Source: Phycisphaerae bacterium
GTDB lineage: Bacteria > Planctomycetota > Phycisphaerae > UBA1845 > UTPLA1
DNA length: 64,000 nt
Assembly (NCBI GenBank): GCA_035275405.1
Contig: DATEMU010000007.1
Span: 186,001 to 250,000 of the forward strand
Reading direction: 5' to 3'
Part shown: positions 1 through 64,000 of the stretch, in pieces
Layout of the letters: the number at the start of each line of letters is the position of its first letter
How positions within the stretch are numbered: the stretch's first letter is position 1
The notes under the pieces: model-generated
What the model saw: the letters and a program-made list of their open reading frames with translations, nothing else
Databases searched by the model: none
Told to the model about the DNA's origin: nothing
Made by a program: the position numbers and the translations under genes

Positions 1-1174
1 CGGCGAATGTGCGTAGAAGTTGAGCATAGGTATTGGTGAATGTGTTATCGCGGAGCACCGCCAGGCATCCCGAGAGAGACATGTACGAGTCGGTGAAGGT
101 GCAGCGTTCGAGCCTGACGTAGGGCAAGGAATTGGGGATGTCATCGGAACTAAGAAGGCCGTCGAAGGCGAACGTGCAGTCCGACAGTAGTACGTTGGCG
201 GCGCTGCCGATACGGAGCTGTTGGTGGAACTCCGTGAAATGTGCTTCCAGGGTACCGCCGCTGACCACCAGGAATGGCGGAAAGGAGTTCGGCGCGGTGA
301 AGACCGCCGGGGCCGCGGCGCTGGCATTGATATTCAACGTGCCCGCGACGATCAGTTGCCGGCCGCTGTCGAAATTGATCTGCACGCCCGGCTGAACATT
401 GACAGTCCCGCCGGCGGGGATCGACAGGCTCTGGCAGGCGCGGTAAGGGCTGTTCGAAGTGCTCCACGTAATGGTCTGGCCCGATTGAGGGACAGGGGGA
501 AGGTTACAAGACGGTGTTTGTGGAGGCCCGACGCTAAGCGTGTCCAATTCCAGCCAGGTGTTGCCGGCAATGAAAACAGGCTCAATATTGGGCGCGTAGA
601 AGCGCAACGCCAGGCGGCCATTTCCTGGAGCGGTCGCGCTGTATTGCGTCCAACCCGTGGAGGAGACTGGATTCACGTCCAGCAGCAGTTGCGTGAAGTT
701 TCCAACGTCGGTGACGCCCGAGCCGGTGTTCGTTCCGCCGGTTGGAGAATAGCGGATTTGCAGTTGGGCCGGGACGTTCCCAGTCATCAATGCGCGGGCG
801 TAGACGGTGACGGTGTCGCCGGCGATCTGATTGGGAATAGCGGGGAAGAGGGCCCAGTTGCTGACCGTGCCGGCCGACCCGGTTTCGATGCTGTTGAAGT
901 CCGAACTGAGCGTGCGAGTCCCTGAGTGGGCCGTGCCACAGTAGTAGCATGGGCCGGCATAAAAGGTCTGGGAACCAATCGGATTCGATTGGTTGCGGAA
1001 GATCCAGCCGCCGCTGACCAGTTCCGGTGGACCGGGCTGGCCGAAGCTGGTGTCACCAAGCGTGTCCATGTTCTCCGAGAAGTTCGCTTGTGCCAGAGCG
1101 GGCGAAACCCCCATCAGGACCAGCGCCACAGTGGCCAGCGCATAAACGACACATCCATTGAATTTCGTAGTCAT
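1..1174 (-). CDS. Secreted protein with right-handed-repeat-like C-terminal part, 3' end outside window
   Basis: An uninterrupted reading frame starts at ATG 1174 and runs off the left edge, giving about 391 residues without a stop. The N-terminus is a clear signal peptide (basic start, hydrophobic stretch, cleavage near SPALAQA). Residues about 30-215 look like a beta-sandwich module. They are followed by segments rich in short hydrophobic/polar alternation (TLNINASAAAPAVFTAPN and similar) like parallel beta-helix adhesins or 'right-handed parallel beta-helix' proteins. A GAGGG ribosome-binding site lies about 7 nt before the ATG. Function is not recognisable; an exported surface or matrix protein is inferred. 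The missing 3' end could hold a dockerin or PEP-CTERM tail like other secreted proteins here. Confidence 0.8.
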   Translation of the reverse strand, partial: MTTKFNGCVVYALATVALVLMGVSPALAQANFSENMDTLGDTSFGQPGPPELVSGGWIFRNQSNPIGSQTFYAGPCYYCGTAHSGTRTLSSDFNSIETGSAGTVSNWALFPAIPNQIAGDTVTVYARALMTGNVPAQLQIRYSPTGGTNTGSGVTDVGNFTQLLLDVNPVSSTGWTQYSATAPGNGRLALRFYAPNIEPVFIAGNTWLELDTLSVGPPQTPSCNLPPVPQSGQTITWSTSNSPYRACQSLSIPAGGTVNVQPGVQINFDSGRQLIVAGTLNINASAAAPAVFTAPNSFPPFLVVSGGTLEAHFTEFHQQLRIGSAANVLLSDCTFAFDGLLSSDDIPNSLPYVRLERCTFTDSYMSLSGCLAVLRDNTFTNTYAQLLRTFA

Positions 1175-1265
1175 GGTGAACCCTCGCGTACCTGGCTCGG
1201 GATTTCCCGAACCGCAAATAGTGCCTAAACTCGATCATGCCCCGCTCCCGCCGGCCACGAAGTTT

Positions 1266-3509
1266 CTACGGCGCGAGCAGGAGATCGACGAATAACTGCG
1301 TGTCCGCGCCGTTCGCTTCTCCATCGCCGTTCAGATCCGAGCGGTTGATTTGCGGCGCGAGCGTATTGGTTCCCAGGAGGGCGCCGACGAACAGATTGGC
1401 GTCGATCAGATTGACAAAACCGTCGCCGTCGATATCGCCCGGCTTGAGGCCGATCAATATCTGCACGACGCCTTCACTCATCGCGCTGGCCCAGAGGTGG
1501 CCTCCGGCGTCAAAGTGCGGCGCGCTGACCTGCCAATGCGTTAACGGCGAATTGGCCGTGGTGTAGTGCGTCCACGTTCCATTGTCGTTACGGACGCTGA
1601 TGCCACCGGTGTAGGGCCATACGCTCGGCTGTTGAGTAGTGACGGCGAGCTTACCATCCGATGACCGAAATGCGATCCCGTTCACATTGGTTCCCGGCCA
1701 ACCCGCCTGGGCCTGTGTGATCGTGGTCCAGTTCGTTCCGTCAAAGTGGAGAAGCCGGCCCTGTATTCCCACCCACACGCCGTTGGTCGGATCCGGCTCC
1801 AGGTTGAAGAGGGTGCCGTCGAGCGGCAAGGGAGAATTGGAAACGTCCCATGTTGACCACGTCCCATTGGCGTTGCGGCGATGAAGCTGAATATACGTGA
1901 GCACCCAGAGCGCGCCCTCCGTGTCCGTGGCGACGTCGATCACGTCATTGGCCGTCCAGCCGGACGGCGCCCAGGTGTGCAGCACCCAGTCGTTGATCTC
2001 CGTATCCAATTCCCACACGCCGACATAGCGATCGCCGGCCCATATCGTGCCGTCGCCGTCCTGGGTGATGCCCGTGCAGATCATCGGACTCAAATTGGAG
2101 TTCTGCGTATTCCAAAAACCGGTAAAGGTCCCCGTCTCCGGGTCCCATCGCCCCACGCCGTTGCCCGCCATCCAGATTTTCCCATCGCTGGCCTCAAGCA
2201 TTTCGTACATGGGCTCGCTGCCGGCCCAGGGATAGGGCTCGGAGAGATCGTTGTGATTGCCCCAATTCCGCCAGCGGGCCGGTGCATACGCGTCGTTGCC
2301 GGTCATCCGCGACAGACCGCCTTCGCCGGAGGCGAACCAGACATTGCCCGATGAATCGCTTTGAATCCTGTCGATGAAGTAATCCGGAAGCCCGCTGTTG
2401 AAAGTGTTGAACCGCTCCAGCAATTCGCCGCCCTCTTTGTAGTGCCGCACGGTGCCGAGCGTCCCGTTTCCACCATAGTTGTTAATCCAGATGTCGCCAT
2501 TTGGCCGCACATGAATCGAGCCCGGGATGTTGTCGGCGTTCACGAAGAACTGCGGCGAATTGCCGTTCACCATTTGGTAGATGTCGCCGTACCACGCCCC
2601 CGCATAGACCAGTCCAGTGTCCGAATTCATACCCAAACACATGACCGTGCCCTGCGAACCCAGATCAAAGACCTGGTAGCCCGTGCCATTCCACTTCCAC
2701 AACCCGAATTCGCCGGTCGTGATCCAGATGTTCCCTTGGAGGTCCTCCAGCATGTCGCCCATCGGATAAGGACAAGCGTGCAATACCCAGCTTGTCCCGT
2801 TGAATTCCGCCATCCCGCCCAGCGTCGAATGTGTCAGCCAGACCCGATCGTCCGCCCCGACCAGGACCGAGTTCACGTCCCTCCACGGCGTGTACCATGG
2901 CAACTGTTGCCCAACTTCAAACTTCGTCCATTGATTCGCCGCCGGATTGAACTTGAAAAGCGCCCCATTGGAGTTCGAGACGGTCACGTTGGTCAGCCAG
3001 AGATTCCCCTGGCTGTCTGTGTCGATCGACCGGACGCCATTCAGGACGAGCGGCGAATTGGAGGTGTTGTAGGTAAACCACATCTGCTGCGGCGTGGCGC
3101 CGTTCGGGTCAAAGCGCGTCAACCCGGCATCGCTCGTCAGCCAGATGACTCCCCCGGCCCCGAATTCGAGGTCATGGATGAACACCGAGGGAATCGGATG
3201 CTCGACACTGGACCAGACGGTCCAAGCGCCGGTGTCGAAGCCGCCGCCGGACAGCGGCGTGTAGGGAAGCTCGGAAGCCGGGAGCATCGCCACCGCTACT
3301 TCCCACCAGTCGATCATGCGGCTCACGATCCACAGATTCCCCTCGGCATCGAATTTCATCACCCGCACTTCGTCGCCGGGCACGCCCGTCATGCTGGGTT
3401 TGACGATTTTCCAGCTTGGGGCCTGGGCTTCGAGACGAGCGCCGCTCTGGCCAACCAGGATGGACGCCAGAACTAAGACTGATGCCGTGTTTTGTAAGAA
3501 ACGCTTCAT
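1266..3509 (-). CDS. Secreted beta-propeller protein with C-terminal dockerin-type repeats
   Basis: This 747-residue exported protein has a signal peptide (MKRFLQNTASVLVLASI...). It then has many tandem segments of the type 'GNLWLTN', 'GNIWITTGE', 'GKIWMAGNG', 'GALWVLTY', typical of two-component-regulator-like beta-propeller blades. The last 60 residues hold two Asp-rich calcium-binding loops (GDIDGDGFVNLIDANLF and SDLNGDGEANGADTQLF), a dockerin type I pair common in planctomycete exoproteins. The start at 3509 is preferred over the in-frame ATG at 3521, because GGAG lies 6 nt before it and overlaps the upstream ATG. A sigma-54-like promoter sits about 75 nt upstream. Role is unknown; a cell-surface or matrix-anchored protein is inferred. 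It is divergent from the ECF sigma gene. Confidence 0.85.
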   Translation of the reverse strand: MKRFLQNTASVLVLASILVGQSGARLEAQAPSWKIVKPSMTGVPGDEVRVMKFDAEGNLWIVSRMIDWWEVAVAMLPASELPYTPLSGGGFDTGAWTVWSSVEHPIPSVFIHDLEFGAGGVIWLTSDAGLTRFDPNGATPQQMWFTYNTSNSPLVLNGVRSIDTDSQGNLWLTNVTVSNSNGALFKFNPAANQWTKFEVGQQLPWYTPWRDVNSVLVGADDRVWLTHSTLGGMAEFNGTSWVLHACPYPMGDMLEDLQGNIWITTGEFGLWKWNGTGYQVFDLGSQGTVMCLGMNSDTGLVYAGAWYGDIYQMVNGNSPQFFVNADNIPGSIHVRPNGDIWINNYGGNGTLGTVRHYKEGGELLERFNTFNSGLPDYFIDRIQSDSSGNVWFASGEGGLSRMTGNDAYAPARWRNWGNHNDLSEPYPWAGSEPMYEMLEASDGKIWMAGNGVGRWDPETGTFTGFWNTQNSNLSPMICTGITQDGDGTIWAGDRYVGVWELDTEINDWVLHTWAPSGWTANDVIDVATDTEGALWVLTYIQLHRRNANGTWSTWDVSNSPLPLDGTLFNLEPDPTNGVWVGIQGRLLHFDGTNWTTITQAQAGWPGTNVNGIAFRSSDGKLAVTTQQPSVWPYTGGISVRNDNGTWTHYTTANSPLTHWQVSAPHFDAGGHLWASAMSEGVVQILIGLKPGDIDGDGFVNLIDANLFVGALLGTNTLAPQINRSDLNGDGEANGADTQLFVDLLLAP

Positions 3510-3584
3510 AACGATCTCCATTCCTGGCGAACGGCCGCTTCAACAAGACCGCTTGGTTGCCGGCAGCCCGATCGAAACTTCCCA

Positions 3585-3602
3585 TAGCAATTTGCGTACC
3601 AA
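3585..3602 (-). promoter_or_regulatory. Sigma-54-type (-24/-12) promoter for the 3509 gene
   Basis: On the minus strand the sequence TTGGTACGCAAATTGCTA matches the TGGCACG-N4-TTGCW consensus with a single change, and keeps the required GG-N10-GC spacing. Expected transcription start is near 3576, giving a leader of about 66 nt. It shares 14 of 18 bases with the site at 19200-19217. Confidence 0.65.
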
Positions 3603-3727
3603 CCCGCTCATTTTGTTGCCTGCATCGCCAACACTGGCGACATTCAATGTCGAGAGGGCGACACACCCCCTCCTTTCGTCATGCTCCGTTTGGTGGCAAG
3701 ATGTGTCAGGCGGGAAAGGCAAAAACC

Positions 3728-4315
3728 ATGCCGGAATCGCAACCCCTAACTGGAGGCGACGTTACGACGCTCCTGGTGAGAGCCCAAAAAGGCGATCGCC
3801 TGGCGACGGAAGAACTCTTCCCTCTGGTTTATGAAGAGCTTCGTACCCTCGCCGCCCGGCACCTTTCGCGGGATTCCGGGGCCCAAACCCTTCAGCCCAC
3901 TGCACTTGTTCACGAGGCCTTCATCCGCCTGGTCGGCCCGGGCGACAGTTCCTGGGAGAATCGGCGACATTTCTTCGGAGCCGCAGCAAAGGCGATCCGG
4001 CGAATCCTGATTGACCATGCCCGGGCCAGACGACGCATGAAAAGAGGGGAGGGCGTGCGGCCCTCGCCGCTGAACGAGGCTGACGTCTGCGTGGACGGGA
4101 TGAATCTGGACATTCTCGCGCTGAATGAAGCACTCGAGCGACTGGGAACCCTGGACTCGAATATGGCGAATCTCGTGGAACTGCGGTTTTTTGGCGGGCT
4201 AAGCATGGAGGAGATCGGTCTCGCAACGGGTGTTTCTCCCAGCACGCTGGCCCGTACCTGGCGCTTCGCGCGCAGCTGGCTTTACCGAGAATTAACGGGC
4301 GATCAACCCAAATGA
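3728..4315 (+). CDS. ECF-family RNA polymerase sigma factor (Ser/Thr-kinase-linked type)
   Basis: This 195-residue protein has the region 2 signature around VYEELRTLAARHLSRDS...LQPTALVHEAFIRLV and IRRILIDHARARRR. Its region 4 helix-turn-helix is at ELRFFGGLSMEEIGLATGVSPSTLARTWRFARSWLYREL. This pattern is that of the planctomycete/acidobacterial 'ECF subfamily' sigma factors (Sig-70_X6 type). The start at 3728 is chosen because GGAAAGG precedes it; longer in-frame starts upstream add no conserved sequence. Its stop overlaps the start of the kinase gene by 4 nt (ATGA), so the two are translationally coupled. The kinase is inferred to control the sigma factor, as proposed for similar pairs in Planctomycetes, since no anti-sigma gene is adjacent. 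Confidence 0.93.
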   Translation: MPESQPLTGGDVTTLLVRAQKGDRLATEELFPLVYEELRTLAARHLSRDSGAQTLQPTALVHEAFIRLVGPGDSSWENRRHFFGAAAKAIRRILIDHARARRRMKRGEGVRPSPLNEADVCVDGMNLDILALNEALERLGTLDSNMANLVELRFFGGLSMEEIGLATGVSPSTLARTWRFARSWLYRELTGDQPK

Positions 4316-6732
4316 CGCCTCAGCGATTGCAACAAATCGAGGAAATCTTTTCTCGCGTCCTCGAACTACCCCGCGTGCAACGGGACGATGCATTGCAAGT
4401 CACTTGTGGCAGCGACGGCATGCTGCGCGCAGAGGTAGAGTCCTTGCTGAAGCACGCTGATCCGCCCGACGCGTTTCTCTCGGATTCCGCCTTGGGCGCC
4501 AGTCTGGCGCTGCCGGCATTTTCACCACCCGAGGACGATTTGGACGGAGCGAGGATCGGTCCCTATCGGGTCGTGCATCGGCGGGCCTCCGGGGGCATGG
4601 GAACCGTCTATCGAGCCGTCCGAGCAGACGGGCAATTCGACCAACAGGTGGCGATCAAGGTCGTCAAGCGTGGCATGGATACCGAGGAAATCCTCCACCG
4701 CTTCGCCCTCGAGCGGAATACGCTCGCCACACTTCAGCATCCCAATATCGCCCGGCTTCTCGATGCGGGCGCTATGCCCAATGGCCGGCCGTATCTGGTC
4801 ATGGAGTACGTCGAGGGGGTTCCGATCGACCAATACTGCGACGACCATCGACTGCCGATTTCGCAGCGCCTTCGTCTTTTCTCCGTCGTCTGCGAAGCCG
4901 TGCGCCTCGCTCACCAAAAGCTGGTGATCCACCGTGATCTCAAACCTGGCAACATTCTTGTGAACGACAGTGGCGATCCCAAGCTTCTCGATTTCGGCGT
5001 CTCCAAGGTGCTCGTGGGCACGGGGTCCGTCGACGTCACGGCCGTCGAAGAAAGGCGGTTCACTCCGGAATACGCCAGCCCTGAACAGGTTTCCGGCCTG
5101 CCGCTGAGCACCGCGAGCGATGTCTATTCTCTCGGCATCATCCTCTTTGAGTTGCTGACCGGCAGGCGCCCGTACCGTTTTTCGACGCGTTCGGTTGCAG
5201 AGGTAAGCCGGGTGGTCTGCGAGGAAGAGATTGCTCCGCCCAGTGTTGCGGTTCGACGTGGCGATGGCCCGGCGGCCTCGGCCTCGTCTTCGACCACCGC
5301 CTCGGAAGCGGCGAATCGGCGGCGGGAGGCCACGACGGAGCGTCTTGGCCGTCGGCTCGCAGGGGATCTTGACACGATTGTCCTGAAGGCGACATACAAG
5401 GACCCAGCGCGCCGCTATGCGTCCGTCGAACAGCTCGTCGCCGACATCGAGCGGCATCTTGCGGGACTGCCGGTCTTAGCGCGACCGGATACGATCGCCT
5501 ATCGCGTCCAGAAATTCGTGCGGCGGCATGCGCTCGCGGCGGCCCTGGGAGTGGCCGCCGTCCTGTTGCTGGCGGTCGGCTTCGGCGTCGCGGTCTGGGA
5601 GGGCCGTGCGGCGCGGCGCGAACGGGATGCCGCCTATCTGGCGAGGGATCAGGCGGAAGCCACCGCCGACTTTATGCAGCGCATGATGTCCGCCGCCGAT
5701 CCGGTGAACGAAGGTCCGGATGCAACGGTACGATCAGTACTGGATGTGGCGGCGCTGCGCGTGGATTCCGACCTGAAGAGCCAACCGCTGGTGCAGGCCG
5801 CGGTCCGAAGCACGATCGGTCGCACGTACCTGGGGCTCGGTCTGCTGGAGCCGGCGGAATCGAATATCAACGCGGCAAAGGCTATTCGCGCCGCCCAACT
5901 GGAGCCGGGCCATCACGATCTCGCCGAGAGTGAGTTCGATCAGGCGCAGTTGTATTACGCACAAGGCAAATTCACGGAAGCTGAGGCGCTCCTGGCCCAT
6001 TGCCTTGAGACGCACCGGCGGCTGCGAGGCGCGGAGAACCTCGACACGGCCCGCGTGCTGAACGACCTGGGGGCAGTGCAGCGGGCCGCGGGAAAGATCG
6101 CCGAGGCGGAATCCACCCATCGCGAGGCGCTGGTAATTCGCGAAAAACTGGCGGGCCGCGAAAGCCTGGAAGTCGCGGAGAGTTTGAACAATCTCGCCGG
6201 CGCGCTGCGCGCCAAGGGCGATATTAAAGGGGCCCTGGAGTTGATCACCGAGGTCTTGGAGACTCGGCGCAAGCTCCTTCGCGAGGAACACCCCCTCGTC
6301 CTGCAAAGCATGGCCAACCTGGGTGTCTTGGCGTCGGCACTTGGAGACCATCGGCTAAGCGAGAAGTTGCTCCGGGAGGTCGTAAGGTTGGATCGCAAGG
6401 TGTTCGGCGACCAACATCCCACATTGGCCGTCGATCTCTCGGGATTGGGTCGAATGCTGCTCCAGCAAGGACGATATTCGGAAGCGGAGCCTCTACTCAG
6501 AGAATCGCTGGAGATTCGCCGCGGCCGGTTGACGCCGGAGGATGAACGTTTGCTCAAGACGCAGGCGAGTCTGGGCGAGTGTCTGGCCGCCCTGGGGCGG
6601 GATCACGAAGCCGAACTGCTGCTTGAAGATGCTCTTCAAAAGACGAGGGTTGAGTCACGCACCAACGACAGTTTCTGGATCGGCATTGCCGATGCGCTCG
6701 ACAAACTTCGACATCGCAGGAAAAATCCGTAG
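4312..6732 (+). CDS. Transmembrane Ser/Thr protein kinase with C-terminal TPR repeats (PknB-like)
   Basis: The 806-residue protein has a Hanks-type kinase domain at about residues 82-386. Visible motifs are GGMGTVYRA (glycine loop), VAIKVVKRG (ATP lysine), HRDLKPGNIL (catalytic loop), LLDFGVSK (DFG) and YASPEQ. A single membrane helix (ALGVAAVLLLAVGFGVAVW) at about 406-430 places the kinase in the cytoplasm. The C-terminal part (about 500-780) consists of 42-residue Kinesin-light-chain-type TPRs (e.g. ARVLNDLGAVQRAAGKIAEAE), predicted outside the membrane. It overlaps the sigma-factor gene by 4 nt. Likely role: sensing through the TPR region and phosphorylating the partner sigma factor; the latter is inferred. 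Confidence 0.93.
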   Translation: MTPQRLQQIEEIFSRVLELPRVQRDDALQVTCGSDGMLRAEVESLLKHADPPDAFLSDSALGASLALPAFSPPEDDLDGARIGPYRVVHRRASGGMGTVYRAVRADGQFDQQVAIKVVKRGMDTEEILHRFALERNTLATLQHPNIARLLDAGAMPNGRPYLVMEYVEGVPIDQYCDDHRLPISQRLRLFSVVCEAVRLAHQKLVIHRDLKPGNILVNDSGDPKLLDFGVSKVLVGTGSVDVTAVEERRFTPEYASPEQVSGLPLSTASDVYSLGIILFELLTGRRPYRFSTRSVAEVSRVVCEEEIAPPSVAVRRGDGPAASASSSTTASEAANRRREATTERLGRRLAGDLDTIVLKATYKDPARRYASVEQLVADIERHLAGLPVLARPDTIAYRVQKFVRRHALAAALGVAAVLLLAVGFGVAVWEGRAARRERDAAYLARDQAEATADFMQRMMSAADPVNEGPDATVRSVLDVAALRVDSDLKSQPLVQAAVRSTIGRTYLGLGLLEPAESNINAAKAIRAAQLEPGHHDLAESEFDQAQLYYAQGKFTEAEALLAHCLETHRRLRGAENLDTARVLNDLGAVQRAAGKIAEAESTHREALVIREKLAGRESLEVAESLNNLAGALRAKGDIKGALELITEVLETRRKLLREEHPLVLQSMANLGVLASALGDHRLSEKLLREVVRLDRKVFGDQHPTLAVDLSGLGRMLLQQGRYSEAEPLLRESLEIRRGRLTPEDERLLKTQASLGECLAALGRDHEAELLLEDALQKTRVESRTNDSFWIGIADALDKLRHRRKNP

Positions 6733-6752
6733 CCGGCTACTGGGTGTTGTAC

Positions 6753-7238
6753 TTACTCATTATTCAGCCACGAGCGCAGGCGGGCGGCCTCTTCGGCGTC
6801 GTAGCCGGCGCAGGCCGCGGCCACGATTTTTTCGCGTTCCTCTTTGCTCAGTGGCGCCGCCTCGCGGGGCTCGTTGGCGACCAGAGGGCGCGCCGACGGG
6901 CGCATGGGTGGCAGCGGGGTGGACCGGGGTTCCGGGATCTCCACGTTGAGCGATGGGATAACGAGCGGCGGCACTGCGAGCGGCGAGTTGTCGCGCGAAT
7001 GCGGCGACTTCAGGGTCTTTTGCCCGCAGGTCGGGCAGAGGTATTTGCGTTGTGCCATCAGGACGAAGATGAGGCCGAAGGGCCCCCACAACAGACCCTG
7101 CATCGCGCCGCGGCCGAGTTCGCCCTTGCGCAGCCCGATCAGGCCGCACAAGACCGGCCAGATCAGCCAGGTCGCGAGGATCGCTCCTAACGGACCAGAG
7201 GTGCTTTGGAGCGATTCACGGGGAATCCAGTCAGACAT
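6753..7238 (-). CDS. Small membrane protein with zinc-ribbon-like motif, unknown function
   Basis: This 161-residue protein has two hydrophobic helices near the N-terminus (GAILATWLIWPVLCGLIGL and MQGLLWGPFGLIFVLMA). A short CPTCGQKT motif follows, half of a treble-clef or zinc ribbon. A proline-rich linker leads to a charged C-terminal helix (KEEREKIVAAACAGYDAEEAARL). The start at 7238 follows AAGGGG at a suitable distance; the longer in-frame extension upstream lacks these features. It converges with the kinase gene, leaving only 20 nt between stops. No family recognised. Confidence 0.7.
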   Translation of the reverse strand: MSDWIPRESLQSTSGPLGAILATWLIWPVLCGLIGLRKGELGRGAMQGLLWGPFGLIFVLMAQRKYLCPTCGQKTLKSPHSRDNSPLAVPPLVIPSLNVEIPEPRSTPLPPMRPSARPLVANEPREAAPLSKEEREKIVAAACAGYDAEEAARLRSWLNNE

Positions 7239-7398
7239 CGCGCGGCCCCTTGGACGGTTGAACGCGGCGGATATATCGGTCTTGCGCGATTGGGGCTTAA
7301 TGACAAAGGCGGGAGCGGTGGGTTTAAGATCGTGAGGGCACTCCTGCATTCCGATATCAGCGCCGGAGATTCGTTGGAAACCGCATTTGGAAAACGGC

Positions 7399-8472
7399 AT
7401 GGCCACTTCCTTTAACGATGTCGAGCGCGAAAGCCACCCGCTGGTGCTGATCATCGACAGCGACGCGGAGACGGTTCGCCGGGTCGCGCACGTGCTGCAG
7501 CCGGCGGGCTTTCGAACGATGTACGCCGAGGACAGCGGGATGGGGCTGGCCATCGCGGAGAAATACGAACCCCACCTCATCCTGCTCGACCTCAAGCCTC
7601 CGCGTCCCGATGGCTTCGAGATCTGCCGGCAGATGAAGGATCGGATTCGCCTGGCGGATACGCCGGTCATTTTCGTCACGGCGATGGAAAAGACGGATGA
7701 GCTGATCCGGCAGAGCTTTGACGCGGGCGGTCACGATCTGATCTTCAAGCCGCTCAGCGATGTGGAGCTGATCTCGCGGATTCGCGTGGCCCTGCGGGAG
7801 CAGAACCTTCGCGAGGCGTATCGCCGCCTGGCCGTCGAAGACCCGTACACCGGGCTGGCCAATCGACGGCATTTCATCCTGAGTATCACCGAGGCGATCC
7901 TTACGGCGCAGCGGACGGGAGAGGAAAGCATCCTGGTCATCGCCGACATCGATAACCTCATGTCGTACAACGATCGGTACGGTCACGACCTGGGCGATGA
8001 AGCGATCCTGACGCTTGCCCGCCTGTTCAAGCGGTTCCAGAGCCCGACCTGCCGCGTCGGCCGATTGGGCGGAGAGGAACTCGCCATGGTCTTGTCGCGC
8101 TCGTCGCGGCAGGCGGCGTGGAGTCTGTGTGACCGGCTGCGGCAGACGTTCGCGGCGATCGCCTTTGACGCAATGACCAGCCCGAAACACTTCACGGCCT
8201 GCTTTGGGATGTCGAGCTACGCGGGCCATCCCGCCGAATTCGATGTGGATCATTTTCTCCTGCAGGCGGACATCGCCCTGTGCGCCGCGAAGGAGCGGGG
8301 GCGCAACCGCATGGCGTCTTTCTGGCAGCTCGATCCGGAGAGCCTGCCGATCCTTTCCCCGAAGAAGCGCCACGCCCGCTCCAAGGCGCGGAAGCGCTGC
8401 CAGCGGGCGTATGTCGCGGCATTGACCGCGCCAGCGACCGATGCCGCGCCGGCCCCGTCGCCGAAGGAATGA
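7399..8472 (+). CDS. Response regulator with GGDEF output domain (diguanylate cyclase)
   Basis: The 357-residue protein begins with a receiver domain (about 12-135). This contains the acidic pair in LIIDSD, the phospho-acceptor Asp in LILLDLKPPRPDG and the conserved Lys in IFKPLSD. A GGDEF domain follows (about 145-310) with DPYTGLANRRHF and the active-site GGEEL, so it should make cyclic di-GMP. The usual inhibitory I-site RxxD nine residues before GGEEL is absent (SPTC instead), so product inhibition is probably lacking. The C-terminal 45 residues are basic and low-complexity. ATG 7399 is preferred over TTG 7387. It reads toward truA, 23 nt downstream. Confidence 0.9.
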   Translation: MATSFNDVERESHPLVLIIDSDAETVRRVAHVLQPAGFRTMYAEDSGMGLAIAEKYEPHLILLDLKPPRPDGFEICRQMKDRIRLADTPVIFVTAMEKTDELIRQSFDAGGHDLIFKPLSDVELISRIRVALREQNLREAYRRLAVEDPYTGLANRRHFILSITEAILTAQRTGEESILVIADIDNLMSYNDRYGHDLGDEAILTLARLFKRFQSPTCRVGRLGGEELAMVLSRSSRQAAWSLCDRLRQTFAAIAFDAMTSPKHFTACFGMSSYAGHPAEFDVDHFLLQADIALCAAKERGRNRMASFWQLDPESLPILSPKKRHARSKARKRCQRAYVAALTAPATDAAPAPSPKE

Positions 8473-8495
8473 GCCTCGCATAGGATGGTTCCGCG

Positions 8496-9395
8496 ATGAT
8501 GCGGAACCTGATGTTGACGCTGGCTTACGACGGGGCGGACTTCCATGGTTGGCAGCACCAGCCGAACCTACGGACGGTGCAGGACATCCTGGAACAGGCG
8601 CTGCGACGGACGGTGCGGCACCAGATCGTGCTCGTCGGGTGCAGCCGGACGGACGCGGGAGTCCACGCCGCCGGGTACGTCGCCAATTTTTTCACGACCA
8701 GCCCGGCGCCGAACATCAACATCTCCCGCAGCGTTGGGGCGCGTTTGCCCAAGGACATGACGCTTCTGCACCTCGACGAAGTGCCGCTGACCTTTCACGC
8801 GACGCGGTCGGCGGTGACCAAGCTCTATCGCTATCGAATTCACAACACGCCGAGCCGACCGTGCGAACATCTGGCCCAGCGGTTCGTCTACCACTTCTGG
8901 CAGCCGCTCGATCTGGAGGCGATGCGGCAGGCGGCGGAGGCGTGGGTCGGCGAGCATGACTTTTCGTCCTTTGCCTCGGCGGGGAATGACCGGCAGTCGA
9001 ACGTTCGGACGATCCGGCGGATTGAGCTGTATCGCGACGACCAGGAGATCCGCATGGACATTGAGGGCGAAGGGTTTCTGTACAAACAGGTCCGCAACAT
9101 GATGGGGACGCTGGTGGAGATCGGGCGGGGTCATTGGAAGGCCGAGAAGGCGAAGCAAATCCTCGCGGGCAAGAACCGGAACCTGGCGGGGCCGACGGCG
9201 CCAGCGCGGGGACTCTGTTTGCAATGGGTGCGGTATGACCTTCCGGGATTGCCCGCGCCGACGGCGGAGCAACTGGAGCGGGCGGAGCGGGCTGCGCCGC
9301 CGGCGGGCGCGGAGCGGGCACTGGTGGACAAAAAACCGCGGAGCACGGCGCCGATGCCGGCGGGGTTTGAGGCGGAGGAGGATCCGCCGGCGTAA
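8496..9395 (+). CDS. truA: tRNA pseudouridine(38-40) synthase TruA
   Basis: The protein makes pseudouridine at positions 38-40 of the tRNA anticodon arm. The catalytic Asp is in the family motif GCSRTDAGVHA. The N-terminus LTLAYDGADFHGWQ and the later EGEGFLYKQVRNMMGTLVEIGRG are also diagnostic. Length is 299 residues against about 250-270 in most relatives; the excess is an Ala/Glu/Pro-rich tail after the LQWVRYD motif that ends the conserved fold. The start at 8496 fits the conserved N-terminus exactly. Confidence 0.96.
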   Translation: MMRNLMLTLAYDGADFHGWQHQPNLRTVQDILEQALRRTVRHQIVLVGCSRTDAGVHAAGYVANFFTTSPAPNINISRSVGARLPKDMTLLHLDEVPLTFHATRSAVTKLYRYRIHNTPSRPCEHLAQRFVYHFWQPLDLEAMRQAAEAWVGEHDFSSFASAGNDRQSNVRTIRRIELYRDDQEIRMDIEGEGFLYKQVRNMMGTLVEIGRGHWKAEKAKQILAGKNRNLAGPTAPARGLCLQWVRYDLPGLPAPTAEQLERAERAAPPAGAERALVDKKPRSTAPMPAGFEAEEDPPA

Positions 9396-9401
9396 CAAAT
9401 T

Positions 9402-9423
9402 GGTGGGCACGGCCCACCCTACG
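9402..9423. repeat. Dispersed palindromic repeat, family C
   Basis: An imperfect hairpin, GGTGGGC-ACG-GCCCACC followed by CTAC, lies just after the truA stop. Related hairpins with the same trailing CCTACC lie at 25311-25332 and 47697-47718, always just beyond a coding region. Confidence 0.6.
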
Positions 9424-9488
9424 CGCCGCCACGGCCTGTCCGCTTCGCGGTCAGACCGTGCCACCCCCGATAAAGGACGTAGGTCTTT

Positions 9489-10637
9489 GTGCGCATTGTT
9501 CACGTCATTACGCGGTTGATTGTCGGGGGGGCGCAGGAGAATACCATTCTGACGTGCGAGGGATTGGCGCAGCGCGGTCATGAGGTGTATCTCCTGAGTG
9601 GACCGACGACAGGGCCGGAGGGGTCGCTTGTCGATCGGGCGCGGTCGGGGCGGTACACGTTTGAAGAGATTCCATCGCTGGTGCGGCAGGTCAGTCCGTC
9701 GCGCGACTGGGCGGCGCGGTCGGCGCTGACGCGGCGGTTTCGGGAGCTGCGACCGGACGTGGTGCATACGCATTCGAGCAAGGCGGGGGTGCTGGGGCGG
9801 GTGGCGGCGCATCGGGCGGGCGTGCCGGCGATCGTCCACACGATTCATGGGATGAGCTTCAATCGGACGCAGCCGTGGATGGTGCGGGCGGCGTATGCGG
9901 CGGCGGAGCGCTATTGCGCGCGGCGGTGCCATGCGATCGTCAGCGTGGCGGACGCGATGACGCGGCAGGCGCTGGCGGCGGGAGTGGGGCGGGCGGAGCA
10001 GTATGAGACGATTCGCAGCGGCATGGAGGTCGAAGAATTTGATCCGCAGATGCACGCAGATAAACGCAGATGGGGGTTTGCGGAGGACGACATCGTCGTC
10101 GGGACGGTTGCGCGGTTGTTTCCCAATAAGGGGTATGAGCAGTTGCTGGAGATCATGTCAATTGCGGCGGGGCGCGAGCCGCGGCTGCGCTTCTTGTGGG
10201 TCGGTGGTGGTTCGCACCGGGCGGCGTATGAGGCGGAGCTGGCGCGGCGGGGCTTGGCGGGGCGGACGCGATTGACGGGATTGCTGCCACCGGGCGAGAT
10301 GCCGCGGGTGATGGCGTCGATCGATGTCCTGGCGCACACGTCGCAGTGGGAGGGATTGCCGCGGGCGGCGGTGCAGGCGCTCCTGATGCAAAGGCCGGTG
10401 GTGAGCTTTGATATCGACGGCGCGCCGGAGGTGGTGATACCCGGTCGGACGGGGGAACTGGCGGCGCTGGGGGATTTCGGAGCCTTCGCGGAGAAGCTGG
10501 TCGCGCTGGCCCGGGACGTCGAGCGTCGGCGGGGGTATGGGGCGGCGGGGCGGGAACTTTGTCTGCGGGAGTTTGACCATCGGGCAATGGTGGAGCGGAT
10601 TGAGGGGCTGTATCGGAGAATCGTGGGGAGCGAGTAG
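9489..10637 (+). CDS. Glycosyltransferase family 4 (GT-B fold)
   Basis: This 382-residue protein opens with MRIVHVITRLIVGGAQENTILTCEGL, the glycine-rich acceptor-side loop of GT4 enzymes. It has the donor-site region VGTVARLFPNKGYEQLLEI and the nucleotide-sugar motif SQWEGLPRAAVQALLMQRPVV, where the second Glu of the usual EX7E pair is replaced by Gln. It starts at GTG 9489 behind AGGACGTAGG. Substrate cannot be told; capsule, exopolysaccharide or glycoprotein sugar transfer is likely. Residues 186-195 (QMHADKRRWG) are encoded by a copy of a dispersed genomic repeat, an in-frame insertion between the two Rossmann domains. Confidence 0.9.
   Translation: MRIVHVITRLIVGGAQENTILTCEGLAQRGHEVYLLSGPTTGPEGSLVDRARSGRYTFEEIPSLVRQVSPSRDWAARSALTRRFRELRPDVVHTHSSKAGVLGRVAAHRAGVPAIVHTIHGMSFNRTQPWMVRAAYAAAERYCARRCHAIVSVADAMTRQALAAGVGRAEQYETIRSGMEVEEFDPQMHADKRRWGFAEDDIVVGTVARLFPNKGYEQLLEIMSIAAGREPRLRFLWVGGGSHRAAYEAELARRGLAGRTRLTGLLPPGEMPRVMASIDVLAHTSQWEGLPRAAVQALLMQRPVVSFDIDGAPEVVIPGRTGELAALGDFGAFAEKLVALARDVERRRGYGAAGRELCLREFDHRAMVERIEGLYRRIVGSE
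10044..10072 (+). repeat. Family A dispersed repeat inside the glycosyltransferase gene
   Basis: Three GCAGAT units (CCGCAGATGCACGCAGAT and AAACGCAGAT) match the intergenic repeats at 10681-10709, 13613-13640 and 22352-22383. Here the reading frame stays open across the unit. Confidence 0.65.
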
Positions 10638-11105
10638 TGGTTGGTGGCGAGTGGGCGGAATGCGGAATGAAAAACCGGATCCACAGATGACGCCGATCGG
10701 CGCAGATATTTTTTGGGGCCGAGAAAAGCCGAAAATAGATGAAAACGCATGGCTCGCGTGCTTGAAAACGGTTGAATCGCTTGAAATTCGTACATATGGC
10801 GCGGAGTCTCCGACCTTACGAGCCGTAAGCTGAACGAAGGCGGTGACTTCGCCGCTTCTTTCTTGTCCCTATCTTCAGTACTTGCTCAGCGCTCCCTCTA
10901 ATCCGCACTCTTTCGAAGAAAAAAGCGTTAATCGCGTTGACGCCCAGACTTGGAGGGGAACCCCAGCGGACGACGTCATGCCCGCGAGCCCCAATTGAAT
11001 GAATAGAATGAGCGAAGGGGCCCTGAAGCGCAAAGTGCGGACGGGGTGCAAATCGGGTAGAATGGATTGCTCCCCGGATGGCCAATCGACAGAGGAGGGC
11101 TCGCC
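10638..11105. other. Intergenic region with repeats and a leader-like element
   Basis: No convincing gene. It holds a family A repeat (10681-10709, CCACAGATGACGCCGATC...). It also has a 65-90 nt segment around 10815-10905 resembling 22600-22690, upstream of another secreted-protein gene. A possible -10 element (TAGAAT) lies at 11057. A minus-strand ORF here (10816-11169) is basic, has no recognisable features and is judged spurious. Confidence 0.5.
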
Positions 11106-13571
11106 GTGAGATCGGCCGTTTTACTTGCCGTTTTAGAAACCGTGCTCCTGGTTTACTCTGCCGGCGCATGGGCTCAAGCCCGCGCTGCCGAACCCGTGCC
11201 CGCCGGGCTCTCGGCCTCGGAGTGGACGTCCATCCGCGCGGCCTATGAGGCGAATCGCCATGCGGCCTTCGCGATCGAAGGCGGCTATCAGGCGCGCAAC
11301 CCCGGCCAGCAATGGCGAACCCGGTTTGACGGTCGCGGCTTCGTTACAACGCCGGATGCGGGAGATTGGTCATGGGGGCTTGAACTGGTCAGCTATGGCG
11401 TCGAGGGTGCGGTGCATGAATTCGTCGCACCGACCTGCGCCGACGCCACAGGCCAGCGCGTTATCTACGAGTGGGGCGAGCACCTGACCGAGTGGTACGT
11501 CAACGACGCGCGCGGGCTGGGGCATGGTTACACGGTGTATCGGCGGCCCGATTCGTCCGCCCTCCGGGCGGGGAAATTAGAAGATCCTCTTCCAGAGGCT
11601 GAAGCCTCTGGCAACCATCGTGCGCCCTCCGGGCGGTTTGGGCCGCTGCATTTCACGTTGGCGGTACGCGGCGATCTGCGCCCGCAAGTGGGCGCGGACG
11701 GGCGCGGATTAACGTTCGTCGATTCAAACGGCGCGGCGGTCGTGAACTACACCGGCCTGACCGTCTTCGATGCCACGGGCGCGTTAGTGCCTGCCTGGTT
11801 TGAGTCGGTTGCGGTCAGCGATGAGTCCGTCACTTCGCTATTCGCAATTCATCATTCGCAATTCATCCGCATCATCATTGATGATGCGGATGCCACGTAT
11901 CCCCTCACCATCGACCCCGTCGCCCAGCAGGCCTACCTCAAGGCCTCCAACACTGGGGCGGATGACGAGTTTGGCTATTCGGTGGCCGTCAGCGGCGACA
12001 CGATGGTGGTCGGAGCGCCGCAGGAGGCCAGCAACGCCACGGGCGTCAACGGCAACCAGGGCGACAACAGCGCCCCCGATGCCGGCGCGGCCTACATCTT
12101 CGTCCGCAACGGCGGGATCTGGAGCCAACAGGCCTACCTCAAAGCCTCGAACACGCAAGAGGGAGACGTGTTCGGCTTTTCGGTGGCCGCCAGTGGCGAC
12201 ACGGTAGTGGTCGGGGCGGACAACGAGGACAGCAGCGCCACGGGCGTGAACGGCAACCAGGCCGACAATAGTGCTCTCAATTCCGGCGCGGCGTACGTTT
12301 TCGTCCGCAACGCAGGCGTCTGGAGCCAGCAGGCCTACCTCAAGGCGTCGAACACCGGCGCGGGCGACCAGTTCTTCTCGGTGGCCGTGTCGGGTGACAC
12401 GGTAGTGGTCGGGGCGTGGCTTGAGGACAGCAGCGCCACGGGCGTGAACGGCAACCAGGCCGACAACAGCGCCTCTGCTTCCGGCGCGGCCTACGTCTTC
12501 GTCCGCGGCGGCGGCGTGTGGAGCCAACAGGCCTACCTCAAGGCGTCGAACACCGGGGCGGATGACCAGTTTGGCTATTCCGTTGCCGCAAGCGGCGATA
12601 CGCTCGTCGTCGGAGCGATCTGGGAGGACAGCGGCGCCACCGGAATGAACGGCAACCAGGCCGACAACAGCGCCGCGGATGCTGGTGCGGCCTATGTTTT
12701 CGTCCGCAGCGGCGGCATCTGGAACCAGCAGGCCTACCTCAAGGCATCGAACACGGGGGCGGGCGACGTATTCGGCGCTTCGGCAGCCGCGAGCGGCGAC
12801 ATGGTGGTGGTCGGGGCGGCATTCGAGGCCAGCAACGCCACGGGGGTGAACGGCAACCAGGCCGACAACAGCGCTCTGAATGCCGGCGCGGCCTACGTCT
12901 TCGTCCGCAGCGGCGGCGTCTGGAGCCAGCAGGTCTACCTGAAGGCCTCGAACACCGGGGTGGATGACTGGTTCGGCATCTCGGTGGCCGCGAGCGGCGA
13001 CACGGTGGTGGCCGCGGCGTATTTCGAGGACAGCAGCGCCACAGGAGTGGGAGGCAATCAGGCCGACAACAGCGCCGTCGATTCCGGCGCGGCGTACGTC
13101 TTTGATTTGGACGAGGACGACGACGGAGTGATCGACCCCGTTGACAATTGTCCGCTGGTTGTCAATCCCGGTCAGGAGAATGGCGACAATGATGCGCATG
13201 GGGATGTCTGCGACAACTGCCCCTCCGTGGCCAATGACGATCAAGCCGATCTCGACGGCGACGGGATCGGGAATGTATGCGATGCTGACATGGACGGCGA
13301 CGAAGTCGATAACGACGTGGATGCATGCGCGGCGGCTTCGCCGTGCGTGTTGTCCGATGCAAGCGGCCGGCCGCAGAGCGATCTGAACCTCGACTGCGTG
13401 GTGAACGGGATGGACGTGCAACTACTGGTCAATTGTATCCTCAATGGCGGTGGAGCTTGTGTCGGCATCGACCCCGACGGCGACGATCAGACCGCCAATC
13501 TCGATGCAGCGGACGATATCTCCGCGTTTTCGAACGATGCCGTCGCGCCCGCGACAGCACCCTGTCTATGA
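11106..13571 (+). CDS. Secreted FG-GAP repeat protein with thrombospondin-3-like and dockerin-like C-terminus
   Basis: The 821-residue protein starts at GTG 11106 behind GAGGAGGG and has a signal peptide (MRSAVLLAVLETVLLVYSAGAWA). Residues about 25-270 form an N-terminal domain of unknown type. Residues about 275-667 comprise six near-identical repeats of about 65 residues, each with QQAYLKASNTG, SVAxSGDTVVVGA and GAAYVFVR (FG-GAP/integrin-alpha-like blades). Then come calcium-binding thrombospondin type 3-like repeats (DEDDDGVIDPVDNCP, DLDGDGIGNVCD) and a final dockerin-like segment (SDLNLDCVVNGMDVQLLVNCI). Two stretches of the N-terminal domain are encoded by dispersed-repeat DNA. An extracellular structural or adhesion role is inferred. 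Confidence 0.88.
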   Translation: MRSAVLLAVLETVLLVYSAGAWAQARAAEPVPAGLSASEWTSIRAAYEANRHAAFAIEGGYQARNPGQQWRTRFDGRGFVTTPDAGDWSWGLELVSYGVEGAVHEFVAPTCADATGQRVIYEWGEHLTEWYVNDARGLGHGYTVYRRPDSSALRAGKLEDPLPEAEASGNHRAPSGRFGPLHFTLAVRGDLRPQVGADGRGLTFVDSNGAAVVNYTGLTVFDATGALVPAWFESVAVSDESVTSLFAIHHSQFIRIIIDDADATYPLTIDPVAQQAYLKASNTGADDEFGYSVAVSGDTMVVGAPQEASNATGVNGNQGDNSAPDAGAAYIFVRNGGIWSQQAYLKASNTQEGDVFGFSVAASGDTVVVGADNEDSSATGVNGNQADNSALNSGAAYVFVRNAGVWSQQAYLKASNTGAGDQFFSVAVSGDTVVVGAWLEDSSATGVNGNQADNSASASGAAYVFVRGGGVWSQQAYLKASNTGADDQFGYSVAASGDTLVVGAIWEDSGATGMNGNQADNSAADAGAAYVFVRSGGIWNQQAYLKASNTGAGDVFGASAAASGDMVVVGAAFEASNATGVNGNQADNSALNAGAAYVFVRSGGVWSQQVYLKASNTGVDDWFGISVAASGDTVVAAAYFEDSSATGVGGNQADNSAVDSGAAYVFDLDEDDDGVIDPVDNCPLVVNPGQENGDNDAHGDVCDNCPSVANDDQADLDGDGIGNVCDADMDGDEVDNDVDACAAASPCVLSDASGRPQSDLNLDCVVNGMDVQLLVNCILNGGGACVGIDPDGDDQTANLDAADDISAFSNDAVAPATAPCL
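11559..11636. repeat. Composite palindromic repeat inside the FG-GAP gene
   Basis: A perfect-arm hairpin CCAGAGGC-TGAA-GCCTCTGG (11591-11610) is bracketed by two copies of CGCCCTCCGGGCGG (starting about 11559 and 11622). It encodes the in-frame stretch GKLEDPLPEAEASGNHRAPS, which looks unlike the flanking domain. Confidence 0.6.
11833..11867 (-). repeat. Family B dispersed repeat inside the FG-GAP gene
   Basis: CTTCGCTATTCGCAATTCAT followed by CATTCGCAATTCAT is the reverse complement of the GAATGGCGAATAGCGAA-type units found in intergenic DNA at 16013-16073, 22318-22346 and 49350-49383. It is translated here as SLFAIHHSQFI. Confidence 0.6.
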
Positions 13572-13612
13572 AGACTGCGGGGCAAAAACGCTGAATGCGT
13601 CCCCCTCATTTC

Positions 13613-13640
13613 CCATCTGCGTTCATCTGCGCCACCTGCG
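13613..13640 (-). repeat. Family A repeat downstream of the FG-GAP gene
   Basis: CCATCTGCGTTCATCTGCGC is the reverse complement of the GCAGATGAACGCAGATGG unit at 22352-22383. A second hairpin, GGCGGGAGCCTCGCC, follows at 13681-13695. The rest of the 133-nt gap shows nothing else. Confidence 0.65.
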
Positions 13641-13704
13641 GATTCGTTTTGGTTTTTCCCCCCGGCAGTTACGCTGGCTCGGCGGGAGCCTCGCCAGGGT
13701 GACG

Positions 13705-15957
13705 CTACGGGGCGAGTTGAGAGAGAAGTGATTGGGCGGTGCGGCGCTGGTCGCGGTCGCCGGAGGTGAGTACGCCTTGCAAGAGGCGGTGGGCGTCGGC
13801 GGGGCGGTTGGACATCAGGTAGATGTAACCGAGGCGGATCGCGGCTTCGGGGTTGGCGGGCTGGTCGGTGAGGAGCTGTTCGTATTCGCGGGCGGCGCCG
13901 GGGATGTCGCCCTGGGCGAGGAGGATCGCGCCGAGGTTGGCGCGGGCCTCGGCGTAGGACGGCTGATGTTTTAGCACGGCGCGGTAATCGGCGGCGGCTT
14001 CGGCGTAGCGATTGAGTTGCGTAAGCGCATACGCGCGATTGTGGAGATAGACCGGCTCGGCGGGGTGATCGCGGAGGGCGGCGGTGTACTGGTCGATGGC
14101 GGCCGGGTAGGACTGCGGCTCTTTGCAGAGGTCCGCGAGTGCCCTGCGCGGCTCCGGGGCGTGGGGGGAGGCGGCGACCGCGCGGATGAGGGAGGCGCGG
14201 GCGGCGTCGATCTGGTTCATGCGGATCTGGAAGAGACCGAGGGCGAGGTGGGCCGTTGGGGAAACGGCGTCGTATTGGGCGGCCCAGCGCAGTGTCGCGT
14301 CGGCGGCGTCGGTTTCGCCGCAGTGCGCCTGGAAGAGGCCCCACTCGGCGAGGAGGTCGGCGGCGCCCGGCATGGGGACAGCCTCGCCGAGCTTGGTGGT
14401 CCAGTCGGCGCGGCGGGCGCTTTCGAGGGAGAGGGCTTTTTGATAGGCGCCTCGCGCCGCCGCCAGATCGCCACGTAGCGTTTCGATTTTAGCAAGGTGC
14501 GCCCAGGCGATCATGTCTTTGGGCTCGGAATGTAAAGCCCGGCGGATCGCCGCGGCGGCGCGATCCGGTAGTTTCATTTGCAGATAGAGCCAGGCGAGTT
14601 CGCGATCGTTTTCGGGGACGAGGGCAAGGGCGCTGCGCCGCGCCTTTTCCAAGTGATGAATGCCGGCGGCGACGGCGGATTGTTGTTCGTCGCTTGCGGC
14701 GCCGAGCCGATCGGGTTGGTATTGCCAGCCGAAGAGTTCCGGGGGGGATTTTTCAAAAGCGAGGTTGCCAAGGTAGTCGTGGTATCGCCAGTAGCCGCTG
14801 TGGGCCATCAGGCCGACGATTGCGGCGGTGAGAAACAGGTACGCGATGCCGAAGGGGCGAATGCGACCGGTGGATTTGAGGCGGGTTCGCTGGATGAGGA
14901 CATCGCGGGCGTAGATGAGGCGCGCGGCTTTCATGACGAGATAAGCGATGATGCCGGCGATGCCGAGCGAGAGGAGGAAGGGGAGCTTGCCGTACAGGCC
15001 GCGGAAGGAGAAGAAGGCGGCGACGAAGATCAGGGCGGCGGCAAGTTCTTCGGCGAGGGTGAGGTCGTAGCGGCGGGGTACGTTGGAAGCGCTGGCCGCT
15101 GCGGCGAGCGGCTTCGCGCCAAGCGAGGGGAATCCGAAGCCGTAGTAGAGGGCGTCGTTGGGGCAGACGCTGACGCAGTCGAGGCATTTCATGCAGCCGG
15201 GGTCGACGACCATCTTGTAGAGGTTCACTTCCTCGGAAACTTTCACGTTCGACGTGCAGACGGCGGTGCAGTGACCGCACTGGCGGCAGGCGTCGGTGAC
15301 GCGGATGCGGAAGAGGGCGAGCTTGTCGGCGAGGCCGAAGAAGGCGCCGTAGGGGCAGGCGTAGGTGCAGAAGCCTTTGGGGCCGAGGAGGTAGATGATG
15401 GCGACGCCGCAGATGAGGACGGTGAGGGCGGCGATGCCATACTGCGGGAAGGTGTCCCAGAAGCCGGTCGTGGTGAGATGCGCGGTGAGTCTGGGCTGCG
15501 GCGCGCCGACGGCGAGGCGATAGGCGGCGGGCCAGACGAACATGTAGAGGGCGGCGAGGAGCGGGGCGAGGATGAGCACGCGCGAGCGGAAGGCCTTGGG
15601 GCGGAGGCGGAGTTTCTTGAGCAGCCAGTTCGTGAGGTCCTGGTAGGCGACGAGGTGGCAGCCCCAGCCGCAGAGCCAGCGTCCGAGGACGATGGTGAGC
15701 AGGATGGCGACGGCGAAGAAGATGAAGCCGGCGTTGATGCGGCCGGTGATAAGCGTTTCCATGGACTCGGAGGGTTCGATGGGGGTGACGGTGCGACCGT
15801 CGCGGAGCCATTGCAGGGCGTGGGCAAGCATGAAGATGTGGACCAGCAGAAGCGAGACCGCCCGCCAACGGCCGGAGCGCGAGGGGCGCGGACCGTGGTG
15901 GTCTGTGGCTGAGGCCGGGATGACCGGGAGGCAGACATCCTTTTTGGGGGTTCGCAT
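13705..15957 (-). CDS. Polyferredoxin-type membrane protein fused to TPR repeats
   Basis: The 750-residue protein has several N-terminal membrane helices and NapH/NosR-like Cys motifs (RWLCGWGCHLVAYQDL, CTYACPYGAFFG). Two ferredoxin-like clusters follow, CRQCGHCTAVC (about residue 222) and CMKCLDCVSVCPNDA (about residue 254). More membrane helices come next, then from about residue 465 to the end a TPR array (e.g. PVYLHNRAYALTQLNRYAEAAADYRAVL). The first half resembles NapH/CcoG/RdxA electron-transfer proteins that bind two 4Fe-4S clusters. The TPR half is probably periplasmic or cytosolic scaffolding. Function is not assigned: an electron-transfer scaffold is an inference. No clear Shine-Dalgarno sequence precedes the ATG. 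Confidence 0.85.
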   Translation of the reverse strand: MRTPKKDVCLPVIPASATDHHGPRPSRSGRWRAVSLLLVHIFMLAHALQWLRDGRTVTPIEPSESMETLITGRINAGFIFFAVAILLTIVLGRWLCGWGCHLVAYQDLTNWLLKKLRLRPKAFRSRVLILAPLLAALYMFVWPAAYRLAVGAPQPRLTAHLTTTGFWDTFPQYGIAALTVLICGVAIIYLLGPKGFCTYACPYGAFFGLADKLALFRIRVTDACRQCGHCTAVCTSNVKVSEEVNLYKMVVDPGCMKCLDCVSVCPNDALYYGFGFPSLGAKPLAAAASASNVPRRYDLTLAEELAAALIFVAAFFSFRGLYGKLPFLLSLGIAGIIAYLVMKAARLIYARDVLIQRTRLKSTGRIRPFGIAYLFLTAAIVGLMAHSGYWRYHDYLGNLAFEKSPPELFGWQYQPDRLGAASDEQQSAVAAGIHHLEKARRSALALVPENDRELAWLYLQMKLPDRAAAAIRRALHSEPKDMIAWAHLAKIETLRGDLAAARGAYQKALSLESARRADWTTKLGEAVPMPGAADLLAEWGLFQAHCGETDAADATLRWAAQYDAVSPTAHLALGLFQIRMNQIDAARASLIRAVAASPHAPEPRRALADLCKEPQSYPAAIDQYTAALRDHPAEPVYLHNRAYALTQLNRYAEAAADYRAVLKHQPSYAEARANLGAILLAQGDIPGAAREYEQLLTDQPANPEAAIRLGYIYLMSNRPADAHRLLQGVLTSGDRDQRRTAQSLLSQLAP

Positions 15958-16012
15958 TCGGTGGTCCGATGGTCTACGGTTGGAGAGACGGGTATATGAT
16001 AGGCTGCGGCTT

Positions 16013-16073
16013 GGGCGAATGGCGAATGGCGAATTACGAATGGCGAATTACGAATGGCGAATAGCGAAAGACG
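16013..16073 (+). repeat. Family B tandem repeat array
   Basis: About four copies of ATGGCGAATTACGA/ATGGCGAATAGCGA lie head to tail. The last ATG is in frame with the downstream lipoprotein gene, so the repeat may contribute its start codon. Confidence 0.75.
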
Positions 16074-18951
16074 AGTGAGAGGGACCTTTGTCGGGATCTC
16101 TTCACGATCTGCAATTCAGGGGTGGTTTTTGGGCGCCTGCTTCGCTTGTTTGATCGCCATCGCCGGGTGCTCGCTGCGCAAGAAGGAGGCGGTTTTTCCG
16201 CAGGTTTGGGCGACGGGGCCTTCGGAACGAATCGATTCAGGGGAACCGCTGCGCGAGGAGTCGCCTTATTTCCGGTCGACGGAAAATATGATTCGCCTCG
16301 TGGGGGCGGTGAATGAGACGGTGGGGGTGGAGTGCGTTTTGTCGGCGATCGGCCGGCCTCCGGCGAGCGTGGGGATTGGGGTGGAGGATTTTGTCGGCGC
16401 GACGGCGACGATCGAGCGATCTGCGGTACGGATGTACCGGCACTATCCGGTCACGATTGAGCGCTTCCCGCGGTGGTATGTGCGGACACTGGGGCCGAGC
16501 GAGGGGCGGGAATTTCCAGACGCACTGGTGCCACTGGGAAATATGGAGAGCGGGGCGGCGGATACGCTGGTCGTCGCGGCGGGGACCAACCTGCCCGTTT
16601 ACATCGAGGTGCGCATTCCCAAGGACGCGCGACCGGAGACGTATCATTCGGCCATTGTGCTGCGGACCGGAGAGAATGAAACGTGTCGAGCGCCGATTGA
16701 GCTGGTGGTGAGGGACGTTTTTTTGTCACCGGAGGACGCGTTGCCTGTTGTGGCGGGTGTGCAGCTCGGGCCGATCCTCGAGGCGCAGACGGGGCTCGAT
16801 CCGCGCAACATCGGGGCGGCACTGGACAACGACGGGGCGCGGGGGGTGATGCGGGAAGCGTTCGAGCTTCTGCACGAGCACGGGCTGTCGCCCTACACGA
16901 ACGACGTTCGGCCGAGGGCGCTGCCGACCGGCGAGGGCGGCGCGATGGACTGGGAATCGTACGATCGTTTCTGCGGGCCGCTGATCGACGGGACGGCGTA
17001 TGGCGACGGGCGGGCGGCGCATGCGTGGCCGCTTCCGGTTGACGTACATCAGCCGGATCCGGCGCAGTACGAGGGCCTCGCTTCGCCGAGCTATCGGGCG
17101 GCGCTGCGGGCGCAACTCGCGGAGGTGCATCGCCATTTCAAATCCGCGGGGTGGCTGGAAAAGAGCTATCTCGATTTTGATTATCCGCCGTCGGTCAACC
17201 CGTCGGCGGAAGAATACGAGCGATTTCGCGGGCTCGCCTCGCCGGCTAAAGGGCTCGATCCTCGACCGGTGATCCTCTCGCGACTGATTCCTCAGCCCAT
17301 GGGGGCCTTCGGGTGGTTCGACTATCGCCACGAGGAACTCGATGAAGTGGTGGGGATCTGGGCGACGCCGGCGCGTTATGAACATGCGGCGACTTTGGCG
17401 TCGCTGCGATCAAACGGAAAGCGAACGTGGATGCTGCCGGATCGACCGCCCTACTCGGGGTCGCTGGGGGTCGAAGCGCCGCCCGTCCACGCGAGAAGTC
17501 TTGCGTGGCAGGCGTTCTTGCGGGGGCATGAAGCGATCCTGCTTCCGAAGACGACAGATTGGCCGGCGACGATTCTTGGAGAGCCGATTGCCGATTCTGA
17601 AACGGCGACCGATACATGGTTGATTTATCCGGGGAAGCATTTCGGGGTGGATGGATTCGTGCCATCCGTGCGGCTTAAACAATTGCAGATCGGCCTGCAG
17701 GAGTATCAATACCTGCGGCTGCTGGAGGAAAACGGGCGGGCGGAGACGGCGCGGCTCCTGGCGGCATCATTGATACAGGCGAGCGGGACGGACGCATACG
17801 GCGATCACTATCAGGACGGCGTGACGGGGCGGAGAGTGGACGATCCGGAGGTGTGGGAGCAGGCGCGCGCGCTATTGACCCAGGAGACGGCCCTGGCGCT
17901 GGCGGAGGAACGGGAGGACGCTGTAGATTCCTCGCTGAACCTGATGGGATGGGCGCGGTTTCTGGGGGCGACGCGGCGTCTGGAGGCGCGGGTGGAGTCG
18001 GCGCGGGTGAGCGTCGATCCGCGTACGCGGCAGCCGAAATATCTTGTGACGTTTGACGTGGCGATTCGCAGCAGCCTGCGGACGAGCATCGAAGGAGAGC
18101 TGAGTTTTGGGGGATTGCCCGCGGGGGCGCGGGCGATCAAGGTTCCCGCGCGCGTCGGACCGGTGCAGGAATGGGGAATGGTCAAGCGCGCGATCGCGTA
18201 CGAGACGACCGAACTGCCGCCGCGCGATCTGGACGGGCATTTCCGCCAGACGATCGTGTTCGATGCCGGGGCATCGGGGCGGGTGCAGGTCGAGGGGGTC
18301 GTCTCCGTCGTCGCGCCGGTGAAGGCGGCGCGTCCGATTCTGATGGATGGCCGGCTCGATGATTGGGGGCCGGGGGAGTCGAACGTAGCGGGAGATTTTC
18401 GCCTGGTCGACGATCAAGCGCCGCGACCGCGCGCAGAGCGGCAAACGGTCGCGTATTTCTGCTATGCCGGCGATTATCTATACGTCGGCGTTCGCGCTGC
18501 CGTGCCTCCCGGGGCGACGGCGAGTGCGGGGATGATGCGGCGGAACATCGTGGAGTACGAGGATTTGACGCCGGTCGGCGAGGATCTGGTGGAGATCCTG
18601 TTGGATCCGACGGGCGCGGGAACGCTCAGCGACGATCTGTATCACATCGTCATCAAGTCGACGGGGGACCTTGTTGTCGAGCGCGGCGTCGGGGTGACGC
18701 CGCCGATCGGTCGAACGGAGCCGTGGGCGGGCAAGCGACCGGACTATGCGGTGTCGATCAGCGACGACGGCTGGACGGCGGAGATTGCGATCCCGATTTC
18801 GTCGTTGGGGCCGCAGGCGGCGCGGAGCCGGGTGTGGGGGATCAACCTGGCGCGGATGGAGCCGCAGCGCGGAGAGTATTCGGATTGGGCGCGTGCGCCG
18901 CGGCATTGCTATGACGCGCGGTCGTTGGGGAATCTCATTTGGCCGGAGTAG
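16054..18951 (+). CDS. Lipoprotein with DUF4091-like glycoside-hydrolase-type domain and C-terminal CBM9-like domain
   Basis: The 965-residue protein has a long signal sequence ending in the lipobox-like IAIAGC, so it is probably a lipoprotein. The middle region (about 380-590) contains GAFGWFDYRHEELDEVVGIWAT, RSLAWQAFLRGHEAILL and LKQLQIGLQEYQYLRLLEENG. This matches the DUF4091 'glycoside hydrolase domain' found in bacteroidete and planctomycete exoproteins. The last 200 residues (ARPILMDGRLDDWGPG ... VWGINLARMEP) resemble carbohydrate-binding module family 9. Polysaccharide binding or hydrolysis at the cell surface is inferred. The start is uncertain: ATG 16054 lies in a tandem repeat, GTG 16075 is in frame, and neither has a good ribosome-binding site. 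Confidence 0.82.
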   Translation: MANSERRVRGTFVGISSRSAIQGWFLGACFACLIAIAGCSLRKKEAVFPQVWATGPSERIDSGEPLREESPYFRSTENMIRLVGAVNETVGVECVLSAIGRPPASVGIGVEDFVGATATIERSAVRMYRHYPVTIERFPRWYVRTLGPSEGREFPDALVPLGNMESGAADTLVVAAGTNLPVYIEVRIPKDARPETYHSAIVLRTGENETCRAPIELVVRDVFLSPEDALPVVAGVQLGPILEAQTGLDPRNIGAALDNDGARGVMREAFELLHEHGLSPYTNDVRPRALPTGEGGAMDWESYDRFCGPLIDGTAYGDGRAAHAWPLPVDVHQPDPAQYEGLASPSYRAALRAQLAEVHRHFKSAGWLEKSYLDFDYPPSVNPSAEEYERFRGLASPAKGLDPRPVILSRLIPQPMGAFGWFDYRHEELDEVVGIWATPARYEHAATLASLRSNGKRTWMLPDRPPYSGSLGVEAPPVHARSLAWQAFLRGHEAILLPKTTDWPATILGEPIADSETATDTWLIYPGKHFGVDGFVPSVRLKQLQIGLQEYQYLRLLEENGRAETARLLAASLIQASGTDAYGDHYQDGVTGRRVDDPEVWEQARALLTQETALALAEEREDAVDSSLNLMGWARFLGATRRLEARVESARVSVDPRTRQPKYLVTFDVAIRSSLRTSIEGELSFGGLPAGARAIKVPARVGPVQEWGMVKRAIAYETTELPPRDLDGHFRQTIVFDAGASGRVQVEGVVSVVAPVKAARPILMDGRLDDWGPGESNVAGDFRLVDDQAPRPRAERQTVAYFCYAGDYLYVGVRAAVPPGATASAGMMRRNIVEYEDLTPVGEDLVEILLDPTGAGTLSDDLYHIVIKSTGDLVVERGVGVTPPIGRTEPWAGKRPDYAVSISDDGWTAEIAIPISSLGPQAARSRVWGINLARMEPQRGEYSDWARAPRHCYDARSLGNLIWPE

Positions 18952-19199
18952 AAGATCTCGCGCCCAGCCGGGGGCGGAAATCTTGGACAATGGCGGATTG
19001 CGGCAACCACAATACGGGTACGGTACAGGCTGCCGGGCGGTCTGCGGATATTTCCGCTTTCATGTGGAGTCATCCGCGGGGACGATTGCAAGTGGCCAGA
19101 TAGTGGCCCAGAAGCGCCGAGGACAACTTTTTCATAACATTTGCCGGCGGACGGGGTTCGAGGCTCTTTCAGGGGCAACGGGCGACTTGGGAGTGCGGC

Positions 19200-19217
19200 T
19201 TGGCACGCTTCTTGCTA
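19200..19217 (+). promoter_or_regulatory. Sigma-54-type (-24/-12) promoter for the PEP-CTERM gene
   Basis: TTGGCACGCTTCTTGCTA is a perfect match to TGGCACG-N4-TTGCW with GG-N10-GC spacing. Expected start of transcription is near 19227, giving a 60-nt leader before ATG 19286. The rest of the 334-nt gap (18952-19285) shows no gene. Confidence 0.8.
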
Positions 19218-19285
19218 GTGGTCTCTTCGACGTCGCCGGGGCGAGCGAAAGCTGTGGCGGTTCGTGGTTTTTTAGTGGAGGGAAT

Positions 19286-20464
19286 ATGGGCTCCTGTCGA
19301 CTCGCGCACATATCCGCGTTCATAAGCGTCTTTGCAATCCCGTGCCTTGCTGTTGCTCGGCCCGCCACCTTCATGGGACTTGGCGATTTGCCTGGTGATC
19401 CCCATTGGAGCCAAGCGTTGGGTATCTCCCCCGACGGCGGAACTGTGGTGGGGGTTGGGGACTATTCAGCCAGTGGATTCTCTGAGTTCGGACACGCTTT
19501 TCGCTGGACGGCCGATACTGGGGTCAGCGGACTTGGAGTACTTGCGGGCGTTCCCAACACTTTTGCATACGGTGTTTCGCTCGGTGGAACTGTCGTAATC
19601 GGAACTGGGTTGACCCCCGAACAAACCGAAGTGGCCTTTCGTTGGACCGAAGCGAGCGGAATGCTCCCCTTAGCGAACTTGGGGGGTACGGAAAGTGCTG
19701 CACGAGGAGTCTCGTGGGACGGCAGTGTAATCGTGGGACTATCAACCAGTTCGAGCGGCAGAGAGGCCTGTCGTTGGGTTGGCGCAGATCCTCCGATGAC
19801 CTTGGGTATTTTACCGGGGGGAATATTGAGCGATGCTTCAGCGGTGTCGGCTGACGGTACTGTCGTTGTCGGCTACAGCCATACAAGAGTGGGCAATCGC
19901 GTCGGAATTGAGGCATTTCGCTGGACAGAAGCGACAGGGATGGTCGGCCTCGGTGGGCTGCCTGGAGGCAGACTGAGCGATCGTGCGAATGCAGTTTCTG
20001 CGGATGGAGCCCTTGTTGTTGGATATGCTGCGGCAGCCACAGATTCGCACGCATTTCGATGGTCTCAGTCAACTGGAATGATCGATCTCGGCACGTTGCC
20101 GGTTGATCCGTTCCGTAGCCGATACAGTACAGCGCTCGGAGTATCAGATAATTCTGTGATCGTCGGTCAAAGTGCATCGGGTTCCAGTTGGGAAGCGTTC
20201 ATTTGGGACGAAACTCATGGAATGCGATCTCTCCGTGACGTTCTAACCCAACAATATGGAATCGATCTCGACGGATGGTTCCTCGCAGCGGCTACCGCGA
20301 TAACTTCTGATGGCCAAATCATTGCGGGCTATGGTGCAAACCCGGAAGGACGGGGCGAAGCGTGGATTGTACAGTTGCCGGAGCCGGGCGCTTTGGCTCT
20401 GTTTGCACTTGGCTGCATTGGGTTAATTTGTTACCGGCCGATGTGGCGGCCATGCTCACGGTGA
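19286..20464 (+). CDS. PEP-CTERM protein with HAF repeats
   Basis: The 392-residue protein has a signal peptide (MGSCRLAHISAFISVFAIPCLAVA). About seven repeats follow in the style of HAF extracellular repeats, with GHAFRWT, ALGISPDGGTVVG and MIDLGTLPV. The C-terminus LPEPGALALFALGCIGLICY followed by an Arg-containing tail is a PEP-CTERM sorting signal, normally processed by an exosortase; no exosortase gene is in this window. The ATG at 19286 has GGAGGG 4 nt upstream; the longer open frame upstream includes the sigma-54 promoter and is therefore untranslated. An extracellular matrix protein is likely. Confidence 0.88.
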   Translation: MGSCRLAHISAFISVFAIPCLAVARPATFMGLGDLPGDPHWSQALGISPDGGTVVGVGDYSASGFSEFGHAFRWTADTGVSGLGVLAGVPNTFAYGVSLGGTVVIGTGLTPEQTEVAFRWTEASGMLPLANLGGTESAARGVSWDGSVIVGLSTSSSGREACRWVGADPPMTLGILPGGILSDASAVSADGTVVVGYSHTRVGNRVGIEAFRWTEATGMVGLGGLPGGRLSDRANAVSADGALVVGYAAAATDSHAFRWSQSTGMIDLGTLPVDPFRSRYSTALGVSDNSVIVGQSASGSSWEAFIWDETHGMRSLRDVLTQQYGIDLDGWFLAAATAITSDGQIIAGYGANPEGRGEAWIVQLPEPGALALFALGCIGLICYRPMWRPCSR

Positions 20465-20548
20465 AAAAGCAGAAAAGCGGGACGACAATCTCCACTATTT
20501 ATCTTTCGGTCCCAAAAGAGGTTCGTGTCGCCTGCCTTCAGCCCATCC

Positions 20549-20577
20549 CTGTAAATCTTGTAAATCCCTATACCTTT
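20549..20577. repeat. Short TGTAAATC direct repeat
   Basis: CCCTGTAAATCTTGTAAATC lies between two convergent genes (113-nt gap). It looks like a low-complexity dispersed repeat. No strong terminator hairpin is visible. Confidence 0.35.
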
Positions 20578-22305
20578 CTAAGGCCCTGTCGGCACCGCCC
20601 ACGGTTGCGGTGCGCCGTACGCGTCGATCCAGATGAAGCGATAGGAATCGGAGTCGAGGGGCTGATCGAATTTAAGCTCGATCGACTTCACGCCGCGCTC
20701 GTCGACGTCCGTGATCCGGCAGGTAAAGGGGCCAGCATCGGACTCATCGCCGATCTGGCGTGGGCGGTTGCGCTGAGATCCCATGCGGCCGAGGAAATTT
20801 TGCAGGAAGCGCGTACCGGCGACATCCAGGCGGAGGGTGCGGGCATCGACGCGCGTGGCGACGGGGTCGGCGGCGTCAGTAAGGAGACGGACGCCGACGG
20901 GCGGGTCGGGGTGAACGCGGCGGAAGCGGTCCTGCAAGAAGAGCCCGTCATACGAGAAGCGGCTGTTGACGACGAAGAGTTCATCGCCGGGCTGGGGCGG
21001 GCGTTGGAACGTGGCAAGCATGGCGCGGAGGTTATTCTGCGCGCAGTGCTCCATGTAGTTCATGATGTGTACGGTTGCGGCGGAGGTCACGAGTTGGATG
21101 ACAATAAAGAGCGCGAGGGGGAGGGCGCGAAGGCGATAGGAGCCGTTGTCGCGCGGGCGCGTCAGCCAGGCGGCGGCGAGGAAGGCCAGGCCGACACTGG
21201 GCAGGACCATGACGCGGTCGTCGGGCGGGGTGCAGGCGAGGATGGGGAGGAAGAGGAGGGGCCAGAGGGCCATGGCGGCGAGACCGCGCTGCCGGCGATG
21301 GTGGAGGAGGAACATGATGGCGAGGGCGGTGAGGGCGAGGGCGCCGACGAGGGCGAAGTACGGCAGCAAGTCTCCGCGGCCGACCTGGAATTCGAGCAGG
21401 AAGGGATTGACGGGAATGATCCAGGCCGTGAGCAGAAGTACGGCGCGGATGGGCGCGGTGCGGAGGTAATCGAGCGGGGCGGCGAGGGGGTCGAGCATCG
21501 GCGAACCGTTCGCGCCGCTTTCCGAGCGGAGGTAGAGCGCGAACCAGGCGACGCCGAGCATGAGCCAGCAACTGGTAATGATGCGTGCGCGGCGGGCGGC
21601 GTCGTGTTCGCGGCGGAAGATCAGCCAGGCGCAGATGGGCCAGAGGATGAGGGGGAGGACGGCTTCTTTGGAGAAGAGACCGGCGACGAGGAGGAGGAGT
21701 GAGCCGATGAGGGCGGCGAGCGATCCGTCGTAGAGGTAACGCGAGGCGAGGAGGGCGGCGGCGACGGAGAGGATGAGGGCGACGATGTCGCAGTGGGCGG
21801 AGATGAAGACGATGGGGATGGCGTGGCAACTGGCGACGGTGAAGATGAGCGCGCCCCAGCGGGCGAGGCGCTCGTCGCGACCAAGGAGGCGGAAGAGCTG
21901 CAGGACGAGGAGGACGCCGACGACGTAGAGGGCGATGCCGACGAGGCGGAAACCCAGCGGCCGGTCGCCGAAGAGGAGGTACTCGGCATAGAGGAAGCGC
22001 TCGGAGAGGGGGCGGAAGTGCTTGTATTTGAACGAGTCTTGCAGCCACCAGGGGTACCAGCCGGCGGTGCGCTCAATCTTGTTCTGCTCGCCGCCGGGGA
22101 GGAACTGGTAGGCGCCGGGCGAGTCGCGGAGGCCTTCGTGATATTCACGGAAGACGCGGAGCATGCGGTGGTCGTCGACCATGAAGTCGCCGGCGAGCGA
22201 GGGGGCGAAGAGGGCGGCGATGAGGGCGATGAGGAAATATTGCGGGCGCGGCGTGGATTCGTACCAGAGGGCGAAGCGGGCGCGCTTGCGGGGGGCGGGG
22301 GGCAT
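20578..22305 (-). CDS. Polytopic membrane protein, GT-C glycosyltransferase-like
   Basis: The 575-residue protein has about ten hydrophobic helices. The first is followed by the motif AGDFMVDDHRMLRVF. An acidic pair just after the first helix is the usual catalytic region of GT-C enzymes such as PMT/ArnT-type glycosyltransferases using lipid-linked sugars. The rest of the topology (alternating helices with a soluble C-terminal domain of about 130 residues beginning near MEHCAQNNLRAML) fits. Acceptor and donor are unknown. There is no clear ribosome-binding site. Confidence 0.72.
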   Translation of the reverse strand: MPPAPRKRARFALWYESTPRPQYFLIALIAALFAPSLAGDFMVDDHRMLRVFREYHEGLRDSPGAYQFLPGGEQNKIERTAGWYPWWLQDSFKYKHFRPLSERFLYAEYLLFGDRPLGFRLVGIALYVVGVLLVLQLFRLLGRDERLARWGALIFTVASCHAIPIVFISAHCDIVALILSVAAALLASRYLYDGSLAALIGSLLLLVAGLFSKEAVLPLILWPICAWLIFRREHDAARRARIITSCWLMLGVAWFALYLRSESGANGSPMLDPLAAPLDYLRTAPIRAVLLLTAWIIPVNPFLLEFQVGRGDLLPYFALVGALALTALAIMFLLHHRRQRGLAAMALWPLLFLPILACTPPDDRVMVLPSVGLAFLAAAWLTRPRDNGSYRLRALPLALFIVIQLVTSAATVHIMNYMEHCAQNNLRAMLATFQRPPQPGDELFVVNSRFSYDGLFLQDRFRRVHPDPPVGVRLLTDAADPVATRVDARTLRLDVAGTRFLQNFLGRMGSQRNRPRQIGDESDAGPFTCRITDVDERGVKSIELKFDQPLDSDSYRFIWIDAYGAPQPWAVPTGP

Positions 22306-22317
22306 CGGCGGAGTTTA

Positions 22318-22383
22318 ATGGCGAATGGCGAATAGCGAATAGCGATGTGGTTTCCACAGATGAACGCAGATGGCGCAGATGAG
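22318..22383 (+). repeat. Adjacent family B and family A repeats
   Basis: ATGGCGAATGGCGAATAGCG (family B, 22318-22346) is followed directly by CCACAGATGAACGCAGATGG plus CGCAGATGAG (family A, 22352-22383). The two families are found side by side only here in the window. Confidence 0.7.
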
Positions 22384-22819
22384 ATTCGTAGCGAGCCACC
22401 CGGGGGGAGGGGGGAGGGCAGGGGGGGGAAATCCAGCGAAAACGACCGGAAAAATGGACGGGACTTGCACTTCGTTGGCGACATGGTTTGGTACCTCGGG
22501 GCAGGCGCGGAAACTTTCGCCGCGGCGACTCTTCGGCGCTCCACGCCGGGTCCCGCCCAGGCGGATCTGCGACTTCGACCGGGGCGGCGAGCTTTCAGCC
22601 AGAAGCCGTGAGCCATAACTTTGACGACAACGACGGCTTCGCCGCTTTTCTTGTCCTTTTCCTCAATCCTTGCTTAGCACTGCCTAGAATATGAGCGTTA
22701 GCCATGAGCCTTTTCCATTTGCGGAAAGCTGAAGGGGCGGAGACGCCCTCGCAGTTAGGCGGTGCAAGCCTTGATGGGGGCGAGACTTCCGTTTGAATTG
22801 CCGGTGTTTCGGAAGTGGA
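22384..22819. other. Intergenic region with leader-like element shared with 10.8 kb
   Basis: No credible gene. A G-rich run (22395-22430) precedes a segment at about 22600-22690 similar to 10815-10905: both contain CTTCGCCGCTT, CTTGTCC and CTTGCT-AGC in the same order. A hairpin AGGGGCG/CGCCCT lies near 22735-22755, upstream of the sigma-54 promoter. Confidence 0.4.
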
Positions 22820-22835
22820 TGGCACGGAAAATGCA
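22820..22835 (+). promoter_or_regulatory. Sigma-54-type (-24/-12) promoter
   Basis: TGGCACGGAAAATGCA matches TGGCACG-N4-TTGCA with one change and keeps GG-N10-GC. Transcription would start near 22846, about 99 nt before GTG 22945. Confidence 0.65.
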
Positions 22836-22944
22836 AGACGGTGCTAACGGACGTCGCGATGACCGGCTTTGCGGGCCGATGCGTGGCACCGCCCGCATTT
22901 TCGTAAGATGATTCGTGAGGGCGTGCTACCAAGGAGGAGGCTTT

Positions 22945-25266
22945 GTGTCTCTCGTTGCTGACACGCGAAGAAACTGTGCTCATCGCGTTCTGTTGTTCCT
23001 GATCGCGGCTTTTCCCGTGTTGACTCTCGCCGATCGGGCCGGCGCCCAAGCCGTCTCGAACCGACCACGGCCGGACTTGTGGGTCACCGACGGACTTGTC
23101 TATGCCATGGCGCAGGAATCGGGCATCCTCTACATTGGCGGCGACTTTACCTACGTCGGTCCTAACACAGGCGGCGGGGCCTTCGTCGACGCCGCGACCG
23201 GCGAAATTTCAACGGGTCGCCCGGCGATAACCGGGCATGTCTATTCGACAATCAGCGATGGCGCGGGCGGCTGGTACATTGGGGGCAACTTCACCTCGAT
23301 CGGCACGACGCCGCGAAATCACATTGCCCACATCCTTGGCGACGGCAGCGTCGATGCCAACTGGAACCCCGATGCGAACGATTGGGTGTACGCTCTAGCC
23401 ATTTCCGGCGGGAGAGTTTACGCCGGAGGCCTTTTCACCAGCATCGGCGGGCAGGCACGAAACCACGTCGCCGCCCTCGATAGCTCCGGAAACGCTCTTA
23501 CCGAGTGGGACCCCGACGCGAATGACTTTGTATTCGCTCTGACCGTCTCCGGCGGGACCGTTTATGCCGGAGGCTGGTTCACCACAATCGGCGGTCAGGC
23601 GCGCAACCGCATCGCCGCCCTGGATAGCACCGGCGTTGCCCTGTCTGACTGGAACCCCGATGCAAACGATTCAGTGTACGCGCTAACTGTTTCCGGCGGG
23701 ACGGTCTATACCGGGGGCAATTTCACCATCATCGGCGGTCAGGCGCGCAACCGAATCGCCGCCCTCGATGGCTCCGGCAACGCACTGCCCAACTGGAACC
23801 CGAATGCGAACAACAATGTGCGGGCTCTGGCTGTCACCGGCGAAACCGTCTATGCCGGCGGCTGGTTCACCAGCATCGGCGGCCAGACGCGCAGGCGCAT
23901 CGCCGCGCTGGATGGCTCCGGTAATGTCCTGCCTAACTGGAATCCCGATGCGAACAGCTATGTGTCGGCTCTGAACGTCTGCGGCGGAACGGTCTATGCC
24001 GGAGGCTTATTCACAAGCATCGGTGGGCAGCCGCGCAACTATATCGCCGCTCTGGACAGTTCCGGAAATGCCTTGGCCGACTGGAACCCGAATGCGAATG
24101 ACTCTGTGCTTGCCTTGGCCGTGTCCGGCGAGACGGTCTATGCAGGTGGCGTGTTCACCAGTATCGGCGGGCAGGGGTGCAACTACATTGCCGCGCTGGA
24201 GAGCTCCGGCAAAGCCTTGCCCAACTGGAACGCCTATGCGAATAACTCTGTACGCGCCCTGGCTGCCTCGGGCGGGACAGTCTATGCAGGGGGATCTTTT
24301 ACCAGCATCGGCGGACAAGCACGCAACCGCATCGCTGCTCTGGACAGCTCCGGCAACGCCCTGCCCAATTGGGTCCCCAATGCGAATCTCCCTGTATCCG
24401 TCTTGACCGTTTCCGGCGGGACGGTCTATGCCGGCGGCTATTTCACGAGCATCGGCGGGCAATCGCGCAACTTCATCGCCGCACTGGACGGTTTCGGCAA
24501 CGCACTTCCCAACTGGAACCCCAATGCGAATCGCGATGTATACGCGCTGGCCGTCTCCGGCGAGACGGTCTATGCCGGTGGCTTTTTCACCAGCATCGGC
24601 GGGCAGTCGCGCAACTATGTCGCCGCCCTGGATAGCGACGGCGACGTCCTGCCCGACTGGAACCCCAATGCGAGCTGGATTGTACGTGCCATCGCTGTCT
24701 CCAGCGCGACGGTCTATGTCGGCGGCAATTTCACCAGCGTCGGCGGGCAGCCGCGCAGCTTTATCGCCGCACTGGACGGGTCCGGCAACGCTCTTCCCAG
24801 CTGGAACCCCAATGCGAATGGCAGCCTAAACGCCCTGGCCGTTCATGGCGGGACGCTTTTTGCCGTGGGTGGTTTTACAAACATCGGCGGACAGGCGCGC
24901 AACTGCATCGCCGCCCTAGACGACTCCGGCGATGCGCTAGCCAACTGGAGCCCCAATTCGAATTACGCTGTGCATGGCCTGGCCATATCCGGTGGGACGG
25001 TCTACGTCGGCGGCAATTTCACCAGCATCGGCGGGCGGACGCAGCCCTATCTCGCCGCTTTCAACGTGCTGGGCGACCTGAATTGTGACGATCGCGTGGA
25101 CGGAAACGACATCGCGCCGTTCGTGTTGGCCGTGATCGACCCGGCCGGCTTCGCGGCGAGCAGCGGCGGATGCGACATTTTTCATGCGGATGCCAATGAC
25201 AACGGGTCGATTGAGTTCGCCGACGTAAGTGCGTTTGCCGACCTGATTCTGACGAGCGGAACGTAA
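22945..25266 (+). CDS. Secreted tandem-repeat beta-propeller protein with dockerin-like tail
   Basis: The 773-residue protein starts at GTG 22945, which sits 4 nt after AGGAGGAGG and begins a signal peptide (VLLFLIAAFPVLTLADRAGAQA). The GTG at 22915 is a poorer choice. The body is about 14 repeats of 45 residues with the frame GGTVYAGGxFTSIGGQARNxIAALDxSGNALPxWNPNAN, like delta-60/beta-propeller repeats. The end (GDLNCDDRVDGNDIAPFVLAV ... DANDNGSIEFADVSAFADLIL) is a dockerin-like calcium-binding pair. Repeat copies are highly similar at DNA level, so recombination may vary their number. An extracellular role is inferred; no enzymatic motif is seen. Confidence 0.88.
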   Translation: MSLVADTRRNCAHRVLLFLIAAFPVLTLADRAGAQAVSNRPRPDLWVTDGLVYAMAQESGILYIGGDFTYVGPNTGGGAFVDAATGEISTGRPAITGHVYSTISDGAGGWYIGGNFTSIGTTPRNHIAHILGDGSVDANWNPDANDWVYALAISGGRVYAGGLFTSIGGQARNHVAALDSSGNALTEWDPDANDFVFALTVSGGTVYAGGWFTTIGGQARNRIAALDSTGVALSDWNPDANDSVYALTVSGGTVYTGGNFTIIGGQARNRIAALDGSGNALPNWNPNANNNVRALAVTGETVYAGGWFTSIGGQTRRRIAALDGSGNVLPNWNPDANSYVSALNVCGGTVYAGGLFTSIGGQPRNYIAALDSSGNALADWNPNANDSVLALAVSGETVYAGGVFTSIGGQGCNYIAALESSGKALPNWNAYANNSVRALAASGGTVYAGGSFTSIGGQARNRIAALDSSGNALPNWVPNANLPVSVLTVSGGTVYAGGYFTSIGGQSRNFIAALDGFGNALPNWNPNANRDVYALAVSGETVYAGGFFTSIGGQSRNYVAALDSDGDVLPDWNPNASWIVRAIAVSSATVYVGGNFTSVGGQPRSFIAALDGSGNALPSWNPNANGSLNALAVHGGTLFAVGGFTNIGGQARNCIAALDDSGDALANWSPNSNYAVHGLAISGGTVYVGGNFTSIGGRTQPYLAAFNVLGDLNCDDRVDGNDIAPFVLAVIDPAGFAASSGGCDIFHADANDNGSIEFADVSAFADLILTSGT

Positions 25267-25310
25267 TGGGCGGTCCCTTGTGGATGGCAAGCGGGATTGT
25301 CGATGGCGTC

Positions 25311-25332
25311 GGCGGGTGGAACCCGCCCTACC
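25311..25332. repeat. Family C hairpin repeat
   Basis: GGCGGGT-GGA-ACCCGCC followed by CTACC lies between the convergent 22945 gene and gyrB. It might also act as a weak bidirectional terminator stem, but no T-run follows. Confidence 0.55.
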
Positions 25333-25380
25333 GCGGCGTCGTCCGGCACAGAGGCCGGACACTACAGTGGTACCACAAAA

Positions 25381-28466
<3,086 letters not shown>

Positions 28467-28508
28467 GGTGGAATCCTTCGAGAAGCGGCCTGCCGCTTCC
28501 TCCTTGAA

Positions 28509-29603
28509 TTACGACAGGTTTACGGGCATTACAACATATTGAAAGCTGGGCCCGCTTTTAATGACGCCGGGCTTGGCGCCGTCTTTCAGCTCAAGGGTGA
28601 TATTTTCGCCGCAGATGCGGAGGGCGTCGATGAGGAATTCGGGGTTGAAACCGATGACCAGATCGGGGCCGGCGTACTCGGCCTTGAGCCGGACCGTCGC
28701 TTCGCCCTGTTCAGGGGCACGGCTAGAAAGGACCATGCCCTCGGAACTGAGGGCGATGCGGATGCCCTTGGATTCGACGCTGGCCAGGAGAGCGGCCCGT
28801 TTTACGGCGCTGAGGAATTCACCGGTATCGAGGGGGATTTTCTTGTCCTGGTCGCGGGGGATGACATCCTGGTACTTGGGAAAGTGGCCCTCGACGAGGA
28901 CGCTGCTGATGGTGGCGCGTTCTGAACGGAGGACGATCTGGTTGGAGGAGAGCCGGATGTCGAGGGATTCGTCGGCGGAAAAGTGGAGCTTGCTGAGGAG
29001 GTTCAGGGCCTTGGTCGGCACGATGGCATGGGCGTCGTCACCGACGGATTTTTCGAGGGAGGCACTGGACATGGCCAGGCGCCGGCCGTCGGTCGCGACC
29101 AAGTTGAGCTTCTTGTCCTGTTTTTCCCACAAGACGCCATTGATGGCATAGCGGGTATTTTCGCGGGCGGCGGCGAAGAGCGTTTGATCGACGGCGGCCC
29201 GGAGGGGTCCGATCTTGATTGTGAAATTGGGGTCGCCTTCCATGTCGGGTATCGGGGGGAACTCGCGGACGTTCTGGCCGACGATCTGGAAGTGGCTGTC
29301 CGAGCCGCGGATATTGAGTACGTCCTGGGCCGTGTCGAACGAGAGGGTTTCGTCGGCTGATTCGCGGACAATGTTAAAAAGCCGGTCGCCGCCGACGAGG
29401 GTGTCGCCGGGCTTGGTGACGTCCACCTGACGCACGCGGTAACGAAGGCCGACCTCCTGGTCGTAGGCGGAGAGGGTCAACTGGTCCTTTTCCGCGGTGA
29501 GGCGGACGCACTGGAGTATCGGCTTGGGTGTTCGCGCGGACGTGATGGCCGAGGTGGCCGAGAGGGCGTCCAAAAGGGCGAGTCGATCACAGACGAATTT
29601 CAC
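28509..29603 (-). CDS. dnaN: DNA polymerase III beta subunit (sliding clamp)
   Basis: The 364-residue protein has the three-domain clamp layout: MKFVCDRLALLDALSATSAITS, then HFPKYQDVIPRDQDKKIPLD at the domain 2/3 junction, ending in KSGPSFQYVVMPVNLS, the typical VVMPxxL hydrophobic-groove terminus. The start is GTG 29603 behind AAGGAGGG. It lies downstream of dnaA in the same direction and 42 nt before dciA. Confidence 0.97.
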   Translation of the reverse strand: MKFVCDRLALLDALSATSAITSARTPKPILQCVRLTAEKDQLTLSAYDQEVGLRYRVRQVDVTKPGDTLVGGDRLFNIVRESADETLSFDTAQDVLNIRGSDSHFQIVGQNVREFPPIPDMEGDPNFTIKIGPLRAAVDQTLFAAARENTRYAINGVLWEKQDKKLNLVATDGRRLAMSSASLEKSVGDDAHAIVPTKALNLLSKLHFSADESLDIRLSSNQIVLRSERATISSVLVEGHFPKYQDVIPRDQDKKIPLDTGEFLSAVKRAALLASVESKGIRIALSSEGMVLSSRAPEQGEATVRLKAEYAGPDLVIGFNPEFLIDALRICGENITLELKDGAKPGVIKSGPSFQYVVMPVNLS

Positions 29604-29954
29604 GGCAGTTCCCTCCTTGAAGAGAAACTCAACGATTCGGTTGGCAGGTTATGTCTTGATGAATGTATATATAAGTTCTTCGTCATGCTAATAACGACTG
29701 TAAAAATGGACGATTGAGAGGGCGTCGAGCGCCAACCTTCGTACCACGGGAATCCTACAAGAAATCGGGTCATTCGTCCACGCTGGATAAGCTGTCAGGA
29801 GTCCTGTTGGCAAGGCCACGCCAACCGTACTTGCACACAGGAGACCGCGCCCCGGACGCCGCGCCCTGTGTGTAACTGCGAGGCCGATTCACGTTATCCA
29901 CAACAAATCCCACGCCCGGTGATTGCTTTTCGACGACCATTTTGGCCGGGGATG
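29604..29954. other. Candidate replication-origin region between dnaN and dnaA
   Basis: This is a gene-free stretch of about 350 nt between dnaN and dnaA. It contains a perfect DnaA box TTATCCACA at 29894-29902. Degenerate boxes lie at 29867-29875 (minus TTACACACA), 29831-29839 (TTGCACACA) and 29782-29790 (minus TTATCCAGC). An AT-rich stretch at about 29636-29708 (includes TGTATATATAAGTT) could unwind. This fits an origin, but hand-sampled GC skew does not change sign here, so firing from this site is uncertain. Confidence 0.5.
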
Positions 29955-31289
29955 TCACGTTCCCTGCAGGGCCATTTCGATTTCTTCCAATCTGGTGCGG
30001 AAGGCCGAATCTTTTTGGCGGCGACGGGCGACGAGTCGATTGGCATGGATGACGGTGGTATGGTCGCGTCCGCCGAAGAACCCGCCGATCTCGCCCAAGC
30101 TGTGCGGCGTGAGTTGGCGGGCGAAGTACATGCACACCTGCCGCGGCAGGACGATCGATCGGCTTCGTTTTCGACTCTGCAGGTCCGTTAGTTTGACTGC
30201 AAACCGATCGGTGACGACGTTCATGATGTCCTGAATGCGGATTGCACGCTGCTGGAGCGGGCGATCCCCCCCCAGCACGCGCTGGGCAAAGGCCAGATCG
30301 ACGGGCCGATTTTCGACCATGGCATGGCTGTGGAGGCGGTTCAGCGCTCCTTCCAACTCGCGGGCATTGGATTTGATGGTCGTGGCGAGGTGGTTGATAA
30401 CATCGTCGGGAAGCTGCCAACCGCGGAGGCCGAGCTTTTTGCGGAGGATGGCCAAGCGGGTTTCGAAACAAGGGGAGTCGATTCGGGCGACGAGTCCCCA
30501 TTTGAAGCGACTGATGAGGCGCTCTTCGAGTTGTGGAATGTCCGCCGGGGAGCAGTCGGCCGAGAGGACGATCTGCTTGTGAAGTTGGTAGAGGGTGTTG
30601 AAGGTATGAAAGAATTCCTCCTGCGTACGATCCTTGCCGGTCAGGAATTGCAGATCGTCGATGAGCAGGAGGTCGGCGTGGCGGTAGCGGTAGCGGAAGC
30701 TGCCCATGGCGCCTTTCTCCACCGCCTCGACAAAATGGTTGACGAACATCTCACACGAGAGGTAGACGATTCGTACTGCCGGCGAGTGGTCGAGGATTCG
30801 GTGGCAGACGGCCTGTAAGAGGTGCGTCTTGCCCAGGCCCGCGCTGCCGTGGATGAAGAGAGGGTTATAGACGGTGCCGGGGGACTGGCTGACGGCGGAG
30901 CAGGTGGCATGAGCCAGTTGGTTGCAGGGGCCGACGACGAAATTCTCGAAGACGTAGTCGCCGTTCAGGCGGACGGGCGGCACGCCCGGCTCCATACCAT
31001 AGGAGGGACCCTGGGCGTGATCGGGCGGGGCCACCGGCGAGTCGCCAGATCCTTCAAATCGGACGGAGACCAGTCGGCCCGTCGCGGCCTGGGCGGCCTC
31101 GACAAACGGGTGGAGGCAATGTTCCTCCAGGTAGCACAATTGAGCGCTGTTTTCGGCAAGAACCTGAAGTTCGCCGCCGACGAGATGACCGGGACGAAGT
31201 TGACTGAACCAGCCGCGCGAGATGGCGGGATGATGGGCGCGGACAAACCCGAGGATGTCGGCCCAGACAGTCTCGCTGATGCGGTCCAT
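29955..31289 (-). CDS. dnaA: Chromosomal replication initiator DnaA
   Basis: The 444-residue protein has a short N-terminal domain. The AAA+ module carries Walker A (HGSAGLGKTHLLQAV), Walker B (LLIDDLQFLTGK) and the sensor/arginine region (LISRFKWGLVARI). The C-terminal box-binding domain has the signature GGRDHTTVIHA. The AAA+ ATPase opens the origin at DnaA boxes. The ATG at 31289 has no obvious Shine-Dalgarno sequence. The gene is divergent from the TPR/alpha-CTD gene. Confidence 0.97.
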   Translation of the reverse strand: MDRISETVWADILGFVRAHHPAISRGWFSQLRPGHLVGGELQVLAENSAQLCYLEEHCLHPFVEAAQAATGRLVSVRFEGSGDSPVAPPDHAQGPSYGMEPGVPPVRLNGDYVFENFVVGPCNQLAHATCSAVSQSPGTVYNPLFIHGSAGLGKTHLLQAVCHRILDHSPAVRIVYLSCEMFVNHFVEAVEKGAMGSFRYRYRHADLLLIDDLQFLTGKDRTQEEFFHTFNTLYQLHKQIVLSADCSPADIPQLEERLISRFKWGLVARIDSPCFETRLAILRKKLGLRGWQLPDDVINHLATTIKSNARELEGALNRLHSHAMVENRPVDLAFAQRVLGGDRPLQQRAIRIQDIMNVVTDRFAVKLTDLQSRKRSRSIVLPRQVCMYFARQLTPHSLGEIGGFFGGRDHTTVIHANRLVARRRQKDSAFRTRLEEIEMALQGT

Positions 31290-31567
31290 TGGGATTTCTT
31301 AATCAAGCGGGAGCCCAAGCGGCGAAGCCCGCGAACAGCAGCGTTAATTACTTACAAGTCAAGCAGTTATGCAACGAACCAACCGCGAATGATCGATGTA
31401 CGCGCATGATATCAAACCCGATGTTGAACCACAACACCCTGAAAGTCGGAAAAGCGATGGCTGTTCGCGAGCGAGGCGGATTTTTCCTAAGGTTCTATCT
31501 TCCCGAAGGCTAGGGTGATTTTCCCCGCAGGCCAGGATGCCGAGGAAGGCGGGTGTGTTATTGCAGG

Positions 31568-31595
31568 TTGAAGCTTTACCGGGATTTGTTACAAT
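31568..31595 (+). promoter_or_regulatory. Sigma-70-type promoter for the TPR/alpha-CTD gene
   Basis: TTGAAG-N16-TACAAT with an extended -10 (TGTTACAAT) points toward the gene at 31706, giving a leader of about 104 nt. The remainder of 31290-31705 between the divergent genes contains no gene that I can support. Confidence 0.55.
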
Positions 31596-31705
31596 GCATG
31601 GTTCGGCATCCAGTGATATTCTTGGCCTTGGCGCGGCCGGAAATCGCTCTGCCGGATGTTCTTGATTGTCGAACACGCCCATCATCCGAGGAGCCCCGCA
31701 GACTC

Positions 31706-33019
31706 ATGGAGACGATTCTCGATTTCAGCAGTTTGTTGTCCCATCCGACCTTTGACGAAGAACAATATCGCGCGCTGAAGGAGGCGGCGTTTTCCGACGA
31801 CGAGTCCGTTGAGCGGTTTGCCAGCGCGGTCCGCCAGCTTGCCGAGCGGGCGTCGGGCGAAGGTGACGCGCTCAAGCTGGGGATGTGTTACCTGCTCCTG
31901 GGGAACACGACGGCGGCGCACGAATGGCTGGAGAAGGCGCGACCCGGGGCGCAGCGCGATTATTACCTCGGCCAGGTGCTGCGCGACTCCAAGCGCCTGG
32001 AGCCGGCGATGGCGGCGTTCCAGTCGGCGGCCCAGGCCGGGTGGGATCGCCTGGAGTGCGAATGTCAGCGGGCCGAATGTCTGATCGCCATGGGCGACCT
32101 TTCGGCGGCGGCCGAGTCTCTGCAACGGCAGGCAGGAGCGGGCGAGCGCTCGGCGCAATGGCACTACACGAAAGGCCGGTTGCAAGCGGAACAGGGAGAC
32201 ATCGACGCGGCGATTGCCTCCTATGAAAAAGCGATCAGCCTCAACCCCGATCATGTGTATAGCCTGTTTCATCTGGCGTACCTGCTGGATTTGCACGGGA
32301 GCGACGATCGGGCGATGGAGCTTTACCAGCGGTGCACGGAATTGCCCTACATCCACAGCCACGCCCTCATCAATCTCGCGGTGATTCATGAAGACCGGTG
32401 CGAATACGACAAGGCGGCGGAGTGCCTGCAGGGCGTGCTGGACGTGAATCCGAATCACGCCCGGGCGCAGCTCTATATGAAGGATGTCATGGCGGCCGAG
32501 GACATGTACATCGACGAGCAGCAGATGAAGCTGCAGGAGAAGCACGACGCGGTCCTCGACATTCCGGTGACGGATTTTGAGCTTTCGGTGCGCAGCCGTA
32601 ACTGCCTGAAGAAAATGAACATCAACACGCTGGGTGATTTGTTGCGCACGACGGAGGCGGAGCTGCTGGCGTATAAGAACTTCGGCGATACTTCTCTTCG
32701 CGAGATCAAGGCGATGTTGCTGCAAAAGGGCCTGTCGCTGGGGCAAAACGCCCCCGAGAAGGCCGAGCCGGTCGAGGTTGCGCCGGAGGCGGCGGCGCCC
32801 GAGGGCGGCGATCCCGAGGTATATTCCAAGTCGGTGGCGACAATGGAGCTTTCGGTTCGGTCGCGAAAGTGCCTGCAGCGGTTGGGCATCAACACGATCG
32901 GCGAGCTGGTGTCGCGATCGGAGCAGGAGCTGCTGGCGTCCCGGAACTTTGGCGCGACTTCGCTGAAGGAAATCAAGGACCGCCTGGTGGAGATGGGGGT
33001 CTCGCTCAAGAATTCATAG
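31706..33019 (+). CDS. TPR protein with two C-terminal RNA polymerase alpha-CTD modules
   Basis: Residues about 60-275 of this 437-residue protein are TPR helices (AQWHYTKGRLQAEQGDIDAAIASYEKAISLNP). Two copies of the RNA polymerase alpha C-terminal domain follow. CTD1 (about 285-345) has ELSVRSRNCLKKMNINTLGDLL and NFGDTSLREIK. CTD2 (about 375-436) has ELSVRSRKCLQRLGINTIGEL and NFGATSLKEIK. Compared with E. coli alpha-CTD, the DNA-contacting Arg265 and Ser299 equivalents and Gly296 are kept in both. Asn268 is kept only in CTD1, and Lys298 is Thr in both. It may bind UP-like DNA or transcription factors through tandem CTDs; this is inference. ATG 31706 is used; longer upstream frames are not conserved-looking. 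Confidence 0.88.
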   Translation: METILDFSSLLSHPTFDEEQYRALKEAAFSDDESVERFASAVRQLAERASGEGDALKLGMCYLLLGNTTAAHEWLEKARPGAQRDYYLGQVLRDSKRLEPAMAAFQSAAQAGWDRLECECQRAECLIAMGDLSAAAESLQRQAGAGERSAQWHYTKGRLQAEQGDIDAAIASYEKAISLNPDHVYSLFHLAYLLDLHGSDDRAMELYQRCTELPYIHSHALINLAVIHEDRCEYDKAAECLQGVLDVNPNHARAQLYMKDVMAAEDMYIDEQQMKLQEKHDAVLDIPVTDFELSVRSRNCLKKMNINTLGDLLRTTEAELLAYKNFGDTSLREIKAMLLQKGLSLGQNAPEKAEPVEVAPEAAAPEGGDPEVYSKSVATMELSVRSRKCLQRLGINTIGELVSRSEQELLASRNFGATSLKEIKDRLVEMGVSLKNS

Positions 33020-33075
33020 GCGCCGCCGAACGTCCGACGGCGTAGGGAGACGTCCGTAGCACAGGAAACGGCGGA

Positions 33076-34380
33076 GTGCTGTCAAACATCGGAAAGAGCA
33101 AATCCGTTCTGGCGCTCGCCCGATGGCTGCGGCGGCGGGGGCCGGTGGTCAGCCTCGCCCTGGCCCTGGCGACGATCACACTTTTTTTTGTCGGCTGCCT
33201 GAGCTTTACCGAATCCATGGGCTGGCGACCGCTGCGCCCGGAAGAGGCGCCGCCGGAGACGGTCGTCGAGCGGCAGATTCGCGTTCGGCTGTTGGACCGC
33301 AAGGCGCGATCGACGGCGCAGTTGGCCATCACCTCTCCGTACAAGATCACGGAAACAAAAAGCGGGCGGGAACTGGCCGGTCCGCAGGAGCGGTTGAGCC
33401 GGGCGGAGGTTCGCACGGTTCCCGGAACCGGGATTCAGATCGGCGCGCTGACCCTGGCCAGCGGCGACATCCTGATCCATCCGGCGCGCGACGCGAGCAT
33501 CATCCTGGAAGACAAGACCTATCGCGGGCTGCTGCGGATTCAACGGACCGGCGAGGGACTCGTCTTTACCAATCATGTGGATATTGAGGCGTATCTCCGG
33601 GGCGTATTGCGCGGGGAGCTTCCGCGATCTTTTCATCCCGAGGCATTCCGGGCGCAGGCGGTGGCGGCACGCACGTATGCGCTGTACATGCGGGGGCAGA
33701 CGCCGGCCGGCCGGTCGTTTGATGTGACCGACGACGAAAGCAGCCAGGTGTACGACGGCGTTCAGGCGGAGGAAGCGGGGGCGGTGGCGGCGGTGTCGGC
33801 GACCAGCGGGGAGGTTTGTGTCTGGGGCGGCGGCGGAACGGACGCGATGTTCTGCACGTATTACTCTTCGTGCTGTGGGGGACTTTCGCAGCACGTCAAC
33901 AACGTTAAGCCGCGCGATCCCGATGTGCCGCCATTGGCCGGGGGAGTGGCGTGCGATGACTGCCAATCGGCGCGGCATTATCGCTGGGGGCCCGTGACGA
34001 TTTCCAAGGCGGAGGCGACGAAGCGGCTGCTGGCCCGCTATCCGACCCTCAGCAAATTGGGCCTTATCACGAATGTTCGCCCGAAGGAACTGACGAAAGA
34101 TGGCCGAATCATTCGGATCGAGCTGATCGGCTCCGGCGGGCAAAAAGAGACGCTGATGGGCGAGGATTTTCGGCTTTCCATGGGCGGGCGGATCGTGAAG
34201 TCGACGAAGTGCACGATTGTGGCACAGGGCGGAAACTTCATTTTCAAGGATGGCCGCGGGTTCGGGCACGGAATGGGCCTGTGCCAGTACGGGATGGAGA
34301 CGAAGGCGCGGCGGGGGATGGACCACCGGCAGATCCTGGCGACCTACTATCCCGGGGCCACGATCAAGAAGATATACTGA
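33076..34380 (+). CDS. SpoIID/LytB-domain protein, membrane anchored
   Basis: The 434-residue protein starts at GTG 33076. It has an N-terminal hydrophobic segment (VVSLALALATITLFFVGC) that could be an anchor or lipoprotein signal. The SpoIID domain includes VDIEAYLRGVLRGELPRSFHPEAFRAQAVAARTYAL, with the Glu of GELP at the position of the catalytic Glu of SpoIID peptidoglycan lytic transglycosylases. The FCTYYSSCCGG segment and the end GRGFGHGMGLCQYGM are also typical. Likely role: removal of stem-less glycan or other wall remodelling. It is followed after 32 nt by the cyclase gene. Confidence 0.9.
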   Translation: MLSNIGKSKSVLALARWLRRRGPVVSLALALATITLFFVGCLSFTESMGWRPLRPEEAPPETVVERQIRVRLLDRKARSTAQLAITSPYKITETKSGRELAGPQERLSRAEVRTVPGTGIQIGALTLASGDILIHPARDASIILEDKTYRGLLRIQRTGEGLVFTNHVDIEAYLRGVLRGELPRSFHPEAFRAQAVAARTYALYMRGQTPAGRSFDVTDDESSQVYDGVQAEEAGAVAAVSATSGEVCVWGGGGTDAMFCTYYSSCCGGLSQHVNNVKPRDPDVPPLAGGVACDDCQSARHYRWGPVTISKAEATKRLLARYPTLSKLGLITNVRPKELTKDGRIIRIELIGSGGQKETLMGEDFRLSMGGRIVKSTKCTIVAQGGNFIFKDGRGFGHGMGLCQYGMETKARRGMDHRQILATYYPGATIKKIY

Positions 34381-34412
34381 CGCCGGCCGCTACACGTGCG
34401 AGGCACATCTCC

Positions 34413-37400
34413 TTGACCCTGAAACGTCGGCAACAACTCAGTGGGACGCTGACCGGCATGGCGGTGACGACGCTGTGCGTCATGTATTTTTTTGCCCTGG
34501 ATACCCGGCAGAAGCCCGAACTCTGGACCCTGGATTGGAGGGTGAAAGAGTACAACCGGCTGATGCCGACCACGCCGATTGTGCATGTGGATATTGATGA
34601 TAACTCGCTGGAGCGCGTCGGGCGGTGGCCGTGGCGCCGGCGGCAGACGGGGGAGTTACTTGCGGCACTGCAGGAATTGAAGCCGGCGTGTGTCATGGTG
34701 GACTTGCTGCTCAGCGAGCCGGAGCGGCCGTACGACGACGATCCGCGATTGGACGAAGCGGTGCCCATGGACGGGGGCGTTACCGTCGTCGGCCGGATTT
34801 CAGAGGAGAACCGCGTCTATGGCGACCTGGAGCTGGCGGAGGCCATACGGTCGGGCGGGAACGTCATCATGGCGTCGCAGTTCGAGGTTCGCGATCCGCG
34901 CGAGCCGGAACTCGCGGCCGAGCGATTGAAGCGGTGGTGGTCGCGAAAAAAAGACGCGACGATCGACGAGGTGTTGCAGTTTTTGTCGCTGCCGGACACG
35001 CGCGAGGAGCGGGCGAGGGTTGGGCGCGAGTTATTGCGGCTGAGGATGCGAGACGTCCTCTTGCAGCGGTTTACGCTGAGCGATCGTGAACTGGCCGAGC
35101 GGCTGCAATGCACGCCGGCGGAGGCGGCGGCGGTGGTCGCGGGCGTGAAGACGGAGGTCGCCGTGGAGCTGGTCGGGCGGCACTTTGCGGACGGCGCCAC
35201 GCCGGACACAGTCCTGGAGCTTATCCTCGGCGCGGACAAAGACCGGCAGACCGCGGATCGGGCCGATGTGCTGAGCGCGATTCGTACCCAACTGGGGCTC
35301 GCGGCCCTGCGGCGCTCGACCGCGCCGCTGGACTCAAGCGCGCGGGGGAGGCTGCATCGGGCGTATGATCCGGTGCCGTTGTTAAATACGCTGGGGCGGG
35401 CCGCGAAGGACATTGCGGCAGTCAACTTTCGCGCGGATGCGGACGGCGCGGTGCGGCGCGTGCCGATCCTGATGAATTACGAGGGCCGTGCGCTGGCGCA
35501 CCTGGGGCTGGCGGCGGCGCGGCAGATCATGGGGCTGGACATCGGCGGGGCGACGATGTCGGAAGCGGGCGTATTGTCGATCCCCCGGGCGGAGGGAGCG
35601 CCCGTGCGAATGCCGCTCGACGACGGGGGCAATCTCATTATTCCGTGGACGGCGACGGGCAAATTCTGGCGGCTGGGACGGGACTTTCCGCATATCTCGG
35701 CGGCGAAGGTCTGGGTGCTGGCCGATGCGCGGCGGCAGATCCGCAGCAACGAGACGGCGATCAATTATGCACTAGCGGAAGTGATTGCCGCCAGCAAAGG
35801 CCAGTATCAAGTGGTGACCGCGAGCGGACCGGCGGAGTCTGCGCGGGTGGTGGCGGCGGACAATCCCTATCGCGAGCGGGTGAACGAGCAGTTGGCGCTG
35901 GCCCGGCGGGCGCGGTTTGCGCGACTGCTGGAGAATCGCCCCGCCGCGGAGGTCGCGGAAATGGAGCGGCAATCCGAGGCGATGCTGACGCAGATTCGCG
36001 CGGAGCAGGAGCTGGCGGTCTCGGCGGTCGAAATGATGTGCCAGGACATCGATGGGTTGACGGCGGAGGACCTGGCGGATCCGGCCACGGCGGCCGAGGC
36101 GAAGCGATTCAAGGGCGCACAACGGATCATTCAGGAGGATGTGGCGCGGTTACGGGCGGCCAATGAGGCGCTGGAGCGCGACATGGCGGCGGTGCGGGAC
36201 GAACTGGGGCCCCTGATCAAAGACAAGTACGTGTTCCTGGGGTTCGCCGCGACGGCGCAGGGGGATATCGTGAGCACGCCGATCGACTCGCAGACGAACG
36301 GCGTGATGTGCCACGCGCATGTGCTGAACGGGATTTTGCAGGGGCAGTTCATCACGCCGCCGAGCAGGAATCTGGGGATCTGGATCTCGCTGCTGGGCGG
36401 GGCCGTCGTCAGTTGGTTTACCAGCGCGCGCGGGCCGCGCATCGCCTTGACGCTGACGCTGGGGTTGATCGCGGCCTACACACTGGTCAACGCGTACGTG
36501 TTCTTCATGCTGATGAACTGGTGGGTGCTGCTCGTCGCGCCGGTGGCGACCCTGTTTGTCACCTGGGCGTTCGTGACGCTGTTTCGTCAATTGACGGCAG
36601 AGCGCGACCGGCGGCTGTTTGCCCGCGAGCTGGGGCAATACACGTCGCCGCTCATCGCCGCGAGGATCGCGGAGAGCCCGGAGGCGGCGCTGGCGTTCAA
36701 GACGGTGCAGACGCGGGAGGTGACGTGCTTTTTCTCCGACCTGCGGGGCTTCACGACGATGACGGAGGAGCAGGACCCGGAAGTGACGCAGCACGTGCTG
36801 AACACGTACCTGCACCGGATGAGTCAGGTCATCTGGGCGCGGCGGGGGCTGATCAACAAGTTCATGGGCGACGGGATCATGGCGTTTTACAACCCGTCGG
36901 TCGATCCGCTGCCGGAGCATGTGCAGGCGGCGTGCGAGACGGCGCTAGAGGCGATGGAAGAGCTGGAGAAGCTCAAGGTGGATCGGCGGAGCGACCCGGC
37001 GACGAAGATTTTCGACGCGCTGTACATGCGCATCGGGCTGGCCAGCGGGCCGTGCAAGAACGGCGACATGGGCTCGGTGCTCAAGACGGACTACACGGTG
37101 ATCGGCGATGTGGTGAATCTGGCGGCGCGGCTGGAGCCGGCCAACAAGGTGTTCGGGACGCAGATTCTCGTTTCGGGGCCGACGCGGGAGGCGGTGCGCG
37201 ATCGGTACGAGTTTCGGTATCTGGCGGAGTTGCAGGTAAAGGGAAAGGGACGGACGGTGCCGGTCTATGAGATCGTCGGGCGAAAGGGCTCGCTTTCGGC
37301 GGAGCAGCGGGAGTACATCGAGCGGTTCGAGGCGGGTGTCGAGCTTTACAAGCAGCGGAAGTGGGATGAGTGCATCGTTCACTTTACGCGAATCCTCGCG

Positions 37401-37511
37401 CGGCGGTTCGACGACGCGGGGGCGAGCCGGTACATCGACGCGTGCCAGGAGTTCAAGGCGTTTCCGCCGGAGGATGGGTGGGCGGGGGCGCTGGAGTTGA
37501 AGGAGAAATAA
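34413..37511 (+). CDS. CHASE2-domain class III adenylate cyclase
   Basis: The 1032-residue protein has one N-terminal membrane helix, then an extracytoplasmic CHASE2-type region (PTTPIVHVDIDDNSLERVGRWPWRR). Three membrane helices follow at about 659-726. The catalytic domain has both metal-binding Asp residues in FFSDLRGFTTM (about 772) and NKFMGDGIMA (about 818). It also has YTVIGDVVNLAARLE, where Thr marks class IIIb cyclases with ATP specificity. The CHASE2 region is unusually long, with two helical inserts, one rich in Arg/Glu coiled coil (about 485-600). The start is probably TTG 34413; ATG 34458 is the alternative. ATP to cAMP conversion is inferred from motifs. Confidence 0.9.
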   Translation: MTLKRRQQLSGTLTGMAVTTLCVMYFFALDTRQKPELWTLDWRVKEYNRLMPTTPIVHVDIDDNSLERVGRWPWRRRQTGELLAALQELKPACVMVDLLLSEPERPYDDDPRLDEAVPMDGGVTVVGRISEENRVYGDLELAEAIRSGGNVIMASQFEVRDPREPELAAERLKRWWSRKKDATIDEVLQFLSLPDTREERARVGRELLRLRMRDVLLQRFTLSDRELAERLQCTPAEAAAVVAGVKTEVAVELVGRHFADGATPDTVLELILGADKDRQTADRADVLSAIRTQLGLAALRRSTAPLDSSARGRLHRAYDPVPLLNTLGRAAKDIAAVNFRADADGAVRRVPILMNYEGRALAHLGLAAARQIMGLDIGGATMSEAGVLSIPRAEGAPVRMPLDDGGNLIIPWTATGKFWRLGRDFPHISAAKVWVLADARRQIRSNETAINYALAEVIAASKGQYQVVTASGPAESARVVAADNPYRERVNEQLALARRARFARLLENRPAAEVAEMERQSEAMLTQIRAEQELAVSAVEMMCQDIDGLTAEDLADPATAAEAKRFKGAQRIIQEDVARLRAANEALERDMAAVRDELGPLIKDKYVFLGFAATAQGDIVSTPIDSQTNGVMCHAHVLNGILQGQFITPPSRNLGIWISLLGGAVVSWFTSARGPRIALTLTLGLIAAYTLVNAYVFFMLMNWWVLLVAPVATLFVTWAFVTLFRQLTAERDRRLFARELGQYTSPLIAARIAESPEAALAFKTVQTREVTCFFSDLRGFTTMTEEQDPEVTQHVLNTYLHRMSQVIWARRGLINKFMGDGIMAFYNPSVDPLPEHVQAACETALEAMEELEKLKVDRRSDPATKIFDALYMRIGLASGPCKNGDMGSVLKTDYTVIGDVVNLAARLEPANKVFGTQILVSGPTREAVRDRYEFRYLAELQVKGKGRTVPVYEIVGRKGSLSAEQREYIERFEAGVELYKQRKWDECIVHFTRILARRFDDAGASRYIDACQEFKAFPPEDGWAGALELKEK

Positions 37512-37554
37512 GGTGTTACGAAATGACGGGACTTGGACCCGGCCCCCCGTTCGC

Positions 37555-37583
37555 CCAAATAGTTGACAAAGTCAACTATTTGG
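37555..37583. promoter_or_regulatory. Perfect 13-3-13 palindrome, probable MarR operator over the promoter
   Basis: CCAAATAGTTGAC-AAA-GTCAACTATTTGG is perfectly symmetric and contains a consensus -35 (TTGACA). It ends 14 nt before the MarR-GNAT start, so binding there should block transcription. Confidence 0.75.
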
Positions 37584-37597
37584 ACAACAATGAGTCA

Positions 37598-38530
37598 ATG
37601 GCCGCCAGCGCCCTCGAACAGCGTGTTGCCGCCGTTCGCCGGTTCAACCGGCTATATGTCCGGCAGATCGGGCTTCTACGCGACGATTATCTTGACAGCG
37701 GTTTTTCCCTGGCCAAGGTTCGCGTGTTGTACGAGCTGGCTCAGCGGAAAGAAACGACCGCGAGCAATCTGGTGCGAGAGTTGGATATGGATGCCGGCTA
37801 TGCGAGTCGGATTCTTGCTGGATTTCGCCGGCGGCGGTGGATCGAACGGCGGCGATCACTGGAAGACGGCCGCAGCCTAATTCTTTCACTGACACCGTCG
37901 GGGCGCAAAGCGTTTTCGCCACTTGACCGGCGATCGCACGACGCTGTGGCCGCCCTCCTGAAGCGGGTGTCCGCGACGAACCAGAGTCGACTGGTAGCGG
38001 CGATGCAGGTGATTGAGACGCTTCTTGGGGAACCCCGAAGAAGTGAGCCCACCGCGATTCGTATTCGCCAACCGCGACCGGGCGACATGGGCTGGGTGGT
38101 TCAGCGGCATGGCGAGTTGTATTTCCAGGAGGAAGGCTACAACGAAGAGTTCGAGGCGCTGGTGGCGGGCATTGTCGCGGAATTCATCCAGAAATTCGAC
38201 GCCAAGCGCGACCGCTGTTGGATCGCCGAACGCGACGGCGTCAACGCCGGGTGCATCTTTCTGGTGAAGGGGGCGACGGCGACGGCCAAGCTGCGGTTGT
38301 TTCTGGTGGAGCCGACGGCGCGGGGGTTGGGCATCGGCGGGCGACTGGTCGACGAATGTGTGCGGTTCGCGCGGGCGGCTGGCTATCGGAAGATTGCCCT
38401 CTGGACGCAGAGCGATTTGTACGCCGCGCGGCGGATTTATGAGCGGGCGGGCTTTCACTGCGTCGGCTCGGAGCGGCATCACAGCTTCGGGCGGTCACTC
38501 GCGGCGGAGACATGGGAACTCAAGCTATAG
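37598..38530 (+). CDS. MarR-type regulator fused to GNAT acetyltransferase
   Basis: The 310-residue protein has a winged-helix MarR domain (about 1-145: RFNRLYVRQIGLLRDDYLDSGFSLAKVRVLYELAQRKETTASNLVRELDMDAGYASRILAGFRRR). It also has a GNAT domain (about 151-310: TAIRIRQPRPGDMGWVVQRHG ... LRLFLVEPTARGLGIGGRLVDECVRFARAAGYRKIALWT). The acetyl-CoA loop is the ARGLGIGGRL segment. This 'bifunctional HTH/GNAT' layout is known in bacteria but its substrate is generally undefined. The 29-bp palindrome upstream suggests autoregulation. The ATG at 37598 is chosen because the longer frame runs through the operator. Confidence 0.9.
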   Translation: MAASALEQRVAAVRRFNRLYVRQIGLLRDDYLDSGFSLAKVRVLYELAQRKETTASNLVRELDMDAGYASRILAGFRRRRWIERRRSLEDGRSLILSLTPSGRKAFSPLDRRSHDAVAALLKRVSATNQSRLVAAMQVIETLLGEPRRSEPTAIRIRQPRPGDMGWVVQRHGELYFQEEGYNEEFEALVAGIVAEFIQKFDAKRDRCWIAERDGVNAGCIFLVKGATATAKLRLFLVEPTARGLGIGGRLVDECVRFARAAGYRKIALWTQSDLYAARRIYERAGFHCVGSERHHSFGRSLAAETWELKL

Positions 38531-38558
38531 GTTATCCTGTTTTTTTGCGGCCGACCGG

Positions 38559-38587
38559 GCACATCCGGTACTGGTACAGTTTGAAAT
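38559..38587 (+). repeat. Left end of transposon: target duplication and terminal inverted repeat
   Basis: The target duplication GCACATCC is at 38559-38566. The terminal inverted repeat GGTACTGGTACAGTTT (38567-38582) continues GAAAT with one mismatch to the right end. Confidence 0.9.
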
Positions 38588-38607
38588 CCTAGCCGCTCCG
38601 GGGCGTG

Positions 38608-38616
38608 TGGTATAAT
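38608..38616 (+). promoter_or_regulatory. Extended -10 promoter, leaderless arrangement
   Basis: TGGTATAAT ends 6 nt before ATG 38623, so transcription should begin at the A of the start codon. Confidence 0.6.
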
Positions 38617-38622
38617 GGGGGC

Positions 38623-38877
38623 ATGGCGAAGAAAAAGACCCGTCGCGATACGGCCCAGATCGCCCGCGAGAACCTCGAACACATCATCGGCGAGAAGCTG
38701 ACGGGCGAGCCGTTAGACAAGCCGGAGCCGGACAAGCCTGATACGCGGAATCAGGCTGCGGTGGCGCTTAGCAAGCTGGGCGCGAGCAAGGGCGGCAAGG
38801 CGAGGGCGGAGAAGCTCACCGCGAAGAAACGCAAGGAAATTGCGAAAAAGGCCGCTGCCGCTAGGTGGAAACAGTAA
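38623..38877 (+). CDS. Transposon passenger: small basic protein with KGG-type motif
   Basis: This 84-residue, Lys/Arg-rich protein has a helical N-terminal part (TAQIARENLEHIIGEKL). The C-terminal block ASKGGKARAEKLTAKKRKE followed by IAKKAAAARW is of a kind seen at the end of many small bacterial proteins of unknown function. It may bind nucleic acid, judging by charge only. There is no ribosome-binding site; the -10 box 6 nt upstream implies a leaderless mRNA. Its 3' end overlaps the 3' end of the opposing 185-aa gene by 17 nt. Confidence 0.65.
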   Translation: MAKKKTRRDTAQIARENLEHIIGEKLTGEPLDKPEPDKPDTRNQAAVALSKLGASKGGKARAEKLTAKKRKEIAKKAAAARWKQ

Positions 38878-39418
38878 CCCCCATTCCATCATCGTCATCA
38901 TCGGCGTCGTCGTATTCGTCCTCCTCATCGCCAGGATAAACCGTCGGATGTTCCATTTCGGCCAGGTCTTCGTCGAAATTGAAACTCATGTCGATATGTG
39001 CGCCGTACTTGTTATTATCGTTGAACGACGAGATGTCGGTGTTAAGTTGCGATACGTCGCCGAGCGCCATCCGCCTTCGCGCTTGTGCAGACTTGTGCAT
39101 CTGTTGCTCGTCCGCGTTGATGATATCAAACCAAAGCCATCGATACTGGCCGCCTTGATCTATGAACGTGAAACAGTGCTTCTTGCGGACATCGCGCCCT
39201 TGGGGGTCAACGTAAAATTCTTGTCGAGCCGCGCGGGAGAGTTCGCGCGCGCAAAGTGTGGTCGGACTAATACGGGGCGGCTTCCATCTTCCATTCTTAA
39301 TCCGCCAATCTGCGACTTTCATCATGTCAACAACTTCTTCGCCGGTTTCGGCCATGTAGTCGTTGATGTCCCGCTGGGCCTGCTCCAACTTGGCTGATGT
39401 CCTACGTTTCGCTGCCAT
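38861..39418 (-). CDS. Transposon passenger: 185-aa protein with acidic tail, unknown function
   Basis: The N-terminal part is helical and mixed-charge (SAKLEQAQRDINDYMAETGEEVVDMMKVADWRIKNGRW). The centre has an aromatic patch (KKHCFTFIDQGGQYRWLWFDIINADEQQ). The last 30 residues are extremely acidic (DEEDEYDDADDDDDG). It starts 12 nt after the XRE-ImmA stop on the same strand, so the two probably share an mRNA. Position next to an XRE-ImmA protein could suit a partner, substrate or toxin, but no motif supports a choice. Not recognised. Confidence 0.7.
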   Translation of the reverse strand: MAAKRRTSAKLEQAQRDINDYMAETGEEVVDMMKVADWRIKNGRWKPPRISPTTLCARELSRAARQEFYVDPQGRDVRKKHCFTFIDQGGQYRWLWFDIINADEQQMHKSAQARRRMALGDVSQLNTDISSFNDNNKYGAHIDMSFNFDEDLAEMEHPTVYPGDEEDEYDDADDDDDGMGVTVST

Positions 39419-39430
39419 ACTAAAACCTCG

Positions 39431-40543
39431 CTATCCGATTGTATTTCCCCAGCCATCTACTACGGAAGTAGAAATAACGCGCTGGCGGATTTTTGCCAAC
39501 ATTTCACGGTTCGCGCTCCAGCGAATCTTTCGGCGATGCTGCAACTGGCCGACGACGATTCCAGGATGAACCTTGTTTCGGTGTGCAAATTGGATAATGC
39601 GCTCCTTGGAGTAAAAAGGGGCGATGCGCCGTATGAACGAGTCAATCGAGTCCGGGGGTATGAGCGAGGCGGCTGATTCGGAATCGGCCCGTTGCTCAAA
39701 CGACGGCTTAGATTCTGTCGGTATGGCGTCCTCGCCGGTTAGGCGAGAATCAATCGAAAGACCGTCCTTGTGCCGAATGTGGGACCACTCGTGAAACAGG
39801 GTAAACCATAATGAATCGATGCGATCGCGCCGCAGGGAGAGAGCAATCACAGGCTTCTTGTCGTCCAACCAGAGTGCGGCTCCGTCGATTTTCGATTCAC
39901 TTAGCGGCTCGATCACTACAAACCTTACCCCGAATGTAGCCAACAGCCGTGATATCTGAGCGGCTTCAGGTGCGTGGGCCAGTAATCCCTTTAGTTTTTC
40001 TTCGCACTCGTCAACACGACGATCATCAAAAGGGGGGGCAAGTAAATCAGCCGCCAGGTTCCGCGCTCGAAAACACCATGCACGTTGCTGCGACGACAGC
40101 GGCGATTCTTCGGCCGCCTGTCTTCGTGTTGCCACCGACAGGATTGGATCGTGTTCCAAAGACACGACGCGGAAAAACGCTTTCAATTCGGCCTCGACGC
40201 CAGCTAAATCCGCCGCTGGCTTTATCCATCCCCGGCGCACCATTTCTCTAACCGGCGCGATGTGATACAGGCGAGCGCGCCGCCTCGCTTCCTCCAATTC
40301 TTCTTCTGTTACTCGCGTCCCCGCATCTAGAACCAGCCAGTACCCGGCGCTGGTGTTGAACGCTGCCGAGAAGAGCGCGGCCATCTCAGGACTTACAGAT
40401 CGTTTGCCTTGGATGATCTCATTCACTGCCGCCGTGGTCTTTCCGATCACTTGGGCAAGGTCGGCCTGTGTCCAGCCGCGACGGCCCAAGCAGTCTCTCA
40501 GGGCATCCCCTACGGTTCGATGTTCCGACTGGTTTTCGCTCAT
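39431..40543 (-). CDS. Transposon passenger: XRE/HigA-type HTH fused to ImmA/IrrE metallopeptidase
   Basis: Residues about 8-75 of this 370-residue protein form an XRE/HigA-like helix-turn-helix (GWTQADLAQVIGKTTAAVNEIIQGKRSVS). The second half has the ImmA/IrrE zinc-protease motif HEWSH in LWFTLFHEWSHIRHK (about residue 250). In mobile elements such as ICEBs1, ImmA cleaves the separate repressor ImmR to allow transfer. Here repressor and protease are in one chain. It is divergent from the transposase gene with a shared symmetric control region. Autorepression and damage- or signal-induced relief are inferred. No ribosome-binding site; a -10-like CAGAAT ends 6 nt before ATG 40543. Confidence 0.88.
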   Translation of the reverse strand: MSENQSEHRTVGDALRDCLGRRGWTQADLAQVIGKTTAAVNEIIQGKRSVSPEMAALFSAAFNTSAGYWLVLDAGTRVTEEELEEARRRARLYHIAPVREMVRRGWIKPAADLAGVEAELKAFFRVVSLEHDPILSVATRRQAAEESPLSSQQRAWCFRARNLAADLLAPPFDDRRVDECEEKLKGLLAHAPEAAQISRLLATFGVRFVVIEPLSESKIDGAALWLDDKKPVIALSLRRDRIDSLWFTLFHEWSHIRHKDGLSIDSRLTGEDAIPTESKPSFEQRADSESAASLIPPDSIDSFIRRIAPFYSKERIIQFAHRNKVHPGIVVGQLQHRRKIRWSANREMLAKIRQRVISTSVVDGWGNTIG

Positions 40544-40549
40544 GGGGCT

Positions 40550-40639
40550 ATTCTGGGCTTGCCAACCACGTTTTGTCAAGTTATCGTTTTACGAAATTCG
40601 ATAATTTCACTTGACAATGCCTTGTCGAGCAAGTATATT
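40550..40639. promoter_or_regulatory. Divergent promoters within a symmetric operator
   Basis: The inverted repeat TTGTCAAG (40573-40580) / CTTGACAA (40610-40617) encloses TTATCG (40581-40586) / CGATAA (40599-40604). The left arm is the -35 of the minus promoter (TTGACA 40579-40574, N18, CAGAAT). The right arm is the -35 of the plus promoter (TTGACA 40611-40616, N17, TATATT 40634-40639). One dimeric repressor could silence both genes. Confidence 0.75.
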
Positions 40640-40647
40640 TGTACAGT

Positions 40648-41472
40648 ATGAACAAGCTACCTACAGCCAAGCGTGTCGCGGTCGTTTCGGCCCTGGTTGA
40701 GGGCATGAGCATCAATTCGATAGTCCGCATGACGGGCGTATCGAAGGTGACGATCCTCAAGCTCCTGAAAGACTTGGGCTGCGCGTGCGCCCGATACCAC
40801 GATGACCACGTTCGCGGCCTCAAGCCCGCCCGTGTCCAGTGCGATGAGGTTTGGAGCTTCAATTTCTGCAAGGCTAAGAACGTCGCCAAAACGAAGCTAC
40901 GCGATATCAGCTACGGCGACGTGTGGACGTGGACCGCTCTCGACAGCGATTCCAAGATGATCGTCACGTACTACGTCGGGCAGCGCAGCGCGGCCGATGC
41001 GGATATCTTCATGCTGGACCTTGCCAGCCGCGTGAACAGCCACACCCAGCTAACGACCGATGGCTTTCCGGCCTACCCCGAGGCGGTCAAAAACGCTTTC
41101 GGGTCGATGGTCGATTACGCGCAGCTAATCAAGGTGTACAAAGAGGATCGCTCGCGCGAAGCCCACTACAGCCCGGCCACGTGCATCGGATGCAAGCATG
41201 AAACCCTGATCGGCTACCCCGACCCGGCCCATATCTCGACCAGCCACGTTGAACGGTCGAACCTCACGATACGGATGTCGATGCGCCGGTTCACGCGGCT
41301 GACGAACGGTCACTCCAAGAAAATCGAAAACCACGGCCACTCTTTCAGCCTTTTCGTCATGCACTACAATTGGTGTCGCAAGCACATGACCCTCAAGGGT
41401 AAGACGCCCGCTCAGGCTTGCGGGCTGGCCGATAAGCCGTGGACGCTCGAACAATTGGTAGGGCTGATCTAG
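40648..41472 (+). CDS. IS1-like DDE transposase
   Basis: The 274-residue protein has an N-terminal helix-turn-helix (SINSIVRMTGVSKVTILKLLKDLG). A DDE catalytic core follows, with Asp in QCDEVWSF (about 65), Asp in TTDGFPAY (about 137) and Glu in SHVERSN (about 201). The end HYNWCRKHMTLKGKTPAQACGL is typical of IS1-related single-frame transposases. Unlike IS1 of enterobacteria, no programmed frameshift is needed. ATG 40648 lies 8 nt after the -10 box TATATT, so the mRNA has almost no leader. All three catalytic residues are present, so the enzyme may be active. Confidence 0.88.
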   Translation: MNKLPTAKRVAVVSALVEGMSINSIVRMTGVSKVTILKLLKDLGCACARYHDDHVRGLKPARVQCDEVWSFNFCKAKNVAKTKLRDISYGDVWTWTALDSDSKMIVTYYVGQRSAADADIFMLDLASRVNSHTQLTTDGFPAYPEAVKNAFGSMVDYAQLIKVYKEDRSREAHYSPATCIGCKHETLIGYPDPAHISTSHVERSNLTIRMSMRRFTRLTNGHSKKIENHGHSFSLFVMHYNWCRKHMTLKGKTPAQACGLADKPWTLEQLVGLI

Positions 41473-41485
41473 GAGGCGAAAATCA

Positions 41486-41710
41486 ATGCAATCCCCTAAT
41501 TGGAAAGTCGGAGATATGGCATGGTGCGATGATGATGATGGCCGCGACGAAGTAGTAATCGAAGGTGAGACGCCAGGCGGCTTTGAGTCAAACAAAGACG
41601 GCTGGGGCTCTAATCCATCGCCGTGTACATATTTGGTGAGGGTTGTCTATGGACCCCGAAAGAACGAGATTAAGACCGTTCAAAAAACACAGCTTTCACC
41701 TATTATTTGA
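41486..41710 (+). CDS. Small ORF at the right end of the transposon
   Basis: The 74-residue reading frame has a strong ribosome-binding site AGGAGG (41471-41476) overlapping the transposase stop and 9 nt before ATG. Translation is therefore coupled to the transposase. The stop TGA (41708-41710) touches the right terminal repeat. Sequence features: KVGDMAWCDDDDGRDEVVIEGETPGG and TYLVRVVYGP, a small beta-rich fold by appearance. No family recognised. Confidence 0.6.
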   Translation: MQSPNWKVGDMAWCDDDDGRDEVVIEGETPGGFESNKDGWGSNPSPCTYLVRVVYGPRKNEIKTVQKTQLSPII

Positions 41711-41733
41711 AACTGTACCAGTACCGCACATCC
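41705..41733 (-). repeat. Right end of transposon: terminal inverted repeat and target duplication
   Basis: AAACTGTACCAGTACC (41710-41725) is the exact inverse of the left end; the inner CAAAT differs from the left GAAAT at one base. The target duplication GCACATCC follows at 41726-41733. Confidence 0.9.
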
Positions 41734-41802
41734 CGCCAATTGATTTTTGGGCGCCTTTTCGGGCATACTAGGGGCGTCAAGTCCACCAGAAGGAGGCCTA
41801 TC

Positions 41803-42729
41803 ATGAGCGGGAGAACCCTCACCGGCATCGCCGTCGGGCTATTGGTCTTTGGTTTCGTCTTTTGGAATCGCATGCGCCAGCGGTCCGATGATTCGGCGAA
41901 GATTCGCGCCGAGGCCATGCAGATTCTGTCGACGATGGAAGGTTTCGACGACCACAAGGTGGCTTTGCTGCCGATGGCCGATCTGGCGCATACAGTGGCG
42001 TTCGACAAGGCCTACACCGGGGGCGGACGGCGCCGGGCCGCCGAATTTGACGAAGACCAATATCTTCAGGCCTTTTTTCGCTCGATGGTCAGCCAGGCGA
42101 ACCAATACAATCGTCAGGACCTAAAGAAATCCCTGCTGGCTTTGCGCGCGGACATTGAGGAGGCGGGGGATGATTCGAAAGGAGGTGGTGATGGTGGGGG
42201 CGCGGTCGTCCGCGCATCCGGCACATTTGGGAAGCCGGAGCCGGTCACGGTCGAAATAATCGCGTCCATCCCGGATGAGAAACTGGAGGAGAGACTGCAC
42301 ACGCAGTGCCTCGCGCGGATCTTCGGCCCTGAGGGCGGCGAAAGCAAAGGGGCGTTTAAGAAGCTGCCCAAGGGGATGAAGATGATCTATTCCACTTTTA
42401 CCGTGGAGGGCGAGGTCAACAATGGCGGTTACGACCAGTTCTTTTCCAACAACAACGGTTGGCTCGTACGAGACGCCGTTCGCGGATTCACGCTCATCAA
42501 GGCCAAGAAGCACGCGACCCTCACAAAGCGGGCCATTGCCGCGTTCGTGCGTGCCGAACCCGGACAGAAACAATTCAAGGCGGACAAGTCCGTCAAGAAG
42601 TACATGGAGACCTACCCCGACGTCGACCTGGGAAAGATCGACGACGAGTTCTTCAAGCTCAAAGAGAACGTGAGTGAACTTCGGATTAAGTACATCCGCG
42701 CCCATCCCGAGGAGTTCGCGATTCAATAA
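41803..42729 (+). CDS. Membrane-anchored DUF4375 (DMP19-like) protein
   Basis: The 308-residue protein has an N-terminal helix (TLTGIAVGLLVFGFVFW). A C-terminal domain carries VEGEVNNGGYDQFFSNNNG, the characteristic NGGxxQFF motif of the DMP19/DUF4375 family, whose function is poorly defined. The Gly/Asp-rich linker GDDSKGGGDGGG separates the two parts. ATG 41803 is preceded by AGGAGG. It lies 69 nt from the transposon right end, so its promoter may have been altered by the insertion. Confidence 0.8.
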   Translation: MSGRTLTGIAVGLLVFGFVFWNRMRQRSDDSAKIRAEAMQILSTMEGFDDHKVALLPMADLAHTVAFDKAYTGGGRRRAAEFDEDQYLQAFFRSMVSQANQYNRQDLKKSLLALRADIEEAGDDSKGGGDGGGAVVRASGTFGKPEPVTVEIIASIPDEKLEERLHTQCLARIFGPEGGESKGAFKKLPKGMKMIYSTFTVEGEVNNGGYDQFFSNNNGWLVRDAVRGFTLIKAKKHATLTKRAIAAFVRAEPGQKQFKADKSVKKYMETYPDVDLGKIDDEFFKLKENVSELRIKYIRAHPEEFAIQ

Positions 42730-42799
42730 AGGAGGACAATCGCGAGATCGGCCCCGCGCATCTACCAGTTGATTTGGAAACTCGAAAGGGAGTTGATTC

Positions 42800-43297
42800 T
42801 CAGCGGCGACGTCGCCGCCGGATCGCAATCAGTCCGCCGAAGGCCAGCAGCATCGCGGTCGCAGGCTCGGGGACGATCTGGCCGCGGATCTCGCCGCCGG
42901 GGCGGAAGGTGGTATGCAGGTTTACGTACGTGTTGCCGTCGAGGACGTGCTGGGCGTTGACGGCCGAGAGAGTTCCGGCGCCCGTGATGTTGCCCGCGGT
43001 AACGCCGAAATCGAAAGTAAGGCCGACGATGACGCTGGCGGGCGAACCGATCGGGGCGGGGCCGTGGATGTGGGCGTTGTTGGTGGTTCCGATCAAACCC
43101 GAGAACGTGCAATTTACCGTGTAATCAAAACTCAAATCGTCCAGCGTCACATGGCAATTGCCTGTGCCGGGAGTGGCGACCGGGGGCGTCTCCTGGAATC
43201 CATCCATGACGAAGTCGTAGACGTGGATCGTGGCCATCGCCGGGCTGACTGACACCATCGCCGTCAATGCTGAAACCAAGAGTGCCGCTCTGAACAT
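42800..43297 (-). CDS. CHRD-domain PEP-CTERM protein
   Basis: The 165-residue protein has a signal peptide (MFRAALLVSALTAMVSVSPAMA). The CHRD domain has DGFQETPPVATPGTGNCHVTLD, NAHIHGPA and YVNLHTTFRPGGEIRGQI. It ends in a PEP-CTERM tail, VPEPATAMLLAFGGLIAIRRRRRR. CHRD domains occur in chordin and many bacterial exoproteins with unclear function. The tail predicts exosortase processing. ATG 43297 follows AGAGG at good spacing. Confidence 0.92.
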   Translation of the reverse strand: MFRAALLVSALTAMVSVSPAMATIHVYDFVMDGFQETPPVATPGTGNCHVTLDDLSFDYTVNCTFSGLIGTTNNAHIHGPAPIGSPASVIVGLTFDFGVTAGNITGAGTLSAVNAQHVLDGNTYVNLHTTFRPGGEIRGQIVPEPATAMLLAFGGLIAIRRRRRR

Positions 43298-43573
43298 GGG
43301 AACACCTCTTTCCGCCTCGATCCCGAATTTCTTGCCGATGAGGGCAAGCTCGAACTCAAGGGCAATGGTAACCAAATCGGAGTGACCGGATCAAGGCCTG
43401 AGCGGCCGACGTGGTAAAAATACCAACCCGCTCAGCTGGTTTTGTTGCGATTGCGAGGCGCAATCACCCGGCGGGATGCCCGTTCTGTGCATTTTGGTAC
43501 AATTCCGGATCGATGCTTGATTAGTGAAGCTTGAATTTGGATCACCACCGTCAGGAAAGAATCGGAGTGCATC

Positions 43574-44761
43574 ATGACTGCCACCGCCAGCCGATCCGTC
43601 GAGACGCCCAGCGCGTTTGACTACTTCAACGTCCGCTCGCTCTTGTCCGAGGACGAGATCGCCATTCAGGAGGCGGTCGCGCGGTTGGTGGATGAGAAAG
43701 TCCTGCCGATCATCCCGAAGGCGTTTGAGGACCATCGCTTTCCGAAGGAGCTGGTTCCGGAGATCGCGGGGATGGGACTGCTCGGCTGCAACATTGAGGG
43801 ATACGACTGCGCTGGGCTGAACAATGTCTGCTACGGGCTGGTGTGTCAGGAACTTGAACGCGGGGACAGCGGCGTGCGGAGCTTTGTGTCCGTGCAGGGC
43901 AGCCTGTGCATGTACCCAATCCTGACCTACGGGACGGAAGAGCAGCGGACGAAGTACCTGCCGCGGATGGCGAAGGGTGAGTGCATCGGTTGCTTCGGGC
44001 TGACCGAGCCAGACGGGGGGAGCGATCCCGGGACGATGAAGACGCACGCGGTCAAGAAGGGCGGGGATTGGGTGATCAATGGGGCGAAGATGTGGATCAC
44101 GAACGGGACGATCGCGGACCTCGCCATCGTGTGGGCGAAGACCGAGCAGGGGATCATGGGCTTCATCGTGGAGAAGGGGACGCCGGGTTACACGGCGCGG
44201 GATATCCTGCGGAAGTTTTCGCTGCGGGCGAGTGTGACGAGCGAGTTGTTCCTGGACAACGTCCGCGTGCCGGAGAGCCAGCGGCTGCCGAACGTCGTGG
44301 GGCTCAAGGGGCCGCTGGGGTGTTTGACGCAGGCGCGGTACGGGATTGCGTGGGGGGCGATTGGCTCGGCCATTGCGTGCTTCAAGGAGGCGCTGGAGTT
44401 CGCGAAGATCCGCGTGGTCTTCGGCAAGCCGATCGCACATACGCAGACGATCCAGCGGCGGCTGGCGGATATGGCCCGGCGGATCACGACCGGGCAGTTG
44501 CTCGCGCTGCAGCTCGGGCGACTAAAAGACCAGGGGATGCTGCACCACAGCCACGTGAGCATGGCGAAGTGGAACAACGTGCGGATGGGGCTGGACATCG
44601 CCCGCGATGCGAGGGACATCCTCGGTGCGGGGGGGATTTCGATCGAGTGCTGCCCGATCCGGCACATGCTGAACCTCGAAAGCGTGATCACCTATGAGGG
44701 GACGGAGACGATCCACGAGTTGATCGTGGGGCGGGAGTTGACGGGGACGGCGGCATTTTGA
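43574..44761 (+). CDS. Acyl-CoA dehydrogenase, closest in look to glutaryl-CoA dehydrogenase
   Basis: The 395-residue flavoenzyme has the FAD/acyl-CoA signatures CIGCFGLTEPDGGSDPGTMKT and KMWITNGTIADLAIVWAK. The catalytic Glu is in VITYEGTETIHELIVGRELTG, the position used by glutaryl-CoA dehydrogenases. It oxidises an acyl-CoA, probably in amino-acid or fatty-acid breakdown, passing electrons to ETF. Substrate is inferred from overall resemblance only. The start follows GGAG. Confidence 0.93.
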   Translation: MTATASRSVETPSAFDYFNVRSLLSEDEIAIQEAVARLVDEKVLPIIPKAFEDHRFPKELVPEIAGMGLLGCNIEGYDCAGLNNVCYGLVCQELERGDSGVRSFVSVQGSLCMYPILTYGTEEQRTKYLPRMAKGECIGCFGLTEPDGGSDPGTMKTHAVKKGGDWVINGAKMWITNGTIADLAIVWAKTEQGIMGFIVEKGTPGYTARDILRKFSLRASVTSELFLDNVRVPESQRLPNVVGLKGPLGCLTQARYGIAWGAIGSAIACFKEALEFAKIRVVFGKPIAHTQTIQRRLADMARRITTGQLLALQLGRLKDQGMLHHSHVSMAKWNNVRMGLDIARDARDILGAGGISIECCPIRHMLNLESVITYEGTETIHELIVGRELTGTAAF

Positions 44762-44772
44762 GACGCGTGACC

Positions 44773-45429
44773 ATGCATTTCATCACAGCGCACGGCCTTT
44801 TCTTCCTTTCGATGTTCATTGCCCATTCAGAGCCCCCGAGATCGGCTCAGTCTCAACCCACAGGGGCAGAAAATCCCGAGTTTAGGATAATGACAACGGG
44901 CTCTGCTGTGGTCGGCGTTCCGAAGAACTGGCGCAAGCTCGATATGAACATGCCACATATGCGCCTTTATTTCAATGGCGATGGGTGCTCCACGCCGATC
45001 GTTGACGAAACAGGATCGCCACTGCAGATCGGGATGACTGTTGAGGAGTTTACAACTGACAAGAACCTAGACAAATGGGTCGAAAGCCACATCAAAGACG
45101 CTAAGAACAACAAGCGGCTCAAGCTTATGAAAAAGAAAACCGTCGAGGATGTTGAACTCAGCGACGGTCAGCGCGCAAAGTTGCTGACCACCGAGTTCAT
45201 AAAGGAGAAATATCGCCACAGCTTGCAGTTGAAATTGTTCGTGAAGACCGAGAAGTCAACAGGGTGGGTCGTGAGCGGGTTTATCGTGGGCGGGAAGGAA
45301 AGTAAGTTCCCCGAATCGGGAGGGCCATGGGCCAAGTGGCTAAGCGCACATTTGAAGTCGCTTTGCTTTGACGATAAGAAGTTCGACAGCGAGGCCCTCT
45401 CCAAGGCATACAAAGCAACCCGGGGCTGA
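44773..45429 (+). CDS. Exported protein of unknown function
   Basis: The 218-residue protein has a signal peptide (MHFITAHGLFFLSMFIAHSEP). The mature part is Lys-rich and mixed alpha/beta (RIMTTGSAVVGVPKNWRKLDM ... WVVSGFIVGGKESKFPESGGPWAKWLSAHLKSLCFD), slightly reminiscent of PsbP/Mog1-like folds but without a diagnostic motif. It lies 11 nt after the dehydrogenase stop, but its base composition is lower in GC than its neighbours. Not recognised. Confidence 0.7.
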   Translation: MHFITAHGLFFLSMFIAHSEPPRSAQSQPTGAENPEFRIMTTGSAVVGVPKNWRKLDMNMPHMRLYFNGDGCSTPIVDETGSPLQIGMTVEEFTTDKNLDKWVESHIKDAKNNKRLKLMKKKTVEDVELSDGQRAKLLTTEFIKEKYRHSLQLKLFVKTEKSTGWVVSGFIVGGKESKFPESGGPWAKWLSAHLKSLCFDDKKFDSEALSKAYKATRG

Positions 45430-45597
45430 GCGAGCCATATGGTGGCGTCAGGGACAGCGGCGTTCTAGACGGCAAGCGTTACCGATTAGGAAATTCGCGG
45501 AAGATAATAATTGAAGGCGAGGGCCCATTCGTGAAGAATGACCAATTCTATCATGCGCCGGAGCGTGTTCCCGGCGCGTCCAAAAGGAGCGACGACG

Positions 45598-45939
45598 ATG
45601 ATTTCACTCGGATACTTTACGCGATGTTTGTTTTCGGCGGATGAGGGCGCGCGGCGGGATGCGCGCGACGCTAAGCGCGACGCGAGCGTTCTGGAGGAGC
45701 GGCTGGATCGGCTGACGCTCATGTCGGCGGCGATGTGGTCGCTGCTGAGCGAGCGGCTCGGGGTCGTGGAAGATGAGTTGGTGAAGCGAGTGCAGGAGCT
45801 CGATCTGTCGGACGGAAAGCTCGACGGGAAGATCGGCCTCAACATCGGCGAGTGCCCCAAGTGCCGGCGTCAGCTTTCGAAGCGCCACCGGCGCTGTTTG
45901 TATTGCGGGCATGAGTTGCCGGCGTCGTTTTCAGTGTAA
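45598..45939 (+). CDS. Small coiled-coil protein with C-terminal zinc ribbon
   Basis: The first 75 of these 113 residues are helical, probably coiled coil (RRDARDAKRDASVLEERLDRL ... LGVVEDELVKRVQEL). The end carries a CPKC / CLYC pair (GECPKCRRQLSKRHRRCLYCGHE), a rubredoxin-like zinc ribbon. AAGGAG precedes ATG 45598. Function unknown. The 45430-45597 gap shows nothing further. Confidence 0.72.
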   Translation: MISLGYFTRCLFSADEGARRDARDAKRDASVLEERLDRLTLMSAAMWSLLSERLGVVEDELVKRVQELDLSDGKLDGKIGLNIGECPKCRRQLSKRHRRCLYCGHELPASFSV

Positions 45940-45990
45940 GTGGTCGTCGGCCGGGCTTCATCAGCGAACGACCCTGCGCCCCGGTTGAAA

Positions 45991-46935
45991 CTACTCTTCG
46001 ACCACCCTCGCCCATTCCACACGCGTCGGCGTCGGCGTAACACGCCAGGCCGAGGGCGGTTCGGACTCGTTACAGAAGGGGCAGGGGATGACGGCGGGGG
46101 CGCTGCCGCAGCGGGGGCATTGACCGTAGGGGGAGAGGGCGTCGAAGGCGCCGCCACAGCGGCAGCGCCAGATGGCGCCGGCGGGGGCGAATTCCCGACA
46201 GTGCGGGCAGCGGGCGTCGTCGCGGCGCGGAATCCGATACATGGCGGCGAGGGCACGGGCACTCTTCAGGCCGCCGAGACTTCGTGAGATGCCGAAGATC
46301 GCCAGGACGATCAGCCACATATCCCCTGAAGCGATGGCGAAGACGATCACGCCGGCGGCGCCGATGATGCCGACGACCGAGGCGACGGCGAGGCTTTTGG
46401 GCAGACCGATGAAGAACCACAGGATGGATTGGAGGATCTGGCCGCCGTCGAGGGGATAGATCGGGAGGAGGTTGAAGAGCAGGAGGAAGATATTGATGGC
46501 GGCGATGCTGACGAGGTAGTCGGAGAGGTCATTGGATATTCCCGGCAGGAGTCGCGGGGCGAGGGCGAGCGCGCCAAGGGTGATCGGGATCAGGGCGACG
46601 TTGACGAGCGGCCCGGCGGCGATGCTCCAGAGGACCGCGCCGGGTCGGCGCGGGGGATCGACGTAGGCGACGCCGCCGAGGGGCCAGAGGAGGATGCGGT
46701 CGGCGCGACCGCCGACGGAGCGGCAGGCGAGGGCGTGGCCGAATTCGTGGGTGAGGACGATGGCGAAGAGGGTGAGGTATTCGGCGACGTTCCAGAATTC
46801 GGATTCATAGACGCCGAGTCGGGCCTGAAAGGCGACGACGGCGATGAGGGCCCAGGTCCAGTGGAGGAAAACGTCGATGCCGGCGAAGCGGAAGAGTCGT
46901 ATGGCGCCGGGGAAGCGGTTGGGGGGTGCAGGCAT
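45991..46935 (-). CDS. Site-2-type M50 intramembrane metalloprotease with zinc-ribbon tail
   Basis: The 314-residue polytopic protein carries the zinc site motif LTHEFGHALA in one helix and the second motif NLLPIYPLDGGQIL, together diagnostic for M50 (SpoIVFB/Rip-like) proteases. The C-terminus has two CPxC pairs (CPHCREF / CRCGGAF, CPRCGSA / CPFCNE), a double zinc ribbon. Substrates are unknown; membrane anti-sigma or signal-peptide remnants are typical. ATG 46935 has TATAAT 6 nt upstream and no ribosome-binding site. Confidence 0.93.
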   Translation of the reverse strand: MPAPPNRFPGAIRLFRFAGIDVFLHWTWALIAVVAFQARLGVYESEFWNVAEYLTLFAIVLTHEFGHALACRSVGGRADRILLWPLGGVAYVDPPRRPGAVLWSIAAGPLVNVALIPITLGALALAPRLLPGISNDLSDYLVSIAAINIFLLLFNLLPIYPLDGGQILQSILWFFIGLPKSLAVASVVGIIGAAGVIVFAIASGDMWLIVLAIFGISRSLGGLKSARALAAMYRIPRRDDARCPHCREFAPAGAIWRCRCGGAFDALSPYGQCPRCGSAPAVIPCPFCNESEPPSAWRVTPTPTRVEWARVVEE

Positions 46936-46941
46936 CGGCGG

Positions 46942-46947
46942 ATTATA
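46942..46947 (-). promoter_or_regulatory. -10 box in leaderless position
   Basis: TATAAT on the minus strand ends 6 nt before ATG 46935, so transcription is expected to begin at the start codon. Confidence 0.55.
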
Positions 46948-46971
46948 TCGCTTCGGGGATGGCCGAAATGA

Positions 46972-47001
46972 AAAGCCCCCGGCAGGCTTGCCGGGGGCTT
47001 T
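46972..47001 (-). terminator. Rho-independent terminator after the 47038-47673 gene
   Basis: Thirteen-base perfect arms AAAGCCCCCGGCA / TGCCGGGGGCTTT enclose a 4-nt loop, followed on the minus strand by TTTTCATTT. Confidence 0.85.
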
Positions 47002-47037
47002 AGTCATTTGAAGGCTATTTCAAGCTTGCGATGAGGA

Positions 47038-47673
47038 TTACCCTCGTCCGGGGCCGCCGCCCGGTCCGCCGCCTCCGCCTCCGGGGCCCCAGCGGGGGGG
47101 CTCGATGCCGCGGGCCTGCATCTGCTTGCGCATGGCGTCGCGATAGGCCATGCGGCGGGCGCGGCTGTCGGGGCTGCGGGTCTCGGAATCAGATTTTCGT
47201 TCTTCGCGCGAGCGGTTTTCCCGATTCTTGCGCCGCTCTTCACGCTCTTTTTCGCGCTCCTTCTCAATCTCCTCGTCGGATTTGCCGGAGGACCTGGCCT
47301 TTTCCTGTTCCTCGCGCTCGCGGTCTTCGCGGGCCTTGCGCCATTTCTCCATCTCGTCAATGTGCCGGTTGATGATCGCCTCGCGATCCTCCGGCTTGGC
47401 GGCGTAATACTCGTTGACAGCTTCATCCATGCGCGACTCAAAGACCTCGCGCATATTCTGGCGGAGCTTTTCACGCTGCTCCTCCGTCAGGCTCTCATCG
47501 CGCATCTTTTCTATCAGCTTGTTGGGGTCTTCCCTGGCCTCGGCGAGCAAGAGCTGTGTTTCGCTGGGCGGCGGCTCGGACAAGACCGCGGTGAGGCCCC
47601 AGGCCCCCGCGCCGAGGGCGACGACCAGCACACCACTGATGAGCAGAAACTTCGAGTTGTTATTTGTCGTCAC
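47038..47673 (-). CDS. Membrane-anchored charged coiled-coil protein, Gly-rich end
   Basis: The 211-residue protein has one N-terminal membrane helix (FLLISGVLVVALGAGAWGLTAVL). A long highly charged helix follows (REREEQEKARSSGKSDEEIEKEREKEREERRKNRENRSREER), then the tail GPGGGGGGPGGGPGRG. It starts at GTG 47673 behind GGAG. Unknown function. Confidence 0.75.
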   Translation of the reverse strand: MTTNNNSKFLLISGVLVVALGAGAWGLTAVLSEPPPSETQLLLAEAREDPNKLIEKMRDESLTEEQREKLRQNMREVFESRMDEAVNEYYAAKPEDREAIINRHIDEMEKWRKAREDREREEQEKARSSGKSDEEIEKEREKEREERRKNRENRSREERKSDSETRSPDSRARRMAYRDAMRKQMQARGIEPPRWGPGGGGGGPGGGPGRG

Positions 47674-47696
47674 GTTAGCACTCCGGATGTCTGAAC

Positions 47697-47718
47697 GGCG
47701 GGTAGAACCCGCCCTACC
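47697..47718. repeat. Family C hairpin repeat
   Basis: GGCGGGT-AGA-ACCCGCC plus CTACC abuts the stop codon of the pilin-like gene. Confidence 0.6.
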
Positions 47719-48338
47719 TAATCCTCAAAATCTCCCACATGGGTGTCGTTGTACACATATCGGCGGGCGCCGGGCTTGCCGCCGTCGCCGTGGAAGTTAT
47801 TGAAATCGCGGAAGACCCAGTAGGTGTTTTCGAGACTCCGCCGGCCGGAGAATTCGGCGCGGCGGTCGAGGACAGCCTTGATCGTCAGGCCGTTCAGGCG
47901 GGTGCGGTATTCGTAGCTGGACCGCTCGGTCGAATAATAAGTGCGAAAGTCGGGCATCGTTGCGCCCTCTTCCTCGCGATGGACCGCACCCACATCCGCC
48001 GGGCACGCGAAGGCCTTCTTCTCTGCTCCCATGTGCGGGGCGAGGACGTCGGCAATGTAAATCGTCGCGCCCTCAATAGGTAAGGGACTGATCGAGGGCA
48101 TGTACGTTGCATGGGGATAGAGGTCGGCGTTCGCATCGAGGTAGGAACGCATGGCCAGCATGAGCTGTCGCAGATTGTTGGAACACGCGGTCATGCGCCC
48201 CCGCGAACGGGCGGCGCTGAGGACCGGGATCAGGATGCCGATCAGGACGGCGATGATGCCGATGACGACGACCAGCTCGATGAGCGTGAAGCCGCGGCGA
48301 TGGCGGGAGGCTGTGAAAATCGAGGCGGTGCGGGTCAC
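47718..48338 (-). CDS. Type IV pilin-like (prepilin N-terminal methylation) protein
   Basis: The 206-residue protein has a class III-type leader RRGFTLIELVVVIGIIAVLIGILIPVLSAAR, cleaved after Gly by prepilin peptidase and forming the pilin helix. The remainder has a globular region with CNNLRQLMLAMRSYLDANADLYPHA, typical of planctomycete pseudopilins. It starts with GTG. A possible -10 (TATACT) is near 48395. It probably belongs to a type II secretion or pilus-like system not otherwise in the window. Confidence 0.9.
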   Translation of the reverse strand: MTRTASIFTASRHRRGFTLIELVVVIGIIAVLIGILIPVLSAARSRGRMTACSNNLRQLMLAMRSYLDANADLYPHATYMPSISPLPIEGATIYIADVLAPHMGAEKKAFACPADVGAVHREEEGATMPDFRTYYSTERSSYEYRTRLNGLTIKAVLDRRAEFSGRRSLENTYWVFRDFNNFHGDGGKPGARRYVYNDTHVGDFED

Positions 48339-48498
48339 GGTTTTGCCAACTTATGAAGGGGGCGAAACTCCCCAAGGACATCTTAGAGCATATAGTATAA
48401 ACGATTGGTCCGGGGGGGCTATTCGCCCAATTCGTTTGGCCTGCAACTGTTTCGGAGATAAGAGGTTGGAGCTTTCACCCGCGGGTCCAGTTTTCCGG

Positions 48499-48903
48499 CT
48501 ACTGCACGGGACCGAGGGCTCGCGCTTTCATTTCATCGGCCGACTGTAAAAGCGCCTGTTTCTCGACCGGCTGGGCGGGCTGAAGCACGAAGGTGTCCAG
48601 GGTGTGGTCGTCGTGGACGGTAAAGGGCATCAGGCATTCGGTGAAAATGTCGATGCCGGGCAGTTCGTACCACGGCGTCTTGATGTTGTGGTTAGTCTGG
48701 AGCGTCTGGTAGCCGGGCTTGCGGATGACGATGTCGTAATCTCCGTACCAGGTGAAGGGGACGCGGATGGGGGATTTGCCGACCTCTTCGTCGTTGAGCA
48801 GGACGGTCGCGCCCTCGGGTTCTGTATTGATAGAGACGGTGCGTTCGATGCAGCCGGTGGCGGCGAGGAATGAAAGGCAGGAGATCAAGGCAAGCCGGGC
48901 CAT
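48499..48903 (-). CDS. PEGA-domain lipoprotein
   Basis: The 134-residue protein has a lipobox LAATGC after a short signal and one PEGA domain (VSINTEPEGATVLLNDEEVGKSPIRVPFTWYGDYDIVIRKPGYQTL). PEGA domains are surface or envelope modules. It starts 9 nt after the ruvX stop and is probably co-transcribed. Confidence 0.9.
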   Translation of the reverse strand: MARLALISCLSFLAATGCIERTVSINTEPEGATVLLNDEEVGKSPIRVPFTWYGDYDIVIRKPGYQTLQTNHNIKTPWYELPGIDIFTECLMPFTVHDDHTLDTFVLQPAQPVEKQALLQSADEMKARALGPVQ

Positions 48904-48912
48904 AGCGATAGC

Positions 48913-49344
48913 TTAATGATGGTTCGGCAAGGCGTCGAGGTAGGCCTGAAGGATTTTTTGGGCGGCGACGCGGTCGGAGACGCCCCGGTGTTTTCGTTTC
49001 CGCGGGTCGAGACCGACCTGTTGCATCGATTCATCCGCGGCGAAAGAGCTGAGGCGCTCGTCCTGAAGGTGGACGGGTTTGGCGGCGAGGCGGGCGAGGT
49101 CGGCGGCGAACTTGCGCGTCAGTTTGGTTTGAGCGCTCTCGCTCTCGTCCATGCTGATGGGCAGGCCGACGACGATGGAGGCGGCTTCTTCCTGTGCGGC
49201 CAGTTCGGCGACGGCGGCGGCGTCGTTGGCGGTGTCGCCGCGACCGGGAAGGGTCTTGAGCGGCGTGGCGATGCGGGTTTCGGCGTCGCCGATGGCGATG
49301 CCGATGCGTTTGGTGCCGTAGTCGATGCCGAGGATGCGGGGCAT
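48913..49344 (-). CDS. ruvX: Holliday junction resolvase-like RuvX/YqgF
   Basis: The 143-residue protein has an RNase H-like fold: MPRILGIDYGTKRIGIAIGD, IVVGLPISMDESESAQTKLTRKFA, VHLQDERLSSFAADE and the closing K....DRVAAQKILQAYL. It acts in 16S rRNA 5' end maturation in E. coli. ATG 49344 fits the conserved N-terminus. A family B repeat lies directly upstream in place of a ribosome-binding site. Confidence 0.94.
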   Translation of the reverse strand: MPRILGIDYGTKRIGIAIGDAETRIATPLKTLPGRGDTANDAAAVAELAAQEEAASIVVGLPISMDESESAQTKLTRKFAADLARLAAKPVHLQDERLSSFAADESMQQVGLDPRKRKHRGVSDRVAAQKILQAYLDALPNHH

Positions 49345-49349
49345 AGGAG

Positions 49350-49383
49350 GAATTACGAATGTCGAATAGCGAAAAGCGAAAGT
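49350..49383 (+). repeat. Family B repeat before ruvX
   Basis: AATTACGAATGTCGAATAGC followed by GAAAAGCGAAAG is the same unit type as 16013-16073. Confidence 0.65.
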
Positions 49384-49423
49384 AGACGGACTCCCCTGCC
49401 GCAGCTTCGGCGACATTCTCGCG

Positions 49424-50497
49424 TCATGAGTATTTTTCTCCGTGCCGCTGCTGCAGTTGGGCGACGAGATCCTTGATTCTTTCGATCTGGTCGCGGCGGC
49501 AGACGAGGGTGGCGTCGGGGCTGTGGACGATGACGAGGTCTTCGACGCCGACGGCGGCGATCAGGTGGTCGTCCTCGCTGACGAGGATGTTGCGGTGGGC
49601 GTCGAGCGTCGCGACTTGTGGCGCCGTTTGTGTATTGCCGGCGCGATCGGCGCCGATGGCGCCCCCAACGGCAGCCCAACTTCCCAGGTCGATCCACTCG
49701 AGGTCCATTTCCAGGACGAGGACGCGAGGGGCTTTTTCCATCACGGCGAAGTCGATGCTGATTTTCTGGAGCCGCGGGTAATCCTCCCTGGCGAGGCGAG
49801 GGCCGTCGGGCGTGGACCAGACCGCGGCCAATCGCTCGACGGCGTGCTGCGTCTCGGGCAAGTGCTTGCGGATCTCGTCCAGGATCGTCGCGGTCCGCCA
49901 CACGAACATGCCGCTGTTCCAATAGTATTGGCCGGACGAGATGTAGCGCTGGGCCGTCGCGAGATCGGGCTTCTCCTTGAACGAGCGGACGGCGAAGAAA
50001 CCGGGATGGATCATCTTGGCGCACTCAATGTAGCCGAGTCCGGTGTGGGCGGAGGAGGGCTTGATGCCGAAGGTGATCAGCGCGTCGGCCTCGCGCTGGG
50101 CGACGTCGAAACCGCGGCGGACCGTCTCGACGAACTTGTCCGTCGGGCGGATCAGGTGATCGGCGGTGAAGACGCCCATGAGCGTGTCGGGGTCTTGCTT
50201 GTGCAGGAGCGCGGCGGCGAGGGCGATGGCATTGGCGGTGTCGCGGCCTTCGGGTTCGCCGATGAGGTTTTCCGGAGGCAGATCGGGCAGGGCCGCGGCG
50301 ATGGCAGGGATGTGATCGATGAGGGCGATGACGTAGATATCCTCAGCCGGTAGCAATTCGCGGAGTCGCGAGAAAGCGGCCTCCAGAAGGCTGCGACCGT
50401 CAAGGAGTCGGAGAAGCTGCTTGGGGCGGCGGCGGCGCGAGAGGGGCCAGAGTCGCGTCCCCGATCCACCGGCCATGATGACTGCACAACGTCGCAT
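49424..50497 (-). CDS. manC: Mannose-1-phosphate guanylyltransferase
   Basis: The 357-residue protein makes GDP-mannose from mannose-1-phosphate and GTP. It has the nucleotidyltransferase signature VIMAGGSGTRLWPLSRRRRPKQLLRLLDGRSLLE, plus GVFTADHLIRP, YWNSGMFVWRT and the later FAVMEKAPRVLVLEMDLEWIDLGSW. It lacks the C-terminal isomerase domain of bifunctional enzymes. GGAG precedes the ATG. It feeds polysaccharide and glycoprotein synthesis, consistent with several glycosyltransferases here. Confidence 0.95.
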   Translation of the reverse strand: MRRCAVIMAGGSGTRLWPLSRRRRPKQLLRLLDGRSLLEAAFSRLRELLPAEDIYVIALIDHIPAIAAALPDLPPENLIGEPEGRDTANAIALAAALLHKQDPDTLMGVFTADHLIRPTDKFVETVRRGFDVAQREADALITFGIKPSSAHTGLGYIECAKMIHPGFFAVRSFKEKPDLATAQRYISSGQYYWNSGMFVWRTATILDEIRKHLPETQHAVERLAAVWSTPDGPRLAREDYPRLQKISIDFAVMEKAPRVLVLEMDLEWIDLGSWAAVGGAIGADRAGNTQTAPQVATLDAHRNILVSEDDHLIAAVGVEDLVIVHSPDATLVCRRDQIERIKDLVAQLQQRHGEKYS

Positions 50498-50516
50498 ACT
50501 TACTCCGAATTACGGA

Positions 50517-50837
50517 TCAAAAAATATCCACAGGATAGGTTGTCATCCAAATGTCGATTTGCCCGAAGCGGTTCTTAGCCCGTTCTTTGAATTCGCGGAA
50601 GAACGCAATACTTTCCGGAACGTCCGGCACGTCGACAAAAAGTCGGACGGACTCATCGCGATAAGATTGCCCCCCGTATCGCCAGAGGCCGCGGATGGTT
50701 TGGCTCTCACAAGAGACGGCGCCGAACCGATCCTGTATTTCCTCAAGAGATAGGGCGATCAAGTCATCCGGCACGGCGCTCCCATCATTGAACCGGAGCG
50801 GCAGCAGGATCTCGAACCGACGGAACGATTTGCTCAT
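50517..50837 (-). CDS. Small conserved-type hypothetical protein
   Basis: The 106-residue protein has the look of a family met in cyanobacteria and planctomycetes (FRRFEILLPLRFNDGSAVPDDL ... RFGAVSCESQTIRGLW ... RLFVDVPDVPESIAFFREFKERAKNRFGQIDIWMTTYPV), with no known function. Its start overlaps the end of the upstream 74-aa gene by 53 nt in another frame. Confidence 0.75.
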   Translation of the reverse strand: MSKSFRRFEILLPLRFNDGSAVPDDLIALSLEEIQDRFGAVSCESQTIRGLWRYGGQSYRDESVRLFVDVPDVPESIAFFREFKERAKNRFGQIDIWMTTYPVDIF

Positions 50838-51009
50838 ACGTCGCGGGTCCCTCCACGACAAACAACATTCCCTCGAGCGCCAACAGGGGGAGGGCGTCTT
50901 CGGGAACGACCATCCGGCCATCCGGCCAGCTTTTGAACGAGAACCGGCCGGGCAGCCAGCCAAGGGCTTTGCGCTGTTCCTCCCGGGAATTGAAGTGAAT
51001 CTGGATCAT
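50785..51009 (-). CDS. Small hypothetical protein, leaderless, overlapping its neighbour
   Basis: The 74-residue protein MIQIHFNSREEQRKALGWLPGRFSF... has no recognised motif. An extended -10 (TGCTATAAT, box at 51016-51021) ends 6 nt before ATG 51009; no ribosome-binding site. It forms a two-gene unit with the 106-aa gene, a layout also used by toxin-antitoxin pairs, though nothing else supports that. Confidence 0.65.
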   Translation of the reverse strand: MIQIHFNSREEQRKALGWLPGRFSFKSWPDGRMVVPEDALPLLALEGMLFVVEGPATYEQIVPSVRDPAAAPVQ

Positions 51010-51015
51010 GTAAAC

Positions 51016-51021
51016 ATTATA
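51016..51021 (-). promoter_or_regulatory. -10 box in leaderless position
   Basis: TATAAT (minus), preceded by TGC as an extended -10, with 6 nt to ATG 51009. A -35-like TTGAAG lies 19 nt further upstream. Confidence 0.6.
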
Positions 51022-51078
51022 GCACAGTTTTTCGGAAGCCCTTCAAAGCGTGTCCAGAACTTCGTCCGGTCCCAAAAC

Positions 51079-53235
51079 CTAGTCCATAATGTAGAGCGAG
51101 ACGTGGTCGGCGGCAAAGGCGCGTTCGCCGAATTCGTCGAAGCGGATACGCACATAGGTGGAACGGCCGCGGGGCTCGATCCGCAGGACCTGGCCCTCGC
51201 CGTATTCCTCATGGCGGACGCGGAGGCCGGGGTAGAGACCAGAGGCGGCGGGGAGCGAGGCGTCGTCGTTGAAGCGGCCGAGATGACCGGTGCTGCGGTC
51301 GCGTTCGGGGGAAAAGGTCTGGCGTTCGATTTCGTCCTTTGGCAGTTCTCGGAGGAACGGCGAGGGGATCGTCCGCTCGGTGATGCCGCGGAACATGCGA
51401 TAGCGGGCGTGGGTGAGCGTGAGCTTTTCTTGGGCGCGGGTCATGCCGACGAAACAGAGGCGGCGCTCTTCTTCCAGTTCGCGAAGGCTGCCCCTCACGG
51501 CGCGGCTGTGCGGCAGCAGCCCCTCTTCCAGGCCGACGATGTAAACGATGGGGAATTCCAGACCCTTGGCGGTGTGCAGTGTCATCAGCGTGACCGGGCC
51601 GCCGGCGAGGTCCACCGCGTCGAGGTCGGTCACGAGGCAGATTTGCTGGAGCCATTCTTCCAGGGAGCCCTCGGGATTGTCGGCGTCGTATTGATGGGCG
51701 GCGCTGGCGAGTTCGTAGACGTTGGCGAGGGGCTCGTTGTCGATTTCGCCGGCGGCGGCGAGCGACGATTCCAGGCCCGATTTTTTAAGCACGGCGTCGA
51801 TGATCGGCTGCACGGGCCGCCGCGGCAGGGCGCGGAGTTCGGCGAGCAGCGCCACAAAGGCCGCCATCTTTTTTCCTGCCCGCCCGATTTGCGCGTCACT
51901 CTCGGCGGCCGCCAGGGCTACCGCCTGATCGAAACCGACTCCTTTTTGCCGGGCATAGGTCTTTACGCGATCGATCGTCGTTTTGCCGATTCCGCGAGCG
52001 GGCGTGTTGATGGCCCGCAGGATTGCGGCCTCATCCGCGGGGTTCACGATCGCGCGGAGGTAGGCGAGGACATCCTTAATTTCTTTGCGCTCGTAGAACT
52101 CCACGCCGCGGGCGACCTGGTAGGGGATCTTCGCGTGGCGGAGTTCGTCCTCCACGACGCGGGAGAGGGCGTTGACGCGATAGAAAATCGCGATGTCGCC
52201 GCCCTGGCCACGGGCGTCCAGATGGGCGCGGATATCTTCGGCGATCTTGGCGGCCTCCTGTTGCTCGTCTTCACAGGACCAGACGCGGACGGCCACGCCG
52301 TGCTCATCTTCGGTCCAGAGGTCCTTGTGTTTGCGCTCGGTATTCTCGGCGATGAGCCTGGAGGCGGCGGAGAGGATCGCACCCGTGCTGCGGAAATTCT
52401 GTTCGAGGCGGATGACCGCGGCGTCGGGGTAGTCGTCCTCGAAGTCGAGGATGTTGCGGATGTCGGCGCCGCGCCAGGCATAGATCGATTGGTCGGGATC
52501 GCCGGTCGCGCAGATGTTGCGATGGGTCGAGGCTAGCCGCGAGGCGATCAGGTATTGGGCGCGGTTCGTGTCCTGGTATTCGTCGATGAGCAGGTACTTG
52601 AAGCGGCGGGAGAGTTCCTCGCGTACCTCGGCGTTCTCGTCGAGCATGAGGGCGACGCGCATGAGCAGGTCGTCGAAGTCACAGCCGCCCTGCTCCGTGA
52701 TGCGCTCCTGGTATTTGGCGTAGATACGGGCGAGGGTGCGAGTCGTGAAATCGCCCGCCTCGGCGGCAAAGAGGGCGGGCGTGAGCAGCTTGTTCTTGGC
52801 GGCGCTGATGGCCTGTTCGGCGGCGCGGGGGGGCCAGTTTTCGACACTCAGGTTGCAATCGGCGATGACGTCGCGGAGAAGGCTGCGGCGGTCGGATTCG
52901 TCGAAGATCGTGAAGTTATGGCTAATTCCCGCGGCGGAGGCGTAGTCGCGGAGCAGCCGGGCGCCGAGCGAGTGAAACGTGTGGACCCACATGCGACCCG
53001 GGACGCCGAGGGCGAAAATCCGCTCGCGCATCTCGCCGGCGGCCTTGTTGGTGAAGGTGATGGCCAGGACCTCATCGGGCCGGGCGGCGACGGCGGCGAT
53101 ATGGGCGGCGCGGCGGGTGATGACGCGGGTCTTGCCGGAGCCGGCCCCGGCAAGGACAAGGAGCGGTCCGTCGATATGGGCGACGGCCTGCCGCTGCGGG
53201 CCGGTGAGCGAATCCATCAGGGCGTCGGGGGACAT
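51079..53235 (-). CDS. pcrA: UvrD/PcrA-type superfamily 1 DNA helicase
   Basis: The 718-residue 3'-5' helicase for nucleotide excision and replication repair has Walker A (VLAGAGSGKTRVITRRAAHI), motif Ia (LAITFTNKAAGEMRERI), motif II (LLIDEYQDTNRAQY), motif III (CATGDPDQSIYAWRGAD), and motifs V/VI (LMTLHTAKGLEFPIVYIVGLEEGLLPH, EERRLCFVGMTRAQEKL). The end has the Tudor-like GLRVRHEEYGEGQVLRIE of PcrA. The start is ATG 53235; GTG 53238 directly precedes it. PcrA versus UvrD naming is not certain. Confidence 0.95.
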   Translation of the reverse strand: MSPDALMDSLTGPQRQAVAHIDGPLLVLAGAGSGKTRVITRRAAHIAAVAARPDEVLAITFTNKAAGEMRERIFALGVPGRMWVHTFHSLGARLLRDYASAAGISHNFTIFDESDRRSLLRDVIADCNLSVENWPPRAAEQAISAAKNKLLTPALFAAEAGDFTTRTLARIYAKYQERITEQGGCDFDDLLMRVALMLDENAEVREELSRRFKYLLIDEYQDTNRAQYLIASRLASTHRNICATGDPDQSIYAWRGADIRNILDFEDDYPDAAVIRLEQNFRSTGAILSAASRLIAENTERKHKDLWTEDEHGVAVRVWSCEDEQQEAAKIAEDIRAHLDARGQGGDIAIFYRVNALSRVVEDELRHAKIPYQVARGVEFYERKEIKDVLAYLRAIVNPADEAAILRAINTPARGIGKTTIDRVKTYARQKGVGFDQAVALAAAESDAQIGRAGKKMAAFVALLAELRALPRRPVQPIIDAVLKKSGLESSLAAAGEIDNEPLANVYELASAAHQYDADNPEGSLEEWLQQICLVTDLDAVDLAGGPVTLMTLHTAKGLEFPIVYIVGLEEGLLPHSRAVRGSLRELEEERRLCFVGMTRAQEKLTLTHARYRMFRGITERTIPSPFLRELPKDEIERQTFSPERDRSTGHLGRFNDDASLPAASGLYPGLRVRHEEYGEGQVLRIEPRGRSTYVRIRFDEFGERAFAADHVSLYIMD

Positions 53236-53326
53236 CACAATAAGGTATAGATGATGAACGCGGCGGCGTCCATTTTGCCGAAGGCGACGATCCGATTATT
53301 ATGGCCTGACGAAGGGACTAACAACG

Positions 53327-53905
53327 ATGGGATCAAACGACGTGATTACAATTGTCTCCGGCCTGCCGAGGTCCGGGACGTCCATGATGATGAGTATGTT
53401 GGAGGCGGGGGGCCTAAGTGCGCTGACAGACGGCATCCGCACGGCCGACGAGGACAACCCCAAAGGCTACTACGAGTTCGAGCGGGTCAAGAAGATCAAG
53501 CAGGATACGGCCTGGCTGGCGGACGCCAAGGGCAAGGTCGTCAAGATGATCTCGCAGCTCCTGCTCGATCTGCCCGCGGCCTACCAGTACCGCATCATCT
53601 TCATGCGGCGGAATATCGACGAGGTGCTCGCCTCGCAGAAGCAGATGATGGTCCGCCGCGGCACGGTCAAGGAGGGCGGGCCGAGCGACAAGGAGATGGG
53701 CGACATGCTGCTCAAGCACGTCGACCACGTGATGCACTGGATGGACAAGCAGCCGAACATCAAGTACGTGACCGTCAGCTACAACGAAATGGTCAAGGAC
53801 GCGAAGGACAGCATCGCGAAGATCAATCAGCTCCTAGGAGGGGCGCTGAATACCGCGGCGATGGCTGGCGTCGTGGACCAGGCGCTCTACCGGCAGCGGA
53901 AATAG
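53327..53905 (+). CDS. Sulfotransferase-like P-loop protein
   Basis: The 192-residue protein has the phosphosulfate-binding loop TIVSGLPRSGTSMMMSMLEAGG near the N-terminus and the RIIFMRRNIDEVLASQ segment at the 3'-phosphate site region. Together these fit the PAPS-dependent sulfotransferase fold. It is shorter than typical enzymes and its acceptor is unknown. Confidence 0.8.
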   Translation: MGSNDVITIVSGLPRSGTSMMMSMLEAGGLSALTDGIRTADEDNPKGYYEFERVKKIKQDTAWLADAKGKVVKMISQLLLDLPAAYQYRIIFMRRNIDEVLASQKQMMVRRGTVKEGGPSDKEMGDMLLKHVDHVMHWMDKQPNIKYVTVSYNEMVKDAKDSIAKINQLLGGALNTAAMAGVVDQALYRQRK

Positions 53906-53918
53906 GCGGCGCAAGAAG

Positions 53919-53946
53919 GAGGCCCGCATTTTCCTCCGCGGGCCTC
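53919..53946. terminator. Stem-loop between convergent genes
   Basis: Nine-base perfect arms GAGGCCCGC / GCGGGCCTC, with CTTCTT following on the minus strand. It could end the lipoprotein transcript, and a paralogous hairpin ends the second lipoprotein gene. Confidence 0.6.
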
Positions 53947-53976
53947 GGCGTGCTGTCGGCGTCACCTACCGGGAAT

Positions 53977-54288
53977 CTATTGGTCTATCATCAGCGGGGT
54001 GTTTCCGGTTGAGTGTTCCGCGGCCTCCAGGCGGCGCCTCCACGTTTCCGCCTTTTCGAGGCGTGATCCGATGAGCAGGTGGGCCGACTCCGCCTCCTCA
54101 ACGCGGGATTCGATGACGGGATTGAAGAGGCGGGCCATCGTGGCCGACGGATTCGCCGCAGCCTCCATCGTCGTCTGGGAGTCGGTTCCCAGATAATCGC
54201 AGCCGGTCCCGGCGGTGAGCCCCAGTGCCACGAGGCACAGTGCCGACCAAGCCCGCAACCCGTTGTTGTTGTTCTTGTGCGTGTTCAT
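53977..54288 (-). CDS. Small lipoprotein, tandem paralog 1
   Basis: The 103-residue protein has a signal ending in the lipobox LTAGTGC. The mature part is helical (ARLFNPVIESRVEEAESAHLL). It shares LCLxALxLTAGTGCD, AMARxFxP, ESRxxKA and EAAE patterns with the gene at 54669-54971. The ribosome-binding site is GAGGAG. Function unknown. Confidence 0.78.
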   Translation of the reverse strand: MNTHKNNNNGLRAWSALCLVALGLTAGTGCDYLGTDSQTTMEAAANPSATMARLFNPVIESRVEEAESAHLLIGSRLEKAETWRRRLEAAEHSTGNTPLMIDQ

Positions 54289-54607
54289 GACTAACTCCTC
54301 GTTACCAGGCTCCAGTTTTGCAGGCGTCACAGGACGCCCGACACCCAGCAATTCGAAAATGCCGCAAAAGTCTGTCACGAATTCTTTGGATGGAACTTGG
54401 GTCATGGCTCGGCGCGGGGTGTGGGCGCTTTTAGAAGGATACGAGAGTACTGAAGCTGCCCGTGCGGCGGAATATCAGGCTATGTTGGAGGCAGCGCAGG
54501 CAGTGTGACCCAAGGGGTAATCAAGTAGTCCCTTCGTGGACCGCGTAGCGAAAAACGCGTTCACAACCCGACTGAGACTGCGCGGAACCATGTCAGCGCA
54601 GAAAAAT
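54289..54607. other. Gap between tandem lipoprotein genes
   Basis: Contains the 5' region of paralog 1, which resembles that of paralog 2 (GTTACCAGGCTCCAGTTTT and TCTGTCACG shared). A 49-codon plus ORF (54359-54508) is present but has no ribosome-binding site or recognisable features. Confidence 0.45.
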
Positions 54608-54636
54608 AGGCCCGCGTGCATTACACTCGCAGGCCT
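54608..54636 (-). terminator. Terminator of lipoprotein paralog 2
   Basis: The stem AGGCCCGCG / CGCAGGCCT has one mismatch and is followed on the minus strand by ATTTTTC. Confidence 0.7.
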
Positions 54637-54668
54637 CGGCGCGCTGTCGACGTCGCTTGTTCGGGCTT

Positions 54669-54971
54669 TCATCGAAGCAGGCTAATCCCTACTTGCTCCG
54701 CGGCTTCGGGGCGGGTTCTGCCGAGCGAGTCCGCCTTGTCGAGGCGGGATTCGGTGACCGGCAATTCGCACCATCCGAAACTCGCTCCAAGGGAGGGGCT
54801 GATGAAGCGGGCCATCGCGGCCGCAGGGCCCGTCGCCGCGTCCATGACGATATGGGTTGTCGATTCCCGCTGAAATTCCGGCGAGCGATCACAGCCGGTC
54901 CCAGCGGTCAGACTCAGAGCCGCGAGGCACAGTGTCCACTTCCTTTTGCCAATATTCATGTGCGAGTTCAT
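54669..54971 (-). CDS. Small lipoprotein, tandem paralog 2
   Basis: The 100-residue protein has the lipobox LTAGTGC and a helical mature part (ARFISPSLGASFGWCELPVTESRLDKADSLG). It starts at ATG 54971 behind GGAG; ATG 54959 is also possible. Duplicated from, or to, the 53977 gene together with leader and terminator. Confidence 0.72.
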   Translation of the reverse strand: MNSHMNIGKRKWTLCLAALSLTAGTGCDRSPEFQRESTTHIVMDAATGPAAAMARFISPSLGASFGWCELPVTESRLDKADSLGRTRPEAAEQVGISLLR

Positions 54972-55072
54972 GAGCTAGCTCCTTGTTACCAGGCTCCAGT
55001 TTTCTGGGCGTTGTTCGACACCCATCACTTGCCATTAGCCGGGGACGCCGAAATCTGTCACGGTTTTTTGCC

Positions 55073-55113
55073 AAAAAAGAAGGCCCTGGGCGGGCTTTTG
55101 CCGCTCAGGGCCC
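55073..55113 (-). terminator. Rho-independent terminator of glnN
   Basis: On the minus strand GGCCCTGAGCGG / CCCGCCCAGGGCC forms a GC-rich stem with two mismatches, followed by TTCTTTTTT. Confidence 0.85.
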
Positions 55114-55140
55114 TGGATCGCGGGAGGGGATTGGGGGGGG

Positions 55141-57339
55141 CTACATCATGAACAACATCTCGCGGTACTTGGGGATGGGCCAGTACTGGTCATCGACGAC
55201 CCATTCAAGCTGGTCGGCGACGGTGCGGACGTCGTTCATGGCCGGTTTGATCTGGTCGCGATAGACGATCGCGTGCTTGAGGATGTCGCCACCGCCGTGG
55301 TCGGCGCGACTGCGGACCTCGTCGAGGGTGTCGAGGGCGGTTTGCAGGCGGGCCGTAAGGCCGGCGACGTTCTTCAGGCTCTTTTCCGGCGCGGAGGCGT
55401 CGGCGGCGGTCGAGGCCTGCTTGGTCGCGATCAGGGCAGCCGCGATGTCGGATTGAAACCGAAGCGCGGCCGGGAGGATCAGCGTGCGGGCGATGTCGGC
55501 GGTGAGCTGCGCCTCGATGTTGATCGTCTTGATGTAGGCCTCCAGCGCGATCTTGTAGTTCGCCTCGCTCTCGGTCTGCGTGTAGACCTCGTGGCGTTGG
55601 AACATTTCCTTGATTTCCGGCTCGACCATCGCACCGAGCGCATTCACGCTCGACTTGATGTTGGGCAGACCGCGCTTGGCGGCCTCGGCCTCCCAGGCGG
55701 CGGAGTAGTTGTCGCCGTTGAAAAGGACGGCCTGATGTTTGGTCAGGTTGTCCTGGACGATCTTTTGCACGGCGGCTTCCAGCTTCGTGCCGCCGGCCAG
55801 CTCCTTTTCGATCTCGTCGGCCAGTCCCGCCAGGGAGTCGGCGACGATGAGGTTGAGCACCGTGTTGGGGAAGGCGATGGACTGCGAGGATCCGACCGCG
55901 CGGAACTCGAACTTGTTGCCCGTGAAGGCGAAGGGCGAGGTGCGGTTGCGATCGGAATCGTCGCGGGGGATGGGCGGCAGGCTGGAAATGCCGAGCTTGA
56001 GTGTCCCGCTGGTGCGGCCGGCCTCCGGCTTGCCGGCGATGAGACTATTGACGACCTCCGTAAGCCGGTCGCCGAGGTAGACGCTGATAATCGCCGGGGG
56101 GGCTTCATTCGCGCCGAGGCGATGGTCGTTGCCGGCGGTGGCGACGGACGAGCGCAGGAGCTTGGAATTGCGATGCACCGCCCGGATGACGGCCGTCAGG
56201 AAAGTCAGGAACTGGGCGTTCTCGTGCGGCGTGTGACCGGGATCGAGGAGGTTGTTGCCGGCGTCGTCGCACATGGACCAGTTGTTGTGCTTGCCGGAGC
56301 CGTTGACGCCGGCGAAGGGCTTTTCATGGAGCAGGCACTTGAAGCCGTGCTTCAGGGCCGTGTCCTTCATGATCTCCATGAGAACCATGTTGTGATCGGT
56401 GGCGATATTGATGTTCTCGAAGATCGGGGCGATTTCGAACTGGCCGGGGGCGACTTCGTTGTGACGCGTCTTGATGGGGATGCCCAGTTTGTAGGCCGTC
56501 CGTTCGACGTCCATCATGAAAGCCAGGACGCGTTCCTTGATCGAGCCGAAGTAGTGGTCCTCCATCTCCTGACCCTTGGGGGGCCGGGCGCCGAAAAGGG
56601 TCCGACCGCAGTTGATGAGGTCGGGGCGGAGGAAGTAGAAGCGGCGGTCGATCAGGAAGTACTCCTGCTCGGGGCCGACGGTGCAGGTGACGCTCTTGGC
56701 CGTCGTGTTGCCGAAGAGACGGAGCATTCGCAGGGCCTGCTTATTGATCGCGGCGTCGGAGCGAAGCAGCGGGGTTTTTCGATCCAGCGCGGTGCCATCC
56801 CAACTGGAGAAGGCGGTGGGGATGCAGAGCGTCTTGCCGTTGACGCTGTCCATCAGAAAAGCGGGGCTGGTCGGGTCCCATGCCGTGTAGCCGCGGGCCT
56901 CGAAGGTGGAGCGCACGCCGCCGGAGGGAAAGCTGCTCGCATCCGGCTCGCCCTTGATCAGCATCTTGCCCGAGAACTCCACCAGCGCCTGACCGTCGCC
57001 GGTCGGCGTGAGGAAGGTGTCGTGCTTCTCGGCGGTGTTGCCGGTGAGCGGCAGGAACCAGTGGCAGTAGTGGGTCGCTCCGCGTTCGATGGCCCAGTCC
57101 TTCATCGCGTTGGCGACGAGATCGGCGATATTGGGGTCCATTGGTTGACCTTCACGGATGGTCTTCATGAGGACCTGGTAGGCGTCTTTGGTCAGCGTCG
57201 CGCGCATGACGGACAGGCTGAAAACGTTCTTGCCAAAGATTTCGCGGACGGGCTGGGCGTCAGCCTGGATGGTTTGAGCAGGCAGGCGTTGAGCGGAGAT
57301 TTCCCGGATTGCGGAGTAGCGTCGGTTTTTGGTTTCCAT
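55141..57339 (-). CDS. glnN: Glutamine synthetase type III
   Basis: The 732-residue protein makes glutamine from glutamate and ammonia with ATP. It has the GSIII-specific N-terminus ([27 protein letters not shown]), the [19 protein letters not shown] region and the catalytic segments [40 protein letters not shown] and [17 protein letters not shown]. The length matches GSIII (about 700-730), well above GSI. It starts at ATG 57339 behind AGAGGA. No clear promoter was seen in the 282-nt gap upstream. Confidence 0.97.
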
Positions 57340-57621
57340 GGTTCGTCCTCTGAGCAGTTAAGGCAAAGCGATCAGTCATTGAAATACAGGCAAAGGCCTG
57401 ACTCGAAATCGCAAATAGTAACGGATCGGGGCAAAAAGCGATCTTGGCCCCGAAGGGCGGAAAACGGACATTGTAAGTGGAGAAAAGAAGTTGCGTCACC
57501 CGTGGCGGGGACGCTGGAAGCGCTGCTGCCGGAGTGCGAAGGCCGAGTTATCGAAACGCCTGTGGGACATTTGCAACACCAAATCTCATGATAGCTCGAA
57601 TCCCTCCATTCGGCAATCGCG

Positions 57622-58005
57622 CTATTGGTTCGGGAACTCGCCCGGGCTGGCGCCGATTTCGATGATGCTGCAGGCGAGGATTGGTTCCAGGCCGAGTTTC
57701 CTGGCTTCCGCCACGAGTTCTTCGCTTTCGGCGCCGGGGTTGACGAAGAATTCCGCGGGTTTGGCTCCGGCAATGGCGGGCAAGGCCTGAATGCCGAGGT
57801 GGGGAGGAAGGTAGAGCGTAACGCGGTCAATCCTGCCAGGAACTTGATCGACGGAGGCGCACGCCGCAAGCCCTTCAATTTCGCCACCCTTTGGATTGAT
57901 GGGATAGACCTCCCAGCCCTGGCGCAGGTAGGCGCGGACAGCCTTGTTGCTGTACTTGGAACGGTCAGCGGAAGCGCCGATGACGGCGACGGATTTTTTG
58001 GCCAT
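57622..58005 (-). CDS. CoA-binding domain protein (YccU-like)
   Basis: The 127-residue protein has a Rossmann fold opening KSVAVIGASADRSKYSNKAVRAYLRQGWEVYPINPKG. The middle and end (VTLYLPPHLGIQALPAIAGAKPAEFFVNPGAESEEL) match CoA_binding_2 family proteins such as E. coli YccU. Role unknown, CoA or nucleotide binding inferred. GGAGG precedes ATG 58005. Confidence 0.92.
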   Translation of the reverse strand: MAKKSVAVIGASADRSKYSNKAVRAYLRQGWEVYPINPKGGEIEGLAACASVDQVPGRIDRVTLYLPPHLGIQALPAIAGAKPAEFFVNPGAESEELVAEARKLGLEPILACSIIEIGASPGEFPNQ

Positions 58006-58032
58006 GTCGTTTCCTCCGGTGGATAATAGTGA

Positions 58033-58065
58033 AGCCCCGGCCGGGCGAATGGCGCGACCGGGGCT
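58033..58065 (-). terminator. Stem-loop after the protease gene
   Basis: AGCCCCGG / CCGGGGCT arms with a 17-nt loop lie between the protease stop and the CoA-binding gene; only a weak T-run follows. Confidence 0.5.
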
Positions 58066-58102
58066 CCAACGGATTTTACCCTTTCGATTCGCCCGGAGCG
58101 AA

Positions 58103-61100
58103 TCAGAACGGATCGACGACCTTCACTCGAACGGCGAGGGAGTAGGCCCGGCTGCCGGCGCATCCGGCCGCGTCCGTCGCCATCACAGTGAAGTTGTATG
58201 TTCCGGCAGTCGTCGTCGTTCCCGAAAGAACGCCACCAGCCGAAAGCGTCACGCCCGGAGGCAGCGTGCCGGCCGCCAACCCAAACGTGTATGGGCTTAC
58301 TCCTCCGCCGGCGATAATGGTCTTTGTGTAGGTCCGGTCCACAAACGTACTTGCCAGCGAAGTCGGCGACAGCGAAATCGTGGCGCAGACGACGGTCAGC
58401 GAGTAAGCGAGCTGGCCCGTGCAATTGTTCGCGTCGGTCGCCGTGATCGTGAAGTTCGCGGGTCCGATCGGGCCGGTCGGAGTGCCGGAGAGCAGGCCGC
58501 CGGAGGAAAGGACCAGGCCCGCCGGAAGGCTGCCGGCTGTGACGGCGAACGTGTACGGCCCGGTACCGCCAGACGCGGATATCGCCTGTCCATAAGGCTG
58601 TCCCGCCGTTGCATTGGGCAGCGAGGCAGGGTTGACGGATATCGCCGGACACTGCGGGATGCCCCAGATCTGCACGTCGTCGATGTTCCAGCCGGGATAG
58701 GTTACTGAAGCGTTGGTCGTTCCCATGCCCCAGCGGATATAGACCGTTGCTTGCCCATCGGCGACCGCTCCGATGTTGTAGGTTTGCGCCGACCAGCCGT
58801 TTTCACTGATGGCGGTGCTGGTGTGATTCCAAACGGTGGTCCAACTCGTGCCATTGTTGGAGACTTGAATGTTGGCGTGATCGAGCGTGCCGCTTTCGAT
58901 TCCAAGCCGTCGGCGGAAGCGAAGCTGAGCGCTCGTGATGTTCTGGCAGTTGAACGCCGTCGTCGTCAGGTACTGGGTGGAGGCCAGATTGTTGGCATAA
59001 TCACCGGCGAGGTTGTAGCCGTAGACGTTGGCCCCCGTAAAACCCGAGGAAGGATCAAAGCTGTGACTGCCGCCCCCGAGGGGTGGACCGAAGGCCCACT
59101 GCCCCTGGACCGTCCAGCCCGGGTTGGTCGTGAGCGGAACGCTGTGGATCACTTCGCGTTCGGGACAGGCGTCGCCGGCGGACACGATCTTGAGCGCCCA
59201 GCTATTCACTGAACCGACGTCCACGTTGGCCTGATCGGAGACGGTCAGCGTCCAGCCGCCATTGACTCGCGTGCCGTTGAAGTTGGCGAGCGTGCCGGGG
59301 CCGTCCGGCGGATCGACGCCGGTGTCGTCGTACGTCGTCACGATATTGTCTGCACCCGAGCCCGTTCGGTTGTGCAGCGTCACAGTGGTCCCCTCGGGTG
59401 ACGTGAGGGTGATCAGGAGGTCGCCAATAAAAGTATGTGTGACGTTCAACTCGACATTAACGTCACCGATGCAGTACGTGTCCGGAACGGTGATCGTGCT
59501 GGTGATGGTGTTGTTGTCAGTGATGCTTTGGGGGAGATCGGTCGCGGCATACGTGAAGCGGCCCACTTCCAGTGAAACGGGCCGGCTCGTGTTGCCCGAG
59601 CCGCCATTCAAGTTGGTGAAGGTCACGGTCCCGTTGTAGAGCCCGGCGCCGAGCGCGTTAGCGGCGGCCGAATAGCCAATGGTGATGGCGGTATTGGCTC
59701 CGCTTCCGTTCAAGTTGACGTTTACCGGTCCGGACCCGCCATTGATGGAAATCCACGGCTGATTCGCGGAAATCTGGATGTCCACCGCCGTCGGCTGCGT
59801 GCTGGTCAGCGTGTAGGCCTGTGTGGCTGAGAACGGACCGCCGACCGGTCCGCCGGAAACGAGGCCGTTGGCAGGCGTTGTCGTGAATCCGGTCTGTCCG
59901 ACCTCGACCGTGTGCAGGCGCGGAAGGGTGCGGCTGTTTGTAGTATCGGTGAAATCAATGGTTTCATTGTAGACGCCGGTGCCGAGCGAATTGATCGCCG
60001 CGCCCAGGCTGGCGGTGACGTTTGCCGTGCCCCCGTTGGCGGCCAGTGTGCCGTTGAGCGGAGCGGTACCGCCGTCGATCAGGATCCCGAAATTGGCGGT
60101 CAGCGAGACGGTGTAGTTGATCGAATTGGGCGAGGCATTGAACAGTGTGTAGACTACGCTGGGGTTGGTAAAGGGCCCGCCGATCACGCCGACATGCGTC
60201 GTCGGTCCCGCGGGACTGACGCTCATGCCTCCGCCGGCCAGCGTGTCGACAAAGAGCGCCCCCGTGTTGCCCGGATCGAGCCAATTACTCAGCCGAGTGG
60301 CGTTGGTGCCGCCGCCCGTCCAGGATCGCCAGATGCGGCCATAACAGTCCGACAGATTGTCGCCGGTCTGTCCGCAGGCCGAAGGGCCGCCGTGGAGCTG
60401 GCCGATGACGCGATGAAACTCGTCGTACAAAGGGGAACCGGAGGAGCCGGGTTCGGTCACGCCGAGAGACCAGTAGACGCTGATGTGCGTGCCGTCGCCG
60501 GGGCCGGGGAATGCCGAACAGCCCCAACTGGAGCTGTGTGACGGCCGGGTCGGTCGAACCGCAATGTCATAAAGCGAGATTCGCTTTTCGTCGGTACTCG
60601 GGTGGTGAATGCAGGCGCCGCTGGGGGGGAAACGATCCTCGCGGCTCCAGCCGTTGAACGAGACGTTAAAGTCCGGGTCGGGGTCTTCGTCGAGTTCAAC
60701 AAGGGTGAAGTCCGACGTGGAGAACGTGGCCCGGAAGAACGAGCCGGTCGTGAACTCGGTGAGGGTGCCGTCGCCGACGCCGCCTCCGCCCGGGATGCCA
60801 CGGCAGACGGAGTTTTCATAATTCCAAAAAACGACGAGCGAGGCGGCGTTGCCGGAGTTGATGCCGCAGTGATTGGCGGTCAGAAAGTACGGCGTCGTAT
60901 CCTGGGCCGTGTTGTTGAGCATGGAGCCGGTGCAGAACGTACTCCCGCCGGTGGAGATGACGCCGACGGCATGGACTTCATTCTGCCAGGCATCGGCCGT
61001 CGAGCAGGCGACGTCTACGTTGCACGAGCCGGAACGAGGGGCCGGTTCCGCGCCGGCGACCATGTCTCCGAAGCGGCGGTAACCGATGTTGATCGAGCCC

Positions 61101-61672
61101 AGTTCGAGGTCAAGGAGATGAATCGAACCGGCCGGGATCGTCAGTTCGATCGTAACACTGTCGGACGCGATGGGCGGCGTCCAGAGTTCTCCGTGAGGCG
61201 CATTGTCCCGCGCCGTAAAAGGACGAATGCGCCGGGTTCCGTCGGTCGACTGGACGACCAGGGTGCCGTTGTCGGGCATGACGTAGCGAGTAAAGCCGAG
61301 GTTAATGGAGATTGCGCCGGGGGACACCACTTCGAATGTCCAGCGCTGCATGCCCGCTCCGATGTCGTGCCATTGGCCGTGAGTCAGCGGGCCGACGGTC
61401 ACACGATGGGGAATGGCATAACGTGGAGGAAGATCCAGTGCCGGTCGGGCCTCGTCTTCCGCAAGAAGCGAAGCGACGTCCAGCGCAGCAATTTCGACGC
61501 GCGCGGTGGCGGGGGCCACCTCCAGGGTAAATTCGCCGGCGGACATATTGCCCGGCAACAATGTCGCATCCTTGATCGATTCCGGCGGTTGACCGGCATT
61601 CAGCGATGCGTTTCCCAGGAAAAAAGCAGCGATGAATGTCGCCGCGAGAGCGAAGAATCGTGTGCGTGCCAT
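58103..61672 (-). CDS. Large secreted trypsin-fold protease with P-domain and Ig-like repeats
   Basis: The 1189-residue protein has a signal peptide (FFALAATFIAAFFLGNASLNA). A lysyl-endopeptidase-like S1 domain follows, with His in TPYFLTANHCGIN (about 267), Asp in FTLVELDEDPD (about 325) and Ser in TEPGSSGSPLYDEF (about 411). Two BACON/Ig-like modules come next (VSPAGPTTHVGVIGGPFTNPSVVYTLFN ... ), then a proprotein-convertase P-domain (about 704-834: SITDNNTITSTITVPDTYCIGDVNVELNVTHTFIGDL). A beta-sandwich module and two putative Ig (He_PIG) domains at the C-terminus complete it. It is probably an extracellular endopeptidase. The ribosome-binding site is AGGAG. Confidence 0.93.
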   Translation of the reverse strand: MARTRFFALAATFIAAFFLGNASLNAGQPPESIKDATLLPGNMSAGEFTLEVAPATARVEIAALDVASLLAEDEARPALDLPPRYAIPHRVTVGPLTHGQWHDIGAGMQRWTFEVVSPGAISINLGFTRYVMPDNGTLVVQSTDGTRRIRPFTARDNAPHGELWTPPIASDSVTIELTIPAGSIHLLDLELGSINIGYRRFGDMVAGAEPAPRSGSCNVDVACSTADAWQNEVHAVGVISTGGSTFCTGSMLNNTAQDTTPYFLTANHCGINSGNAASLVVFWNYENSVCRGIPGGGGVGDGTLTEFTTGSFFRATFSTSDFTLVELDEDPDPDFNVSFNGWSREDRFPPSGACIHHPSTDEKRISLYDIAVRPTRPSHSSSWGCSAFPGPGDGTHISVYWSLGVTEPGSSGSPLYDEFHRVIGQLHGGPSACGQTGDNLSDCYGRIWRSWTGGGTNATRLSNWLDPGNTGALFVDTLAGGGMSVSPAGPTTHVGVIGGPFTNPSVVYTLFNASPNSINYTVSLTANFGILIDGGTAPLNGTLAANGGTANVTASLGAAINSLGTGVYNETIDFTDTTNSRTLPRLHTVEVGQTGFTTTPANGLVSGGPVGGPFSATQAYTLTSTQPTAVDIQISANQPWISINGGSGPVNVNLNGSGANTAITIGYSAAANALGAGLYNGTVTFTNLNGGSGNTSRPVSLEVGRFTYAATDLPQSITDNNTITSTITVPDTYCIGDVNVELNVTHTFIGDLLITLTSPEGTTVTLHNRTGSGADNIVTTYDDTGVDPPDGPGTLANFNGTRVNGGWTLTVSDQANVDVGSVNSWALKIVSAGDACPEREVIHSVPLTTNPGWTVQGQWAFGPPLGGGSHSFDPSSGFTGANVYGYNLAGDYANNLASTQYLTTTAFNCQNITSAQLRFRRRLGIESGTLDHANIQVSNNGTSWTTVWNHTSTAISENGWSAQTYNIGAVADGQATVYIRWGMGTTNASVTYPGWNIDDVQIWGIPQCPAISVNPASLPNATAGQPYGQAISASGGTGPYTFAVTAGSLPAGLVLSSGGLLSGTPTGPIGPANFTITATDANNCTGQLAYSLTVVCATISLSPTSLASTFVDRTYTKTIIAGGGVSPYTFGLAAGTLPPGVTLSAGGVLSGTTTTAGTYNFTVMATDAAGCAGSRAYSLAVRVKVVDPF

Positions 61673-61948
61673 GCCAGTCAGCTCCTGCTAATAAACGGGC
61701 AACAACCGGTCCACGGGGGTATGCGCGCTGGAATCAGAAGCGCCTCTCCGAGGGAGGACAGAAGGGCGGCTCGCTTACAATGACGGGTCCAGATTCCCCT
61801 CTTCGCCAAGGGCCATCTTAACGAGTTGCCAGGGCGAATCCAAGGCCCGGCGGTCAACGTTACGGGAATCGCTGTCGAGGTATGTTTTCGCAGGGCGTCT
61901 GAGTAAGCCCAAGGCATTATGATGCAACCCAGCAGAGAGGATCCCGTC

Positions 61949-62479
61949 ATGAAACTCTTTCAAGGCAAGCGAATGCTGATATTTGTCGGGGATGACTACG
62001 AAGACCTGGAGCTTTGGTATCCGAAGCTTCGGCTGGAGGAGGCCGGGGCCGTGACGACGCTCGCGGGCCAGGAGGCGGAGCACGTCTATCGCGGAAAGAA
62101 CGGTTATCCATGCAAGAGCGATGTCGCCATCGCGGAGGTCCGTTCGAGTGATTTCGACGGCGTCGTTCTCGTCGGCGGGTGGATGCCGGACAAACTTCGG
62201 CGCGACGAAAAAGTGCTCGCCTTGATCCGTGAATTCAACGAAGCAGGCAAGCTTATCGCGGCGATTTGTCATGGGCCGTGGATGAGCATCTCGGCGGGCG
62301 TCTGCAAAGGTGTGCGGATGACGAGTACGCCGGGCATCAAGGATGATCTAACGAACGCGGGCGCCATCTGGTCCGACGAGCCGGTCGTCGTCGATCGGCA
62401 CCACATTACGAGCCGCCGACCGGCGGACTTGCCGGTGTTTATGGAGCGCGTGGTGGCGTTCCTTGCCGATGCCCACTGA
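61949..62479 (+). CDS. DJ-1/PfpI family protein
   Basis: The 176-residue protein has the PfpI pattern: KRMLIFVGDDYEDLELWYPKLRLEEAGAVTTL, then the nucleophile elbow KLIAAICHGPWMSISAG with the conserved Cys, and DEPVVVDRHHITSRRPADLPVFM. The family includes glyoxalase-like and deglycase-like enzymes and class I glutamine amidotransferase-like proteins; activity is not assignable. ATG 61949 follows GAGAGG. Confidence 0.93.
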   Translation: MKLFQGKRMLIFVGDDYEDLELWYPKLRLEEAGAVTTLAGQEAEHVYRGKNGYPCKSDVAIAEVRSSDFDGVVLVGGWMPDKLRRDEKVLALIREFNEAGKLIAAICHGPWMSISAGVCKGVRMTSTPGIKDDLTNAGAIWSDEPVVVDRHHITSRRPADLPVFMERVVAFLADAH

Positions 62480-62739
62480 TTCATGCGGCGATCGATTGTG
62501 CCCGTGTGAGTTGGATCGCCCTTCTTAAAAACAAACCCAATTCCGTCGTTCTAATGGGGGCCCGCCTTGCGCGCAGATTAATTCTCAGACAGCCTCGGTC
62601 ATCGGGAATTTCCGGCAATAGTATTGGTTGTAGTCCTCTGCGGCCGTAAGAGGAAATCCGGGCGGCGAACGGCTTAAGGCAATCGGGGGACACTGGCCGC
62701 CACACCGAGATTTTTTTGTGGCAGAAAGGTTGGAAGAAC

Positions 62740-63441
62740 ATGTTTGGAAGAGCATTCGGAGTGACAGCCGTGGCGGCGTTTTCGTTGGCTTTCCTGTCAC
62801 CGGCCGCGCGCGCCGGAGACGATCCGGAGCCGGCGTGCAATGACGCCGACATCGAAGATTTGGAGACCACGATCCAATGCAACGGCGGACAGTGGAACCT
62901 GTCCGGGGAATACGATGTCGAGATCGAGGACCCCAGCGGCACCCAGTATGACCTCGTGTTGACGCTCAGGGATTGCAACCATATCCCCGCGGACGGCTGC
63001 GGACACCTGACCACCTTCACGGTCCCGCTGGACACGCCCAGTCCACTCGATGCGGACGATAACGACGAGATTGAATTCGAAGGGACCTTCTGTCAGGCGC
63101 TGGAAGGCGACATGTCGATCTACTGCGATCGCCTGCGGGTGACCGCGGAAGTCGTGGAGCGCTGCGATCGCGTCGTGCTCGATGTAGAAGAGGACAAAGT
63201 CCGCGCACTGGACAAAGGGACCTGCTCCGAGCCGCAGGTGGCCCTGGTGAGCGCCTGCGATCCCTGTGAGAGGACCGAGACGCTGGTCAGCCGGACCTCG
63301 CTTTGTGATCCCTGCGGGGACGCGCGAGTAACGACGGTTCGCTATGAAGACAGCGGTTATCGCCGCGTATACGTCGACGACGACGATGACGAGGTTGAGA
63401 TCGAAGTTGACGACGACGGCGAAGTCGAGATCGATGACTAG
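62740..63441 (+). CDS. Secreted Cys-rich acidic protein, tandem paralog 1
   Basis: The 233-residue protein has a signal peptide (MFGRAFGVTAVAAFSLAFLSPAARA). The mature domain starts GDDPEPACNDADIEDLETTIQCNGGQWNLSGEYDVEIEDPSG. It contains many Cys pairs (CDPCERTE, LCDPCGD) and an extremely acidic end (YVDDDDDEVEIEVDDDGEVEIDD), which may bind calcium. No family recognised. The next gene starts with the same mature sequence, and both have the near-identical upstream block TGTGGCAGAAAGG. Confidence 0.8.
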   Translation: MFGRAFGVTAVAAFSLAFLSPAARAGDDPEPACNDADIEDLETTIQCNGGQWNLSGEYDVEIEDPSGTQYDLVLTLRDCNHIPADGCGHLTTFTVPLDTPSPLDADDNDEIEFEGTFCQALEGDMSIYCDRLRVTAEVVERCDRVVLDVEEDKVRALDKGTCSEPQVALVSACDPCERTETLVSRTSLCDPCGDARVTTVRYEDSGYRRVYVDDDDDEVEIEVDDDGEVEIDD

Positions 63442-63615
63442 CCGATGGCGAATTCGTCGGACGAGTCAGTTTGTTCGGGATTGAACCGGTCCGGCGGTGC
63501 TCAACCGAGCGCCGCCGGGCCGTACTTTTGGCCCAGGACGGGATAGCAGCTCGGCCCCACCTTTCGGCGATTCCCACGAAGACCAGCACGATTCTGCCCG
63601 CCGATGGCCCCGCCC

Positions 63616-63621
63616 TATAAT
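63616..63621 (+). promoter_or_regulatory. Possible -10 box for paralog 2
   Basis: TATAAT in an AT-rich stretch of the 304-nt gap 63442-63745, about 125 nt before ATG 63746; no convincing -35. The rest of the gap holds no gene. Confidence 0.35.
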
Positions 63622-63745
63622 TTATTTATTTGGCCTTTGTGGCCGTGGGCCCGTGACTGGGGGCGAGCGGCGAGACGGCTCTTGTGTTTCGAGGTCACGG
63701 GCTGGCCACGGCTCGGAAAAAATGTGGCAGAAAGGCGGGAGAACC

Positions 63746-64000
63746 ATGTTTAGGAAAAACATCGGTTTAGCACTGTTGACCGCATCGGCGCTTCTATTCT
63801 TGGGTGCGGGTGCGCGCGCAGGCGACGATCCGGAGCCGGCGTGCAACGATGCCGACGTCGAAGGTCTCGAGACGACGATCCAATGCAACGGGGCGAACTG
63901 GACCCTGGCGGGAACCTACGACGTGGAAATCGAGGATCCCGCGAGCGATTCGCAATTCGATCTCGTCTTGACGTTGAGAGATTGCAACTGTATCCCCTCG
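63746..64000 (+). CDS. Secreted Cys-rich acidic protein, tandem paralog 2, 3' end outside window
   Basis: ATG 63746 follows GGCGGGAGAACC and begins an open frame to the right edge (85 codons). The signal peptide (MFRKNIGLALLTASALLFLGAGARA) is followed by GDDPEPACNDADVEGLETTI, nearly the same as in paralog 1. A tandem duplication. Confidence 0.8.
   Translation, partial: MFRKNIGLALLTASALLFLGAGARAGDDPEPACNDADVEGLETTIQCNGANWTLAGTYDVEIEDPASDSQFDLVLTLRDCNCIPS

Follow-up and report, generated by a model that had tools for sequence, protein, structure and literature searches.

PD-lambda-2 is an anti-phage toxin-antitoxin (TA) system composed of a HigB-like protein, a HigA-peptidase protein and the product of a third gene (Vassallo et al. 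2022, PMC9519451), in which protein B is toxic alone and is rescued by A (PMC9519451). ImmA-domain antitoxins have also been described elsewhere (PMC10440598). TA modules are carried by Tn3-family transposons, for which a coupling to transposition has been suggested (Lima-Mendez et al. 2020, PMC7157771). Control of a mobile element by an XRE repressor together with an ImmA-type peptidase is known from ImmR/ImmA of ICEBs1 and from TnSmu1 (PMC10233336), and repressor-protease pairs are found in CapH/CapP and IrrE(PprI)/DdrO.

The locus analyzed herein lies in a 64,000-nucleotide stretch of a Phycisphaerae bacterium genome (contig DATEMU010000007.1, positions 186,001 to 250,000), hereafter referred to as the window. 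Like PD-lambda-2, it encodes an XRE/HigA-type helix-turn-helix (HTH) fused to an ImmA-type peptidase, and the order HigB, XRE-ImmA, third gene was found in related loci, including 12 IS elements. It differs from PD-lambda-2 in that the window element is devoid of HigB and rides an IS1-family transposon, and in that a defence role is, for this element, a putative one. As in the Tn3 family, TA-type genes are located inside a transposon beside the transposition genes, and a regulatory coupling is proposed; in Tn3, however, it is the res site that contains the shared promoters, with the resolvase as regulator, whereas the window element has an IS1-type transposase, no resolvase, and a shared site predicted to be the antitoxin's own operator. 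The likeness to ICEBs1 and TnSmu1 is one of analogy, since two separate proteins act there, whereas the window encodes a single fused HigA-type protein with putative cleavage. Likewise, the modeled peptidase domain matched those of CapP and IrrE, but repressor and protease are separate in these systems and joined in one chain in the window. In the open papers on IS1-family elements with passenger genes, a scope outside which most subscription papers fall, nothing on such an arrangement was found, and the IS1-family version of a TA-bearing transposon appears to be new.

The transposon and its cargo

The spacer with divergent promoters singled out in the first-pass annotation was enclosed by a transposon of 3,159 bp (38567-41725), the features of which are as follows.

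38559-38566: left target-site duplication, GCACATCC, exactly identical over 8 bp to 41726-41733
38567-38587, + strand: left terminal inverted repeat (TIR), GGTACTGGTACAGTTTGAAAT, 20/21 match to the right end; both ends were found in the genome
38623-38877, + strand: basic protein with KGG/KARA motif, 84 aa, convergent with the cargo operon
38861-39418, - strand: protein C, 185 aa, partner gene downstream of XRE-ImmA
39431-40543, - strand: XRE-ImmA, a fusion of a HigA-like HTH and an ImmA/IrrE peptidase
40648-41472, + strand: IS1-family DDE transposase, 274 aa, matching DDE_Tnp_IS1 and NF033558
41486-41710, + strand: ORF of 74 aa with no assigned function
41705-41725, - strand: right TIR, 21 bp, 20/21 match to the left end
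41726-41733: right target-site duplication, GCACATCC, identical to the left copy

The transposase matched DDE_Tnp_IS1 above the family cut-off (3.7e-7) and NF033558 (IS1) at 4e-18, yet below the curated cut-off of the latter. The element combines an IS1-type DDE transposase, TIRs and a target duplication in the 8-9-bp range, as is characteristic of the IS1 family, and TIRs with an 8-9-bp duplication were confirmed in the relatives L057, L059, L127, L075, L089, L103 and L126. The same genome harbored a second IS1-type element (L022; G000 C3, at ~175 kb) whose transposase is 64% identical, whose ends are related and which has an 8-bp target duplication of its own, GATCCGCA, as read from the printed ends. 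Its cargo is different, being a protein of 358 aa in which a KGG-like N-terminus and, as judged by eye, a possible NYN-type nuclease were noted. Searches of Pfam and NCBIfam gave no match for the 84-aa KGG/KARA protein of the window (38623-38877), homologues of which sit at the same end of many elements. The motif KGGKARAxxLxxxxRxxIAxKAAxxRW marks a small basic protein accompanying this IS1 group (L006-L009, L022 and L024), and the KGG-motif protein was present in 48 of the 80 transposase loci on viral contigs.

Antitoxins of the RmrA type are fused XRE-ImmA proteins. In the window protein, an HTH_3 domain (3.9e-10) and a weak Peptidase_M78 match were detected, with Zn ligands at H251, H255 and E283, and the peptidase residues H251, E252, H255 and E283 (HExxH...E) were invariant in 44 homologues. 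The best system model was PD-Lambda-2_B of PADLOC (E=3e-41), and TIGR02607 was matched at 1.4e-9, below its cut-off. The top matches of the modeled N-terminus were structures of HigA and of HigA-DNA complexes, and the modeled C-terminus matched CapP (7t5t) and IrrE (3dti). By its HTH fold, which is that of HigA, and by the palindromic operator predicted within the promoter of its own gene, the protein belongs with the HigA family. Its one-chain architecture, which the first-pass annotation contrasted with ImmR/ImmA of ICEBs1, is already that of the B protein of PD-lambda-2 (PMC9519451) and of the RmrA antitoxin type; by analogy with PD-lambda-2, XRE-ImmA may do more than regulate.

Protein C was conserved in 60 genome loci, where it is encoded immediately after XRE-ImmA. 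Its AF2 model (pLDDT 88) found no fold match in the PDB or among viral models, and this conserved third gene did not match PADLOC PD-Lambda-2_C; nor did the HigB and C proteins of the relatives match the PD-Lambda-2_A and _C models. Since the A and C models were left unmatched, we refer to the module as PD-lambda-2-like rather than PD-lambda-2. HigB was absent from the window element, both from the 104-nt spacer and among its ORFs, and the transposase occupies that side; the element accordingly has neither component A of PD-lambda-2 (a HigB-like toxin upstream) nor, unless protein C is itself a toxin, the cognate toxin that stands beside the antitoxin in a type II TA module. Among the loci compared, in a sample drawn by similarity to the window protein and counted without regard to descent, HigB was absent in 15 of 27 IS loci (remnants counted) versus 7 of 69 others. 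The HigB-less IS modules include L031, L104, L127 and the clade around the window, and HigB was apparently lost more than once.

The spacer between the facing promoters

The features of the intergenic region and its edges are listed below.

40550-40555, - strand: CAGAAT, the -10 box for XRE-ImmA, followed after 6 nt by the start codon
40574-40579, - strand: TTGACA, the -35 box for XRE-ImmA (left arm), conserved in L052
40581-40604: predicted XRE-ImmA operator, TTATCGTTTTACGAAATTCGATAA, a 24-mer with 9/12 pairs, nested between the -35 boxes
40588-40604: predicted operator core of 17 bp, TTTACGAAATTCGATAA, centre 40596, the 17-mer and its spacing being as in non-IS loci
40611-40616, + strand: TTGACA, the -35 box for the transposase (right arm), at a position shared by IS1 relatives
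40617-40636: further palindrome, ATGCCTTGTCGAGCAAGTAT, a degenerate one within the transposase promoter, with the family consensus ATGCTTGAgcggTCAAGCAT
40634-40639, + strand: TATATT, the -10 box for the transposase, followed after 8 nt by the start codon
40641-40652, + strand: GTACAGTATGAA, lying across the transposase start and similar to the TIR of the element itself (GTACAGTTTGAA)

In good agreement with the first-pass annotation, each arm of an inverted repeat was revealed to hold the -35 hexamer of one of the two divergent promoters (TTGACA at 40611-40616 on the + strand and at 40579-40574 on the - strand), and the nested half-sites TTATCG (40581-40586) and CGATAA (40599-40604) were present. 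Its geometry required correction: the quoted 8-nt arms, given as 30 nt apart, are in fact separated by 29 nt, and the perfect arms are 9 nt long, TTGTCAAGT (40573-40581) and ACTTGACAA (40609-40617), and stand 27 nt apart. As the outer arms are centred on 40595 and the inner 24-mer on 40592.5, the two repeats are not concentric, and hence the description of the spacer as one symmetric region is not literally right. A single concentric 45-nt palindrome was also considered and rejected, just 12 of 22 positions being paired. The -35 and -10 boxes are separated by 17 nt in the transposase promoter (11/12 consensus matches) and by 18 nt in the XRE-ImmA promoter (10/12). Start codons lie 6-8 nt past the -10 box at both promoters (40543-40555 and 40634-40648) and in many relatives, and the transcripts of both genes therefore look leaderless; on the transposase side, this spacing was kept in most relatives.

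An inverted repeat of at least 9 bp arose in the spacer with p=0.011, and a 24-mer palindrome with 9/12 pairs with p=0.026 (1,000 dinucleotide shuffles). Of the nine bases in an arm, six belong to the facing TTGACA boxes, and two such boxes form an inverted repeat by definition. The chance statistics of the repeats are modest alone, and it is the comparative evidence that carries the case. The arms as such were rejected as the operator: they consist mainly of the two -35 boxes, and the right TTGACA is lost in L052, where it reads TTGCGT.

The predicted operator core is located ~17 nt from the XRE-ImmA -35 and ~15 nt from that of the transposase; this 17-mer (40588-40604) was picked by comparison with L052 and L069, the top-ranked centre of the script being a different one. 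In L052, the closest relative, the XRE protein of which is 52% identical, 30 of 32 nt were identical over the cargo -35 and the operator, the kept sequence being TGTCAAGTTATCGTTTTA(T)CGAAATTyGATAA. A related site, TTATCGctattCGATAA, was found in L069, a Sumerlaeota locus with a similar recognition helix and no transposon. Over 94 loci, the similarity of operators tracked that of recognition helices once whole-protein identity was allowed for (partial Mantel r=0.35, 0/2000 permutations), as it did within the non-IS loci (r=0.38, 0/2000) and the IS loci (r=0.22, 2/2000). Of 34 non-IS higB-higA-immA loci, 27 had a palindrome of ~17 bp with its centre 15-18 nt upstream of the -35, against a null of 12%; in nearly all of them the distance was 16-17 nt. 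Eight of the 25 unique HigB-type upstream regions from viral contigs could be scored, and six had the centre at 15-17 nt, five of these six sharing one palindrome as near-copies. No second good site was found in a search of the 5.3-Mb genome for a wider operator regulon.

From the transposase side, 13 of the 25 elements with cargo had GTCAA, the reverse of TTGAC, at a distance of 31-42 nt from the -35 of the transposase, as compared with an expectation of 0.28 by mononucleotide shuffling and 0/12 in cargo-free controls. Conservation of the spacer among related elements, on which the first-pass annotation had beforehand let its reading stand or fall, was thus observed, both in the 30/32 nt kept in L052 and in these GTCAA boxes. 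Its proposal of an HTH-protein operator between the facing promoters was likewise supported by conservation and helix tracking, although the predicted site is the nested palindrome and not the -35 arms. These comparisons support the assignment of the nested palindrome as the putative operator of the HigA-like XRE-ImmA protein.

The distances between the two -35 boxes, as annotated by hand in elements having a clear -35, were 30-34 or 39-43 nt, with one of 51 nt, and avoided 35-38 nt (n=15, p=0.015). In the short class, a midway palindrome was placeable at distances of 32-34 nt in the window, L052, L057, L063, L075 and L109, as the second-ranked centre in L063, L075 and L109. About half of the elements have the longer spacing and a less symmetric operator, and several individual palindromes were not significant on their own. 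Strict 10.5-bp phasing of the two promoters was weakly supported and was not retained.

Two further features are found on the transposase side. The ATGCTTGAgcggTCAAGCAT palindrome lies between the transposase -35 and -10 with or without XRE cargo, and was also seen in L006, L008, L009, L011, L024 and L141, the transposase or the KGG protein being candidate binders; since it is common to elements of both kinds, the XRE site would be an addition to an existing control. The element's own TIR matched its own transposase start better than did the TIRs of other elements (p=0.0025), hinting that the transposase may bind its own start region. This TIR-like start region was observed to vary with the TIR in the window (40641-40652 and 38567-38587), L052, L089, L098 and L103.

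Recurrence of the layout among relatives

A genome scan together with class and phylum searches yielded about 100 XRE-ImmA loci; the genome-contig scan with the window protein as the single query gave no match. At ~24 distinct genome loci, an IS1-type transposase was placed head to head with the cargo operon, with HigB first or absent. Apparent remnants were found at L055, L062 and L135, where XRE-ImmA and traces of the transposase promoter were accompanied by a broken or lost transposase. On viral contigs, 8 of 80 transposases had XRE-ImmA cargo, all on the opposite strand; seven of these eight elements had a short spacer, and L297 contained 2.5 kb of intervening sequence.

The IS-bearing loci were dispersed over the XRE tree, with label changes numbering at least 8 and 9, and did not follow the transposase tree. 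Lasting co-evolution of transposase and XRE was not supported, given a mirror-tree r of 0.055 that was equaled or exceeded in 1649 of 5000 permutations; the cargo was exchanged. The scattered tree and the uncorrelated distances indicate that the layout was assembled, or its cargo swapped, many times. Cargo-free relatives had working-looking transposase promoters without the XRE operator, and XRE control is thus best regarded as an add-on.

A candidate control mechanism and its alternatives

We consider it rather likely that the shared spacer is governed as a whole by the HigA-like HTH, which would act on both the cargo and the transposase promoters from one operator. Shared control as anatomy is well supported by the sequence comparisons, in which the element boundaries, the operator, its predicted binder, the spacing and the recurrence all lend support; repression of both promoters, relief by the ImmA domain and an effect on transposition are its putative functional side. 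In the proposed mechanism, the HTH would bind the 17-bp operator at a distance of 16-17 nt on the upstream side of its own -35, which is also the arrangement in higB-higA-immA-C operons outside transposons. With the transposase promoter pointing away from the other side of this operator at a nearly equal distance, one bound dimer would touch both promoters and cover each -35 box at its upstream edge. The most likely effect, judging from HigA, would be that XRE-ImmA represses its own operon and the transposase. If the HTH were then lost or cleaved, both promoters would be released; the ImmA domain is a plausible route to such relief, perhaps acting in response to phage or stress.

An operator serving the XRE-ImmA operon alone, with the nearby transposase -35 reflecting compactness and having no regulatory effect on transposition, is a possible account that we regard as somewhat unlikely. 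It is in keeping with the non-IS loci, where the same operator serves the higB-higA operon only, with the cargo-free IS relatives that do without it, and with several of the 39-43-nt elements, in which the operator is nearer to the cargo -35 (17 and 26 nt in L107); however, such simple autoregulation does not account well for the head-to-head layout recurring in many XRE lineages, for the avoided -35 spacings, or for the midway palindrome placeable in six genome elements.

Activation, in which XRE-ImmA at about -52 would contact RNA polymerase at one or both promoters and its loss would silence the element, appears quite improbable to us. The operator centre lies ~52 nt before the expected transcription start, a fixed position that could also suit activation, and the very narrow range of distances between operator and -35 across many phyla (the 27 of 34 at 15-18 nt) and, weakly, the spacing classes 8-10 nt apart, which hint at helix phasing, point in the same direction. 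HigA-type antitoxins, however, are known autorepressors, and both -35 boxes of the window are near-perfect TTGACA, so that an activator should be needless. That the arms are just two facing -35 boxes around an accidental inner palindrome is scarcely credible and largely refuted, for although TTGACA makes up most of each arm, the single-locus p values are modest and the two repeats are off-centre from each other, the conservation in L052, the recognition-helix tracking, the fixed spacing and the single genomic occurrence argue against chance.

Returning to control of both promoters by XRE-ImmA, a more far-reaching form of it, which we hold to be unlikely, is that IS1-family transposons repeatedly took over an anti-phage antitoxin-protease, often toxin-less, as a transposition switch, a phage or stress signal acting via ImmA and protein C to remove the repressor and switch on transposase and defence together. 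If true, this would couple host immunity to mobility. The present findings suggest that compact insertion sequences, in addition to Tn3-type transposons, carry antitoxin-type modules wired to the transposase promoter, and such IS-borne modules span many phyla and viral contigs. They provide a concrete prediction, namely a single operator whose half-sites are known and whose distance from each of two promoters has been measured, and supply an operator code for the HigA-ImmA (PD-lambda-2-like) proteins, a large family of which the toxin-less versions would make a natural set for asking what the antitoxin-protease does alone.
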